Positions 1 to 42,510 of a DNA stretch of 42,510 bases are shown here, one piece after another. The notes under the pieces are model-generated. The model did no database searches, had not been told where the DNA came from, and worked only from the letters and a program-made list of their open reading frames with translations. Source of the DNA: a virus. A program made the position numbers and the translations under genes. The DNA is taken from the IMG/VR virus record IMGVR_UViG_3300003937_000377, positions 1 to 42,510 of that record, one strand, 5' to 3'. Position 1 is the first letter of the stretch, and each line of letters starts with the position of its first letter.

Positions 1-201
1 TCATTCCTGTTCCTGCAGTTGGCGGGCGCTGAGCACCGGATAGGTGAAGCCCAGCTGGCGTGCGCGCGCAAGCTTGGCATCGCGCGTGTACAGCAGCTTC
101 CAGTTCTTCTCGGGCTTGTAGCTGTAGGCGGTCGTGGCGCGGTCGCCACCACGGTTGCGCGCCTGGCTGCGACGCCAGGCACGGTTTCTTGCAGATTCCA
201 T
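1..201 (-). CDS. Small basic hypothetical protein of the host chromosome
   Basis: This 66-residue protein is rich in Arg and Lys in its first half and has no signal peptide or membrane segment. The ATG at 201 gives an open frame down to a TGA at the window edge. It lies outside the tRNA remnant that marks the prophage end, so it belongs to the bacterial chromosome. I do not recognise a function. Similar short basic proteins are found in Xanthomonadaceae genomes, but that is recollection and not a search. Confidence 0.6.
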   Translation of the reverse strand: MESARNRAWRRSQARNRGGDRATTAYSYKPEKNWKLLYTRDAKLARARQLGFTYPVLSARQLQEQE

Positions 202-273
202 GATGTGTTCTCGTGAGTACCGGGTTCAGCAGCCGCGGTAGTACGAGTGGCGCGCAGCATACACCGCGCGCAC

Positions 274-304
274 AAAAAAGCCCACGCATTGCTGCGCAGG
301 CTTC
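274..304 (-). terminator. Rho-independent terminator downstream of tRNA-Pro
   Basis: On the minus strand a hairpin with arms AAGCC...GGCTT and an inner GCA/TGC pairing is followed directly by a run of T. It lies just 3' of the tRNA-Pro remnant in transcription order, so it is the original terminator of that tRNA gene. Confidence 0.75.
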
Positions 305-318
305 TTGATTCATCACAG

Positions 319-366
319 TGGTCGGGACGGCCGGATTCGAACCGACGACCCTCTGCCCCCCAGGCA
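319..366 (-). other. Prophage attachment site: 3' half of tRNA-Pro(GGG)
   Basis: Read on the minus strand, the segment holds an anticodon arm with loop CTGGGGG (anticodon GGG, G at position 37), the T arm with loop TTCGAAT, the acceptor 3' strand and an encoded CCA. The identity to a tRNA stops at 366, inside the 5' side of the anticodon stem. The D arm and acceptor 5' strand are absent. This is the partial copy left when a phage integrates into the 3' end of a tRNA gene. The integrase gene at the opposite end of the window fits this reading. Confidence 0.88.
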
Positions 367-490
367 TCGTCACTGATTGATCCATCATATTGATCTGTAA
401 GGGTTTCTGGCCTGTGCGAGGCCTCCCAAAAGTGCAGATTGCGCCCCAATCCGATCAATCACTTACGCACGGATAGGGTGCAGCCTGGCC
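367..490. other. Non-coding left end of the prophage
   Basis: No gene is supported here. A weak hairpin (GGCCT / AGGCC, 409-423) lies downstream of the last leftward phage gene and might help end late transcription, but no clear U-run follows it. Confidence 0.4.
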
Positions 491-835
491 CTACCCCATC
501 CACCCGAATGGCGGATCCAAGTCAGCCTTGGCCAGCCGGTTCCCGCGGACCTTCTCCTGCCACGCCAGGATCTTGGCGACGTCCTCCCGCAGCCTCGCCT
601 CGTGCCTGGTCACCCATAGCTCGGCCCCTGCCCGGCCCTGCTCGTAGCTGCTGCACCAGCGGAACGGACCGCCGGGGCCATGCCGGTGCCGATCCAGAGA
701 GGCGATCCAGATGCCATCGTTCACCCGCTGGGCCATGGCCACCACCCACACACCATGGCAGGCGATCACGGTCAGGGGGTCATCCGGGCGGCTGGCGGAC
801 CTGGTCGTCCAGTTGAAGTCGGCGGGTAGCGGCAT
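491..835 (-). CDS. Conserved phage protein downstream of tail fibre gene, unknown function
   Basis: The product is 114 residues, soluble, rich in Trp and Arg, with a C-terminal helix containing WVTRHEARLRE. It is the last gene of the leftward late operon. A longer frame reaches a GTG at 886, but its GGGAG lies directly against the start with no spacer. The ATG at 835 begins with MPLPADFNW, which resembles starts of similar phage proteins I recall. Neither start has a good Shine-Dalgarno. Its position after the tail fibre genes suggests a tail-fibre-linked or host-interaction role, but there is no direct evidence. Confidence 0.6.
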   Translation of the reverse strand: MPLPADFNWTTRSASRPDDPLTVIACHGVWVVAMAQRVNDGIWIASLDRHRHGPGGPFRWCSSYEQGRAGAELWVTRHEARLREDVAKILAWQEKVRGNRLAKADLDPPFGWMG

Positions 836-945
836 GGCCGGGAGGATACGGCCGGCCGTCGCAGATCCTGCGAACGGGCCAGCCACCTCCCTGAACCATT
901 TGGCCAGAGTCGAGCCCGACTCGACCCTGCTTCAACCCGGTCGGG

Positions 946-2421
946 TCAGCCGGGCGCCCGGTTGGGGAACGCAACATGGGGAGGCGTGAAGTCTGCCGTG
1001 TAGCGCCCCACACCCTTGGTAAACCGGACCTCGTCGAACGTTCCGACCAGCTGGGTGCCAGGCACGAGGACGCCATTGATCTTGTCGCAGCCAATGGTGA
1101 AGGGCGTGCCGCTGTAGTCGTAGGACTGCGGCATTGCGACCTGGCCAGACATCAAGCCATCAACGAAGATCCGCCCCACGCCGGCAACGCGGCTCACCGC
1201 GACGTGGTGCCATTGGCCATCGGCAATCGTTGCGACGGACGAAACCAGGGGGGCATTGAAGTCAACCAGCACAAGCCTGCCAGCAGAATCCGCAGCCAGC
1301 TTCCAGGTTCTACGGGCGTCCTGATAGAAGCTGATGATCGAACCAAGCCCGGCGGGGGCCGCCGGGCATCGCACGAAGCACTCGGCAGTGAAGTCGCCGG
1401 TTCCAACGGCGAACACCGGCGAAGACACGTAGTACACACCGGCCCCCGGATCGGGATTTGCCACGCCATCGACGAAGCGCCCCGGCACGATCTGGCAGCC
1501 GCCTGGCTGGATCACCAAGTTGCTGTGGGGCAGAGGCGCAGAGTTGATGAATGTGCCATCAGGTCGCACGTACACCGGGTCGAAGTGGAGCAGCAGCACC
1601 ACACTGGCGTAGTAGTCGTCCCCATACATCACCTTTACCTGGCCACGCCAGATGGCACTGCGACCTGCCGAATCCTTGGCTTGGATGGTGAGATTGAATG
1701 TCGCTTCCTGGTCGATGCCAGAGACCAGCTGGTGAGTCCAGGTGAACTCATCCACGAAGAGGGCCTTGTTCTCCCGATGCCTGATCCCGCGGGCCGCGAC
1801 ATTGACGAACAGGCCCGGCTCAGGCGGAACTGCGGCCACGGTGGACGGGTACACCCGATTCTTCGATGCGGACATGACCGCATTCCCCTCGCTCGTCGCG
1901 ACCAGCTCCCCGGTGCTGCGGCGCCATTGCAGCTGGACAGCAGCGCCCGCGTTTCCTTCGGAGCTGGCCCCCTGCCGCACTGCGCAGGTGGCGGAGATGG
2001 CGCGGCCGGGGATCGTCGGGTACCGTGCGACGTTCTCGATCAGGGAGCTGCCATAGGCGTCCAAGTACCTCGCAGCCTTGGCACCGACCGGTGGATTCTC
2101 GGTTCCAATGACCCAGCCAGGCCCCTTCTGCCACATGGTGTCCCCATCCTCGAAACCGGGGTTGGGGATCACCGCAGCAGTTTCGAGGTAGGCGGGCCAG
2201 GACAGCACGATCTCACCGGCTGCCGCGTCGTAGGCGATGCCCGATCCGTTGGGAAGCGGGTCGCCGTCGATTATCGCCACCGAAACACCGCCGATCGGGT
2301 TGTGCAGCTTCAGCCGGCCCTGGTATGCGTCTCCCGGCTTCGCAACAGGCAGCTGCCCGTCAATGAACATGGCGAGGCGGCCGGAAACCTGGTCGAGGTC
2401 AGGCCTATCGAAGATCCGCAT
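946..2421 (-). CDS. Tail fibre/receptor-binding protein with C-terminal LamG-like domain
   Basis: The product has 491 residues. The C-terminal third (about residues 265-490) shows a concanavalin-like LamG pattern: VVLLLHFD, then FTAECFVRC, GQWHHVAVSR, IFVDG and FDEVRFTKGVGRY. Such domains bind glycans and occur in phage fibres. The central part contains Ig- or carbohydrate-binding-like strands. The frame is open to a GTG at 2427 that overlaps the upstream stop, but the ATG at 2421 sits 9 bases after GGAG and is preferred. Its place next to the other tail protein gene suggests it forms the distal, host-recognising part. I see no variable repeat or adenine-mutagenesis signature. Confidence 0.8.
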   Translation of the reverse strand: MRIFDRPDLDQVSGRLAMFIDGQLPVAKPGDAYQGRLKLHNPIGGVSVAIIDGDPLPNGSGIAYDAAAGEIVLSWPAYLETAAVIPNPGFEDGDTMWQKGPGWVIGTENPPVGAKAARYLDAYGSSLIENVARYPTIPGRAISATCAVRQGASSEGNAGAAVQLQWRRSTGELVATSEGNAVMSASKNRVYPSTVAAVPPEPGLFVNVAARGIRHRENKALFVDEFTWTHQLVSGIDQEATFNLTIQAKDSAGRSAIWRGQVKVMYGDDYYASVVLLLHFDPVYVRPDGTFINSAPLPHSNLVIQPGGCQIVPGRFVDGVANPDPGAGVYYVSSPVFAVGTGDFTAECFVRCPAAPAGLGSIISFYQDARRTWKLAADSAGRLVLVDFNAPLVSSVATIADGQWHHVAVSRVAGVGRIFVDGLMSGQVAMPQSYDYSGTPFTIGCDKINGVLVPGTQLVGTFDEVRFTKGVGRYTADFTPPHVAFPNRAPG

Positions 2422-2423
2422 GT

Positions 2424-3965
2424 TCACGCCCTCCGGCCGACCAAGTACACCCGCAGCCCCTTCGCCAACGCGTTTCCAACTTGGTCAACGTCGATGGTGA
2501 TCTCATCGCCGGCGAAAAGGACATCGCCGCCTGGCGCATACACCGCCGGCGTTGCTGCGGTCGTGGTGGTCCGCTCGTTGTTGTCGAAGGTGAGCCGGGT
2601 CGAGAAGATGCTGGTGCCGTTGCGGTTCACGTCCACCGTCAGTACGGTGCCCGCTGCCTGCGCAACCGCGAGACTGGCATAGCAACCACCGGCCAGCACC
2701 GAATCCAGCACCATACCGAATGGCATGAAGTAGCTATCTTTCGCAGTGCCGGTGCCGATGTTCGTTCCGATCAGGGCGCTGCGGTCCTCCAACTCGATCA
2801 CGATCTTGTCGGGCGTTTCGACAGTCCGCAGCAGATCGCCGGAGGCCAGCCATGTACCAGCATCCGGCGCGATGCAGGATGCGCTGATAGGTGATCCAAC
2901 AACGCGAGTCTTCGCGCTGAACCCAGTGGCGGCGATGACCTGGCCGGTTCCTTCAGCCACCAGCGTGACCTGCCCGGCTCCCATCTGGGCAACCGAGAAG
3001 AACTGTCCTTCCTTCCAGTCGGCGCTGCCGCCGGTGTTCGCCCGCATGGTGAGGGTGATCGGCGTGGCCGAGTTGGCCAAGATCAGGGTGTTGTGCATGT
3101 CCCCGGCCAGCGTGGTGTTGCCGGTGACGCTGACGATCCGCGGCGCAACCGTGTAGACCGGCGGTTCACCGATCCACGGCCTGGCGTAGCCGCGCAGGGT
3201 CGTGAAGCCTCGCACGCCGTCGCCGAGGGGCGGATTGAAGCGGATGGCCGGGGGAGCGCCGGCAGTACCTGGCACGATCATGAACTCCCCTACCCCATCC
3301 GCATCGACTGGGCGGGACACCTTGTAGTTGCCGGCACCCGCAGTGATCTCGACTGCGGTGTCGTAGAACAGCGGGCTCAGCACGTCGGCCCCGGCCAGAT
3401 GGAAGTCGGTCACCTCCCCGTCGCCCTCGAACGTCCACAGCCTCGGCGTGATTCCGATCGTGCCGCCACCGCCCTGGATCTGCTCGATCAGCACCAGCGC
3501 ACTACGAAGGTTCAGGGCGTCGGCCAAGGCCGTGGCGTCGCCCACGTTGGTGATGCGGCTGCCCTTGGCGTCCCAGACGAACTCGCCCGTAACCGGGTCC
3601 TGGACCAGCTGCATGCCGTTGTCCAACAGCTGCTGCAGCTGCATCACCCGGTAGTCGAAAGCGTCTTCGTGGATCTCCGGCAAGAACGCACCCTGATTGG
3701 TGATGTCCGTGGGCTGGTCCATCGGGACCGTGCGCAGGATCAGGATGTCGGCATTCAGCGCGGGCGCGACGTTGAAGGTCACCTTGCTGGCCGGCTGGCG
3801 CAGCCCAGTTACCGTGTACTGCGCCGGCGGCACCAGGTTGTAGACCGGGTGCGTGCCGGTGAACACCTGGATGTGGCTCGACAGGAACGCCCTCGGCCCG
3901 TTGAACGCGGTGGCGACGCCGTTCCCCACGTAGGTCTTGCGGCGGTCATTTGCGGAAATGGTCAT
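2424..3965 (-). CDS. Phage tail fibre or tail appendage protein
   Basis: The product has 513 residues. The N-terminal 130 residues (RKTYVGNGVATAFNGPRAF...) match the particle-binding domain common in T7-like tail fibres and tailspikes: a short beta domain followed by QLQQLLDN heptads. A central beta-rich region and a C-terminal domain, with a stretch resembling secreted or decoration modules, follow. The stop overlaps the next gene's GTG, so the two are coupled. It probably anchors the LamG protein or is itself the fibre shaft. The upstream gap carries a terminator-like hairpin. Confidence 0.75.
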   Translation of the reverse strand: MTISANDRRKTYVGNGVATAFNGPRAFLSSHIQVFTGTHPVYNLVPPAQYTVTGLRQPASKVTFNVAPALNADILILRTVPMDQPTDITNQGAFLPEIHEDAFDYRVMQLQQLLDNGMQLVQDPVTGEFVWDAKGSRITNVGDATALADALNLRSALVLIEQIQGGGGTIGITPRLWTFEGDGEVTDFHLAGADVLSPLFYDTAVEITAGAGNYKVSRPVDADGVGEFMIVPGTAGAPPAIRFNPPLGDGVRGFTTLRGYARPWIGEPPVYTVAPRIVSVTGNTTLAGDMHNTLILANSATPITLTMRANTGGSADWKEGQFFSVAQMGAGQVTLVAEGTGQVIAATGFSAKTRVVGSPISASCIAPDAGTWLASGDLLRTVETPDKIVIELEDRSALIGTNIGTGTAKDSYFMPFGMVLDSVLAGGCYASLAVAQAAGTVLTVDVNRNGTSIFSTRLTFDNNERTTTTAATPAVYAPGGDVLFAGDEITIDVDQVGNALAKGLRVYLVGRRA

Positions 3966-3980
3966 GGGTGCATCGGCTCC

Positions 3981-4010
3981 AGAAAGAAGAAGCCCCGCAT
4001 CTGCGGGGCT
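3981..4010 (-). terminator. Terminator-like hairpin before the tail fibre gene
   Basis: On the minus strand AGCCCCGCA/TGCGGGGCT forms a 9-bp stem with a very short loop, followed by TTCTTCTTTCT. It separates the giant ejection-protein gene from the tail fibre genes. The same pyrimidine tail follows another hairpin at 17192-17224. Confidence 0.6.
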
Positions 4011-4061
4011 CAGGGGTCGGTGAAGGGGTTGGTTACTGCTTTTCCTTGGACCGCTTGTAGA

Positions 4062-7000
4062 TCACTCCTTCTTCGGCGGCTCCTGCATTGCCCAATTAAG
4101 GGCGGACACATCACGCCCTTCTCTCTCGGCCTGAATCAAATCAATGGTCTTGTTGATTTGAGTTGAAGGAATACCGGTAGCTTGACCTGTCAGATCGATG
4201 CCAACACGCACGGCCGCCCTATCCAACTCTCCCTGCCCGGCCTGCTCATACGCGTCGTAGATGGTAGAGAACATGGTCGCGATGGCACCGCCGCCGTCGT
4301 ACCCCCTGAGATTGGCCGAGAGCTGGTTGAGCCCCGGAATGGTGCCGAGCATGCCGAATGCGCCTTCCTTGAGCATCCAAACAGCAAGATCGTCGGCGAT
4401 CCCGTCGTCGTCTTCGTCATTGGGCAGCTTGCCGCGCAATGCTGCGGTGATCAGGTTTTCCAGAACCAGCAGCATGAACATGTGGGTGCCCCACTTCAGT
4501 GCCTGCCGTGGGCTACGGAAGTTGGTCGTGCGGGTACGCTCATAGATCAGATTGCCCTTGGCAAGCATGTAGCCAGCCAGCATCGTCGTGCTTTTCACCC
4601 ATTCTGATTGACGGGTCGAGTCATTCAGCGTGCCTCGCTGAAGCGGCGTCTTGTCGACAAAGTCCTGGGAACCCTGCGCCCGTGTAACAACGTCGTCAGC
4701 GTAAGCGCGTGCTTTGGAGGTATCGCCGCCGAATTTCTCCAGGCCCACCTGCTCTGCTGCCAACCAGGTCTGCACGTCCACAATGCGCTGCACCTGCCCC
4801 ATCATCGCGTAGCCCCAACGGATCGCCGCTGCTCGGCCGGCGGCAATCCTGCCCGCCTTCGCGTCCATTACTTCCTGCACCGCGTCTGCGTGCGTCTGAG
4901 CCCGCAGGCGCATTTTCGTGGACGACTCATCAACGTATTGGTAGGACTTGCGCGGGTGACGAAGCATGTTCTGCAACGCCTGCCACATCGGCTTGGCGCC
5001 AAGGATTACAGTCGATTGGGATACGCCCGTAAGCTGCAGCATTGCCGATGACACACGCCACGTCAGAACCGCTGCTGTGAAGTTCGAGCGGAAGAATCTC
5101 GCAGCCTGTTCGGCCCACATGCGCGGCGCCATCTCGCCAGCTGCAGCATCCTGCAACCAGTAGTCCAGAGCCTTTCGAAGTTCGAGCATCCCAGTATCAG
5201 CAAGCGCTTCAGAGAACTTTTGGCCATTCAGGACGCTATGCACATAGTTCACGCCGTCGCCCAAGTAGAGGTCGCGAATTACATCCCGCAAGTGCGTATC
5301 CAGCACGTTTAGTTCCAACCTGACGGTACGCCCACCGCTACCTACGCGCTCAATGGTATGGCCATCACGCGTCTGCGCCCGCAGGTTCGCCCCAACGCCA
5401 ATCGCATTGAAATAGTCTTCGGCTTCTTCTCGAACCGTTCGCACTGAGTCAGATTGGAACTTCAGTGGGTAGTAACCTCCCTGCACGACGATGGTGCTTC
5501 CGTCTCGCGTCGTAACCGTAAAGGCTGATCGCTCAACCTTCTCCGGCGAAAGCCCAGTGCGGCGGCGCTCCGTTTCGGCGATCTGCGGCCAGTACGAGTC
5601 GATCATGTTCCACGCGCGTTGGACGAATGCCCAGTCCCTCGCGTCCAACTGCCCCAGTAGAGTTCCCACCTGCTGAGCGCTGAGACGCCCACGTACCTGG
5701 GTCAGGATCGCCTGTCGATTCCCTTCATTGCCCCAGTTCATAGCCAGGGCCAGCAGGCGCTCATGACTCCAGAGATCGCCATTGACGGATTCCATTGGCC
5801 GGGCCCGTGCCATCCGAGATAGTTCCTCTCGGCTGTAGTGAGTGCGGTAGAGATCAGCAAGTGCTTCCTGTGCCTCACGCAGCTTCAGGTCTGTCTGAGC
5901 CTGAGCGTCCCGGAGCACCCGGACGGTGTTGTCCCAAACCGGCCCCCCGTCTGTGAACCCATCGAGCTCTCTGGCGATGTCGGTAGCCGCTCCCTGAATT
6001 GCCCGGAACTGCATCAACCCGCCAAATGCGCGATCTCCAATGGAAGGAATGCCAGTTGTCGCGTTTCTCTCGCGGCTTCCGGACCTCACTGAGGCGGCCA
6101 TCTCAGCATCGATCTTGCCAGCGTCTCGCTCTTCTTTCCCCAGTCTCAAGGTGTTCTTGGTATTGGCCAGGTGAGCGATCTGCTTGACCGTATCCACGAT
6201 GTCCCTGAGGTCGGCGATGGACATGTCGCTGATGTTGGTCAGCCGCATTTCCTCCAACAGTCGTTGCGGGACGTTAATCGCTTTGCGTGCGGCGTGCTGA
6301 GCATCTACCCATTCGGCGAGGCTCTGCCGACGGCGAACTTGCGCGCCTGATATGGGTTTGACCTCAAGCCCTTCAAGCAGGGCGTCCACTTGCTCCAGGT
6401 AGTCAGCGCCAGCCTTACCCAGTTTCGACCGCGCCTTGTCGCCGGTCATCTGCTTCAGGTAGCGCTCGATCCTTCCGAACTCCTCCTGCGCGTTGCGGGC
6501 TTCAGCGAACAGCACAGCGTTCAGGGCCTGCTGCCGCTTCGCCTGCAGCGCATCGGCGTACTTCCCCGCGGCCGCCGCCTTCGCCGCCGCGCGCGCAGCC
6601 TTGCGCTCAGCGACCAGGTACTCATTGGGGCGGATCTGGCGCGCGGTCTTCTCGGCCAGCACCGCCTGCGCAACGGCCTTCAGTTCGCGTCGGTTCGGCC
6701 GCGGCTCCTTGGCGAGGTCTGCCAGCACACCCAGCTCGCGCTCCAGCAGCTGAATCTTGCGGCTGCCGTGCACGGCGTCCAACGCTCGCTGCGGCAGTGT
6801 GCCGTCGGTCATCGGCTCCCCGTGCCGGGCCTGCATGCGCGCATCAGCTTCCGCGCTCACACCCGCCAGGGTCTGCCGTACCGTCCACAGTCCCTGCACC
6901 AGTTCGTCGGCGGAACTGAAGCCCAGCAGGGTGGCCACCTCTTCGGGATGGGTGCCGCCCTTGCGCGCGTAGACCCGTCCCATTTTGTCGAGCAGGCCGT

Positions 7001-9956
7001 CGCCGTAGGTCGCCGCCAAAACCGCGCGGTCCAGCTTCAGGCCCTGCAGCTGCTCGGGTACCGGCTCGCCGCCGGCTTCCTTTCGGCCAGTCAGCACGCG
7101 GTAGGCACGCACGATCGGCGTGGCCTCGACCTCGGCCTCGACCTCGCTGCGGATGGTGGCCAGCTCGTCCTTCCACCAGCGTTCGCGTGCCCGTGCATCC
7201 GCTTCCTGCAGCTGGGCCATCAGGTCGGCCTCGGCCTGCTCGCGCGCCGCAGCAACCTGCGCCTGGTAGTCGGCGAACTGCCGCTCGGTCATGCCCAGCG
7301 CCTGTGCTTCGGCCAGGTCGCGCGCGATCGGCTCGAAACCGACCCGGGCCTGTGCCGCCTCGATCTCTTCCTGGCTGGCCAGCATGCGGTCGAACACACC
7401 GCGCACCTCGTCGGTCAGCTCCACGTCCAGATTCCGCAGGCTGCGGTAAACGCCGAGAATCCACTGCTTGAACTGGCTGAACACCGATTGCAGCTCCGGC
7501 GTCGGCGCCTTGCCCTCGCCCAGGTACGCCTCGAAGCCCCGGGCGAACTGTTCGTGCTGGTCGACGCCGATCTGGTCCGCCGACTCGACGCCGAACCACT
7601 TCAGCAGGGCGTCCAGGTCTGAGCGGATCTGCGGCGCGGCGTCCTCTGCCGTGGCTAGGTCGCGGTAGACCTCGAGGAAGAAGTGCCCGGATTCGTGCAG
7701 GAACGTGGACAGGTCCGCGCCCTTGAACAGGCTGATCTGCATCGCTCGGTCAGTGCCGATCTGGATCTGGCCGCGCGGGGCGGCACCGCCTTGGAACAGG
7801 ATATCGCCCGCCAGCACCTCACGCGCGGCGGTATCCGGCAGCGCCACGCTCCAGGTCTGCCGCTGCCCTTCGATCGGATCGTCCTGCACGATCTCGCCGC
7901 CGGTGCGCTCGGCTTCGGTGCGCGCCTGATCCAGGGTCAGGAAGTCGCGGGCCTGGCCCTGATCGTCGGCCAGCAGCCACTGGCCTGCGCGCTGCACATA
8001 GGCGTTGCCTTCGCGCTCGATGGTCTGCTGCCCTCGGCCATCGGTGGTCACTTCCGGCCGGCCGAACAGGCTGCGCAGTGCGTCCATGCCGCGCTGCATC
8101 AGCGTGCGCGGCTGTGCCTCGCCGCCCTCTGCCGGTGCCTCCGCTGCATCGATTCCGGCCGCGTAGCGCTCGTACAGCGCCACTGGATCCTGCCCAGTGA
8201 CCTCACCCAGCCGGCCGAACATGGCGCCCCACAGCTGCGCCTGGCTCTCGGCCTGCGCCGCGGTGTAACGCTCAGTGCCGACCAGCTGCGCCATGACCGA
8301 CTGCTGCACATGTGCGCGGGCGGTCGCCGCGGTCGCGTCCGGTGCAGGTGCATCCAGCGGCACACCCAGCTCGCGGGCCATGGCATCGATGTCGAGCGTT
8401 TCCAGCTCTGCCGGCGACAGCCCGTCGGCAGTGGTGCGCGCGTTGCGCAGGATCTCGTCACGGTTCGGTAGCCGCGGCACGGCGGCCATCCACTCCGCCA
8501 TTGGGATAACCACCTGGCCGGTGGCCAGCTGCTCCGCCAACGCCGACTCACCGCCGACCATGTCCTGCAGCACCTGCGGTGCGGACTGGAACAGCGTCTG
8601 CGCCTGGTCAGCGTCCAAGTACACGCGCGCGTCTTCGCCGGCAACCTGCGCCGTCAGCGCCTTCATGTCCTCCGGCGAGCGCTCGCCCAGCTTCAGCTCT
8701 CCCGCAAGCTCGGTGGCGGCGCGCAGGCGGTCGTTGCTCTGGCCCGACTGCATCACCTGGTCCAGACGCTCGTTGATCCACCGCACCTGCCCGGACGCGC
8801 GCGCGGCACGGTAGTTGGCATGCACTTCGACCGCGCCGGTGGGGACCTCGGCCAGGCCCTCCATGATGATGTCGCCCCACTTCAGGCGTTCCTCGGTCAG
8901 CAGCTGCGCCGTGGTCTCGCCAGCAGCGCCGCCACCCAGCTGCACGCCAGCCTCGGCACCCGTGCGAAGAATGGCCGAGGATGCGCTGCGGCGGGCGTTG
9001 TTGATGAAGTGGCCAGCCACGCCGGCAGTCAGCGCGTCGAACACGCCGATGGCAACGCCGCGCTTGGCGGCCTTGTCGCGCGCGGCCGCCATCTTCTGCG
9101 GGTCACGCAGGAACTGGCCAACCGCGTAGGCGTCGGTCGGGTCGACCTTCGCGTCCTGCATGGCGTCGGCGATGCTGGCGCCGAACTCGGTCAGGCCCGA
9201 GCCGGTGCCGGCCGAGGCAGCGGTCACCACACGGCTGCCGCCGCCGGTGGCCGCGGTCAGTGCCAGGCCCGGTGCGCCCATGCCGATCGACTGCCCCAGG
9301 GTGACGGCGATGGCGCCCAGCGTGTCAGTGCCGCCGCCGGCCAGCTCTCGCACAGCACCGGTGAAGCTGCCCGCCTTGTTCGCCCGGTCGAAGGCCTGGA
9401 ACCCGCGTTCGGTGCTGGCGCTGGTCACGTCCGCGGCCTGTGCCCGGCGTTCCTGGTCTGCGCGCAACGCGGCTTCTTCGGCCGAACGGTCAGTGGTCAG
9501 CCGGCCGGTCGCCGGATCCATGACCGCAGGGCCATCCGGCAGCAGCGAGAGCGCATTGGCCTTGCCGCGCTGCCAGCCGCTGACGATGCCGCCGATGACC
9601 TGCTCCAGGATGTTCGGCTCGGCAGTGGCACGGGCCTCACCGGTCACCAGCGAATTGGCATAGGTGGCCAGCTTCGGGGCTTCATCACTGGCCAGTGCCA
9701 TGCGCCGCGGATCGCTCAGGAAGTCGCCCACGTGCGGCGATGCCCGGCCGGCGTCGTCGATCTCCTGCCGCCGGGCGTCCTGCTCGTAGTCGGCAAGGTT
9801 GGCCGCCACCACACCGAAGGGCTGACCAAGCTGGTCCGACAGCTGGTTCGCACGCGCGGCTTCTTCCGGCTTCTGGCTGGTGCCGGTGTAGGCGGCACGC
9901 AGGGCAGTCTTGCGCTCGACCTCCACCTCGTCCCAAACGGTGTCCCAGTCCTTCAT
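4062..9956 (-). CDS. Giant virion (ejection) protein with zincin-like and LPD38-like regions
   Basis: At 1964 residues this is the largest gene, at the place of T7 gp16 (internal virion protein D). A metallopeptidase-like motif HESGH lies at residues 754-758, followed by an HEQFARGFEAYL helix that could give the third zinc ligand. Long Ala/Glu-rich helices fill residues about 880-1150. The C-terminal 130 residues (MLKEGAFGMLGTIPG..., ending with a helix around TIDLIQAEREG) resemble the LPD38 domain of large polyvalent phage proteins. These proteins are carried in the capsid and enter the host with the DNA. Composition changes near 6490: the 3' part is visibly poorer in G+C than the 5' part, suggesting a mosaic gene. 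The start overlaps the upstream stop (ATGA). Proteolytic activity is inferred only. Confidence 0.85.
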   Translation of the reverse strand: MKDWDTVWDEVEVERKTALRAAYTGTSQKPEEAARANQLSDQLGQPFGVVAANLADYEQDARRQEIDDAGRASPHVGDFLSDPRRMALASDEAPKLATYANSLVTGEARATAEPNILEQVIGGIVSGWQRGKANALSLLPDGPAVMDPATGRLTTDRSAEEAALRADQERRAQAADVTSASTERGFQAFDRANKAGSFTGAVRELAGGGTDTLGAIAVTLGQSIGMGAPGLALTAATGGGSRVVTAASAGTGSGLTEFGASIADAMQDAKVDPTDAYAVGQFLRDPQKMAAARDKAAKRGVAIGVFDALTAGVAGHFINNARRSASSAILRTGAEAGVQLGGGAAGETTAQLLTEERLKWGDIIMEGLAEVPTGAVEVHANYRAARASGQVRWINERLDQVMQSGQSNDRLRAATELAGELKLGERSPEDMKALTAQVAGEDARVYLDADQAQTLFQSAPQVLQDMVGGESALAEQLATGQVVIPMAEWMAAVPRLPNRDEILRNARTTADGLSPAELETLDIDAMARELGVPLDAPAPDATAATARAHVQQSVMAQLVGTERYTAAQAESQAQLWGAMFGRLGEVTGQDPVALYERYAAGIDAAEAPAEGGEAQPRTLMQRGMDALRSLFGRPEVTTDGRGQQTIEREGNAYVQRAGQWLLADDQGQARDFLTLDQARTEAERTGGEIVQDDPIEGQRQTWSVALPDTAAREVLAGDILFQGGAAPRGQIQIGTDRAMQISLFKGADLSTFLHESGHFFLEVYRDLATAEDAAPQIRSDLDALLKWFGVESADQIGVDQHEQFARGFEAYLGEGKAPTPELQSVFSQFKQWILGVYRSLRNLDVELTDEVRGVFDRMLASQEEIEAAQARVGFEPIARDLAEAQALGMTERQFADYQAQVAAAREQAEADLMAQLQEADARARERWWKDELATIRSEVEAEVEATPIVRAYRVLTGRKEAGGEPVPEQLQGLKLDRAVLAATYGDGLLDKMGRVYARKGGTHPEEVATLLGFSSADELVQGLWTVRQTLAGVSAEADARMQARHGEPMTDGTLPQRALDAVHGSRKIQLLERELGVLADLAKEPRPNRRELKAVAQAVLAEKTARQIRPNEYLVAERKAARAAAKAAAAGKYADALQAKRQQALNAVLFAEARNAQEEFGRIERYLKQMTGDKARSKLGKAGADYLEQVDALLEGLEVKPISGAQVRRRQSLAEWVDAQHAARKAINVPQRLLEEMRLTNISDMSIADLRDIVDTVKQIAHLANTKNTLRLGKEERDAGKIDAEMAASVRSGSRERNATTGIPSIGDRAFGGLMQFRAIQGAATDIARELDGFTDGGPVWDNTVRVLRDAQAQTDLKLREAQEALADLYRTHYSREELSRMARARPMESVNGDLWSHERLLALAMNWGNEGNRQAILTQVRGRLSAQQVGTLLGQLDARDWAFVQRAWNMIDSYWPQIAETERRRTGLSPEKVERSAFTVTTRDGSTIVVQGGYYPLKFQSDSVRTVREEAEDYFNAIGVGANLRAQTRDGHTIERVGSGGRTVRLELNVLDTHLRDVIRDLYLGDGVNYVHSVLNGQKFSEALADTGMLELRKALDYWLQDAAAGEMAPRMWAEQAARFFRSNFTAAVLTWRVSSAMLQLTGVSQSTVILGAKPMWQALQNMLRHPRKSYQYVDESSTKMRLRAQTHADAVQEVMDAKAGRIAAGRAAAIRWGYAMMGQVQRIVDVQTWLAAEQVGLEKFGGDTSKARAYADDVVTRAQGSQDFVDKTPLQRGTLNDSTRQSEWVKSTTMLAGYMLAKGNLIYERTRTTNFRSPRQALKWGTHMFMLLVLENLITAALRGKLPNDEDDDGIADDLAVWMLKEGAFGMLGTIPGLNQLSANLRGYDGGGAIATMFSTIYDAYEQAGQGELDRAAVRVGIDLTGQATGIPSTQINKTIDLIQAEREGRDVSALNWAMQEPPKKE

Positions 9957-12190
9957 TTGCTGCTGCCCCTCTGCTTGATGATGCCGCGGGTAATGTCGGC
10001 GTCCGTCGGATTACGCCCGTACTTGGCGATGTAGCTCTGCCGAGCTTCGTCGCGCTCTTCCTGCGTTACCTTCAGATCGAATTCGACACCGCGGCTGTAG
10101 ATGCCGGCCTTTACCGTAGGGTTTCCGACGATTTTCCCCTTCTCGTCGCGCTTGCCCGGGAGCCGGCCCTTGTCCATCGCGACCGCAAACTGCCTAGCTA
10201 CGGTCTGCAACAGGACGTCGGCTTGCTCCGGTGTCGGCTTCTTGCCGGTGGATTGCACAAACTCGGTCTGTGCGTTCTGGTAGGCAATGCGGAACTCGCC
10301 GCGCAATGCGTCGCGCGGCTGATTGTCCTTTTCGGATCCTTTGCCACCGGCATCGCCTTCCACAGCGATACCAAGCATCTGGAACCCACGCTTCAGCCGA
10401 TCATCAGCAGTCATATAGTCCGCGCGCTTGGCGGGATCATTGACCTTGTTCTGGTCCTCCGCCAGCGACTTCAGCGTCTTTCCGCTGAGCTTGTCTGCGT
10501 ACTGCCCGAGCGGCAGCTTGGCGAACTCGTTGGGCTGTAGCGCCTGCATGCGCTGGATGTTCTCCAGTGTCGCGGGATCGTCCTGCACGGTCGCTCCCTC
10601 GGCGACGATCTTTCGATAGCGATTTACCGACTCATACAGCGCGGGGTCCTGTCCCACCAGCGCCAGTTCGGCCGGAGCCAGCACCTGCGACAGCGGCACG
10701 CTCGCGCCGGCGGCAGCCACCTTGTCGTAGATAGACATGGCCGCGGCCTTCTTCGCCTGCTCCAGCCTGTCTTTGCGCTGCGCGTAGATGTCGCGCAGAT
10801 AGCCCTCGGTTGCAGCACGTTGATCCGGCGGCATGGTGCGCGGGATCGCAGCAATGGCATCGGCCAGCGTCGAGGGTGCGGCAGTTGCAGCGGCAGCGAC
10901 CGGCGCTCCAGACGTGGCGCCCTGCCCCGCGGATGACGCCCAGCGCGCAGAGCGCCCCATGACCTGCCGCACGTACAGCGCGGTCTTCGGGTTCTGCGCC
11001 GAGCGGCCGCGATTCACCACCGCGTCGGCACCGCCCTCACCGGCGAAGTGCGCCGCAATGGCGAAGGCCCGGCCGCCCTTGGCCAGCCGTTCCTTGTACT
11101 CGCGCGCGGCGCGGCGGGCCGAGGCGGTGGCGTCCTTGCGGTCGATGCCGCCGGCGCTGGTGGCGCGGTACTGGAAAAGGCCGGTGGCCTGGTCGCCGTC
11201 GTCCAGAACCTCGCGATTCACTGCATCGGCGCGGAAGCCCGATTCCTGCTCGGCGAGCGCGTACAGGTCTGCGCGGCCGGCCGCATCCAGCCCCTCGGCC
11301 TTCGCTGCGTCATCGATCGCCTTGGCCACCGCGGCCGAAGGCACGCCCCGTGCCGCCGGCGCCGGCAGCGGCTCGATCGCACCACGTCCATCGGCCAGCG
11401 ACTGGGCCAGCTCATAGGCCGCGCGGTCCTTCACCACCGGGTAGAGCGTGCGCTCGACCTGCGCACGGTCCTCTGGCGTCATCTGGTCCGCATAGCGGTG
11501 GTAGTAGTCCTCCGCTGCGAACGGGTCGCGGGTGACCATCGCCGTGGCCGTCTGCTTGCGCACGGAAGACACGATGCCGCGCTCGCTGGCCTTGATCGCC
11601 TCCGCCCCCATGCCCTGCGTCTGGTAGGCGGCACTGGCGATGCCGACAGCCTCCTGCAGGCGAACGTCGGCCAGGCCGAAGTCGCCGGACATGCCGGCGC
11701 TGACCGCGTCCTGGCCGATGTTGTCGATCGTGGCCTTGCGCTCGGTGGCCTCGTAGGCGCTGTACTCGCGGTCGGCGTAGCTGTTGAGCCGTCCCTGCAC
11801 AGAGTCGCGGAACGAGAACGACACCTGGTCGAACCGCTGCTGCTGCTCGGGCGACAGCCGGCTGCGGATGGACGACACACGCTGGTCGAGATCACCCAGC
11901 AGCGCGTCGTGCGCCTGAAGGGCGTTCTTGCCTTGGTACTTGGCGATGCCGTCGGCGTTGGCCGGGTTGAAGGTGTTCCCTTCCCAGTCTGACAGTTCGC
12001 GTCGTGCTTCCATGACGGCGGTCAGGTCGGCGCGCTGCTTCTGCTGCTGGAACAGATCGGCGGCCGCCTGGCCGACCGCGCCAGCGGTTCGGGTAAGCGG
12101 CGACAGGTCGACCTGTGCGGTGTTGCGGACCTGTGGGCCAAGTTCGGCCTGCACCTGCGGCCCGCTGGTGCGGGGGATCAGGGTCGCCAT
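9953..12190 (-). CDS. Internal virion protein with lytic transglycosylase-like domain (gp15-like position)
   Basis: The product has 745 residues. The frame continues upstream to 12412, but the ATG at 12190 (MATLIPRTSG) is chosen because the region upstream is occupied by the preceding gene. Residues about 310-410 look like a lysozyme-fold transglycosylase: ALAEQESGF (catalytic Glu expected near 314-316), ATGLFQ, and AHFAGEGGADAV in place of the usual AYNAG. Helical regions flank this. In T7 the equivalent enzyme sits in gp16, so here the wall-opening activity appears to be on the neighbouring protein. It should help the genome-delivery complex cross the peptidoglycan. Confidence 0.82.
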   Translation of the reverse strand: MATLIPRTSGPQVQAELGPQVRNTAQVDLSPLTRTAGAVGQAAADLFQQQKQRADLTAVMEARRELSDWEGNTFNPANADGIAKYQGKNALQAHDALLGDLDQRVSSIRSRLSPEQQQRFDQVSFSFRDSVQGRLNSYADREYSAYEATERKATIDNIGQDAVSAGMSGDFGLADVRLQEAVGIASAAYQTQGMGAEAIKASERGIVSSVRKQTATAMVTRDPFAAEDYYHRYADQMTPEDRAQVERTLYPVVKDRAAYELAQSLADGRGAIEPLPAPAARGVPSAAVAKAIDDAAKAEGLDAAGRADLYALAEQESGFRADAVNREVLDDGDQATGLFQYRATSAGGIDRKDATASARRAAREYKERLAKGGRAFAIAAHFAGEGGADAVVNRGRSAQNPKTALYVRQVMGRSARWASSAGQGATSGAPVAAAATAAPSTLADAIAAIPRTMPPDQRAATEGYLRDIYAQRKDRLEQAKKAAAMSIYDKVAAAGASVPLSQVLAPAELALVGQDPALYESVNRYRKIVAEGATVQDDPATLENIQRMQALQPNEFAKLPLGQYADKLSGKTLKSLAEDQNKVNDPAKRADYMTADDRLKRGFQMLGIAVEGDAGGKGSEKDNQPRDALRGEFRIAYQNAQTEFVQSTGKKPTPEQADVLLQTVARQFAVAMDKGRLPGKRDEKGKIVGNPTVKAGIYSRGVEFDLKVTQEERDEARQSYIAKYGRNPTDADITRGIIKQRGSSK

Positions 12191-12191
12191 G

Positions 12192-12758
12192 TTACAGCCC
12201 CCAGCCGCGCGAAATGCGCGCGTTGTTGCGCATGGTGATGCTGTTGGCCTGGGACGACAGGTTCCCAGCACCAGCCGCCCCCGCCCTGCCCATACCGCCG
12301 ATCCCCATACTGGCTGCGCTGGCAAGCGAGCCCAGGATCGTACCGGTCGCCTGTGCGTTGCCGCTCCAGCGGGCCAGCTCGCCCTGGGTGCGCTGGTTCT
12401 GGGCCTGTGCATTGAAGCCCCAAGCCTGCCGCGCAGCGTTCATGCGGATGGTCTGCTGATCGACCTCACCGAACATCGCGGTCTCGCCCAGAATCTCCGC
12501 CGGCGTGCCGAGCGTGGGGTCGATGTTGTTGGCGGCGATCGCGGCGCGCTGCTGGCCGAGCGCAATGCGCGTGCGCCAGGACTGCTGCTCCATTTCGCGG
12601 GTGGCCAGGGCGTTGCTGGCGTCGGCGTCCTGCTGCGCCAGCATCGCGTTGTTCTCGGCGATCTGCGCGTTGGCCTTGCCCTGCTGGTTCTGCACGTTCG
12701 CCTGGTAGGCGCCGGTGACGAGCGTGGCGGCAATGAGTGCTACGGCTGGGTTGCAGAT
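12192..12758 (-). CDS. Internal virion protein B-like (gp14 position), apparent ATC start
   Basis: The product is 188 residues, Ala/Gln-rich and helical with a Gly-rich end. It sits between the gp13-like and gp15-like genes, as T7 gp14 does. The first conventional in-frame codon is a GTG at 12695, but it lacks a ribosome site. Starting at ATC (12758) yields MCNPAVALIAATLVTGAYQ, a small hydrophobic N-terminus with the Cys-Asn-Pro beginning common in this family. A perfect AAGGAG lies 8 bases upstream. The stop lies one base before the next gene's start. The family call is by position and general look. Confidence 0.75.
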   Translation of the reverse strand: MCNPAVALIAATLVTGAYQANVQNQQGKANAQIAENNAMLAQQDADASNALATREMEQQSWRTRIALGQQRAAIAANNIDPTLGTPAEILGETAMFGEVDQQTIRMNAARQAWGFNAQAQNQRTQGELARWSGNAQATGTILGSLASAASMGIGGMGRAGAAGAGNLSSQANSITMRNNARISRGWGL

Positions 12759-12772
12759 GACACTTTCTCCTT
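12759..12772 (-). promoter_or_regulatory. Ribosome binding site supporting an ATC start
   Basis: AAGGAG (12772-12767) is followed by an 8-base spacer and then ATC at 12758. A GTG also lies in the spacer, in another frame, but it runs into a stop after seven codons. The strong site therefore has no other useful start. Confidence 0.6.
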
Positions 12773-13250
12773 ACTGCCCGGCGCAGGCCTTGGCCTGCCG
12801 CAGCTTGATGGTTCGATAGGACGGAGTGCCGTCGGTGCGCCAGTAGCGGTTGGAGCAGATGTGCGACACATGGCTCTGGGTCACGCCGAACAGCCGGCCA
12901 ATCGCCGTGGGGCGCATGCCGGCCTTCCGCAGTTCCTTGATACGGACCACCTGCTCGGGCGAGAGCTGCGCGAGGCGGCTGCGACGCACATTGACGGCCT
13001 GAGTCACGGCCTCCAGGTGCGCCGGGTTGCAGCAGGCACGGTTGCCGCACAGATGATCCAGCACCATTCCGTCCGGCACCTGGCCGTGCAGGCGCTGATA
13101 GACCAGACGATGCATGCGCTGCGATCTGTCGGCAGCGGAGCTGGCCCGAGAATATCCATCACGGTCGAGGGAGCAGTCGTCCCCGCTGCGCTTCAGCGGA
13201 ATGTGGCACGGGCTGGTGTACCCGTGGTCGTGGTGGCGGAATCTATGCAC
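12771..13250 (-). CDS. HNH homing-type endonuclease with helix-turn-helix tail
   Basis: The product has 159 residues. A phage-type HNH core lies in the middle: RMHRLVY, then VLDHLCGNRACCNPAHLEAV (Asp-His, CxNxxC, NPxHL). A C-terminal helix-turn-helix follows (LRKAGMRPTAIGRLFGVTQSH). The GTG at 13250 has GGAG eight bases upstream and overlaps the end of the gp13-like gene by 8 bases. Such stand-alone nucleases move between phage genomes and cut intron-less or lacking alleles. Here it is inserted between two ejection-protein genes without breaking either. Confidence 0.85.
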   Translation of the reverse strand: MHRFRHHDHGYTSPCHIPLKRSGDDCSLDRDGYSRASSAADRSQRMHRLVYQRLHGQVPDGMVLDHLCGNRACCNPAHLEAVTQAVNVRRSRLAQLSPEQVVRIKELRKAGMRPTAIGRLFGVTQSHVSHICSNRYWRTDGTPSYRTIKLRQAKACAGQ

Positions 13251-13725
13251 CGTCGGCGCTCCAGTAGAACGGAAGGAAAGGGGCGCTGTCCGGTCCGACC
13301 GGCACCGGCGCGAGGAAGTGGAAGCCCAGCCAATGCAGCCAGCGCTGCGCGGCCTCGTTGCGCTGATCGACGACGTTGAACAGCATCGAAGGGAACGCCT
13401 GCTGCATGCGTGCCAACGCCGGGCGGGACAGGCGCAGCAGCTCCTTCTGGACCGACAGCGGGTTAAGGCCGGTCGAGCCGACCATCCAGGGCGTGCCGAT
13501 CCCGCCGAGGATCGAGTAAGGCGTGGCGCCGAACATGCACACAGGCACACCGCGCACCACCGCGGTCCACGCTTCGGCGCTCCCGGCCAGGCCGCGCTGC
13601 AGGGCCTCGGCGGGCGTGGTGCGAGCGCATGCCCACAGTTCGGCCACGTCTGCCGGCCGTGCCGCCGATGCGATCGCCTCGATGTGGCCGGCCTCTGCCG
13701 GCACCAGCTCTGCGGTGATCTTCAT
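13243..13725 (-). CDS. GNAT-like internal virion protein A (gp13-like, DUF2833 type)
   Basis: The product has 160 residues. The pattern ADVAELWAC...ALQRGL..SEAWTAVVRGVPVCMFG, then GIGTPWMVG, RQAFPS-like helix and NEAAQRWLHWLGF, matches phage proteins with an acetyltransferase-like fold placed at the T7 gp13 position. The ATG at 13725 overlaps the upstream stop (TGATG). In T7, gp13 is needed for stable assembly of the internal core. Whether this protein acetylates anything is unknown. Confidence 0.75.
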   Translation of the reverse strand: MKITAELVPAEAGHIEAIASAARPADVAELWACARTTPAEALQRGLAGSAEAWTAVVRGVPVCMFGATPYSILGGIGTPWMVGSTGLNPLSVQKELLRLSRPALARMQQAFPSMLFNVVDQRNEAAQRWLHWLGFHFLAPVPVGPDSAPFLPFYWSADGA

Positions 13726-15368
13726 CAGGACGCCACCACCTGGGGCATCAGGGACAGGATCTCCATCGGCAGCGGGTCGTCGCTGATGATGTGGAAGTGA
13801 CCACTGTCCACGCCCCACCGGCAGGACATGTTCTTCGTCAGGACGCCGGTGTACGCACCCGTGGGCTCGTCGTAGTTCTCGAACTCCCGCTGTGCGATGG
13901 GATCCAGCGTGTCCAGCGTGGTCCCGACGTAGACGCCGCGGGTGTTGCGCACCAGCAGCGCGACCTCGAAGGCGAGCTTCTTCATGGGGCGCAGCGGGTC
14001 GCCGCCGTTGGCATTGACCTCCAGCGTCTCAATGTGGGCGGTGTACGGCAGGCCGATGTGCACCACGCCGCCGGGACGCTGCAGCTGCACCTTGCCGTCG
14101 ACCACCTGCAGGTCCTTCTGCACGTTGCCATCGACCAGAGCAACCACGGCCTTGCCCTCCAGGTGGCCCATTCCGGCGATCGTCGAGCGCTGGTAGGTCC
14201 AGTCCTGCACAGCGACGCCGCGCAGTTCCAGCGGCACCGAGCCGATCGATTCCACCGTCGCGACCGTGGGCGACACATAGGCCATGACCCGCACGCGGAC
14301 GTGTTCGTCGCCAATGGCCAGCCGCAGGATGTTGCCCACGTCGCCTGCCCCGCTGAAGATCGCGGCGCCGGTGGTGGCGGTGATCACGGCGCCCTCGTTC
14401 CACCCATCGGTGCTGGTCAGCGTCATGGGCGAGCCGTTCGGGCGCCGGCCGTCGTAGGTCAGCAGGCTGTCGGCGTACTTCCAGTCGAGCGGATCGTCGT
14501 ACCGGGTCGGGGCCATCTGCTCCACGTACTGGACCCATTCGCCGTTGATGAAGCGGCGCACCAGCAGGTAGACCTCGGTCTCGATCTCGCCGGGCAGGCA
14601 ACAGACGTCCAGCACCTCGCCGTCGGTCTCATGAGGGTGCCAGCCGGTGACCTCCTGCTCGGGCATGTATGTGCAGCCGATCAGCACGCCGTCCGTGCGC
14701 GGCATCCACAGGATTGGCCAGGGCGCCGTGCTGTATTCGATGCCGCGGAACGTGTAGCCCTGCACCAGGTGGTCGGCCCAGATGCTGATCTCGTTGCCGC
14801 GGAAGCCGTCCTTCTCGAACTGATAGGCCAGATCGCGCACGCGCTGGCCTTGTGCCTGCAGGAACACTGCCGACTCGCCCAGCACCCGGGCCTGCAGGTC
14901 GCCGGTGCCATAGGCCGACTGCGGCTTGATCCCGATCGTGCTGGGCGTCACTACGGCGTCCTGCCCGCCGGTGACCTTCCACTCGCCGCCGGTGGTCAGC
15001 ACCAGCAGGCTGTCCAGCGGCACCAGGTCGCGGATTGCGTTCACCTGGCGCGCATTGATCGTGAACGACACCGCGTCGCTGTCGACGATCGGCGAACTGC
15101 GCCCGAAGTTGGGGTAATCGCCGATGTTCGACGCCCACACGGTCTGCGGATCGCCCGGGCTGCCAGCGAACCACAGGCGGTCGCCGAAGAACTCGACCTC
15201 ACCGGGGTAACCGTAGCGATAGGACCAGGCGCCGACTGCCCAGACATCGGTGCCACCGACAGCGCCCGCCGCGTACTGGGTCACCACGATGTTGTTGGTA
15301 CCGGTCGGCGGTGCCTCGTAGAAGTTGATCAGATCCGCACCGGGGTCGATCGTCCAGCCCTGTGCCAT
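13725..15368 (-). CDS. Tail tubular protein B, C-terminal part (gp12-like)
   Basis: The product has 547 residues and looks like the second half of the T7 gp12-type nozzle. It begins at the FYEAPPTGTNNIVVTQY region and contains the hallmark GYPGEVEFFGDRLWFAGSP and PQTVWASNIGDYPNF, followed by beta-rich repeats. The ATG at 15368 overlaps the upstream stop (TGATG) and has AGGAGG seven bases before it inside the upstream gene. The GTG directly before it has only a 4-base spacing. Together with the upstream gene it accounts for one full nozzle protein. Confidence 0.8.
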   Translation of the reverse strand: MAQGWTIDPGADLINFYEAPPTGTNNIVVTQYAAGAVGGTDVWAVGAWSYRYGYPGEVEFFGDRLWFAGSPGDPQTVWASNIGDYPNFGRSSPIVDSDAVSFTINARQVNAIRDLVPLDSLLVLTTGGEWKVTGGQDAVVTPSTIGIKPQSAYGTGDLQARVLGESAVFLQAQGQRVRDLAYQFEKDGFRGNEISIWADHLVQGYTFRGIEYSTAPWPILWMPRTDGVLIGCTYMPEQEVTGWHPHETDGEVLDVCCLPGEIETEVYLLVRRFINGEWVQYVEQMAPTRYDDPLDWKYADSLLTYDGRRPNGSPMTLTSTDGWNEGAVITATTGAAIFSGAGDVGNILRLAIGDEHVRVRVMAYVSPTVATVESIGSVPLELRGVAVQDWTYQRSTIAGMGHLEGKAVVALVDGNVQKDLQVVDGKVQLQRPGGVVHIGLPYTAHIETLEVNANGGDPLRPMKKLAFEVALLVRNTRGVYVGTTLDTLDPIAQREFENYDEPTGAYTGVLTKNMSCRWGVDSGHFHIISDDPLPMEILSLMPQVVAS

Positions 15369-16540
15369 CACTGCACCTCCTGCGCGACATTGCCGCCGCG
15401 GCCGATGCCGCCACCACTGGTGCCGCCGGTGCCACTGCCACCGGGGTAGTACGGATTCGACTGCACCGGCACGCCGTCGATCTTGACCTGGTAGTCCAGG
15501 TAGCTGCTGCTGGTGGCACCGGGGATGGCGAACTGTTTCGTGGTGCCGTCGCCGTTGAAGGTCCAGGGACCGGCTACCGGCGGCGGCACGTTGCCGACGA
15601 TGCTATCGGGGATCCGCTCGATCACCGTGGCGGTGACCTCGAAGGGGCTGGTGAACGCGGTGATCTTCATGATCCCGAACCCACCGTGCACGTATTCCCA
15701 CTCGACGCCGACAGCGTAGTCGTTGACATTGTCGAACTTCACGTCCTGCGGACCGTCGAACGAGCGGCCACTGTCGTGCACCGGGCGCACGCTGCCGCAG
15801 ACGTAGTACGGCGTGCCGGCCAGGCCGGTCAGCACGGGTATGCTCACGCAGCGGTAGACCTTCTGGTCGCTTCGGCGGAGCGCTCCCAGCGGCACCTTCT
15901 TCTCCGCCGCCACCCAGGGCTTCACCGAGCGCAGTTCCTTTTCCTCGGCATACAGCAGCGAGCCGACCATTTCCGCGGTGAAGGTCGGGACGTTGGTCGT
16001 CACCGTCACCACGCCCTGGGTGCCAGACACGGCCAGCAGGGCGGCCTCGTCATTGTTGAACGGGCGGAAAGGGCCGCGTCGGAATTCGAAGTCGCGCAGC
16101 TCGAACTGGTCGACGGCCAGACGGCGCAGCTCTTTCTGCGGGATCCACGGGTGCACCAGGAACAGCACATCCGCCGACTGCGTGTGCCGCACCTTGTAGA
16201 TGTCCTCCCCGGTATAGGGCGTGGCCACCTCAACGATGTCCCCTGCCCCATTGCGCAGCAGCGCACCACCCACCCAGAAACGCATGTAGCCGTCGCCCAG
16301 CTCGATCGCGTACTTGACCGTTGTCGAGTAGATGAACGGGATGAAGCGGGTGGCGCGGTCGTTGTGCTTGGCACCGCCGCGGAACAGGTAGCCCGGCCGC
16401 TTCTCCCCGCCGCCGGTCGGCTTGGTGATGACGTTCAGACACCGCTTCAGGCTGATGGCGTACCGCACCATGTCGACGCGGCCCTGGAGCCCGGGCGAAA
16501 GCTCGCCGCCGGACATGCTCGGTTGCAGCAGACGTGCCAT
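15368..16540 (-). CDS. Tail tubular protein B, N-terminal part (gp12-like)
   Basis: The product has 390 residues. The start (LLQPSMSGGELSPGL, then RYAISLKRCLNVITKPTGGGEKRPG) is the classic beginning of gp12-type tail tubular proteins, followed by TRFIPFIYSTTVKYAIELG and SADVLFLVHPWIPQKELRRL. It ends in a Gly-rich tail (residues about 366-385) before a stop that overlaps the start of the next gene. In T7 and many relatives one gene of about 800 residues covers both parts. The split is clean, with a strong ribosome site, so it looks functional and not like a random frameshift. Confidence 0.82.
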   Translation of the reverse strand: MARLLQPSMSGGELSPGLQGRVDMVRYAISLKRCLNVITKPTGGGEKRPGYLFRGGAKHNDRATRFIPFIYSTTVKYAIELGDGYMRFWVGGALLRNGAGDIVEVATPYTGEDIYKVRHTQSADVLFLVHPWIPQKELRRLAVDQFELRDFEFRRGPFRPFNNDEAALLAVSGTQGVVTVTTNVPTFTAEMVGSLLYAEEKELRSVKPWVAAEKKVPLGALRRSDQKVYRCVSIPVLTGLAGTPYYVCGSVRPVHDSGRSFDGPQDVKFDNVNDYAVGVEWEYVHGGFGIMKITAFTSPFEVTATVIERIPDSIVGNVPPPVAGPWTFNGDGTTKQFAIPGATSSSYLDYQVKIDGVPVQSNPYYPGGSGTGGTSGGGIGRGGNVAQEVQ

Positions 16541-16542
16541 GG

Positions 16543-17184
16543 TCAGGCCCTCGCCATCTGGGCCATGGACGGCTGGCGCTCGTCCTCGTCGGCCTCGTTG
16601 AAGTCATGCGCCGCGGCCTGGCTGAGCGCGAGCTGGTACAGCTGCTTCAGGCCGGATTTGTTGGAGAACCCGTTGGCACCGATGATCGTCGGCGCGCCTT
16701 CCTCGGCCAGCTTGCAGGCCAGCGCATCGACGAAGTGCGCCGGGTAGCGCTCCGGGTCTTCCACGCGCGCGACGTAGATCAGATAGGCCTCGGCCCGATC
16801 GCATAGCAGCGACGTGCCGTCCGTGCCCATGGCCTGCTCGAACTGGATGCCGTGGCACTGGCGGAACTGCGGCTCGCACCAGCGCGACAGGCGGCGGCCG
16901 GCGCGCATGCCCTGATCGTCGGTGATGGCCAGCACGGTGATGCAATCCGCCGGACGGGCGTAGCGGATCTCCCAACCGGGCATCGGCGCCTCAGCGGCGA
17001 CCGCCAGGCGCTGGGCCTTCATCGCCCACGGCCACAGCCGGTCGGCCAGCACCAGGTCGCGCATCGGCTCCCATAGGCGCGAGAACACGCGCGCCTCTTT
17101 GGAGCGCTCGGTGAGCGAAGTGATCGTGATGTCCTGGGCCAGCTTGCCCAAGGCCAGGTTGCAGATTTCAACTTGGGAGGTCAT
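16543..17184 (-). CDS. Tail tubular protein A (gp11-like)
   Basis: The product has 213 residues and begins MTSQVEICNLALGKLAQD, typical of T7 gp11-type adaptor proteins. LWPWAMKAQRLA, RPADCITVLAI, and AEAYLIYVARVEDPERYPAHFVDALACKLAEE follow, all family hallmarks. It forms the ring between portal and nozzle. It lies two bases upstream of the gp12-like gene, and the gap before it carries a strong hairpin. Confidence 0.88.
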   Translation of the reverse strand: MTSQVEICNLALGKLAQDITITSLTERSKEARVFSRLWEPMRDLVLADRLWPWAMKAQRLAVAAEAPMPGWEIRYARPADCITVLAITDDQGMRAGRRLSRWCEPQFRQCHGIQFEQAMGTDGTSLLCDRAEAYLIYVARVEDPERYPAHFVDALACKLAEEGAPTIIGANGFSNKSGLKQLYQLALSQAAAHDFNEADEDERQPSMAQMARA

Positions 17185-17191
17185 GGCTCAC

Positions 17192-17224
17192 CCAGAAAGA
17201 AGAAGGCCGCCCGAAGGCGGCCTT
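17192..17224 (-). terminator. Terminator-like hairpin between cement and tail genes
   Basis: AAGGCCGCC/GGCGGCCTT forms a 9-bp stem with a CGAA/TTCG loop. On the minus strand TTCTTCTTTCTGG follows. Transcription leaving the head genes should be partly stopped here before the gp11-like gene. Confidence 0.7.
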
Positions 17225-17242
17225 GTGTTGCCAGTGGTGCGA

Positions 17243-17710
17243 TCAGGACGCCGGGGTGGCCGGCTTGCCGTCTGCGTACACGCGCCAGATGCTCGGGTCG
17301 AGCGTCAGATACGCGTTGAAGGCACCAGCCGTCAGCGGTCCGGTCGCCACCGTGTAGCGCACGCCCAGGTACTGCTTGTAGTCGCCCGCCGGCAGCGGCA
17401 CGACCGCCAGGACTGCACCGGCAGTCATGTCGGCCAGTGCCAGGGCGCCGGTGGCGTAGTGCACCCTCGGGTTGGTGGACAGAGCGGCGTTGTCGGCCGA
17501 CTCCAGGGACGCGACGACGGTGGCAGCGCCTGCCGCTGCTGCAGCCTGGGTGGCGACGATCACCAGATAGGTAATCGCCGGAGCGCCCAAGTTTTCGGTG
17601 GCATTCGGCGCAAGGCCGGTGCCCTTCAGGTTCATCACGTTGGTCGAAATGGCGGTCGCGGTGACCGCCTGCGCCGAGGAGAACTCGGCGCGTGCGTCAA
17701 TGTGGGACAT
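17243..17710 (-). CDS. Capsid cement protein, Bbp16 family
   Basis: The product has 155 residues. The start (ARAEFSSAQAVTATAISTNVMNL) and end (KQYLGVRYTVATGPLTAGAFNAYLTLD) match the Bbp16 family. In Bordetella phage BPP-1 that protein is a jelly-roll cement protein bound over the capsid. Location directly downstream of the major capsid gene agrees. Ala-rich middle strands are visible. No membrane segments are present. Confidence 0.85.
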   Translation of the reverse strand: MSHIDARAEFSSAQAVTATAISTNVMNLKGTGLAPNATENLGAPAITYLVIVATQAAAAAGAATVVASLESADNAALSTNPRVHYATGALALADMTAGAVLAVVPLPAGDYKQYLGVRYTVATGPLTAGAFNAYLTLDPSIWRVYADGKPATPAS

Positions 17711-17745
17711 GGGTCTTGCTCCAGTTGTGTGGGTTTACTTTCAGC

Positions 17746-17761
17746 ACCCGCCGAAGCGGGT
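17746..17761 (-). other. Hairpin between capsid and cement genes
   Basis: ACCCGC-CGAA-GCGGGT makes a 6-bp stem with a stable tetraloop on either strand. No U-run follows on the minus strand, so it may be an RNA-processing or stability element and not a terminator. Confidence 0.4.
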
Positions 17762-17769
17762 TCGGTCGG

Positions 17770-18762
17770 TTACGCGACGGCGCCTTCATCCCAGGCGAGC
17801 GCGTCGCTGACGCGGATCGGGATGCCACGGAAGGTGTTCACCGGCTGACCGTTCAGTTCGGTTTGCTTCAGCGCCAGGATGCGGCGGTTGTTGGCCTGGA
17901 TGTCCAGCCACTCGTAAATGTCGCGGTTGACGTAGATCACCGTGTTCAAGCTCTCCAGGCGCTCGATGCGGTGCGTCGCCTTGATCAGCTCGTTGATCAG
18001 CACCAGCTCGGTGTTCGGCTCGGGATCGACCTTCAGATTGCTGACCTTGATGTTCGCCACGCGGGCGATGCAACGCGGGTCCTCAACCGCCAGGCCGGCC
18101 TGCAGCGCAAACCAGTCGCGGTAGGCCGGGTACTTGCCGCCGTTGCCATCGTCGACCAGTTCGTCGCCGTAGTCGGTGTGCTGGATGCCGGCCTTGGTGC
18201 CCTTGGCGTAGATGCCATACACCGAGTCATCGCCCCAGCCAACGACCCAGATCGAGGTCAGATTGCTGCCAGTGCCCGACAGCTTGATGATCTGGCGCGA
18301 CAGGTCGCCGGTGGCGTCGGCGTAGCGCTCCTTCAGGCCCACGAATCCGGCCGACTGGATCTTGGAGCCGTTGAAGAACTGCGACTCGAAGCTCTGGCCG
18401 ATCGCCTCGATGTGGCGGCCGTTCTTCTTCACGCGGAAGTCGGAGACGTTGGTCGACAGCTCAGCCAGCACCTTGTCGACCTGGCCCAGCGACGCGAACT
18501 CGGCAGTGGCTTCGGTGATGTCGGCGGCCTTGCCGGTCGACGGCTTCACGCCAGCGTTGAGCTTGCGCAGAACGGCCTCGGGCAGCTGCGTTTCCACGCC
18601 GATGCGGTGACCGTTCGTGGTGTTGGCTTCAACCCACGGGATGTCCTGGAAGACCGGCTTGCGCTTGGTCAGGATCTCCGCGATCGGCAGCGGCTTGCCG
18701 TCCTGGGTGTAGCGGGTGGAGATGTCGGTGATGTTCGGAACATCACGGGTCAGAGTTGCCAT
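17770..18762 (-). CDS. Major capsid protein, BPP-1 type
   Basis: The product has 330 residues. The pattern DISTRYTQDGKPLPIAEILTKRKPVFQDIPW and the later GIPIRVSDAL near the C-terminus fit the BPP-1-like major capsid family, which has a permuted HK97-like fold. Scaffold and cement genes flank it. Hairpins bracket the gene on both sides, which could raise its relative expression or stabilise its message. Confidence 0.88.
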   Translation of the reverse strand: MATLTRDVPNITDISTRYTQDGKPLPIAEILTKRKPVFQDIPWVEANTTNGHRIGVETQLPEAVLRKLNAGVKPSTGKAADITEATAEFASLGQVDKVLAELSTNVSDFRVKKNGRHIEAIGQSFESQFFNGSKIQSAGFVGLKERYADATGDLSRQIIKLSGTGSNLTSIWVVGWGDDSVYGIYAKGTKAGIQHTDYGDELVDDGNGGKYPAYRDWFALQAGLAVEDPRCIARVANIKVSNLKVDPEPNTELVLINELIKATHRIERLESLNTVIYVNRDIYEWLDIQANNRRILALKQTELNGQPVNTFRGIPIRVSDALAWDEGAVA

Positions 18763-18782
18763 TGTTCAGTCCTCTGGATACG

Positions 18783-18803
18783 AAAAAGCCGCCAATCGGC
18801 GGC
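18783..18803 (-). terminator. Rho-independent-like terminator between scaffold and capsid genes
   Basis: GCCGCC-AATC-GGCGGC forms a 6-bp stem, and on the minus strand it is followed by TTTTT. It lies about 20 bases before the capsid start, so capsid expression must rely on read-through, antitermination or its own promoter. Confidence 0.7.
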
Positions 18804-18827
18804 CGTGGGATGGGTTGTTGTGTTGGC

Positions 18828-19541
18828 TCAGTCGCGCTGGCGTGCGGCCGGGCGGTCGGCGTACTGGTACATGCGGTCACCGGTGCTCTGCGTGCCACTG
18901 GTGGTGGTACCGCCCAGACCGTCCACCTTGCTGTCGCGAAGGAACTCGCCGAAGAAGGCGAATGCCTTGATCATGGTCGGGTGGTTGCCCCAGCCCAGTT
19001 CGTTGAACGCCTTGGTCAGCTCGGGGTCGTTGATGGCCTTCACCGCGGTGGTGGCCAGGCCGACGGCTTCGTCGTACTTGGCGCCCAACTGCTGCTTGGC
19101 ATCCGCGCCCCACTGCTCCAGCTGCTGCAGGCGCTGAGCCTCCACGGCTTGGTGCAGTGCCGCCGCGTCCTGCCCGGCCATCTGGGTATACAGGTCTACG
19201 GCCTCCTGGGCCTGTTCCTGCGTCCAACCCTTGGCCTTGAAGAACTCGGTGGCCTGCCCGAGGCGGTCGCCTTCGAGAGTGAATCCCTCCGGCACCTTGA
19301 ACGCCTCGTATTGCTCCGGTGCGCCATCGCTGGTGTCGCCCTTGGACTTGCCGGCCTCGCCGCCTTCGTCCTTGGTGTCCGTGCTGGTGGTGCCCTTCGC
19401 ATCACCTCCGTTCCCCGTACCCTCGGTTGCCGGCTGGCCACTGCCGCCGGTGCCCTGCTGTTCCGTGGTGCTGGTGGTGGTCTTGCCCTCGCCTTCGCCA
19501 GAATTTTGGGTGCTGGTCTCGGTGGCGGTTTCAGTCGACAT
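18828..19541 (-). CDS. Capsid scaffolding/assembly protein
   Basis: The product has 237 residues. The first 75 residues are a low-complexity Thr/Gly/Glu-rich disordered region. A helical region follows (GRLGQATEFFKAKGW-like, QEAVDLYTQ, coiled coil LEQWGADAKQQLGAKYDEAV), then a short basic tail. This layout, directly upstream of the major capsid gene, fits a phage scaffold. The GTG at 19547 is possible, but the ATG at 19541 is 8 bases from AGGA and is preferred. The start overlaps the end of the upstream gene. Confidence 0.78.
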   Translation of the reverse strand: MSTETATETSTQNSGEGEGKTTTSTTEQQGTGGSGQPATEGTGNGGDAKGTTSTDTKDEGGEAGKSKGDTSDGAPEQYEAFKVPEGFTLEGDRLGQATEFFKAKGWTQEQAQEAVDLYTQMAGQDAAALHQAVEAQRLQQLEQWGADAKQQLGAKYDEAVGLATTAVKAINDPELTKAFNELGWGNHPTMIKAFAFFGEFLRDSKVDGLGGTTTSGTQSTGDRMYQYADRPAARQRD

Positions 19542-19890
19542 GTTCACTTTCCTCGGGTTGCTGCAGCTGCGACTGCAGCCGCTTCAGTGCACTGTTGGCC
19601 TCGGCGCGCATTTGAGCTTCGCGCTCCGGGCAGTTGTCACGGATTGCCAGCAGCCACCACAGGGCGGCCTCCTGCCGGCCGATGGCGCGGGACTGGGCCA
19701 TCGCATTGGTGTTGAAGGCGCTGGCGTCCACGCCCATTGCCTGCAGGAACGCCCAGACCACACGTCGGCCTACGGGCTCCGACAGTACGCTGCGGATGTC
19801 CTCACGCAGCTGGCGAAGCTCCAGCACGGCCAGATGTCGCTCGCGTCGCTCCTGGTCGATGTCCTCCGGGCTGCGACCCGGCCGGCTCAT
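19531..19890 (-). CDS. Bbp19-like phage protein
   Basis: The product has 119 residues. The core GRRVVWAFLQAMGVDASAF, then GRQEAALWWLLAI, matches the Bbp19-type domain that occurs near the portal gene in BPP-1-like phages. Function is not established; position between portal and scaffold suggests a head-assembly role. It overlaps the portal gene stop (ATGA). Confidence 0.75.
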   Translation of the reverse strand: MSRPGRSPEDIDQERRERHLAVLELRQLREDIRSVLSEPVGRRVVWAFLQAMGVDASAFNTNAMAQSRAIGRQEAALWWLLAIRDNCPEREAQMRAEANSALKRLQSQLQQPEESEHVD

Positions 19891-21599
19891 GCTGCACCCT
19901 GCATGGCGTCAATCAGCGCCTGGGCCGCCGAGCCTTCCTCGGGCACCGTATCGCTGGCAGTCTTCAGTGCTTGGGTTGCATCCTTCAGCGGCTGCGCGGC
20001 CGCCGCGAGCTGCTGCTGACGCTGCTGCTGGGCGCGATCGGCACGAATACTGGCCACTGCGTCGTCGCTGCGGATGATCGAAGCCGGACCACCGACCGCA
20101 GTGGTGTATTCGTCGACTACCTGGTCCGCGTCCAGCTTGTCCATCACTGAGGGATCGCCGGTTGCCTGGGCGACGCCGGCAACGAACTGCACCGTGCGCT
20201 CGATAGAGCCGACTGCTGCGGCCTTGGCCGCCTGCGCCAGGATGCTGGTGTACTCGATCTTCAGAGGCAGGTCCGCCAGCACCTGCGGTGGGTCCGGGAT
20301 GCGGCCGGCGCGTTCGAGAAGGCGGAACACGCGGACGATCACCGGGTCGAGAACTTCGTCCGTGATCGACTCCAGCGTGGGCGCCAGCACGGCAGCCTTC
20401 TCTTCCTTGCGGGTGGCGATCTCGGTGGCCGTGCGGTCCGTCTTGTCGCCCAGCGCTTCCAGCATCAGGAAGAGCTGATAGAAGAAGGCCCGCTCGATGC
20501 GGGCCTCGATGGTGGCGATCTCTTCGCGGATCTGCTGCAACGCCCTGGCATCGGGCGTGTAGACCGGCGCAACGGTGGCGTTGACCGAGTCCTGCGGCAG
20601 GTAAACCATGCCGCCCTTCCGCAGGCGCGCGCCTCCGGACCGCTTCAGCGATTCCGGACCCCCGAGTGTGGGATCGGAGAGTTGCTCCATCAGACGCAGC
20701 TTTTCGCCTTCCAGATACTGCAGCTGCTTGATGTCACCCAAGCAGTCGACCGCAGGGCTGGTGGAGTAGACGTCCTCCGCCACAGGGTTCCAGCGAGCCA
20801 CCACGAAAGGCGCTTCGTAGTGCCCGCCGATGTCCAGAATCCCGTGATCGGCGGCGCCCACACCATCGATCCAGACTACCTCGCGGTAGGGTCGGAACTG
20901 CGGCGCCTGCAGCCCCAGTGGCCCGATACCGGGGCGCTCGTTGGGATTCGGCTCGATCAGCGACTCCACGATGAACTCGCGATCGCCATTGTTGGCCAGG
21001 CAGTCCCGAACGGTTCTCGGCAGCCGGTCTGCACCGTAGCGCTGCTCCAGCTGCCGGGCGGTCTTGGTGTACCGGCGCCACAGCGAGTCGACACGCTGCT
21101 GGTCGTCCAGCCCCACCGCATAGGTTCCTGCGGTCAGCGAGTAGAACCGAACCACCTCGCGCGGATCTTCGAGGATCAGCATTGGCGCAGTGCCGAACAG
21201 CCCGTCCTCCGTGTAGACGACCGGCATGGCCTTGTAGAAGTTGCTGCTGGCCAAGGCGTCGCGGATGCGCTGCGCTACGTCGTCCAGCCATACCCGAACG
21301 CCAAACTGCTCAGACAGCGACGGGTCCGGCGTCTTGACCAGGAACCATGGCTGAGCCTTCGGCGTCATGTGGGACATCATGCCGGCCGACATCGTGCGCA
21401 GGACCTCGGTGGCGGTGCTGTTGATCACCTTGGCCCGGTTGCGCTTCCTGGGCTTCGTGTCGGTCTCGCCATAGAAACGGCCGCGGGTCGGGTCCACGTA
21501 CTCCGACACCTGGCGCCAGTCGGTGTTCCAGTCCGTCTGGTTGTCCTTCATGGCCTTCTTGCGGCGCCGGCAGTGCGCGCGCAGCTCCATCATGTCCAT
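19887..21599 (-). CDS. Portal (head-tail connector) protein
   Basis: The product has 570 residues. It shows the T7-type connector hallmarks: WRQVSEYVDPTRGRF near residue 28, INSTATEVLRTMSAGMMSHMTPKAQPWF, then EDGLFGTAPMLIL and YSLTAGTYAVGLDDQ. The C-terminal 70 residues are Gln/Ala-rich coiled coil. A ring of twelve copies would sit at the capsid vertex and serve DNA entry and exit. Upstream, where the large terminase gene would be expected, only small genes are found. Confidence 0.9.
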   Translation of the reverse strand: MDMMELRAHCRRRKKAMKDNQTDWNTDWRQVSEYVDPTRGRFYGETDTKPRKRNRAKVINSTATEVLRTMSAGMMSHMTPKAQPWFLVKTPDPSLSEQFGVRVWLDDVAQRIRDALASSNFYKAMPVVYTEDGLFGTAPMLILEDPREVVRFYSLTAGTYAVGLDDQQRVDSLWRRYTKTARQLEQRYGADRLPRTVRDCLANNGDREFIVESLIEPNPNERPGIGPLGLQAPQFRPYREVVWIDGVGAADHGILDIGGHYEAPFVVARWNPVAEDVYSTSPAVDCLGDIKQLQYLEGEKLRLMEQLSDPTLGGPESLKRSGGARLRKGGMVYLPQDSVNATVAPVYTPDARALQQIREEIATIEARIERAFFYQLFLMLEALGDKTDRTATEIATRKEEKAAVLAPTLESITDEVLDPVIVRVFRLLERAGRIPDPPQVLADLPLKIEYTSILAQAAKAAAVGSIERTVQFVAGVAQATGDPSVMDKLDADQVVDEYTTAVGGPASIIRSDDAVASIRADRAQQQRQQQLAAAAQPLKDATQALKTASDTVPEEGSAAQALIDAMQGAA

Positions 21600-21862
21600 C
21601 AGCCTCCCCCCAGCACGGTATTGCGCGGAGCTGTTCCACCCAGCGCGGTTGTGGTCGGTGCCAGCGATCGATAGGCCACAGAGGACGCGCCGCTGCTGGC
21701 GTAGGTGCGGCGCTCGTCCTCGGCTTCCTTGCGAGCGCGGCGCACGCGGCCAGTGGGATCACCCACGGCGGTCTTGGTGACGCCGAGCGGGTCGGCGTAC
21801 TTGCCGGTCTTGTCGCCGAACAGCAGGCCACCTGGATCGATGATCTGGCGCGAGGTGCACAT
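21599..21862 (-). CDS. Small phage protein upstream of portal, unknown function
   Basis: The product has 87 residues. The frame extends upstream, but the ATG at 21862 gives MCTSRQIIDPGGLLFGDKTG and lies just after the previous gene's stop. Its end (TALGGTAPRNTVLGGG) is similar in pattern to the end of the neighbouring protein encoded at 21867-22070. The stop overlaps the portal start (TGATG). It is probably a minor virion protein, by position only. Confidence 0.62.
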   Translation of the reverse strand: MCTSRQIIDPGGLLFGDKTGKYADPLGVTKTAVGDPTGRVRRARKEAEDERRTYASSGASSVAYRSLAPTTTALGGTAPRNTVLGGG

Positions 21863-21866
21863 GACG

Positions 21867-22070
21867 TCAGGCACCCAGTGCCGTCTTGACCGACGCAGTC
21901 GGCATCGCCGAGCTGGTGTCACCGGCCAGGATCGTCGACCTGGCGCCGAAGCGCAGGCGCTGCCGCTGGCGTTCGCGGTCACGCTCATTCACGGCGGCAT
22001 CGTCGATCGACTCGGGCGCCACTTCGGGCGCTGCGGCCACCGGCTTCACCTTGGGGGCGGAGTTGCACAT
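21867..22070 (-). CDS. Small phage protein (MCNSAP type), unknown function
   Basis: The product has 67 residues: MCNSAPKVKP, a Pro/Ala-rich linker, a basic helix (NERDRERQRQRLRF) and GARSTILAG. AAGGA lies 6 bases before the ATG at 22070. Similar short proteins occur beside the portal gene in podoviruses and may be minor head components, though I cannot name a function. Confidence 0.6.
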   Translation of the reverse strand: MCNSAPKVKPVAAAPEVAPESIDDAAVNERDRERQRQRLRFGARSTILAGDTSSAMPTASVKTALGA

Positions 22071-22080
22071 GGGGATTCCT

Positions 22081-22395
22081 TCAGGACAACGGGTTGTAGG
22101 GCTCACCGGCCTGCTGGTCGGCGTGGTCGCGATGCTCCATCGGCGACCCATCGGGGACGGTCGCGGCCGCAGTGCGGTCTTCTTCATGATTCGCTCCAAT
22201 GGTGGCCAGTGCCTCGGCCTGGGCGTGCTCGGTGGCGCGGGCCCCGTTGACCTGTGCCACCTGGGCGGCGCTAGCACTGGCCTGCTGCCGGGCCTCGTTG
22301 CCCTCAGCGCGATCACCGCGCCACACCCAGCCAGCAGCAAAGCCCATCAGGCCAACCACCGGCAGCGCGATCAGCAGGGCGCGGGTGAGGATCAT
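22081..22395 (-). CDS. Rz-like inner-membrane spanin candidate
   Basis: The product has 104 residues. An N-terminal membrane segment (about residues 5-24) is followed by a hydrophilic Ala/Gln/Glu-rich helix (EARQQASASAAQVAQVNGARA) and a polar tail. With the lysozyme and holin genes close upstream, this fits an i-spanin that links the membranes during lysis. It is shorter than lambda Rz (153 residues). No convincing lipoprotein partner was found. Confidence 0.55.
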   Translation of the reverse strand: MILTRALLIALPVVGLMGFAAGWVWRGDRAEGNEARQQASASAAQVAQVNGARATEHAQAEALATIGANHEEDRTAAATVPDGSPMEHRDHADQQAGEPYNPLS

Positions 22396-22399
22396 GGGG

Positions 22400-22645
22400 T
22401 TAGAAGCTCGTCGGCTTGGCCACGGCGCGGGTAAGCGCCATCAGGCCGGTCTGGAAGTCCGTCTTGGCGATGGCCGACCAACGGTAGCAATCGCCCTTGT
22501 CGCCCTCGATCGCAGTGTTGGTGTCGTTGACCTTGTTGACCAGGGCCTGCAGCTCCTCACCCTTCGCCTTGATCTCGTTCATCAGGTCGATCTCGGCCTG
22601 GCTCAGTTCGCGGTAGCCGGTGATCTTGCGGTGCTGGTTTTCCAT
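22400..22645 (-). CDS. acb2: Acb2-like cyclic-oligonucleotide sponge (predicted anti-CBASS protein)
   Basis: The product has 81 residues and starts HRKITGYRELSQAEIDLMNEIK, with a helical hairpin and the end TDFQTGLMALTRAVAKP. This is the pattern of the Acb2/Tad1-type hairpin family. Acb2 of Pseudomonas phage PaMx33 forms hexamers that trap cyclic di- and trinucleotides, blocking CBASS effectors. The two residues reported as essential there, Tyr11 and Lys26, fall at the same numbers in this protein (Y11 and K26). AGGAGG lies 5 bases before the ATG. It sits between lysozyme and spanin genes, so it is made with the late genes unless it has its own promoter, and it might also arrive too late to act early. 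Confidence 0.82.
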   Translation of the reverse strand: MENQHRKITGYRELSQAEIDLMNEIKAKGEELQALVNKVNDTNTAIEGDKGDCYRWSAIAKTDFQTGLMALTRAVAKPTSF

Positions 22646-22660
22646 GACGCCCTCCTGGGA

Positions 22661-23125
22661 TCAGTTGGTGGATTCACACATGCGGCGCTCAGCCGCGCGA
22701 CGGTTCACAAGGCCCTGAACACGCTTGCCGCCGGCGTACACCCAGCGATCCAGCTCCGGGCACCAGCTCGCGGCGGGCTGGCCGGCGTTGATGCGGCCCA
22801 CCAGGGTCGAGCGGCAGGCAGCGCCCACGCCCACGTTGTAGGTCCAGCTCAGCACCGCGGCCCACTCGCGTTCGCGCAGCGGCACCTTGATGCACTGGCT
22901 GATGCCGGTCAGGTAGCTGCCCAGGCGGCTGTTGAGCTTCTCGGCGCACTCCTGCTCGGTGTAGACCGCCTTGTCCGGGCGGCTGGTGTCGCCGTAGCAG
23001 TAGGTGGCGACGCCCACCATGTCGATGTACGGCGTGGGCGAGTAGCCCTCCCACGGCTTCACCAGCGCGGCGGCGGCCAGGGCGATAACGGCCGCGGCGC
23101 TGCCGCCGATCACCTTGCCCTTCAT
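22661..23125 (-). CDS. SAR-type endolysin, glycoside hydrolase 24 lysozyme
   Basis: The product has 154 residues. A weakly hydrophobic Gly/Ala-rich N-terminal segment (residues about 5-22) looks like a signal-anchor-release sequence, so export could use the Sec path without a holin-sized hole. The catalytic triad E26-x8-D35-x5-T41 of the T4/P21 lysozyme family is complete. Cys43 and later cysteines could control activity by disulfide exchange. The ATG at 23125 overlaps the holin stop (ATGA). It cuts the glycan strands of peptidoglycan at lysis. Confidence 0.88.
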   Translation of the reverse strand: MKGKVIGGSAAAVIALAAAALVKPWEGYSPTPYIDMVGVATYCYGDTSRPDKAVYTEQECAEKLNSRLGSYLTGISQCIKVPLREREWAAVLSWTYNVGVGAACRSTLVGRINAGQPAASWCPELDRWVYAGGKRVQGLVNRRAAERRMCESTN

Positions 23126-23361
23126 CCGATCACCCCGCCGCGGCGCGCCTGGCGCCATTCGCGGATCCACTTCCACACCAGGTAGCCGATCTGGCCCACC
23201 AGGTAGATGGCCGTCAGCACCAGCACCGCCTTGTCCAGGGTGAACCCCGATGCGACGGCCGTGGCCACCGTTACCGGCGGCGTGACCTTCAGGGCTGCGG
23301 TCCCCACCGCGTCAATGATTTCTCCCCGCATGTCGGTTCCATGGTTGATCCGGTTCGGCAT
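23122..23361 (-). CDS. Holin
   Basis: The product has 79 residues. A hydrophobic region at about 27-41 and a clear membrane helix at about 44-65 are followed by a positively charged tail (WKWIREWRQARR), the usual holin layout. It immediately precedes and overlaps the lysozyme gene. With a SAR endolysin it may act as a pinholin. A GGGGAGG-like site lies just before the ATG. Confidence 0.75.
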   Translation of the reverse strand: MPNRINHGTDMRGEIIDAVGTAALKVTPPVTVATAVASGFTLDKAVLVLTAIYLVGQIGYLVWKWIREWRQARRGGVIG

Positions 23362-23379
23362 GACGCCCTCCCCGATTGG

Positions 23380-23850
23380 TTAGATTTCGGTATAGCCGGC
23401 GTGCAGCAGTGGGCGCGCGGCCACGTAGGAGGCATGCGCCTCTGCGTGTGTGTTGAAACTACCCAGGCGAATCTTTCGACCGCCTGTGACGATCACCGCC
23501 GCAAACCGGGCGCCTTCGCGGCACACTCCGGTGGCATGCCTGCGGTTCTGGATGTTCACTTCCACCGGAACGTCCCGGAGGTTCGACAGCCGGTTGTTAC
23601 GCTTGTCGCCGTCGATATGGTCGATCTGGTGTGCCGGCCAGGAGCCGTTGGCGAGGAACCACGCGAGCCGATGGATTCGCATGAAGTTCCCCCGCAGCTG
23701 GGTGCGCAGATAGCCCTTGCTGTCTGGGTTGCCGACCACCTGCCCCCTTCGACGCACCAGCCCTGTGTCAGGCTCATAGGTCAGGTTTTCCCGGATCCAT
23801 TCATCCGTCAGGGTCCGCTTCGGCGATCGCTTGCCGTCGGAACGTGCCAT
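23380..23850 (-). CDS. HNH endonuclease with AP2-like DNA-binding tail
   Basis: The product has 156 residues. A phage HNH core is visible (RIHRLAWFLANG, then HQIDHIDGDKRNNRLSNLRDV), followed by an AP2-like segment (GVCREGARFAAVIV...IRLGSFNTHAEAHASYVAA). The ATG at 23850 (MARSDGKR) is chosen over an upstream start. It lies between the tRNA and the holin and is likely a mobile homing endonuclease. It is unrelated in detail to the one at 12771-13250. Confidence 0.85.
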   Translation of the reverse strand: MARSDGKRSPKRTLTDEWIRENLTYEPDTGLVRRRGQVVGNPDSKGYLRTQLRGNFMRIHRLAWFLANGSWPAHQIDHIDGDKRNNRLSNLRDVPVEVNIQNRRHATGVCREGARFAAVIVTGGRKIRLGSFNTHAEAHASYVAARPLLHAGYTEI

Positions 23851-23932
23851 TGCAACTCCATAGCAAGAGGTGCCCGTCACCGCAGCCCGGCAGGCTTGGC
23901 GAATTGGTCCGGTGAGGGTGGACGGGCGTGGA

Positions 23933-24011
23933 TGGTTGCGGGGGCCGGATTCGAACCGGCGAATCTCCGGGTTATGAGCCCGGCAGCCTGGACCTCTGGC
24001 CTACGCCCGCA
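23933..24011 (-). tRNA. Prophage tRNA with CAT anticodon (tRNA-Met or tRNA-Ile2-like)
   Basis: On the minus strand a cloverleaf is visible: anticodon stem CCGGG/CCCGG with loop CTCATAA, T arm GCCGG-TTCGAAT-CCGGC, acceptor 3' strand CCCCGCA, discriminator A and an encoded CCA. Acceptor pairs 1-6 match; the seventh is a C-C mismatch and the D-arm spacing is slightly irregular. The CAT anticodon can mean methionine or, if modified, isoleucine (AUA). It lies just after the late promoter, so it is transcribed first in the late transcript. Confidence 0.75.
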
Positions 24012-24034
24012 GGAAGTGCTGCCCCGGAAACGCA

Positions 24035-24061
24035 GAAGCCCCGACGCGGGGCCGGGGCTTC
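24035..24061 (-). terminator. Hairpin just downstream of the late promoter (possible tR'-like site)
   Basis: GAAGCCCCG/CGGGGCTTC forms a 9-bp stem with a 9-base loop. On the minus strand a short pyrimidine stretch with TTT follows. It starts about 20 bases after the predicted late start point, as an early terminator overcome by an antiterminator would. Confidence 0.55.
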
Positions 24062-24072
24062 AGGGACAATTC

Positions 24073-24116
24073 TTGACAGTTGCAGAATTAGGGCATCTGT
24101 CTGTGCAACTTGTCAA
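24073..24116. repeat. Inverted repeat around the late promoter
   Basis: TTGACAGTTGCA (24073-24084) and TGCAACTTGTCAA (24104-24116) are inverted copies that differ by one base insertion, separated by 19 bases. One arm contains the -35 element of the minus-strand promoter. It could be an operator or a regulatory RNA hairpin. Confidence 0.6.
24087..24116 (-). promoter_or_regulatory. Predicted late promoter
   Basis: Minus strand: perfect TTGACA (24116-24111), 18-base spacer, CCTAAT (24092-24087). It lies downstream of the antiterminator-like gene and upstream of the tRNA, lysis and virion genes, like the lambda late promoter. Confidence 0.6.
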
Positions 24117-24355
24117 TAGTTGGGCCAGATCACCATGACTTTGGGCTCGGGATCGCCAACGATCACCGAGGTATCGGCCAGCCTGTACCTACGCTGTTGG
24201 CTCGCACCCCACTGGTTGAACTGCGCGTGGTCGATGTGATCAATTCCGCTGTTGATGGCGAACTCTTCGGCTCCAAAGTTCCTCACTCTGACCCGGTCAT
24301 CTACCGGGGACCAATCGCTTTCGGGTATTGCGTTCAACCATTCGAAGTTCTGCAT
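24113..24355 (-). CDS. Small hypothetical protein with low G+C
   Basis: The product has 80 residues, is acidic and soluble, and ends VIVGDPEPKVMVIWPNY. No family is recognised. The DNA is visibly poorer in G+C than its neighbours, suggesting separate acquisition. No clear Shine-Dalgarno precedes the ATG at 24355. The stop lies inside the late-promoter -35 arm. It might be a small regulator or a cargo gene. Confidence 0.55.
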   Translation of the reverse strand: MQNFEWLNAIPESDWSPVDDRVRVRNFGAEEFAINSGIDHIDHAQFNQWGASQQRRYRLADTSVIVGDPEPKVMVIWPNY

Positions 24356-24368
24356 AGGGAAATAGAGG

Positions 24369-24902
24369 TTACGCGGCGGCTCTACCGCCCATCCAGTCTA
24401 CCGCCCGCTGCAGCTCCCGGCGGTACTGCCAAACCGACAGCGTGCCGCCGTACTTCTCCGCCACCATGCGCGCCTTCACCGCCTGGCTGGCCGACACCGT
24501 GTACTCGGTGTGCAGCACCAGGGCGCGCAACGGGTGCTGACGCATCATCGAAGCCAGCGCCTGCTCTATCCATCGCAGGTCGTCCGGGATTCCAATGTCC
24601 ACGGCAATCTCCGGGTTGTCGTGCGGCTTGTCGGCGTCGTTCGTTGACCGCACCGGATCCACAGCCCATGCCGGCAGCATGCCCATGCCCTCCACGCCGC
24701 TGCGATCAGCCATGAACCGCCGACGGCTGGAACCGTCTCGCCCCACCAGGTCGCGCAGGGCCCGTTCCCGGGTGCCGGGCGCCATGTCGCGCGCCTTCTC
24801 CAGAACGTGGGTGCTGCGGTCGGCGTAGGTCAGCGCGAAGCGGTTGGCCTGCGCATGCCCCCAGGCTCGCAGCTGCTGCACCAGGTAGTCGTCAGTCGCC
24901 AT
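24369..24902 (-). CDS. Putative late-gene antiterminator (Q-like)
   Basis: The product has 177 residues. The C-terminal part (PLRALVLHTEYTVSASQAVKARMVAEKYG, then VWQYRRELQRAVDWM) looks like a sigma-region-4-type helix-turn-helix, as in phage Q and related late regulators. Its place, last of the leftward early genes, after a RusA gene and just before the predicted late promoter, is the usual place of Q. The start overlaps the upstream gene by 11 bases. The assignment rests on position and motif shape. Confidence 0.6.
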   Translation of the reverse strand: MATDDYLVQQLRAWGHAQANRFALTYADRSTHVLEKARDMAPGTRERALRDLVGRDGSSRRRFMADRSGVEGMGMLPAWAVDPVRSTNDADKPHDNPEIAVDIGIPDDLRWIEQALASMMRQHPLRALVLHTEYTVSASQAVKARMVAEKYGGTLSVWQYRRELQRAVDWMGGRAAA

Positions 24903-25104
24903 CGCGCATCCCCTTCAGCACGCTCTCGTCGAATCGGAACACCGGCAGCAGACCGTCGGTGTCGCAGCCACCCTGCCGTTCCGGTCGGCGCTGGCAGTGC
25001 GCCGGGCTGCTCCCGCGCTCGCGCATGGTGCACACCGAGCAGACGCCATGTCGGCGCAGGTAGGCGTTGTAGCGCTTCCGCGTGCGGGCCTCGGCTGTAG
25101 TCAC
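24892..25104 (-). CDS. Small Cys-rich (zinc-binding-like) phage protein
   Basis: The product has 70 residues, with a basic start (TRKRYNAYLRRHG) and the cysteines CSVC, then C and C about 15 and 24 residues later, which could hold a zinc ion. The GTG at 25104 overlaps the RusA stop (GTGA). A role in DNA binding is possible. I do not recognise the family. Confidence 0.6.
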   Translation of the reverse strand: MTTAEARTRKRYNAYLRRHGVCSVCTMRERGSSPAHCQRRPERQGGCDTDGLLPVFRFDESVLKGMRDGD

Positions 25105-25550
25105 GCGGCGGCCTCGCCGAACAGGCTGGGCGCGGCGGCCAGATGCTCGATGACCAGCTCGACGCGAGCGCCCTTGGCATCCGGCTCCATGCGTTCGAGC
25201 AAGATGCGGCGGTGCTTCTTGTCGTCTACCCACGCCACGCCGTTGAGGGCGTCGGACAGCACCTTCTCGCAGTTGCCCAGGTCGATGCACTGCACTGTGT
25301 CATCCCAGGTGTGCGGGTCGCGGCGCGCGCGCTTCGCCCAGTCCTGCGGCAGATTCGGGTACAAGCGGATGGTCAGCGCAATTCGCCCAGCATGCGGCTG
25401 GCCAATCCCTGCAGCCTTGGCCAGCCACGCAACCTCGGCCTTGTAGGCCTTCGCCTCCTTGGTCGGGACCATGACGGCATGCCCCTTGATGATCACAGCG
25501 CGCCAGTAGCGGTTCGAGCTGATCGGGTACGGGAGGGTGAGGTGGATCAT
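25101..25550 (-). CDS. rusA: RusA-type Holliday junction resolvase
   Basis: The product has 149 residues. It begins LTLPYPISSNRYWR, a typical RusA start, and carries D90-LGN-CEK96 followed by D100 and the WVDD pair (109-110), matching the acidic active site and essential Lys of RusA. It resolves branched DNA after replication or recombination. The start ATG at 25550 overlaps the upstream stop (ATGA). Confidence 0.9.
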   Translation of the reverse strand: MIHLTLPYPISSNRYWRAVIIKGHAVMVPTKEAKAYKAEVAWLAKAAGIGQPHAGRIALTIRLYPNLPQDWAKRARRDPHTWDDTVQCIDLGNCEKVLSDALNGVAWVDDKKHRRILLERMEPDAKGARVELVIEHLAAAPSLFGEAAA

Positions 25551-25831
25551 CGTGCGGCCTCCTGCAGCTGCAGCCGGGAAAGGGTGACGTTGAGGGCGGC
25601 CAGCTCGTCCATCTTCATGACGAGCCACATGCGGCGCTGGCCGTGGATGCCGTTGAAACTGCCCTGGTGGCAGTCCTTGCAGAGGGCCACGGTGGTGAAG
25701 TGCTGGCCTTGGTTGATGTGGTGGGCGTCGCTGGGACCAGGCCGGCTACAGACGCTGCATGGCAGGAGCTTCACTGCGTCCACGTGGCGCTTCTCGGCCG
25801 GGGTAAATGCCTTCGAATTCTTGGTCCTCAC
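25547..25831 (-). CDS. Ref/YbcO-like HNH nuclease
   Basis: The product has 94 residues. LPCSVCSRPGPSDAHHI, followed by VALCKDCHQG and then GIHGQRR, fits the compact HNH or Ref-type nuclease domain found beside RusA in phage recombination blocks. CxxC and CxxC pairs could bind zinc. It overlaps rusA by 4 bases. Confidence 0.72.
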   Translation of the reverse strand: MRTKNSKAFTPAEKRHVDAVKLLPCSVCSRPGPSDAHHINQGQHFTTVALCKDCHQGSFNGIHGQRRMWLVMKMDELAALNVTLSRLQLQEAAR

Positions 25832-25878
25832 GCAGCCACCCCGGGCGGTAGAATCCGTTCCATAAACAGGGGACGGGC

Positions 25879-26469
25879 ATGAAGCAGGGTCGGACGGACA
25901 GGGATTGGGCAGTTGTCGCAGTTATGACGTGCGCCGCAGGTGGTCTTTTCGTTTGGGCCCTCATGAGCGAGTCGTCTCACCTCTCGGCCACATTCAAGAA
26001 AGACCTGCCTGCCTGGGTGCAAGCGATCGGAAGCATCGCGGCGATCTGCGTCGCGGTAGCTGTTCCAGCCTGGCAGAGAGCGCAGCAGCGCAGTGATCAG
26101 AACTTGGCCGCGATGCTCCAGGCCAAGAGCATGGCGCTCGCGCTGTTTGAAGCCACAAATGCGTTCCGAGACCTCGCCGAATTCAATCTTCGACTGCTCA
26201 AATCGCAGGGTGCCATGTATGACGATGGCTATCAGGCGTCGCTTCCAATTCCAGATGACCTGCTTGACTCCAAGCGCGAGTTGCACCTGATGGGTGAGCC
26301 CGGCGGGCGTCTGCTTCGAGCGCTCTACTACACCGCCAAGCTCAACGGTCTTAGGGACCACAGCGATATTCTGTGGCGCGATCTGTATCCCGAGGCTAAG
26401 GACGCCCTGGTGATCATTCTGGAAGAGACCGATGCCGCTCTGGTCAGCATGCACGAACTGCTGAAGTAG
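25879..26469 (+). CDS. Two-helix membrane protein, lone rightward gene (moron-like)
   Basis: The product has 196 residues. Two membrane segments (about residues 10-28 and 45-63) are followed by a cytoplasmic helical region. It is encoded against the direction of all its neighbours, has lower G+C, and has its own -10-like TAGAAT at 25849-25854 (no good -35 seen). These are marks of a cargo gene expressed in the lysogen. No family is known to me; superinfection exclusion or defence is possible but unproven. Confidence 0.72.
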   Translation: MKQGRTDRDWAVVAVMTCAAGGLFVWALMSESSHLSATFKKDLPAWVQAIGSIAAICVAVAVPAWQRAQQRSDQNLAAMLQAKSMALALFEATNAFRDLAEFNLRLLKSQGAMYDDGYQASLPIPDDLLDSKRELHLMGEPGGRLLRALYYTAKLNGLRDHSDILWRDLYPEAKDALVIILEETDAALVSMHELLK

Positions 26470-26471
26470 CA

Positions 26472-27092
26472 TCACGCCACCCTCCTGTTGAGCCCAGCCA
26501 TGTTCCAGAACTCCGCGCGCACGTCGTCGAGCATCACGTGGGTGTAGTGGACGCCGATGTATTCGGTCAGGCCGTCGAACAGTTCCTGGAACCGGGCCTG
26601 TTCCATCTCGTCGAATGACAGGCTCTCGGCGCGCTTGACCGGGATCGTGCGGATCTCCGGCAGCACACCGGCCAGCACCGTGCGGGCGCCTGCACCCAGC
26701 AGCGCCTCGCAGGCGTCAAGCACCGCAGCGATGACCGGTGTGGCATCCATCTCGACGGTCTCGCAGCACACGTTGGCGTCCAGCTGCAGGCGCTTCACCG
26801 CGTCGTGCGCGTCGAGCTGCTCCCAGCCATCGACGTTGTCGACCATGAGGTGGCCGATCTTGTGGATCAGCCGGTGCTGCCATTCCTCGCGCGGCTGCTT
26901 CAGCTCGCCGCGGATCTCCCGGCCCACGCGGAACTTGCGATCACGCAGCAGGCGCTGGTCGACGGCATTGGCCGGCACCAGGGCGCCCACCAGCTCGCCG
27001 GTGTTCGGGTCGATCAGCTTGGCCACGACCAGGTAGATCGGGCGGCGCGCACGCTTGGCGCGGATCTTTTTCGCTGCCGCAGTGAGGGTCAT
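26472..27092 (-). CDS. Conserved phage replication-region protein (DUF1367-like)
   Basis: The product has 206 residues. KFRVGREIRGELKQPREEWQ-type and HRLIHKIGHLMVDNVDGW motifs, then SLSFDEMEQARFQELFDGL, resemble phage DUF1367 or NinB-like proteins. The ATG at 27092 overlaps the helicase stop (ATGA). It is probably involved in DNA replication or recombination. The family call is moderate. Confidence 0.6.
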   Translation of the reverse strand: MTLTAAAKKIRAKRARRPIYLVVAKLIDPNTGELVGALVPANAVDQRLLRDRKFRVGREIRGELKQPREEWQHRLIHKIGHLMVDNVDGWEQLDAHDAVKRLQLDANVCCETVEMDATPVIAAVLDACEALLGAGARTVLAGVLPEIRTIPVKRAESLSFDEMEQARFQELFDGLTEYIGVHYTHVMLDDVRAEFWNMAGLNRRVA

Positions 27093-28402
27093 GCCGCGAC
27101 CTCCCCGAGTTCGTCGGCAGCACTGCGGTTGACGTAGGACGTCGACCCGCCGTGCCAGGTCACTGGCACCACACCGATGTTGCCGTGGCGGTTTTTCACC
27201 ACGTTGATCTCGGCCGCGGTGCGCTCTGCCTGGGGATTGGACAGGTCGCGCCACAGCATCATGATTTGGTCGGCTTCCTTCTCGATCTCCGAGCTGTCGG
27301 CCAGGTGCTTCATCTGCGGCCGCTCTCCATCGGCCTCGCGGTTCACCTGTGCCAGCGCCACCACCGGGATCCGCAGATCGCGGGCCAGGTTCTTCAGGCT
27401 GCGGGTGATGCTGCCCACCTGCTGGTGCTTCGGTGCGCGCGACATCGATGCGATCTCGATGCGCTGCAGGTAGTCGACGTAGAGCGCGCGGATGCCCAGC
27501 TGGTGCTTCCACCGGCGGGCCTCGCGCACCACCTCGGTGATGTCCGGCGATGGGCGATCGTGGATGCGCACCGGAAGCGCGCCGTACTGCTCAGCGGCGT
27601 GCAGCAGCGAGCCGACATCGTCGTGGCGGAACTTGCCGGCACGCAGTCGGCCAACGTTGACGCCCGACCCGGCCGCCAACCAGCGCAGGCCGACCTGGTC
27701 GGCGGGCTGCTCGCCAGAGATCAGGCCCACCGCCCCACCCTTCGCGCCGGCGGCAGTGGCGCCGAGCAGGAAGCCGGTCTTTCCCATCGCCGGACGGGCG
27801 CCAACGATGATCAGGTCGCTGTCGTGGAAGCCGCCCAACGCCTCGTCCAGGTCGAAGATGCCGCTGGAGACGCCGATCAGCTTCCCACCGTTGCGTTGCG
27901 CTTCCATGGCCTGAGCCACAGCAGCATCGAGCGCCGACTGCGAGGTGTGTTCGTAGCTGCGGTCGGCGGTGTGCAGGGTCATCAACCGCTGGATCGCGGC
28001 GTCGACCGCGTCCTCCTGCCGAGCCTGCGCGCCTTCCTGCAGCTCGCGGGCGATCGCCAACGCCTCACGGTCGCGCCATGCGGCCAGCAGGATCGACGCT
28101 TGATAGGCGGGCTGGCTACTGGGGTACAGATCGCGGTCGACGCCGATCAGCATCGCCAGCTCGCTCAGTCGCGGGCTGCCCATGCGGTCGGCCACGTCCG
28201 AGATCGTCACCGCGTCCACCGGCTTCCCGCCGGCGTCCATGCTGCGGATCAGCTCCCACAGCTGGCCGTGCGCCTCGTTGCCGAAGTGACCCGGCTGCAG
28301 CGGCATGTCGGCGATGCTGGACGGGCGGCACATCGCCGTGTGCAGCACTTGGCGCTCGACCTGGTGGATGGCGGCGCGATGGTTGGCTTCGACGGTCGTC
28401 AT
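27089..28402 (-). CDS. DnaB-type replicative helicase
   Basis: The product has 437 residues. It has the small N-terminal domain (about 15-110), a linker, and a RecA-like ATPase with Walker A GARPAMGKT (201-209), Walker B ALYVDYLQ (306-313), then VVALAQVNREADGERPQM and EKEADQIMMLWR. It unwinds DNA at the phage origin and is coupled to the initiator gene upstream (ATGA overlap). Confidence 0.92.
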   Translation of the reverse strand: MTTVEANHRAAIHQVERQVLHTAMCRPSSIADMPLQPGHFGNEAHGQLWELIRSMDAGGKPVDAVTISDVADRMGSPRLSELAMLIGVDRDLYPSSQPAYQASILLAAWRDREALAIARELQEGAQARQEDAVDAAIQRLMTLHTADRSYEHTSQSALDAAVAQAMEAQRNGGKLIGVSSGIFDLDEALGGFHDSDLIIVGARPAMGKTGFLLGATAAGAKGGAVGLISGEQPADQVGLRWLAAGSGVNVGRLRAGKFRHDDVGSLLHAAEQYGALPVRIHDRPSPDITEVVREARRWKHQLGIRALYVDYLQRIEIASMSRAPKHQQVGSITRSLKNLARDLRIPVVALAQVNREADGERPQMKHLADSSEIEKEADQIMMLWRDLSNPQAERTAAEINVVKNRHGNIGVVPVTWHGGSTSYVNRSAADELGEVAA

Positions 28403-29244
28403 GCGCTGAGCCTCGGCAGTGCGCCCTTCTGCGGTGCCGGCGCAGCACCCGGCCGCGTCGGCGCTTGGTTCTGCGCGCGGCTCAGCCAGGAATTCACGAA
28501 CCGCATTGCACCGCTACGGGTTTTCCGGTTCTTCGGGTTGGAGATCGTCCAGGCCTTGATCGCCCGCAGGGTCTGCATCACGTCGATGGCCGGGTACAGC
28601 TCGGCGAACTCACGGACCTGGGCCTCGGTGATTTCGAAGTCCTTGCCGTCGTTCAGCAGGAAGCTGACGGCCACTGGCGAAGCAGGCTCCGGTGGAAGCA
28701 GGTCAGCAGCCGGAGCCGGCTCGGCCGGCGCAGCGCAAGTGGTTTGGTTTGGGTTCTCTCTGGGTTGGGTTGGGTTGGGTTCTGTTTGGGCAACCGTTGG
28801 GGGAACCGTTTCAGAAACCGTTTCTGCAACCGTTTGGAGAACGGTTCGGTAGTCGTTACCCAAGTGCTTGACGTACTTCAGGATTGCGCCGGCAACGCGG
28901 GCCTTTGCTTCCCCTTTTGGAAGCGCCTCGAACTCCGCCATGCGCGCTGCCGCCACGTTGCCGTTGGCGACCTTGTTCCAGCGCAGGAATCCGGGCAGAA
29001 AAACAACCCCTTCGAAACGGTATGCGAAACCGTTTCGAGACAGTTCGGCAAACCCTTCCGAAACCCTTTCCAGAGACCACCCGAGGTCGGCCATCACGTA
29101 GCCATCCGGGCAGCGGTAGCAGCCCAGCCCGTTCGAGTGGGGGCCGGTCATCAGGTAGGTGGCTAGCAGCTTGCCGGCGTCAGTCCACTCTTGGGCATCC
29201 TGGCTCTGCCAGAACGCGCACTGGATCTGTCCGTACTCACGCAT
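28399..29244 (-). CDS. Replication initiator (lambda O-like) containing origin iterons
   Basis: The product has 281 residues. The N-terminal half looks like a winged-helix DNA-binding domain (WTDAGKLLATYLMTG, VMADLGWSLERVSEGFAEL). A Thr/Val/Pro linker follows (about 130-165), and a C-terminal helical domain (AELYPAIDVMQTLRAIKAW...) could bind the helicase. The ATG at 29244 gives MREYGQIQC. Inside its coding DNA lie tandem 12-bp repeats, like the origin within lambda O. The helicase gene follows directly, as with O-P type systems. Confidence 0.8.
   Translation of the reverse strand: MREYGQIQCAFWQSQDAQEWTDAGKLLATYLMTGPHSNGLGCYRCPDGYVMADLGWSLERVSEGFAELSRNGFAYRFEGVVFLPGFLRWNKVANGNVAAARMAEFEALPKGEAKARVAGAILKYVKHLGNDYRTVLQTVAETVSETVPPTVAQTEPNPTQPRENPNQTTCAAPAEPAPAADLLPPEPASPVAVSFLLNDGKDFEITEAQVREFAELYPAIDVMQTLRAIKAWTISNPKNRKTRSGAMRFVNSWLSRAQNQAPTRPGAAPAPQKGALPRLSA
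28792..28846. repeat. Origin-like iterons, cluster 1 (12-bp period)
   Basis: The core AACCGTT occurs at 28792, 28804, 28816 and 28828, and its inverse AACGGTT at 28840: exactly 12 bases apart each time. They encode the TV-rich linker of the initiator. A TTGGGT-rich stretch lies directly next to them. Confidence 0.8.
29016..29068. repeat. Origin-like iterons, cluster 2
   Basis: AACGGTA (29016), AACCGTT (29028) and weaker variants near 29040, 29051 and 29062 repeat at 11-12 bases. The encoded amino acids are not a repeat like that of cluster 1, so the likeness is at DNA level. Confidence 0.6.
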
Positions 29245-29440
29245 GGGACACCCCCATCCGCTGTTCCATGGCCCGCACCTGCTCCGGGGAACGTGCCAGC
29301 ACCGAAGCGCGCAGTTCGCTCCACAGGCGCCGCAGTGCCAAACGGTCGCCACAGGACCGGGCAACCCGCATGGCAGCCGCAAGCTCGCGGATGCGACGCT
29401 CGCGCTGCTCGTCCGCCAGGTTGATCGTGTTGGCGGTCAT
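29237..29440 (-). CDS. Small helical phage protein, unknown function
   Basis: The product has 67 residues, strongly basic and helical (LADEQRERRIRELAAAMRVAR). The ATG at 29440 overlaps the upstream stop (ATGA) and the gene's end overlaps the initiator start by 8 bases. It may bind DNA or assist the initiator. The family is not recognised. Confidence 0.6.
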   Translation of the reverse strand: MTANTINLADEQRERRIRELAAAMRVARSCGDRLALRRLWSELRASVLARSPEQVRAMEQRMGVSHA

Positions 29441-29802
29441 GGCCACTTGACCCCCAGGCTCTTGGCCAGCGGCTCGATCGCCGCCACCAGCTTGGTGAAC
29501 TGCGCGATGGCCTCCGCGTGCTGCGCCTCCGGCGAGATCAGGTAGCGCTCGACCAGGTAGTGGATAGGCGTAACGTCCTTGGTCTCGTCGACGTAGCGCT
29601 CGAAGTCATCGATGGACAGCCCGCGCGGCTTGCCGCTGCTATCGCAGCCGGCCAGCTTCTCGCTCAGCTTCGACGGGGCCATGTCGAGCCGGCCGGCCAC
29701 TGCCGTCACGCCCGCGCCGGCATACACCTGGGTCGCGATGTGCTCACGAAGCGAGCGGCTGCGGGCCACCGCGTCGTCGTAGGTAATTGTTAGGCTTTTC
29801 AT
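29437..29802 (-). CDS. CII-like transcriptional regulator
   Basis: The product has 121 residues. A helix-turn-helix (about 32-52: VTAVAGRLDMAPSKLSEKLAG) is followed by LSIDDFERYVDETKDVTPIHYLVERY, the layout of phage CII-family regulators. It is the first gene of the leftward early block, as cII is before O and P in lambda. A GGGA sits 7 bases before the ATG. It may activate the repressor or integrase promoter. Confidence 0.65.
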   Translation of the reverse strand: MKSLTITYDDAVARSRSLREHIATQVYAGAGVTAVAGRLDMAPSKLSEKLAGCDSSGKPRGLSIDDFERYVDETKDVTPIHYLVERYLISPEAQHAEAIAQFTKLVAAIEPLAKSLGVKWP

Positions 29803-29839
29803 GCAGTTATCCCGTGGGTGGGAATGCCGGGGTCAACGT

Positions 29840-29858
29840 GTTCCCCTGCGTTCCCCTG
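29840..29858. repeat. Direct repeat upstream of the CII-like gene
   Basis: GTTCCCCTG occurs twice (29840-29848 and 29850-29858), ten bases apart. It lies next to a weak minus-strand promoter candidate (TTGACC 29836-29831, 19-base spacer, GATAAC 29811-29806). It could be a regulator site. The rest of 29803-29903 shows no gene. Confidence 0.45.
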
Positions 29859-29903
29859 ACTGGTTCTGAAAATGGCCGCATCCCCAAATCGGAATGCAGC
29901 CCT

Positions 29904-30092
29904 GTGGCGAAAACGAATCAGCTGGCCGGAGCCAACGTCCTGACGCTCATGCGAATGGGTGGGAAGTGGTTCGTGTTGAAGCGGGTCGGCGAGCGGGTCG
30001 ACGTGCGGCCGGTTGGCCAGGTGGTGCGGCAGCGGCGGCGCCGGAAGGTGCACGGGGTGGTGATCCCCTTCCCTGCCCGGGCCGGCCTGTGA
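29904..30092 (+). CDS. Possible small basic protein
   Basis: A GTG start gives 62 residues with WFVLKRVGERVDVRPVGQVV and an Arg cluster. No good Shine-Dalgarno is visible and the frame may be chance in high-G+C DNA. If real it would be a rightward gene in the gap between cro and the CII-like gene. Unknown function. Confidence 0.35.
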   Translation: MAKTNQLAGANVLTLMRMGGKWFVLKRVGERVDVRPVGQVVRQRRRRKVHGVVIPFPARAGL

Positions 30093-30164
30093 CCGGCGGG
30101 ATAGGCGCCCGTCTGCCGGTAGAGTTGGCGGTGCGACCCAACCCAACTACCACCGGAGACAGGC

Positions 30165-30410
30165 ATGGACGACTTGGAGTACACGACGCGGCTGGGCGGA
30201 TACATCGCCGCCCACCAGTTACTGATCGTGGACCTGTACAAAAAACTCGACCTCGGACCAGGGCACATAGACGCGCTCACCGATCGTTACCGGACGCTGG
30301 TGGCGGCGAAGGACGCCTTGGCTGGCCACACATCGGACATGCACTGGGCTGGATTCCAAGCCGCGATGGACGAGGTGCGGAAGGCCCTCGCCCAGAAACA
30401 GCCGGGATAG
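30165..30410 (+). CDS. Small hypothetical protein between Cro-like and CII-like genes
   Basis: The product has 81 residues, helical and soluble (AAHQLLIVDLYKKLDLGPGHIDALTDRYRTLVAAKDALAGH). GGAG lies 7 bases before the ATG. It is read against the leftward transcript from the cro promoter, so the two would oppose each other. Unknown function; it could be a cargo gene expressed in the lysogen. Confidence 0.62.
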   Translation: MDDLEYTTRLGGYIAAHQLLIVDLYKKLDLGPGHIDALTDRYRTLVAAKDALAGHTSDMHWAGFQAAMDEVRKALAQKQPG

Positions 30411-30481
30411 CCAGGCGCACGAACAGGTCGGCCACCACCACGGCAGCGAACAGCCGCAGGTTGTGGTTCGGCATGTCCATA

Positions 30482-30715
30482 TCAGGCGGCGGCCTCGGCT
30501 TCCGGGGTCTGCTGCTCCACATCGAGCGGCGCCGGGCCGAACACGTCGGTTCGGGTGACCCGCGTGTACGGAGGGATGCCCCGGTACTTCCAGTTCTGTA
30601 CGCGCTGCGTGCCCTTGGGCATGGCAAAGCCCAGTCGTCGGGCCACTTCGGCGGGGCCACCGAGCTGGTCAATCAGCTCGGAATCCTTGTGCATGGTCGT
30701 GGTTGGCTGGTTCAT
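30482..30715 (-). CDS. Cro-like repressor
   Basis: The product has 77 residues. The helix-turn-helix GGPAEVARRLGF...PKGTQRVQNWKYRGIPPYTRV fits phage Cro/YdaS-type proteins. It is divergent from the CI-like gene, across three operator-like palindromes. Its promoter is near consensus (TTGACT-17-TTTAAT). It should favour lytic growth by lowering repressor synthesis. Confidence 0.8.
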   Translation of the reverse strand: MNQPTTTMHKDSELIDQLGGPAEVARRLGFAMPKGTQRVQNWKYRGIPPYTRVTRTDVFGPAPLDVEQQTPEAEAAA

Positions 30716-30722
30716 GCCACAG

Positions 30723-30751
30723 ATTAAACGTCATGTTTATTCCGCAGTCAA
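30723..30751 (-). promoter_or_regulatory. Promoter of the cro-like gene
   Basis: Minus strand: TTGACT (30751-30746), 17-base spacer, TTTAAT (30728-30723). One operator palindrome covers each element. Confidence 0.78.
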
Positions 30752-30777
30752 CACGACGTGTAACAACGCCATGTTTA
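30725..30777. promoter_or_regulatory. Operator cluster with three palindromes
   Basis: TAAACGTCATGTTTA (30725-30739), TCAACACGACGTGTA (30748-30762) and ACAACGCCATGTTTA (30763-30777) share the form TAAAC-N5-GTTTA, with the first the best match. Centres are 23 and 15 bases apart. They lie between the cro-like and repressor genes and are the likely binding sites of both. Confidence 0.72.
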
Positions 30778-30795
30778 GGCGCAGGACAATGCCGC

Positions 30796-31503
30796 ATGGC
30801 TGAAATGCACCCTTCGATGAAACGGCTCTACGCCGCCGCCGCTCACCTCGACTCGCCCATCCGCGGCCAGTCAGCCGTGGCTCGGGCGTTGGGCCAGTCG
30901 CCGCAGACGCTTAAGAACTGGGAAAGCCGCTCTACCGGCGTCTCCGCCGCAGGCGCCAACAAGGCGCAGCAAATGCTGGGCATCAACGCCACCTGGATAC
31001 TCGAGGCACAGGCCCCGATGCTTATCGGTGGTCCTGGTCCTGGTCCTGGTCCTGGTCCGGTCTCCGGTTCTGCGACGGAACGTGACTATGTTCGCGTTCA
31101 GCAATTGGACGCGGAGGCAGGTATGGGCGACGCAGTAGAGAACGTCGATTACCCGGAAGTGATCCGGGCCATCGATTTCGAACCCGGCTACATCCGGAGC
31201 ATCGTTGGCTTCGTGCCTGCACCAGGACGGTTGAGGCTTATCACAGGCAACGGGGACTCGATGCAGCCTGTGATCCAGCCGGGGGATGCCGTGGTGGTTG
31301 ATACCGGAATTACTTCCTTCGACGGCGACGGGATCTACCTCATCAACATGGGCAACGGACAACAGATCAAGCGATTGCTGGATCGGGGTGTGATCCATGT
31401 CGCCAGCGACAACAAGAGCTATGGCGACCCGTTCCCGATGCCAGATGGAACGTTGATCGGGGGGAAGGTGTATCTGCGCAACAGGATCGAGCGTTTCAAC
31501 TGA
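30796..31503 (+). CDS. CI-like repressor with S24 peptidase domain
   Basis: The product has 235 residues. An N-terminal helix-turn-helix (about 24-45, QSAVARALGQSPQTLKNWE) is joined by a Gly-Pro repeat linker (78-88) to a LexA-type S24 domain with nucleophile S155 (GDSMQP) and general base K192. Ala108-Gly109 is a likely self-cleavage site. RecA-stimulated self-cleavage would trigger induction on DNA damage. AGGA lies 9 bases before the ATG at 30796. Confidence 0.9.
   Translation: MAEMHPSMKRLYAAAAHLDSPIRGQSAVARALGQSPQTLKNWESRSTGVSAAGANKAQQMLGINATWILEAQAPMLIGGPGPGPGPGPVSGSATERDYVRVQQLDAEAGMGDAVENVDYPEVIRAIDFEPGYIRSIVGFVPAPGRLRLITGNGDSMQPVIQPGDAVVVDTGITSFDGDGIYLINMGNGQQIKRLLDRGVIHVASDNKSYGDPFPMPDGTLIGGKVYLRNRIERFN
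31030..31058 (+). repeat. GGTCCT hexanucleotide repeat in the repressor linker
   Basis: Almost five copies of GGTCCT encode a Gly-Pro repeat between the DNA-binding and peptidase domains. Copy-number changes would stay in frame. Confidence 0.85.
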
Positions 31504-31518
31504 GAGAGGGAATTTCCA

Positions 31519-32118
31519 ATGGCTTCAACGAGATTGCACGCATGGATCATGGCCTCTGGCTGGCGAAGATCGGCCGCGATAGCCGTATGTCTGTGGATCG
31601 CCTTAATCGTTGTGCTTGCGGCTTGGAGCGCGTTCGACAACGACGTCGAGCTGTACGACCGCACGATGTTCGGCCTTCTGCTGTGCGGTGGCCCTGTCGT
31701 TTTCGTTAGCGTGATCTACGCGGCTGTGCTTTCGGGAAAACGAGCCTTGAAGTGGATCTTTGCCCTTGGCTTGGCAGTTGCGGCAACGCTTTCCGTTTTG
31801 GCATACAACCAGCACCAGCGCGATGCAGCCTCCGCCCTGAATCGCTCTGCCGAAATCCATTCGCCGCTGGTTGTAGATGACCAGTGGCATCCCATTTGGA
31901 ACGCTATCGAAGACGAACGCAGGCAGGGGCTTAGAGACTCTGGATACTCTGAAGAAGTCATCGACAAGGTTGTTCCCAAGGCAGCTACCTCCGCGAGTTC
32001 CGACACAAACCCCTATCTGGAAGCTGCCCGACGCCTGCCCAATGAGAGGCGGGATGCGCCCGACAACCCGGTCGATGACAAACACTTCGACCCGGGACAG
32101 CTCTCCCAAGGTGAGTAG
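31519..32118 (+). CDS. Three-helix membrane protein behind the repressor (lysogenic cargo)
   Basis: The product has 199 residues. Three membrane helices (about 17-39, 50-70 and 75-96) precede a soluble charged tail. It lies 15 bases after the repressor stop with GAGGG before its ATG and is followed by a strong terminator, so it shares the repressor transcript and should be made in the lysogen. Superinfection exclusion is a reasonable guess; no family is recognised. Confidence 0.72.
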   Translation: MASTRLHAWIMASGWRRSAAIAVCLWIALIVVLAAWSAFDNDVELYDRTMFGLLLCGGPVVFVSVIYAAVLSGKRALKWIFALGLAVAATLSVLAYNQHQRDAASALNRSAEIHSPLVVDDQWHPIWNAIEDERRQGLRDSGYSEEVIDKVVPKAATSASSDTNPYLEAARRLPNERRDAPDNPVDDKHFDPGQLSQGE

Positions 32119-32129
32119 ACGCCCGCACC

Positions 32130-32153
32130 AACCCGCCTAGGCGGGTTTTTTTT
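32130..32153 (+). terminator. Strong terminator of the repressor operon
   Basis: AACCCGCC-TA-GGCGGGTT followed by eight T. It isolates the repressor transcript from the rightward early operon. Confidence 0.92.
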
Positions 32154-32184
32154 CGTCTGATCGACGCCTGCCAACCACCATCGT

Positions 32185-32222
32185 TAAACATCATGTTGAC
32201 ACAAGAATAAACACTGTGTTTA
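32185..32222. promoter_or_regulatory. Second operator cluster with two palindromes
   Basis: TAAACATCATGTTGA (32185-32199) and TAAACACTGTGTTTA (32208-32222) match the operator form TAAAC-N5-GTTTA seen at 30725-30777. Their centres are 23 bases apart, as for the first two operators in the other cluster, and one covers the -35 and the other the -10 of the early promoter. Confidence 0.78.
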
Positions 32223-32224
32223 AG
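32196..32224 (+). promoter_or_regulatory. Rightward early promoter
   Basis: TTGACA (32196-32201), 17-base spacer, TTTAAG (32219-32224). It drives the early operon ending with the integrase and is overlapped by two repressor operators. Confidence 0.78.
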
Positions 32225-32265
32225 TAGCCCCGTCGGCCCACCCGGGCCATCCAACGGGGTCACCC

Positions 32266-32589
32266 ATGGCAGTCCGCACCGCAAACGACCTGGCCCGCGC
32301 TGCTCAGCGCAGCCACGACGGCCGCGCACCGGCCGAACCGAACGACGAGGCCTTCCAGTTCGCCTGCGACCACGTGGCGGCGGAGCTGGAGCGCGAGGGC
32401 GACGTCGCCCCGCTGGTCGAGAAGCTGAGCCAGGCTCGGCACGTGATGACCCACCTCCTGTCGCAGGAGGTTCCGGCCCACCTGTTGCCCCACTTCCGCG
32501 AGCTGGCCGACCTGGTCCGCGACATGTCCCGCCGCGTGGACGCCTCGATGAAGGATTTCGAGGCCGGGCACCTGGAGGACGCGGCATGA
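32266..32589 (+). CDS. Early phage protein, helical, unknown function
   Basis: The product has 107 residues, acidic and helical (VAAELEREGDVAPLVEKLSQ, FRELADLVRDMSRRVDASMKDFEAG). It is the first gene of the rightward early operon, 40 bases after the promoter. Such first genes often act on host processes, but nothing identifies this one. Confidence 0.65.
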   Translation: MAVRTANDLARAAQRSHDGRAPAEPNDEAFQFACDHVAAELEREGDVAPLVEKLSQARHVMTHLLSQEVPAHLLPHFRELADLVRDMSRRVDASMKDFEAGHLEDAA

Positions 32590-32855
32590 GCGCTCCTGTC
32601 GATGTGCTGGCCGTGCTGGATGCCCTTATCGAGTCCACAGTTCGGCTCGCAAACGGTGAGCCAGTCACAGGGGATGCGGCCACCGTTGCTCTGGCAGAGC
32701 GCACCCGCGCCGCAGTCGCCGAGCTGATCGAGGCGGACAAGCGGATCGCCGAGAGGGCGCGCAGGAAGGCCGGCGGCGGCTGGTGGATGATCTCGAACGA
32801 GGACATGACCGCCCAGCGCACAGCCCTCGCCCGCGTCAAAGGCGGTGCCCGATGA
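32586..32855 (+). CDS. Small early protein, helical
   Basis: The product has 89 residues, with a charged helix (LIEADKRIAERARRKAGGG) and WWMISNEDMTAQ near the end. It overlaps the previous stop (ATGA). Unknown function. Confidence 0.62.
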   Translation: MSAPVDVLAVLDALIESTVRLANGEPVTGDAATVALAERTRAAVAELIEADKRIAERARRKAGGGWWMISNEDMTAQRTALARVKGGAR

Positions 32856-32968
32856 CCGCCGCCGAACGCGAGGCGCACTACAAGGCGGTGCTGCTGACCG
32901 TGAGCTACGGCGTGGCCTTCTGCATGGGCGTCGCGTTCGCTGTTGTGGTGCAGGCGGTGCTGTCGTGA
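32852..32968 (+). CDS. 38-residue single-helix membrane protein
   Basis: A charged start is followed by one membrane helix (about 14-36). It overlaps its neighbours on both sides (ATGA, then GTGA), which supports a real gene although it is very short. Unknown function. Confidence 0.55.
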   Translation: MTAAEREAHYKAVLLTVSYGVAFCMGVAFAVVVQAVLS

Positions 32969-33264
32969 GCGCCCTCGCCCGCTCGCTGTTCGTTGCCTAC
33001 AGCCTCAACACCGGCAACAGGCCCGACGACCACTACAACCGCTCTGCGGCAGAACAGTGGATGCAGATGGCGCTGGACGAATGCGGCGTGACCGAGGTTC
33101 TGGCCGCCGCGCACGCATCCCTTGCAGCCCGCGACCTGGCCGACCAGCTGGCCGCCGACGACCGCCTGCGCGCCGCTCTGGCCGCGTGCGAGCCCACCGA
33201 CACCGATCACAACCGCGAGGCCGTGGACGGCCTGTGCGTGGAGGAATCTGACAATGGCGTTTAA
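32965..33264 (+). CDS. Early phage protein, unknown function
   Basis: The product has 99 residues. GTG at 32965 overlaps the previous stop. It contains AEQWMQMALDECGVTEVLAAAHASLAARDLADQLAADDRLRAAL, all helix, and an acidic end. Unknown function. Confidence 0.6.
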   Translation: MSALARSLFVAYSLNTGNRPDDHYNRSAAEQWMQMALDECGVTEVLAAAHASLAARDLADQLAADDRLRAALAACEPTDTDHNREAVDGLCVEESDNGV

Positions 33265-33808
33265 CGTTGAGAAGGACTGGACCACCGAGGCCGGATTGCG
33301 CGCGGTGGTGATCATGACCGATCGCGGCCATCGCTGCGGCTACGTCGCGCTTCCCAAGGAACACCGACTCTACGGCATCGATTACAGCAGCTTCGATTTC
33401 GAGATCGAAGTGCATGGCGGCATCACCTTCACCGGCGGTGATGAGGAATATCCGGTCCAACACGACGGGATGTGGTGGGTTGGTTACGACTGTGCTCATG
33501 CCTGGGACCGTCCAAGCGACGAACACCTTGAACAGCAGCGCCTGAAGTACCCCGACAAGCCATACATGTGGGACGACCGCGCTGACGGCATCCACCGCGA
33601 ACTGCCCTACTGCGAACGCGAGTGCGAGCAGCTGGCAACCCAGCTGGCCAACGCCCCGCAGCCACCGTCTTCCAAGGTTCTTGCGGCTCTTGAACACGCA
33701 CGCGAGTGGATCGTTGAGGCGGGCGAACGTAAGCGCATTCCCAACGATGGAACCCTGGCGAGGATCGACGAAGCGATCGCCATCGCCAAGGCCATGGGGA
33801 GCGCCTGA
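33254..33808 (+). CDS. Early phage protein, unknown function
   Basis: The product has 184 residues. A beta-rich N-terminal domain contains YVALPKEHRLYGIDYSSFDFEIEVHGG and WWVGYDCAHAWD; a helical C-terminus follows. GAGGA lies 8 bases before the ATG at 33254. Similar proteins occur in early operons of other phages. I know no function. Confidence 0.65.
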   Translation: MAFNVEKDWTTEAGLRAVVIMTDRGHRCGYVALPKEHRLYGIDYSSFDFEIEVHGGITFTGGDEEYPVQHDGMWWVGYDCAHAWDRPSDEHLEQQRLKYPDKPYMWDDRADGIHRELPYCERECEQLATQLANAPQPPSSKVLAALEHAREWIVEAGERKRIPNDGTLARIDEAIAIAKAMGSA

Positions 33809-33927
33809 TGCGCTTTCTGACCGCTCTCGGCTGCCGCAGCTGGCGCGACTTCGCCGCCTGCCTCGCCTGCTACGCCATCACCGCCGCGCTCGCTGCCGCC
33901 ATGTGCTGGCCGCTGGCCTGGTCCTGA
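33808..33927 (+). CDS. 39-residue membrane-like protein
   Basis: A short Cys- and Ala-rich hydrophobic protein (about residues 17-37 could cross the membrane) starting at the overlapping TGATG. It is one of several tiny membrane-protein genes in this operon. Unknown function. Confidence 0.5.
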   Translation: MRFLTALGCRSWRDFAACLACYAITAALAAAMCWPLAWS

Positions 33928-33933
33928 CTTCCC

Positions 33934-33948
33934 GCCGGCGCGGCCGGC
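33934..33948. repeat. GCCGGC-N3-GCCGGC element
   Basis: Two GCCGGC palindromes separated by GCG in the short gap before the gene at 33969. A matching element with CGT in the middle is at 35237. Confidence 0.45.
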
Positions 33949-33968
33949 TCCTACGAGAGGCACCACCG

Positions 33969-34487
33969 ATGTTCCAACTCGATCAACACGATGCGGTGTT
34001 CTCGCATCTGAACCTGCGGAAGGAAAAGCACGGCGACGAAGACGCGGCCGCTGCTGACCTGAAGTTCTCGCTGAACGCTCCGAACACGATCCTCAACACC
34101 ATCGACCCGGCCATCCTGCCGGCGTTCTGGAAGAAGGCCGACAAGGGCCAGCAGCAGAACCTGCCGATGGAGGGCAGCACCGACCTGGTGGCGCTGAATC
34201 TGCCGCTGCTGGGCGAGCAGGACATCACCGGCAAGTTCGAAGGCTACGAGCTGTCGATCGGCTCCCTGATGGACCACATCGAGCCGGTGTTCTTCGCCGA
34301 CGCCAAGGTGAAAAAGATCACCTGGAAGCCGCTCGAAGGCGGCAGCGTGGCCATGGGCTTCACCGTCTCGGTGCTGCTGGACGAGGACGAAGACGCAGAG
34401 CTGATCTCTGCATGGCGCCGCGGTGAGGTGCGTCTGACCCTCACGCCGCCGAGCGCCGCCCCGCAGCAGGCCGACCTGGCCGCGTAA
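33969..34487 (+). CDS. Conserved phage protein of the recombination block
   Basis: The product has 172 residues. It carries ADLKFSLNAPNTILNTIDPAI, FFADAKVKKITWKPL and a beta-rich C-terminal half with VRLTLTPPS. It precedes the annealing-protein and exonuclease genes, so a role in DNA recombination (for example ssDNA binding) is plausible but not shown. The ATG at 33969 is chosen by position after a non-coding gap. Confidence 0.65.
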   Translation: MFQLDQHDAVFSHLNLRKEKHGDEDAAAADLKFSLNAPNTILNTIDPAILPAFWKKADKGQQQNLPMEGSTDLVALNLPLLGEQDITGKFEGYELSIGSLMDHIEPVFFADAKVKKITWKPLEGGSVAMGFTVSVLLDEDEDAELISAWRRGEVRLTLTPPSAAPQQADLAA

Positions 34488-34571
34488 CGAATTCCCCCGC
34501 CCTCACGGGCCCCGCGCCGGCCGGGATTCCACGACGCCGGCATTTATCCAACGAGAGAAAAGGGATTTGCC

Positions 34572-35114
34572 ATGTTGAACATCAACGAAGAAGAACTGAA
34601 GGCCGGGATCATTTCGCAAGCCGCAGACCAGATCGTCAGGAAGGATGAAGACCTGTCCGGCATGGTTGCGAAGGAAGTGGCCAAGCGCATCAACGCAATC
34701 TTTGTCGATCGCGTCGAAGCGCAGATCCAGGCCGCGATTGATGCCGCAGTGAACAACGCGTTCGATGAAGAGTACCAGCGAGTTACGCAGTGGGGTCAGC
34801 CCGACGGCCCGTCGACCACTGTCCGCAAGCAGCTGGAGAAGATTGTCAACGGCTACTGGTCCGCCAAGGTGGATGCCAAGACGGGCAAGCCCGCCACCAG
34901 CGACTACTCCAGCGTGACCCGCGCCGAGTACCTGATGACCACGATCTGCGCCGAGGACTTCAGCACCGCGATGAAGCAGAGCGCTCTCAACGTGACCGGC
35001 GCGCTGAAGGATGGCCTGCGCAACCAGATCGGCAAGCAGATGGACGGGATGTTGGACGAGCTGTTCCGCATCAAGAGCCTGCAGGACCAGGGCAAGGTCG
35101 AAAAGCCCTACTGA
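34572..35114 (+). CDS. Phage protein of the recombination block, unknown function
   Basis: The product has 180 residues, mostly helical (EVAKRINAIFVDRVEAQIQAAIDAAVNNAF), with NGYWSAKVDAKTGKPATSDY in the middle. AAGGGA lies 6 bases before the ATG. The 84-base gap before it holds a GC-rich hairpin but no gene. Function unknown. Confidence 0.65.
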   Translation: MLNINEEELKAGIISQAADQIVRKDEDLSGMVAKEVAKRINAIFVDRVEAQIQAAIDAAVNNAFDEEYQRVTQWGQPDGPSTTVRKQLEKIVNGYWSAKVDAKTGKPATSDYSSVTRAEYLMTTICAEDFSTAMKQSALNVTGALKDGLRNQIGKQMDGMLDELFRIKSLQDQGKVEKPY

Positions 35115-35236
35115 ACCCCGCAAGGACGCACCCGCCCGCCCGGCGGCGGCTCCGAGAGCCGGGCACTTACCCATCGCGCAGGGATCGATCGTTCCCTCCG
35201 TGGCCCCGGGATGACGGGGCACCCCATTCCCACATC

Positions 35237-35254
35237 GCCGGCCGTGCCGGCCGG
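35237..35254. repeat. GCCGGC-N3-GCCGGC element
   Basis: Second copy of the element at 33934, here with CGT in the centre. It is located 13 bases before the annealing-protein start. The rest of 35115-35266 shows only GC-rich hairpins and no gene. Confidence 0.45.
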
Positions 35255-35266
35255 AGACTTCATCCC

Positions 35267-36241
35267 ATGAATGCCCAGGTACAGGAAGGCCAGCTCGTCC
35301 CCGAGGAGGGTATGGCCGCGATGATCAACCGATCAGAAATCGAGCAGCAGATCAGCACCGCCCGCCGCTTTCCCCGCTCGCTGAAGAAGTTCCGCGACGA
35401 AGCCATCCAGATGGTCACGCTCAGCCAGAGCATTGCCGAGCAGTGCGTGTATGCCCTGCCCCGTGACGGCAAGACCATCGAAGGCCCTTCTGCCCGCTTC
35501 GCCGAGGTAATCGCGTCTGCGTGGGGCAACAACCGCGCCGGTGCTCGCGTCATCGATGACAAGGGCGAGTTCATCATCGCCCAGGGCGTATTCCACGACC
35601 TGGAGCGCAACGTCGCCATCACCTACGAGGTGCAGCGCCGGATCGTGGATCGGCAGGGGCGCCGCTTCAAGCCAGACATGATCGGCGTGACCGCCAATGC
35701 TGCCTGCTCCATCGCGCTGCGCAACGCGGTGCTGAAGGGCGTGCCCAAGGCCTTCTGGGAAGACATGTACGTCGAAGCACGGAAGGTGATCATGGGCGAC
35801 ATCAAGACGCTGGCCAACCGCCGCGCCGATGCCCTCGCCCACTTCCAGCGCTTTGGCGTTACCGCCGAACAGGTCTGCGCGAAGCTGGGCGTGGCAGGCA
35901 TCGAGGACATCGGCTTGGAGCACTTGGTCCTCCTGCGCGGCATCGTCACCGCCATCAAGGAAGGCGACACCACGCCGGAAGATGCCTTCGCCGCAGAAGG
36001 TGCGCCTGCGCCGCAGAAAAAGACGCTTCCCGCCTACACCGATGAAGCGTTCGCCGCAGCCCTGCCGCAGTGGGAGGCTGCCATCAAGGCCGGCAAGAAG
36101 ACGCCCGACGCGATCATCACGATGGCGCAGACGAAGGGCGCGCTCAGCGATGCACAGCAGAAGCAGATCCGCGCACTGGGCGAGAAGCCGGAAGGCGAGC
36201 AGAAGCCCGGCCCGGCCGTCGCTGAGGAGGTGTCCGAATGA
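35267..36241 (+). CDS. Putative single-strand annealing protein
   Basis: The product has 324 residues. The pattern KTIEGPSARFAEVIASAWGNNRAGARV, then YEVQRRIVDRQGRRFKPDMIGVTANAACSIALRNAVLKGVP resembles RecT-like phage proteins that accompany an exonuclease. The next gene is a YqaJ exonuclease overlapping by ATGA, the classic pairing for phage recombination. The C-terminal 60 residues are a disordered acidic tail. The annealing activity itself is an inference. Confidence 0.72.
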   Translation: MNAQVQEGQLVPEEGMAAMINRSEIEQQISTARRFPRSLKKFRDEAIQMVTLSQSIAEQCVYALPRDGKTIEGPSARFAEVIASAWGNNRAGARVIDDKGEFIIAQGVFHDLERNVAITYEVQRRIVDRQGRRFKPDMIGVTANAACSIALRNAVLKGVPKAFWEDMYVEARKVIMGDIKTLANRRADALAHFQRFGVTAEQVCAKLGVAGIEDIGLEHLVLLRGIVTAIKEGDTTPEDAFAAEGAPAPQKKTLPAYTDEAFAAALPQWEAAIKAGKKTPDAIITMAQTKGALSDAQQKQIRALGEKPEGEQKPGPAVAEEVSE

Positions 36242-37926
36242 TCACCGTCGACCTGATCCAGGGCACCCCGGAATGGCATGCCCACCGCGCCGCCCACTTC
36301 AACGCCAGCGATGCGCCGGCAATGATGGGCTGCAGCCCTTACAAGACCCGCAGCCAGCTGGTGCGTGAGTTCGCCACCGGTGTGGCGGTTGAGCACGACG
36401 CTGCGACCCTGCAGCGCTTCGCTGACGGGCACCGGTACGAAGATCTGGCCCGGCCGCTGGCCGAGACCATCATCGGGGAGGAGCTGTACCCCTGCGTTGG
36501 CGTAGACGGCAAGTTCTCAGCCAGCTTCGACGGTCTGACGCTGCTGGAGGACACCGCGTTCGAGCACAAGTCGCTCAACGAAGACCTGCGGCTCGCCATG
36601 CACGACGGGAATGATGACCTGCCGCTGCACTACCAGGTGCAGATGGAGCACCAGATCTTGGTCAGCGGCGCTGAGCGCGTGCTGTTCATGGCGTCGAAGT
36701 GGTCGGGCGACGAGTTGGTCGAGGAGCGCCACTGCTGGTACATCCCGAATCCCGAACTGCGCGCCAAGATCGTCGCCGGCTGGGCCCAGTTCGAGGCCGA
36801 CGTTGCTGCCTACGAGCCCCCGCCAGCGGCTGCGCCCGTGGCTGCCGGCCGCACGCCCGACCAGATGCCAACCCTGCGCATCGAGGTGACCGGCATGGTC
36901 ACCGCTTCTAACCTGGCCGAGTGGAAAGAACAGGCCATCGCCGTGTTCCAGGGCATCAGCACCGAGCTGATCACCGATCAGGACTTCGCCGATGCCGAGA
37001 CCACCGTGAAGTGGTGCGGCAGCATCGAGGAGCAGTTGAAGGCCGCCAAGCAGCACGCCCTCAGCCAGACCGAAAGCATCGACCTGCTGTTCCGCACCAT
37101 CGATGCGATAGCCGAGGAAGCTCGGTCGAAGCGGCTGGCGCTGGAGAAGCGCGTCAAGACCCGCAAGGACGAGCGCCGGACTGAGATCGGCAACGCTGCG
37201 CGCCGCGCTGTGCAGCAGCACGTGCTGGCGATCAACGAGACCTTGGGCGAGCACGCAATCCCGATGCCGACCACGCTGGTCGCTGACATCGGCGAGGCGA
37301 TGAAGAACAAGCGCTCCTTCGCCAGCATGCAGGAAGCCGTGGACGCGGTGGCCGCCAACGCCAAGATCGACGCCAGTCAGTACGCCGACCGGATCCGCGC
37401 GAACGTGGTCATCCTTGCTGGCCATGCCGAGCACGCAACGCTGTTCGCCGACCGCGTGCAGCTGTGCGCAAGCAAGGCGCCGGAGGATCTGCGCAACCTG
37501 GTCGCGGCACGCATCGCCGAGCACCAGCAGGCCGAGCAGGCCCGGCTGGACGCCGAGCGGGAGAAGATCCGCGAGCAGGAGCAGGCCAAGGTACAGGAAG
37601 CGGCGGCTGCAGCCCAGGCGGCACAGGTCCAGCAGGTGCCGGTTGCGGAAGCAGCACCGACGCAGGCCGAGCCTCCCACGGTTTCCAGCGCGCCGGCGGC
37701 AGGTGCAGCGCCGCGGCAGATCGTCCGGATCAAGCTGGGCCAGGTTGTGGATCTGATCGCACCGCTGAAGATCGACGCTGAGGGCCTGCGCCAACTCGGC
37801 TTCGAACCGGTGGCCACCGAGCGTGGATCAAAGCTCTACGACGCCGACCAGGTCGACGCCATGCGCGCAGCCATGATCCGCAGCCTGCAGCGCCCGCTCC
37901 CGCAGATCAACGCGCAGGCCGCCTGA
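36238..37926 (+). CDS. YqaJ-type (lambda exonuclease fold) exonuclease with long C-terminal extension
   Basis: The product has 562 residues. The nuclease part (about 1-215) shows D98 in SFDGLT, E109-x-K111 in FEHKS and Q133 in HYQVQMEHQ, the metal-binding core of this family. The remaining 340 residues are helices, Gln/Ala-rich repeats and a Pro-rich linker (about 440-490), not seen in lambda exonuclease, then a small C-terminal domain. It digests one DNA strand to give ends for the annealing protein. Confidence 0.85.
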   Translation: MITVDLIQGTPEWHAHRAAHFNASDAPAMMGCSPYKTRSQLVREFATGVAVEHDAATLQRFADGHRYEDLARPLAETIIGEELYPCVGVDGKFSASFDGLTLLEDTAFEHKSLNEDLRLAMHDGNDDLPLHYQVQMEHQILVSGAERVLFMASKWSGDELVEERHCWYIPNPELRAKIVAGWAQFEADVAAYEPPPAAAPVAAGRTPDQMPTLRIEVTGMVTASNLAEWKEQAIAVFQGISTELITDQDFADAETTVKWCGSIEEQLKAAKQHALSQTESIDLLFRTIDAIAEEARSKRLALEKRVKTRKDERRTEIGNAARRAVQQHVLAINETLGEHAIPMPTTLVADIGEAMKNKRSFASMQEAVDAVAANAKIDASQYADRIRANVVILAGHAEHATLFADRVQLCASKAPEDLRNLVAARIAEHQQAEQARLDAEREKIREQEQAKVQEAAAAAQAAQVQQVPVAEAAPTQAEPPTVSSAPAAGAAPRQIVRIKLGQVVDLIAPLKIDAEGLRQLGFEPVATERGSKLYDADQVDAMRAAMIRSLQRPLPQINAQAA

Positions 37927-38141
37927 TGGACGTGACGATCTACCCCAGCCACGCCAAATGCCTGCGCCGTGCCGGCCTCGCGCGCGCCCAGCTGTTCGCC
38001 CATGTGATCGAGGGCAAGCGCTACACCACCGCGCAGGTGGCCGAGATCCTGGACATATCCCACAGCGCCGCATACGAGCGGATCAAGCGGCGCCCTCACC
38101 CGCTCACCTGGGAAGGCCTGCGCGGAGATCCGCCGGCATGA
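37926..38141 (+). CDS. Small helix-turn-helix protein
   Basis: The product has 71 residues. YTTAQVAEILDISHSAAYERIKRRP is a helix-turn-helix. It overlaps the exonuclease stop (TGATG) and the next gene (ATGA). It could be a DNA-binding regulator. Confidence 0.65.
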   Translation: MDVTIYPSHAKCLRRAGLARAQLFAHVIEGKRYTTAQVAEILDISHSAAYERIKRRPHPLTWEGLRGDPPA

Positions 38142-38359
38142 AGACCTGCACGAAGTGCGCGGCCCGGCTGCCGCTGCGGTTCTTCCCCCTGATCAAAGGC
38201 AAGCACACCGCCGCGTGCGCGCCGTGCCGGAACACCGAGCGCCGCCTGCACGACCCGCTGCGCCCCCTGCGCCGCGATCCGCTGCAGGTGCGGCTGAACA
38301 ACGTGGCGTGCACCTGGTTTGGCCCTCGCGAGCCAAGCCCGTCTTGGAGGATTCGATGA
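38138..38359 (+). CDS. Small zinc-ribbon-like protein
   Basis: The product has 73 residues. CTKC and CAPC pairs are 24 residues apart, with a basic segment, and could bind zinc and nucleic acid. The ATG overlaps the previous stop (ATGA). Unknown function. Confidence 0.6.
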   Translation: MKTCTKCAARLPLRFFPLIKGKHTAACAPCRNTERRLHDPLRPLRRDPLQVRLNNVACTWFGPREPSPSWRIR

Positions 38360-38964
38360 AGAACCATGACATCACCGGCCAGCGATTCCATCGACTGACC
38401 GCTATTCGACAGGTCGGGAACGATCGATCCGGCAGTGCCAGGTGGCTGTTCGCGTGCGACTGCGGCAAAGAGACCACCACTCTGGCAACGCACGCCCGCT
38501 CTGGTCACACCCGTTCCTGTGGCTGCCTGTGGCGGGAATCCACCACCAAGCATGGCGAGAGCCGGTCGACTGAGCACCAGACCTGGCGCGGCATGCATGC
38601 CCGCTGCACTGACCCGTCTGCAACTGGCTGGTCTATGTACGGGGCGCGCGGCATCAAGGTCTGCGACAGGTGGAGCTCGTTCGACAACTTCCTGGCCGAC
38701 ATGGGCCGGAAACCGTCGCCCGAACTCACCCTGGACCGGATCGACAGCAACGGCGACTACGAGCCCGGCAACTGCCGCTGGGCAACGCTGGAGCAGCAGT
38801 CCACCAACCGCCGCGACAACCTGCACCTGACCTACCAGGGCCGCACGCAGACCTTGTCGCAGTGGGCACGCGAGATCGGCATCACCAGGTCCGGCCTGCA
38901 CTACCGCCTGAAGCGTCACCCGGTCGCGGTAGCAATCGGCGCCGGCAAGAGGATCACCCGATGA
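38356..38964 (+). CDS. HNH/zinc-type DNA endonuclease-like protein
   Basis: The product has 202 residues. CDCG and CGC at the N-terminus, then WRGMHARCTDP, SMYGARGIKVCDRW, LDRIDSNGDYEPGNCRWAT and QQSTNRR form the well-known phage homing-type nuclease pattern, with a C-terminal helix-turn-helix (LSQWAREIGITRSGLHYRLK). It is the third stand-alone nuclease of the prophage and different in type from the other two. Confidence 0.78.
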   Translation: MKNHDITGQRFHRLTAIRQVGNDRSGSARWLFACDCGKETTTLATHARSGHTRSCGCLWRESTTKHGESRSTEHQTWRGMHARCTDPSATGWSMYGARGIKVCDRWSSFDNFLADMGRKPSPELTLDRIDSNGDYEPGNCRWATLEQQSTNRRDNLHLTYQGRTQTLSQWAREIGITRSGLHYRLKRHPVAVAIGAGKRITR

Positions 38965-39026
38965 ATTCAAACCACAACCTGTGGCACGGGCCGGTGAGCC
39001 GCGTGCTGCTACGGAGCCACGCATGA
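38961..39026 (+). CDS. Possible 21-residue microprotein
   Basis: ATG at 38961 overlaps the previous stop (ATGA), and the TGA at 39026 overlaps the next ATG (ATGA). A perfectly coupled tiny frame of this kind suggests translation, perhaps for coupling only. Its sequence is not similar to anything I know. Confidence 0.4.
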   Translation: MNSNHNLWHGPVSRVLLRSHA

Positions 39027-39352
39027 GCAAGATTCCCGCCACGAAGGAAGTGACCAGCGCCGCTGAGGCGTTGGATGAAGCAATCACCAAGTTGAAGAAG
39101 GCCGAAGATGATTACCTGAAGGTCAAGGGTCTCGGTCAGACCGGCTACAACGTCAGCGTGAATGGGGTACAGATCGCTGTAGCAGTCATGGACCCGATCA
39201 GCTACACCGGAAAAGTGGTCCGTGGCAGGGAAATGCTCCACCTCGGCGCACTCAAGGCGATGCAGGGAATGATCGACGCCTGGAAGGCAGAAGTAGTCCG
39301 GCGGCGTGCGGTACTGCGGCAGCTGGCGGCTGACCTCGCGGAGGCCGTATGA
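39023..39352 (+). CDS. Early phage protein, helical
   Basis: The product has 109 residues. Helix 1 (EALDEAITKLKKAEDDYLKV) and helix 2 near the C-terminus (QGMIDAWKAEVVRRRAVLRQLAAD) form a likely coiled coil. Coupled to neighbours by ATGA overlaps. Unknown function. Confidence 0.6.
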   Translation: MSKIPATKEVTSAAEALDEAITKLKKAEDDYLKVKGLGQTGYNVSVNGVQIAVAVMDPISYTGKVVRGREMLHLGALKAMQGMIDAWKAEVVRRRAVLRQLAADLAEAV

Positions 39353-39570
39353 CCAGCATCCACGTAAAGCCGCTGTTCGACACACCGACCCGGCAGCAGA
39401 AGGAAACCGAGTCGCGCACGATCGCCGCCGACCTGGAGCGCTTCCGCAAGGCTGGCGGGAAGATCGAGATTCTGGGCATCACCGCGATCGACAAGGCCGG
39501 CATCAGCCGCCGGCAGGTCGTCGAGGGTGGCGCTGATCGGCGCAAGGCCGCGAAGGCAGGCAAGCCATGA
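39349..39570 (+). CDS. Small early protein with helix-turn-helix-like end
   Basis: The product has 73 residues, with ERFRKAGGKIEILGITAIDKAGISRRQVVEG, possibly a DNA-binding region. Coupled by ATGA overlaps. Unknown function. Confidence 0.55.
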   Translation: MTSIHVKPLFDTPTRQQKETESRTIAADLERFRKAGGKIEILGITAIDKAGISRRQVVEGGADRRKAAKAGKP

Positions 39571-39824
39571 GCCGCCCCGTCACCCGCCGCGCGCCGCAGC
39601 GTAACGGCGGCTTCTCCTGGGGCCGCTTCCCGATGGGCAACACCGGGATCGTCTGCTACCGCCTGTTCCGCCGCGACCTGACCGGCGCGGTGCACATCCA
39701 ATCCCTGCACTTCTACCCGCACGACCAGCGCCCCGCCGTAGCCCTCGCCCTGCGCGAGGCGTGCCACCGGCTGCGCGATCGCGTCGACGAACTGGACCTT
39801 GCCGCACTGGGAGTGACCGCATGA
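39567..39824 (+). CDS. Small early protein, unknown function
   Basis: The product has 85 residues, mixed beta strands (GIVCYRLFRRDLTGAVHIQSLHF) and a helix. The stop overlaps the next ATG. Unknown function. Confidence 0.55.
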   Translation: MSRPVTRRAPQRNGGFSWGRFPMGNTGIVCYRLFRRDLTGAVHIQSLHFYPHDQRPAVALALREACHRLRDRVDELDLAALGVTA

Positions 39825-40699
39825 ACACCGAACGCATCGAGAAGTTCGTCAACGCCATCGCCTGCGACCTGGAGGAAGGCGGGTTCCGGCAGGTCAGCGG
39901 CACCACGCTGCGCCGGACGCTGGCCACCGCCGTGAGCGCTGCGCTGCCGCTGCTGGCCGATACCGGAATTCCGGCATCGCAGCCCGCAGCGCTTGCCGAG
40001 CAGCAGGGGGCGGAACTTCCGCCGCCGCCTGATAAGGTCGTAGTGGATAAGCACTTGCCTACGGGGGTATGCATTTATGGATATACCACGAAGCAGATGC
40101 AGGACTACGCACGCGCTACCCTCGCCGGAACTGGCAAGCAGCAGGTTGGCGAGGTGCAGGGGAATGCGCTGGTAGGCGATGAAATGGTGCAGGCGTTCAA
40201 GGCTGCGCTGTCGCATGCGCAGTTGCCGGGGAAGCCGCGCACGTATTTCCTGAAAGACTCGGAACTGCCCTCGATCCTGCGGGAAGTCCTCGCCGCGCGC
40301 CAGCCGGGGGCAGATGAGCCTGGTTCGCCGATGGCAAAGATGGCCGCAGCACTTCGAGAAAAGGCAGCAATAGAACACACGGAGTATTCCCAGCGCGTGC
40401 AATCTGGCGAATGGGGCCCTATGCCGGAAGCTGGGACACAGGCCGACTTCTGTCGGTACTGCGAGGGTTCGGGCTGGGATGGAGAAAGCCGAAAGACCAA
40501 ATGTCCAGCTTGCTCCGGAACGGGCATGCCCGTTCCGCCCGCGCAGGGCATCGACCTTGGGCAGCTGCGCAGCCAAGTGCTGGGGCTGACTCGGCGCGTG
40601 GAGCCGATCAGCGGACAGCGATTCTCCTATGTGCAGCTGGATGACGTGCTGGCCCTGATCGACCAGAGAGATGCAGCGCCGGGGGTGGGCAATGGCTGA
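39821..40699 (+). CDS. Phage protein with DnaJ-like zinc motif
   Basis: The product has 292 residues. Near residues 210-235 are two Cys repeats, CRYCEGSGWDG and CPACSGTG, like the CxxCxGxG zinc motif of DnaJ. The part before is acidic and helical, with LSHAQLPGKPRTYFL. The rest looks helical. The region around 40020-40110 has lower G+C than the flanks, so it may be mosaic. No J domain is present, so it is not a chaperone of normal type. Confidence 0.6.
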   Translation: MNTERIEKFVNAIACDLEEGGFRQVSGTTLRRTLATAVSAALPLLADTGIPASQPAALAEQQGAELPPPPDKVVVDKHLPTGVCIYGYTTKQMQDYARATLAGTGKQQVGEVQGNALVGDEMVQAFKAALSHAQLPGKPRTYFLKDSELPSILREVLAARQPGADEPGSPMAKMAAALREKAAIEHTEYSQRVQSGEWGPMPEAGTQADFCRYCEGSGWDGESRKTKCPACSGTGMPVPPAQGIDLGQLRSQVLGLTRRVEPISGQRFSYVQLDDVLALIDQRDAAPGVGNG

Positions 40700-40844
40700 C
40701 CTCGCCGTCCTCTGGCTGACGAAATACCTGGTGTTCGCGCTGATCGTCGCCTTCGGCCTGGGCGTCCTGTGGCTGCTGGCCGCTGCATGGCGCGCCGTGC
40801 GCTGGTGCTGGTGCCGGGCCGCAAGGCTGGTGTCACATGGCTGA
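40692..40844 (+). CDS. 50-residue single-helix membrane protein
   Basis: A strong membrane helix (about 12-35) is followed by a Trp/Arg/Cys-rich basic tail. It overlaps the previous and next genes by 8 bases each. Unknown function. Confidence 0.55.
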   Translation: MADLAVLWLTKYLVFALIVAFGLGVLWLLAAAWRAVRWCWCRAARLVSHG

Positions 40845-41028
40845 GCCGATGCACGATCACCGCGTCACCGGCCGCGAGCTGGCCAGCCTGTCCGGCGTCG
40901 ACATTGAGCGCGCTCGGCCGGCGACGGTGCGCACGTGGGAAGCGCGCGGGCTCGCCCTGCAGGCGCTGGCGCGCGGTGACATGGACGAGGCCGAGAAGAT
41001 CATGGCCCATGCCGGCGGTGCTGCATGA
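40837..41028 (+). CDS. Small early protein, unknown function
   Basis: The product has 63 residues, with helices RELASLSGVDIERARPATVRTWEARG and ARGDMDEAEKIMAHAG. The overlap with the next gene is ATGA. Unknown function. Confidence 0.55.
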   Translation: MAEPMHDHRVTGRELASLSGVDIERARPATVRTWEARGLALQALARGDMDEAEKIMAHAGGAA

Positions 41029-41213
41029 GCGCCCAGCTCTTTCCCCGCGAACCGCGCCGCATGAAGCAGCCGGCCAAGGACGTGCTGCGCGAGCAGCTGT
41101 CCACCGCAGCCGACCGGATCATCGAGCTGTCGGCCGAGAACCACGCACTGCGGGAGGCGATGCAGTCCGCCGCCGCCCACCTGTTCACCGCACTGCCGGA
41201 CCCAAGCACATGA
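41025..41213 (+). CDS. Small coiled-coil protein
   Basis: The product has 62 residues with a heptad helix (REQLSTAADRIIELSAENHALREAMQ). Coupled on both sides by ATGA overlaps. Unknown function. Confidence 0.55.
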   Translation: MSAQLFPREPRRMKQPAKDVLREQLSTAADRIIELSAENHALREAMQSAAAHLFTALPDPST

Positions 41214-41407
41214 ACCTGCTGACCACCGACAAATGGCTGGATCGCTACTTCGATGCCTCCAGCCGGCCCAGCGTTGCCACCCTGCAGCGCTGGCTGCGCG
41301 ATGGCAAGATTCCGGGCAAGAAGGTGGGCGGCACCTGGTTCATTGATGAACACGCATGGCTCGCCGACGGGGACGACCTGGTCGAGCGGGTACTGAAAGC
41401 AGGATAG
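41210..41407 (+). CDS. xis: Excisionase-like protein
   Basis: The product has 65 residues. SVATLQRWLRDGKIPGKKVGGTWFIDEHAWL is the winged helix-turn-helix found in phage excisionases and MerR-like proteins. It lies directly upstream of integrase. It probably bends DNA at the attachment site and steers excision. Confidence 0.72.
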   Translation: MNLLTTDKWLDRYFDASSRPSVATLQRWLRDGKIPGKKVGGTWFIDEHAWLADGDDLVERVLKAG

Positions 41408-41412
41408 GAACA

Positions 41413-42510
41413 ATGTCACCACGCAAGCGCAGCGCCGGCCGGCAAGGCTGGCCCGACAACCTCTACCCCAACAAGGGTGGGTTCAAATACCGCCACCCCA
41501 TTACCCGGCGCGAGACGTTCATGGGCCGGGACCAGGCCAAGGCGTTCGCCGCGGCCAAAAAGCTCAACGCCATGCTGCTGCCGGGTAACGACCTGGTCGA
41601 CAAGGTCATCGGCTCGCGCGAGACGGTGGCCGACGCGATCGCCGTGTTCCGCCGCGACGACGTGCCAGGCCGCAACTGGGCGCCGAAGACCGCCGAGGTC
41701 TACGAAAGCGTCATCCGGCGGACCGAGGCCGGCATCGGCAGTCGCGCAGTGGAAGAGGTCACGGTCAAGGATTGCGCCGAGTTCATCCGCGGCGTTACCG
41801 AGTCCGACCGCGCGCGCCAGCAGTTCCGCCTGGTGCTGGGTTGGATCATGGCCTGCGCGGTGCAGGAGGGCTGGATCGACACCAACCCGGTTCTGGCCAC
41901 GCGCCGGTTCCAGCACGAGCGCAAGCGCGCACGCCTGACCAAGGAGGTCTACTCGGCGATCTGGGAAAAGGCCGAGCCGTGGTTACGGCTGGCGATGGAC
42001 CTGTCACTGGTGACGCTGCTGCGCCGGGAGGACGTGGTGTCGCTGAAGTTCTCCGACGTGCGCGATGGCTTCCTGTGGGTGGTCCCGCAGAAGACCGAGG
42101 GCACCACGCTGGTGAAGTTGAAGATCAAGATCGGCGACGAGCTGGCCACCCTGCTCGCCCAGGCACGCGACACCGTGCTGTCACCCTACGTGGTGCATCG
42201 CCTGCCCGATCGTGCGCGGCCGTCGGACAAGCGCGCAGCGGCGCGGCAGCACCACACACAGGTCATGCCCGAGCAGGTGACGCGAGCGTTCCAGGATGCG
42301 CGCGAAGCGGCAGGCATCACGGGCGACAACCCGCCCAGCTTCCACGAGATTCGTAGCCTGGGCGGCGCGCTGTTGAGCGAATCGGGTTGGGCCATCGAGC
42401 AGGTGCAGGGGCTGATGGGCCACACGTCCACGTCCATGACAGAGCACTATCTGGAAGGTCACGACATTCCCTGGCAGGAAGTGCAGACCGGCAGCGTGCT
42501 CGTTCGATAG
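41413..42510 (+). CDS. int: Tyrosine recombinase (phage integrase)
   Basis: The product has 365 residues. Catalytic residues are visible: R204 (TLLRRED), K227, H311-E-I-R314, H337 (LMGHTST) and the nucleophile Y346 (TEHYLEGH). The N-terminal 60 residues look like an arm-type DNA-binding domain, followed by a SAM-like core-binding domain. AGGA lies 8 bases before the ATG at 41413. Strand exchange should happen in the 3' end of tRNA-Pro(GGG). The stop is the last base of the window. Confidence 0.93.
   Translation: MSPRKRSAGRQGWPDNLYPNKGGFKYRHPITRRETFMGRDQAKAFAAAKKLNAMLLPGNDLVDKVIGSRETVADAIAVFRRDDVPGRNWAPKTAEVYESVIRRTEAGIGSRAVEEVTVKDCAEFIRGVTESDRARQQFRLVLGWIMACAVQEGWIDTNPVLATRRFQHERKRARLTKEVYSAIWEKAEPWLRLAMDLSLVTLLRREDVVSLKFSDVRDGFLWVVPQKTEGTTLVKLKIKIGDELATLLAQARDTVLSPYVVHRLPDRARPSDKRAAARQHHTQVMPEQVTRAFQDAREAAGITGDNPPSFHEIRSLGGALLSESGWAIEQVQGLMGHTSTSMTEHYLEGHDIPWQEVQTGSVLVR

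Follow-up and report, generated by a model that had tools for sequence, protein, structure and literature searches.

A predicted Acb2-family cyclic-oligonucleotide sponge between the lysozyme and Rz genes of a probable Stenotrophomonas prophage

Introduction

The gene at positions 22400-22645 of the window (the whole virus record of 42,510 bases, hereafter the record) very probably encodes an Acb2-family sponge directed against CBASS, carried as a single-gene cassette between the lysozyme and Rz genes in the late block of a temperate Stenotrophomonas phage. As judged from sequence comparisons, the 81-residue product appears to be a sound further member of the Acb2 family, and its function can be assigned with high confidence. 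In closely related prophages the same junction is often empty, or is filled by a gene of the Acb4 family, which likewise comprises phage sponges for CBASS signals. By homology, the protein would form a hexamer able to bind cyclic dinucleotides between its protomers and cyclic trinucleotides in a central channel, and the capture of the signal would keep CBASS effectors, such as NucC or phospholipases, inactive.

The acb2 gene and its surroundings

Besides acb2, the record carries genes for an integrase, a RecE-like exonuclease, a DnaB-like helicase, a CII-like activator, a connector, a major head protein and tail proteins; integrase, head and tail genes in a virus record indicate a phage or prophage origin of acb2. 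The features of the lysis-head block, all on the minus strand, are the following.

23122..23361, minus strand: holin (phrog_920, 2.9e-18; PF10746, 0.00077, below its cut-off)
22661..23176, minus strand: lysozyme/endolysin, immediately upstream of acb2 (PF00959, 1.2e-35; phrog_7, 2.9e-45)
22649..22656, minus strand: Shine-Dalgarno-like AGGAGGGC ahead of the acb2 ATG (read from the sequence)
22400..22645, minus strand: acb2, predicted 81-aa Acb2-family cyclic-oligonucleotide sponge (PF24729; phrog_717; PDB 8h2j; AlphaFold2 model compared with 8h2j and 7uq2)
22081..22395, minus strand: truncated Rz i-spanin ending in the C-terminus of a large terminase (phrog_2466, 5e-11; comparison with L007)
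21599..21988, minus strand: 129-aa ORF of unknown function between Rz and portal, conserved in L006, L007 and L009
19887..21599, minus strand: head-tail connector/portal (PF12236, 4.8e-126; phrog_332, 5.5e-141)
18828..19547, minus strand: ORF downstream of acb2 labelled protease by PHROGs, putative (phrog_458, 5.2e-43)
17770..18762, minus strand: major head protein, downstream of acb2 (phrog_212, 4.2e-63)

The acb2 ORF starts with an ATG at 22645 and stops at 22400; an earlier note on this DNA had described the 81-residue frame at these positions without giving its strand, and the frame is as described. AGGAGG lies directly 5' of the ATG, and the gene is real, not a chance frame. The minus-strand order is holin, lysozyme, acb2, Rz, the 129-aa ORF, portal, a 119-aa ORF, the PHROGs-labelled protease and the major head protein, with gaps of only 15 nt between acb2 and the lysozyme gene and 4 nt between acb2 and the Rz-like gene. 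The neighbours thus agree with the placement between lysozyme and spanin first described, except that the “spanin” consists of a shortened Rz with the end of a large terminase attached (see below). The 129-aa ORF has no PHROG match, and its sole Pfam match is weak and below the cut-off. A tRNA-Met gene (CAT) is present at 23933-24011 on the minus strand, upstream of an HNH gene and the lysis cassette.

A portal protein 99% identical to that of the record was found in G079, one of 91 genomes from the genus of G001; the set includes G002 and G003, with the Stenotrophomonas loci L088 and L092. Given a near-identical portal in that genus, the host is very likely a Stenotrophomonas.

Family, fold and conserved residues

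The main evidence for the family assignment is the sequence match. The Pfam model of the Acb2/Tad1 hairpin, PF24729, recognises the 81-aa protein at 8.4e-17, with 61.6 bits far above its cut-off of 27, and the only other Pfam match, DUF6847, remains below its cut-off (19.5 bits, cut-off 27). The PHROG match is phrog_717 (3.7e-22), and a phmmer comparison with the solved Acb2 8h2j covers the full length (E 9.2e-19); the 93-residue sequence of 8h2j corresponds, compared by eye, to PaMx33 ORF24 translated from L002. PF13876, the Acb4 family, is absent both from the protein and from the entire record. The family is already known and large, with relatives in 225 of 50,697 phage records by tblastn (223 of which cover at least 80% of the protein), and the 81-aa protein is an ordinary member of it.

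The fold agrees with this assignment. The AlphaFold2 single-chain model (mean pLDDT 89.5) consists of a short N-terminal helix and a long helical hairpin (H4-7, H16-45 and H53-76), which is the hairpin pattern that had been noticed earlier in the sequence. Its top solved match by Foldseek is 8h2j (E 4.4e-05, TM 0.79 by query length), which also ranks first by Z (9.6 over 80 residues). Structure alignments with the Acb2 proteins of Pseudomonas phages PaMx33 and PaP2 (8h2j, 8h2x, 8ixz) are full-length and give 42-49% identity. Next among the solved folds ranked by Foldseek, after 8h2j and 8h2x, comes Acb2 (Vs.4, 7uq2) of the virulent myovirus T4 (E 0.047), which aligns at Z 9.5 over 77 residues with 25% identity. 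Since helical bundles can reach about Z 13 through arrangement alone, the fold is taken as supporting evidence.

Tyr11 and Lys26, which are reportedly essential for cyclic-dinucleotide binding by PaMx33 Acb2, stand at the same numbers in the solved 93-aa protein, in register, as had been claimed from the sequence, and the C-terminal Phe also aligns with 8h2j. Conservation was followed in an alignment of the record's protein with 78 loci thinned by hand (A3), from which 30 representatives were omitted, including L143, whose frame lacks Tyr11; the counts were redone on all 151 loci plus the record's protein and on all representatives (L033 has no complete acb2 ORF). Lys26 is invariant (152/152), followed by Tyr11 (147), Arg55 (143), Trp56 (141) and the terminal Phe (134). 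After thinning at 90% identity to 109 proteins, the same residues are found in 109 (Lys26), 106 (Tyr11), 100 (Arg55), 99 (Trp56) and 91 (Phe). With the family match, the predicted fold and these residues all in agreement, the Acb2 identity proposed in the earlier note holds. For the T4 protein, the available part of PMC12657218 describes disrupted binding in the Y8A mutant and stacking of Phe82 against the ligand.

Two other sponge families differ from the record's protein. Tad1 has in common with it the sponge mode of action and the name of the Pfam hairpin model, but its N-terminal antiparallel beta-sheet (PMC12043709, available part) has no counterpart in the model of the 81-aa protein, which is all helical, with no strands and hence no Tad1-type N-terminal beta domain. 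Acb4 (PF13876, 9e4w) belongs to a different, unrelated family and assembles as a tetramer (according to excerpts of PMC11722364).

Relative to PaMx33 and PaP2, with which Tyr11, Lys26 and the terminal Phe are shared, the hairpin tip of the record's protein lacks 12 residues, so that Lys26 and Arg55 are 28 residues apart versus 40 in PaMx33. The short tip, together with the different ligand ranges of homologues (PMC12043709, available part), might suggest a protein whose ligand range has moved off the CBASS signals, towards a nucleotide of another defence or of the host, or one that has kept the fold and lost binding. Such a shift is improbable. Across 79 aligned proteins the same spacing varies from 20 to 64 residues, and the short tip is therefore ordinary; Tyr11, Lys26, Arg55, Trp56 and the terminal Phe are all kept; and a known CBASS-sponge family fills the same slot in two sister phages (see below). 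The gene is, moreover, kept by purifying selection, as its low dN/dS indicates: 0 to 0.11 against copies 98-100% identical in protein, and 0.35-0.36 against L011 and L012 (74-75% identical). An Acb2 that still captures CBASS signals is thus the preferred reading of the protein.

The lysozyme-Rz junction in sister phages

Of 80 fetched loci with a related lysozyme, three (L201, L234 and L235) yielded no lysozyme ORF, and 16 (L157-L172) encode a lysozyme 91-99% identical to that of the record. The lysozyme-Rz junction of these 16 is empty in 10, where Rz begins at or within the end of the lysozyme gene (L166 being scored empty from coordinates), and holds acb2 in three, an Acb4-family gene (PF13876) in two and a 41-aa ORF in one; a sponge is thus found in five of the six occupied junctions. 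The three acb2 loci (L162, L167 and L171, which are the records of L009, L007 and L006) are arranged exactly as in the record. In L157 (4329-4700; the contig stops before Rz is complete) and L163 (4541-4906), a gene of 124 or 122 aa follows a similar ribosome-binding stretch, and its product matches PF13876 at 3.7e-30 and 2.4e-29, respectively, and the solved Acb4 9e4w weakly (E 0.0046). PF13876 is the family of SPO1 Acb4, and 3'3'-cGAMP was bound by all eight homologues tested, as reported in the available text of PMC11722364. When whole records were searched (the record and those of L157-L200, 45 of 81), Acb2 occurred in four and Acb4 in two, never both and always at this junction. Three Stenotrophomonas prophages whose portal is 99, 88 or 83% identical to that of the record likewise have an empty junction.

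The position of acb2 within the lysis cassette could also be read as that of a lysis-timing protein, antiholin-like or a partner of the spanin, merely resembling Acb2, and the lysozyme C-terminus does differ between acb2 sisters (...MCESTN or ...MCESAN) and the empty ones compared (mostly ...MCEGRS). This role is extremely improbable, as acb2 is missing from 10 of the 16 sister lysis cassettes, many relatives, PaMx33 included, lie outside lysis cassettes, and the Acb2 match far above its cut-off is accompanied by no Pfam or PHROGs match to holin, spanin or endolysin families at E up to 1; the model, too, predicts a soluble helical hairpin.

With the sponge reading retained, the alternation of two unrelated sponges at one junction provides genetic evidence for function that is independent of the fold. 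The acb2 copies resemble one another closely and could derive from a single insertion, as could the two acb4 copies, so that the five junctions with a sponge do not count as five independent events.

Further ORFs at or near the lysozyme-Rz junction are one of 41 aa in L159 (4516-4638), one of 134 aa in L206 (4618-5019), one of 60 aa in L205 (4727-4906) and one of 88 aa in L213 (4441-4704), none of which matches a Pfam family at E 0.01 or below; they are candidates for further counter-signalling genes. The L213 ORF, between lysozyme and Rz, resembles by eye an ORF of L275 (3403-3660) located between acb4 and Rz; both, of 85-88 aa and of unknown function, contain MTPEQF.YW.

Probable exchange of the gene and generality of the position

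A different Stenotrophomonas prophage (L086; also L008 and L010) carries an acb2 98-99% identical in protein, again directly upstream of Rz, in a setting with a distant lysozyme (E 2e-16 to that of the record) and, by eye, other terminase genes after Rz. When 17-27 kb of the record was compared with the fetched loci, the DNA similarity to this prophage was limited to 22372-22647 (91.3%), that is, to the gene. Together with the alternation of acb2, acb4 and empty junctions, this gene-only similarity makes the junction look like a site of the late block at which sponge genes are exchanged, and into which acb2 would have been inserted as a single-gene cassette. Among 32 loci sharing the L086-type Rz, acb2 precedes Rz in three (L243, L254 and L255). 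As to acb4, it ends 3 nt before Rz in L299, L305 and L334; the first two are mutually related (Acb4 98%, Rz 79% identical) and L334 differs from both (Acb4 67%, Rz 59-62%).

A topology-based detector of Rz/Rz1 pairs, which recovered 50 of 55 known pairs with no extra calls, was applied to non-redundant loci obtained by clustering at 90% identity (acb2, 108 representatives of 152, 101 of them with enough flank; acb4, 71 representatives of 80, 66 with flank). An Rz/Rz1 pair adjoins acb2 in 6 of 101 loci (two downstream, four upstream) where 0.27 are expected (Poisson 4e-7), and acb4 in 6 of 66 (three and three) where 0.43 are expected (Poisson tail 6e-6); both tails are too small and exaggerate the significance, because the model assumes uniform positions. 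The HNH gene, taken as a control for Rz adjacency, provided only three loci, all within records of the lysozyme set. The order seen in the record, with the sponge just upstream of Rz, is found in only part of the Rz-adjacent loci, and no recognised Rz lies beside acb2 in 95 of 101 loci or beside acb4 in 60 of 66. The lysis position of acb2 is a recurrent minority, not the rule. In PaMx33, acb2 closes a series of genes that includes DNA polymerase, primase and a MazG-like gene, whereas the structural and lysis genes of that phage are encoded on the other strand.

Accordingly diverse are the neighbours of acb2 classified with PHROGs and Pfam (98 upstream, 87 downstream). Among the PHROG families listed (25 of 152 upstream and 25 of 175 downstream), Rz-like spanin families have 5, 4, 4, 2 and 2 members upstream and 2, 2 and 2 downstream; as their members may overlap, this corresponds to at least 5 of 98 upstream and at least 2 of 87 downstream neighbours. 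One of the 98 upstream neighbours matches Acb1, a family of CBASS-signal nucleases. An HU-like DNA-binding gene is found upstream of acb2 in 8 of 98 loci. In L103 (Acinetobacter gerneri), Acb2 occurs together with a weak Acb4 match (1.7e-05), at 8001-8303 and 15604-15921. Within the Stenotrophomonas genus set, PF24729 is present in 3 of 91 genomes; the same 91 genomes hold four PF13876 genes, and near the three of these that were examined no Rz or lysozyme was recognised.

These data bear on whether the junction upstream of Rz in temperate phages is a dedicated late slot for counter-signalling genes, in which Acb2 and Acb4 interchange and the antidote would be made from the transcript of the structural proteins that help to trigger CBASS, and before them; on this broader proposal we regard the balance as about even. 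A neutral landing site, open to any small gene and hosting two kinds of CBASS sponge by coincidence, is possible and rather doubtful. It would account for the other ORFs at or near the junction (L159, L206, L205 and L213), for the few independent events, given the close relatedness of the acb2 copies (L006, L007, L009 and the record) and of the acb4 copies (L157 and L163), for the PF13876 genes of the genus with no recognised Rz or lysozyme nearby, and for the majority of acb2 and acb4 loci that do not adjoin a recognised Rz. It fits less well with a sponge in five of six occupied junctions among the closest loci, and with Rz adjacency above expectation for both genes, the significance of which the uniform-position model exaggerates. 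Among the literature matches listed for Acb2, anti-CBASS or Acb4 together with the lysis cassette, PMC10367356, which contains anti-CBASS and lysis terms, is in its available part unrelated; the slot may already have been reported.

A probable deletion next to acb2

Relative to its sister L007, 2,327 bp are missing from the record; the junction, near 22153-22158, shows by eye an overlap of 4 bases. The resulting fused ORF (22081-22395) joins residues 1-74 of the L007 Rz in frame with residues 475-499, the last 25, of TerL. On one side of the junction (18730-22169) identity to L007 is 99.9%, on the other 96.4%. A tblastn search of the record revealed no small terminase of the L007 type and no other piece of that large terminase; intact copies are present in relatives. 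By comparison with L007, therefore, only a minor part of Rz and the very end of the large terminase are left, and the small terminase is gone. The virus as recorded is probably defective and may no longer produce phage; alternatively, the record was misassembled.

CBASS and related defences of the host

SMODS cyclases were found in 10 of the 91 genomes of the genus. The two CBASS-type loci examined (L155, 842-3158; L154, 614-2013) consist of HORMA, cyclase and NucC in one and of a cyclase with a 2TM effector in the other. None of the three Stenotrophomonas genomes with an acb2 prophage contains SMODS, so that no argument from co-occurrence in the host is possible. Acb2 binds cA3 and blocks NucC (PMC12043709, available part), which fits a HORMA-NucC target; a link between the record's protein and a particular host system would be speculative. 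Acb2 also triggers the Panoptes defence, as described in the available parts of PMC12657218 and PMC12657230; such a cost may be the reason for the many empty junctions.

Timing of expression

From the gene order, acb2 would probably be translated from the late lysis-head transcript, before the head genes. A separate promoter, proposed in the earlier note, finds no support, because a scan of 19-26 kb for sigma70-like promoters, which does not cover phage-specific ones, detected none (0.6 expected), and only 15 nt precede acb2. Nor did any observation favour delivery with the virion, the other possibility raised there. The concern that late expression would come too late is weaker than originally stated: the head genes follow acb2 on one strand, and late expression could still meet the CBASS signal. 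Head proteins of other phages have been linked to CBASS activation or escape. In the available portions of the respective sources, PMC12409349 describes an interaction between a prohead protease and a CBASS sensor, and PMC10419184 the escape from CBASS of phages mutated in the capsid gene. Acb2 is also described, in the accessible text of PMC12043709, as acting in prophage induction and not in lysogeny. Two reports speak against this view of the timing: the capsid gene in its wild-type form did not by itself provoke CBASS toxicity (PMC10419184), and in T4 the effect of Acb1 on Panoptes is smaller than that of Acb2, which is ascribed to the later expression of Acb1 (PMC12657230, available part).

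Implications

Anti-CBASS sponges, assigned as such by family, are now placed in prophages of Stenotrophomonas, a genus with HORMA-NucC and 2TM-type CBASS loci. More than the protein itself, the part most worth following is the alternation of Acb2 and Acb4 in one slot of the lysis cassette. As this slot belongs to the lysis-head block, it bears on when CBASS signals must be neutralised, and the lysozyme-Rz junction is a place to look for further counter-defence genes; if the slot is indeed a dedicated one, the small genes of unknown function found there would be candidate new anti-signalling proteins.

Follow-up and report, generated by a model that had tools for sequence, protein, structure and literature searches.

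The window analysed here is the whole 42,510-nucleotide stretch of viral DNA (IMG/VR record IMGVR_UViG_3300003937_000377, positions 1 to 42,510). It carries an initiator gene with a helicase gene and a recombination mediator gene downstream and a regulator gene upstream, and the initiator gene itself contains two clusters of short palindromic sites and a strand-asymmetric tract.

26472 to 27092, minus strand: NinB/Orf-like recombination mediator gene, downstream neighbour (PHROG 319, E = 2e-24)
27089 to 28402, minus strand: DnaB-like replicative helicase gene (DnaB_C, E = 1.7e-63; PHROG 19, E = 6e-73)
28399 to 29244, minus strand: initiator (replisome organizer) gene, 281 amino acids, assigned from its translation, PHROG 1701 and AF2; AF2 models predict a winged-helix N-domain (residues ~1-125), a disordered linker (~143-189) and a C-domain (~190-262)
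28740 to 28790, minus strand: strand-asymmetric tract just 3' of the iterons (codons ~152-169), proposed opening or single-strand element
28762 to 28779, plus strand: GGGTTGGGTTGGGTTGGG, the sole G3 quadruplex motif of the window, not strictly kept in relatives
28792 to 28846, minus strand: five AACSGTT palindromes with a period of 12 bp (codons ~133-151, repeated Thr-Val)
~29005 to 29070, minus strand: second site cluster, in the codons of the recognition helix (amino acids 58-70) and wing (75-82) of the AF2 model, with GAAACGGTATG at 29014, the perfect palindrome GAAACCGTTTC at 29026-29036 and GAAACCCTTTC at 29060
29437 to 29802, minus strand: CII-like regulator gene, upstream and in the same operon direction (PHROG 101, E = 1e-4, a weak match)

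The start of the helicase gene overlaps the end of the initiator gene by a few bases. The N-terminal half of the initiator matches PHROG 1701 (E = 1e-25; E = 7e-26 for the N-domain alone), and the same PHROG is matched by 56 of the 57 N-domains aligned from initiators with arrays and from related ones. This PHROG is labelled "DnaD-like helicase loader"; the likeness to these proteins is a profile match of the N-domain, and the loader role is what the annotation label suggests. The AF2 model of the full-length initiator has a pLDDT of 64.6, and the N-domain, modelled with 57 sequences, is confidently predicted to be a winged helix (pLDDT 92.6) with its recognition helix at residues 58 to 70 and wing strands at 75 to 77 and 80 to 82. 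The top five Foldseek matches to the N-domain model are plasmid RepA-type initiators (4pql, 4pt7, 5kbj). These matches are weak (E 0.012 to 0.065) and the Pfam RepA_N profile gives no match to the window N-domain; thus, membership in RepA_N is not claimed. A sequence search of the PDB with the initiator gave nothing convincing, and a near-DNA search among named phages returned zero matches.

Short tandem repeats also occur upstream of the initiator gene. In the gene of a CI-like repressor, 5.8 tandem copies of TGGTCC (31029 to 31062) encode the GPGPGPGPGP string that separates the HTH part from the S24 peptidase part, and two tandem copies of GTTCCCCTGC (29840 to 29858) lie just upstream of the CII-like gene, representing a possible operator or chance.

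Site clusters and tract inside the initiator gene

A previous, sequence-only reading of this DNA had placed AACCGTT cores at 28792, 28804, 28816 and 28828 and a further core at 28840, and we confirmed both these positions and their spacing of exactly 12 bp. The last core, AACGGTT, had been described as an inverse copy, which does not hold. The whole unit is an odd-centred palindrome, GAAACSGTTTC, in which the centre base (C or G) is the wobble position of a Thr codon (ACC or ACG) followed by GTT for Val. Because AAC-S-GTT is palindromic, the core at 28840 reflects a synonymous wobble change and not a separate orientation; in relatives, C and G are interchanged at the identical centre position. 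The window contains eight AACSGTT sites versus 1.84 expected (eight or more in 0 of 100 shuffles), six of which are in the initiator gene and the other two at 5433 and 21009. Array copy number differs among relatives by whole four-amino-acid units (five versus four). Two distant relatives (L013 and L017) have only two exact cores, an observation that counts against an origin at this site.

The second cluster, previously given as 29016 to 29068, is real, but its description as more iterons was too simple. It spans codons 58 to 84, where the recognition helix and wing are encoded, and is degenerate, with a single exact core (29028 to 29034) that falls within GAAACCGTTTC. Across the AACSGTT set, an exact core was found in the recognition-helix/wing region of 25 of 39 initiators. 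That codons for the predicted recognition helix may double as candidate sites of the same protein is the least expected part of this arrangement.

The TTGGGT-rich stretch that had been noticed beside the cores was located at 28740 to 28790, where it constitutes the top-scoring tandem repeat of the window. Its coding strand reads (CCCAA)n and is nearly T-free, with an AT skew of +0.79 versus +0.13 for the initiator gene. At a GC content of 0.53 versus 0.656 for the phage, the tract is AT-richer than the phage yet not AT-rich, and for this reason we refer to it as a putative opening element. A T-poor coding strand directly 3' of the array is found in 37 initiators with AACSGTT arrays and 55 with AAGSCTT arrays (see below), with median AT skews after the arrays of 0.47 and 0.55, respectively, versus 0.07 and 0.09 for the remainder of the gene. 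The 6-bp periodicity of the tract exceeds that of every other window of the gene in 31 of the 37 and 48 of the 55, and its protein readings vary (QEQEQE, QDQDQD, GTGTGT, EPEPEP, PTPAPT). In lambda, where the opened A+T-rich region is described in a review as strongly strand-asymmetric (PMC5043065), the stretch after the iterons has an AT skew of +0.53 on the O coding strand. The tract of the window occupies the position of lambda's DUE and likewise has an excess of A over T.

A G-quadruplex was considered as the defining element of the tract and rejected: relatives break the G3 motif and other initiators have CAGGAA-type tracts, so a quadruplex is not a general feature.

Constraint on the DNA of the repeats

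Several tests show that the repeats are constrained as DNA and not as protein. When the protein was kept fixed and synonymous codons were redrawn from the usage of related helicase and initiator genes, the six AACSGTT sites were reached in 0 of 20,000 resamplings (mean 0.16), and a motif-free statistic was reached in 1 of 5,000. In the linkers of 11 relatives, Val is encoded by GTT in 49 of 51 cases (24 of 324 in helicase genes), Gln by CAA in 18 of 18 (25 of 250) and Glu by GAA in 20 of 21 (63 of 284), and windows of rare codons coincide with the second cluster, the array and the tract. Where an amino acid is shared, the fraction of identical codons reaches 0.976 in the tract (the highest of the gene), 0.882 in the second cluster and 0.843 in the array, compared with 0.717 elsewhere in the gene; a difference of this size was equalled in 6 of 287 shifts of the three-part mask, which counts against an origin at this site. 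In ten whole records of relatives, all close pairs of cores fall within one cluster per genome, and the reversed-pattern control gave 0. The check proposed in the sequence-only reading, conservation of the DNA while codons vary, was thus positive on the grounds of synonymous conservation, codon bias and resampling.

The reading frame provides further evidence. Among 39 non-redundant initiators, cores occur 67, 84 and 70 times in frames 0, 1 and 2, where they are translated, depending on the frame, as TV, NGS/NRF or PL/RL/RF. What is conserved is thus the DNA, whichever peptide it encodes.

These observations bear on the possibility that the repeat matters at the protein level, with the Thr-Val-x-x and Asn-Pro-Thr-Gln strings acting as a linker that is flexible or makes contacts, and the period in the DNA arising as a by-product of codon duplication. 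The units are in frame, lie in the disordered linker and vary in number by whole four-amino-acid steps, as this would predict. However, synonymous sites are frozen to rare codons, resampling fails to give the array, other initiators read identical DNA in all three frames, and the residues encoded by the second cluster are different ones that belong to a folded domain. We consider this explanation extremely unlikely, and reject a repeat maintained for the protein only on the codon and frame evidence.

Exchange of the N-domain and classes of sites

Natural recombinants replace the N-domain and its repeats together. A Stenotrophomonas maltophilia prophage (L018) shares 88% identity with the window from 26470 to 28739, has no detected similarity from 28740 to 29223, and resumes similarity at 29224; in a second case (L027), similarity to the window breaks at 28737. 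Both have lost the N-domain, the two clusters and the tract as one block. In its place, they have a different N-domain (PHROG 16167/1408) along with their own purine-rich tract and their own repeats, ACGCGT at 11 bp in L018 and CTCAGTGAGT-like at 11 bp in L027, in the N-domain and linker both. A third initiator (L037), found via its C-domain, has AAGSCTT at 12 bp, again in the N-domain and linker. The repeats travel with the DNA-binding domain as one unit, as expected if that domain reads them.

The two chimeras with different N-domains have their breakpoints (28739/28740 and 28737) at the 3' border of the tract, which might indicate that array and tract serve mainly as a junction at which phages recombine the N-domain of one initiator with the C-domain of another. 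But the replaced block includes the repeats, which are completely different afterwards and thus are not the shared homology, and a junction leaves both the 12-bp palindromes and the second cluster in the winged-helix domain unexplained. As the main explanation a junction is scarcely credible; such a role may be a side effect of the array and tract.

HNH-like sequences were observed at two related loci. In the L018 prophage, an extra HNH-like frame, recognized by eye at ~5165 to 5535 upstream of the initiator, is absent from the window and may have come with the swap. On the contig of another locus (L015), an initiator relative (L062:5001-6026) has an inserted HNH endonuclease domain at about residues 150 to 205, which separates the winged-helix domain from the linker encoded by the tract.

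A scan of IMG/VR contigs for three AACSGTT cores at 12-bp spacing, made with no protein reference, gave at least 80 loci. Among the matches listed, 44 of 65 array-covering ORFs of at least 100 amino acids are initiators according to a profile of the N-domain only; about 10 of the 44 are already known near relatives and about 34 are additional. Because one round of extension of this profile used hits from that scan set, the E-values of distant members are on the generous side. The reversed motif, used as a control, gave 22 loci, with initiators in 1 of 21. In scans for three AAGSCTT and three ACGCGT sites, the matches listed include 76 and 79 loci with an ORF, respectively, of which 57 and 69 hold initiators. 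Most genes of the ACGCGT class have sites at nucleotides 194, 205 and 216, in the codons for "SRVLDAL.TRGF", and again at ~350 to 400. An exact array was the criterion by which the AAGSCTT and ACGCGT loci were chosen, so the sites in their winged-helix region are not independent evidence; they support the layout, with a biased count. Unbiased cases of the two-place layout are the relatives of the window together with L018, L027 and L037, all found by protein similarity.

Placing 99 N-domains in a tree, in which many branches are weak and long, reveals that the AACSGTT/AAGSCTT label needs 5 changes versus 32.6 when shuffled. Residue 60 is mostly Arg, Thr or Gln in the AACSGTT class and Ala or Gly in the AAGSCTT class, and is a first candidate for a residue that could read the third base of the site. 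The sole initiator from the reversed-motif scan (L169) has a TTGSCAA array read as APWQAPWQAPWQ, and may belong to a further specificity class and not reflect chance.

A candidate origin and its known counterparts

We consider it very probable that this segment is an origin of theta replication that lies within the gene for the initiator acting on it, with the predicted N-domain binding the palindromes and the C-domain placing the helicase. A phage origin here, with the encoded initiator as the iteron-binding protein, was the central proposal of the sequence-only reading, and it gains support from the PHROG 1701 match, the predicted winged helix, the DNA-level constraint and the co-change of N-domain and repeats in recombinants. 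As in other origins of this kind, multiple initiator-type repeats are found in the linker-coding part of the initiator gene. GC skew across the site shows no clear turn and offers no usable origin signal, which counts against this interpretation.

In the mechanism that we propose, the winged-helix N-domain, probably as dimers, would bind the GAAACSGTTTC palindromes of the linker array, whose 12-bp spacing would set them about one helical turn apart, and would also bind the cluster ~190 bp away inside its own recognition-helix codons. Binding over this ~280-bp segment may distort the region and open the adjacent T-poor tract, and the C-domain could then place the DnaB-like helicase encoded downstream on the exposed strand.

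An origin within an initiator gene is an already known kind. In lambda, the origin lies in the O gene and has a purine asymmetry (PMC5043065). As in lambda, the iterons of the window are inverted repeats located where the central part of the initiator gene encodes the linker, and a tract whose coding strand is richer in A than in T follows on their 3' side. On the other hand, the period of 12 bp is unlike that of lambda, as previously remarked on the basis of a value of about 20 (the measured lambda spacings are 20, 24 and 23 bp), no second cluster is annotated in the N-domain of lambda O, and the tract of the window is not AT-rich. An hhalign comparison of the window N-domain profile (A2) with lambda O gave a probability of 0.4%, that is, no detectable homology, and the two belong to different PHROGs. 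No P-like gene was found among the neighbour genes scanned, and the next gene encodes a phage DnaB-like helicase. Judged by the comparison with O and by the neighbour genes scanned, the system of the window is not the lambda O/P replication system. With no P-type gene seen and a DnaB-like helicase gene adjoining, gp38/oriL of Bacillus phage SPP1 and the staphylococcal plasmid pSK41 are closer models.

SPP1 gp38 is a replisome organizer, with the direct repeats of oriL and a DUE inside gene 38 and a phage DnaB-family helicase (PMC6316719). The window likewise has repeats within a replisome-organizer gene and a phage-encoded DnaB-family helicase, a likeness of layout; SPP1 additionally encodes a distinct loader, gp39, and contains oriR as another origin. 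The RepA_N initiator of plasmid pSK41 has a winged-helix N-domain, Rep boxes in the middle of the rep gene, an origin-encoded linker and a separate C-domain, and the pPR9 chimera is a natural swap of N-domain and origin (PMC5703833). All four elements of the pSK41 arrangement have counterparts in the predicted initiator of the window, with a weak fold match. The pSK41 Rep C-domain binds DnaG, whereas the neighbour of the initiator gene in the window is a helicase gene.

The palindromes could also be operators, bound by the initiator or another phage regulator to repress or time the replication operon, with replication starting elsewhere. Winged-helix dimers on palindromes are, in general, typical of operators, and initiators often autoregulate. 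However, the sites lie hundreds of bp inside the gene, and the nearby intergenic and repressor/regulator stretches contain no exact core. The absence of a sigma-70-like promoter near the gene is uninformative, as the test is weak. Moreover, the lambda and SPP1 origins are equally placed, with iterons and an adjacent DUE (PMC5043065, PMC6316719). We regard operators as highly unlikely to account for the clusters.

Searches of the open-access literature revealed no precedent for several aspects of the origin reading: palindromes at a 12-bp period as a class of site, a paired cluster within recognition-helix codons, evidence from several reading frames, and the wide range of phages concerned. More broadly, there is perhaps an even chance that these loci represent a widespread, apparently undescribed origin plan. 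In this plan, the recognition-helix and wing codons would form a second array of the protein's own sites, which would be exchanged as one cassette with the linker array and a periodic low-complexity tract (EQEQEQ, GTGTGT, TQPNPTQP), and distinct families of N-domains would have AACSGTT, AAGSCTT or ACGCGT within a common layout. In that case, gene sequence alone could be enough in many phages to locate the origin and to tell which site is recognized. Most phages that are known solely through metagenomes have no mapped origin, and here a probable origin, a candidate site and an initiator can be named from sequence. The three specificity classes and the natural swaps provide material on how a recognition helix and its target may change together when written in shared bases. 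Many replication proteins of phages contain odd low-complexity strings, for which translation of origin DNA would be an explanation.

Regular repeats were also seen in the initiator linkers of named phages. The linker of Gordonia phage William (L296) contains GAAGGTTTGCCC-like repeats at ~12 bp, and that of Acinetobacter phage A3926.3 (L297) has AAGCCCCTTC at 11 bp followed by a periodic tract, which suggests that there are more specificity classes.
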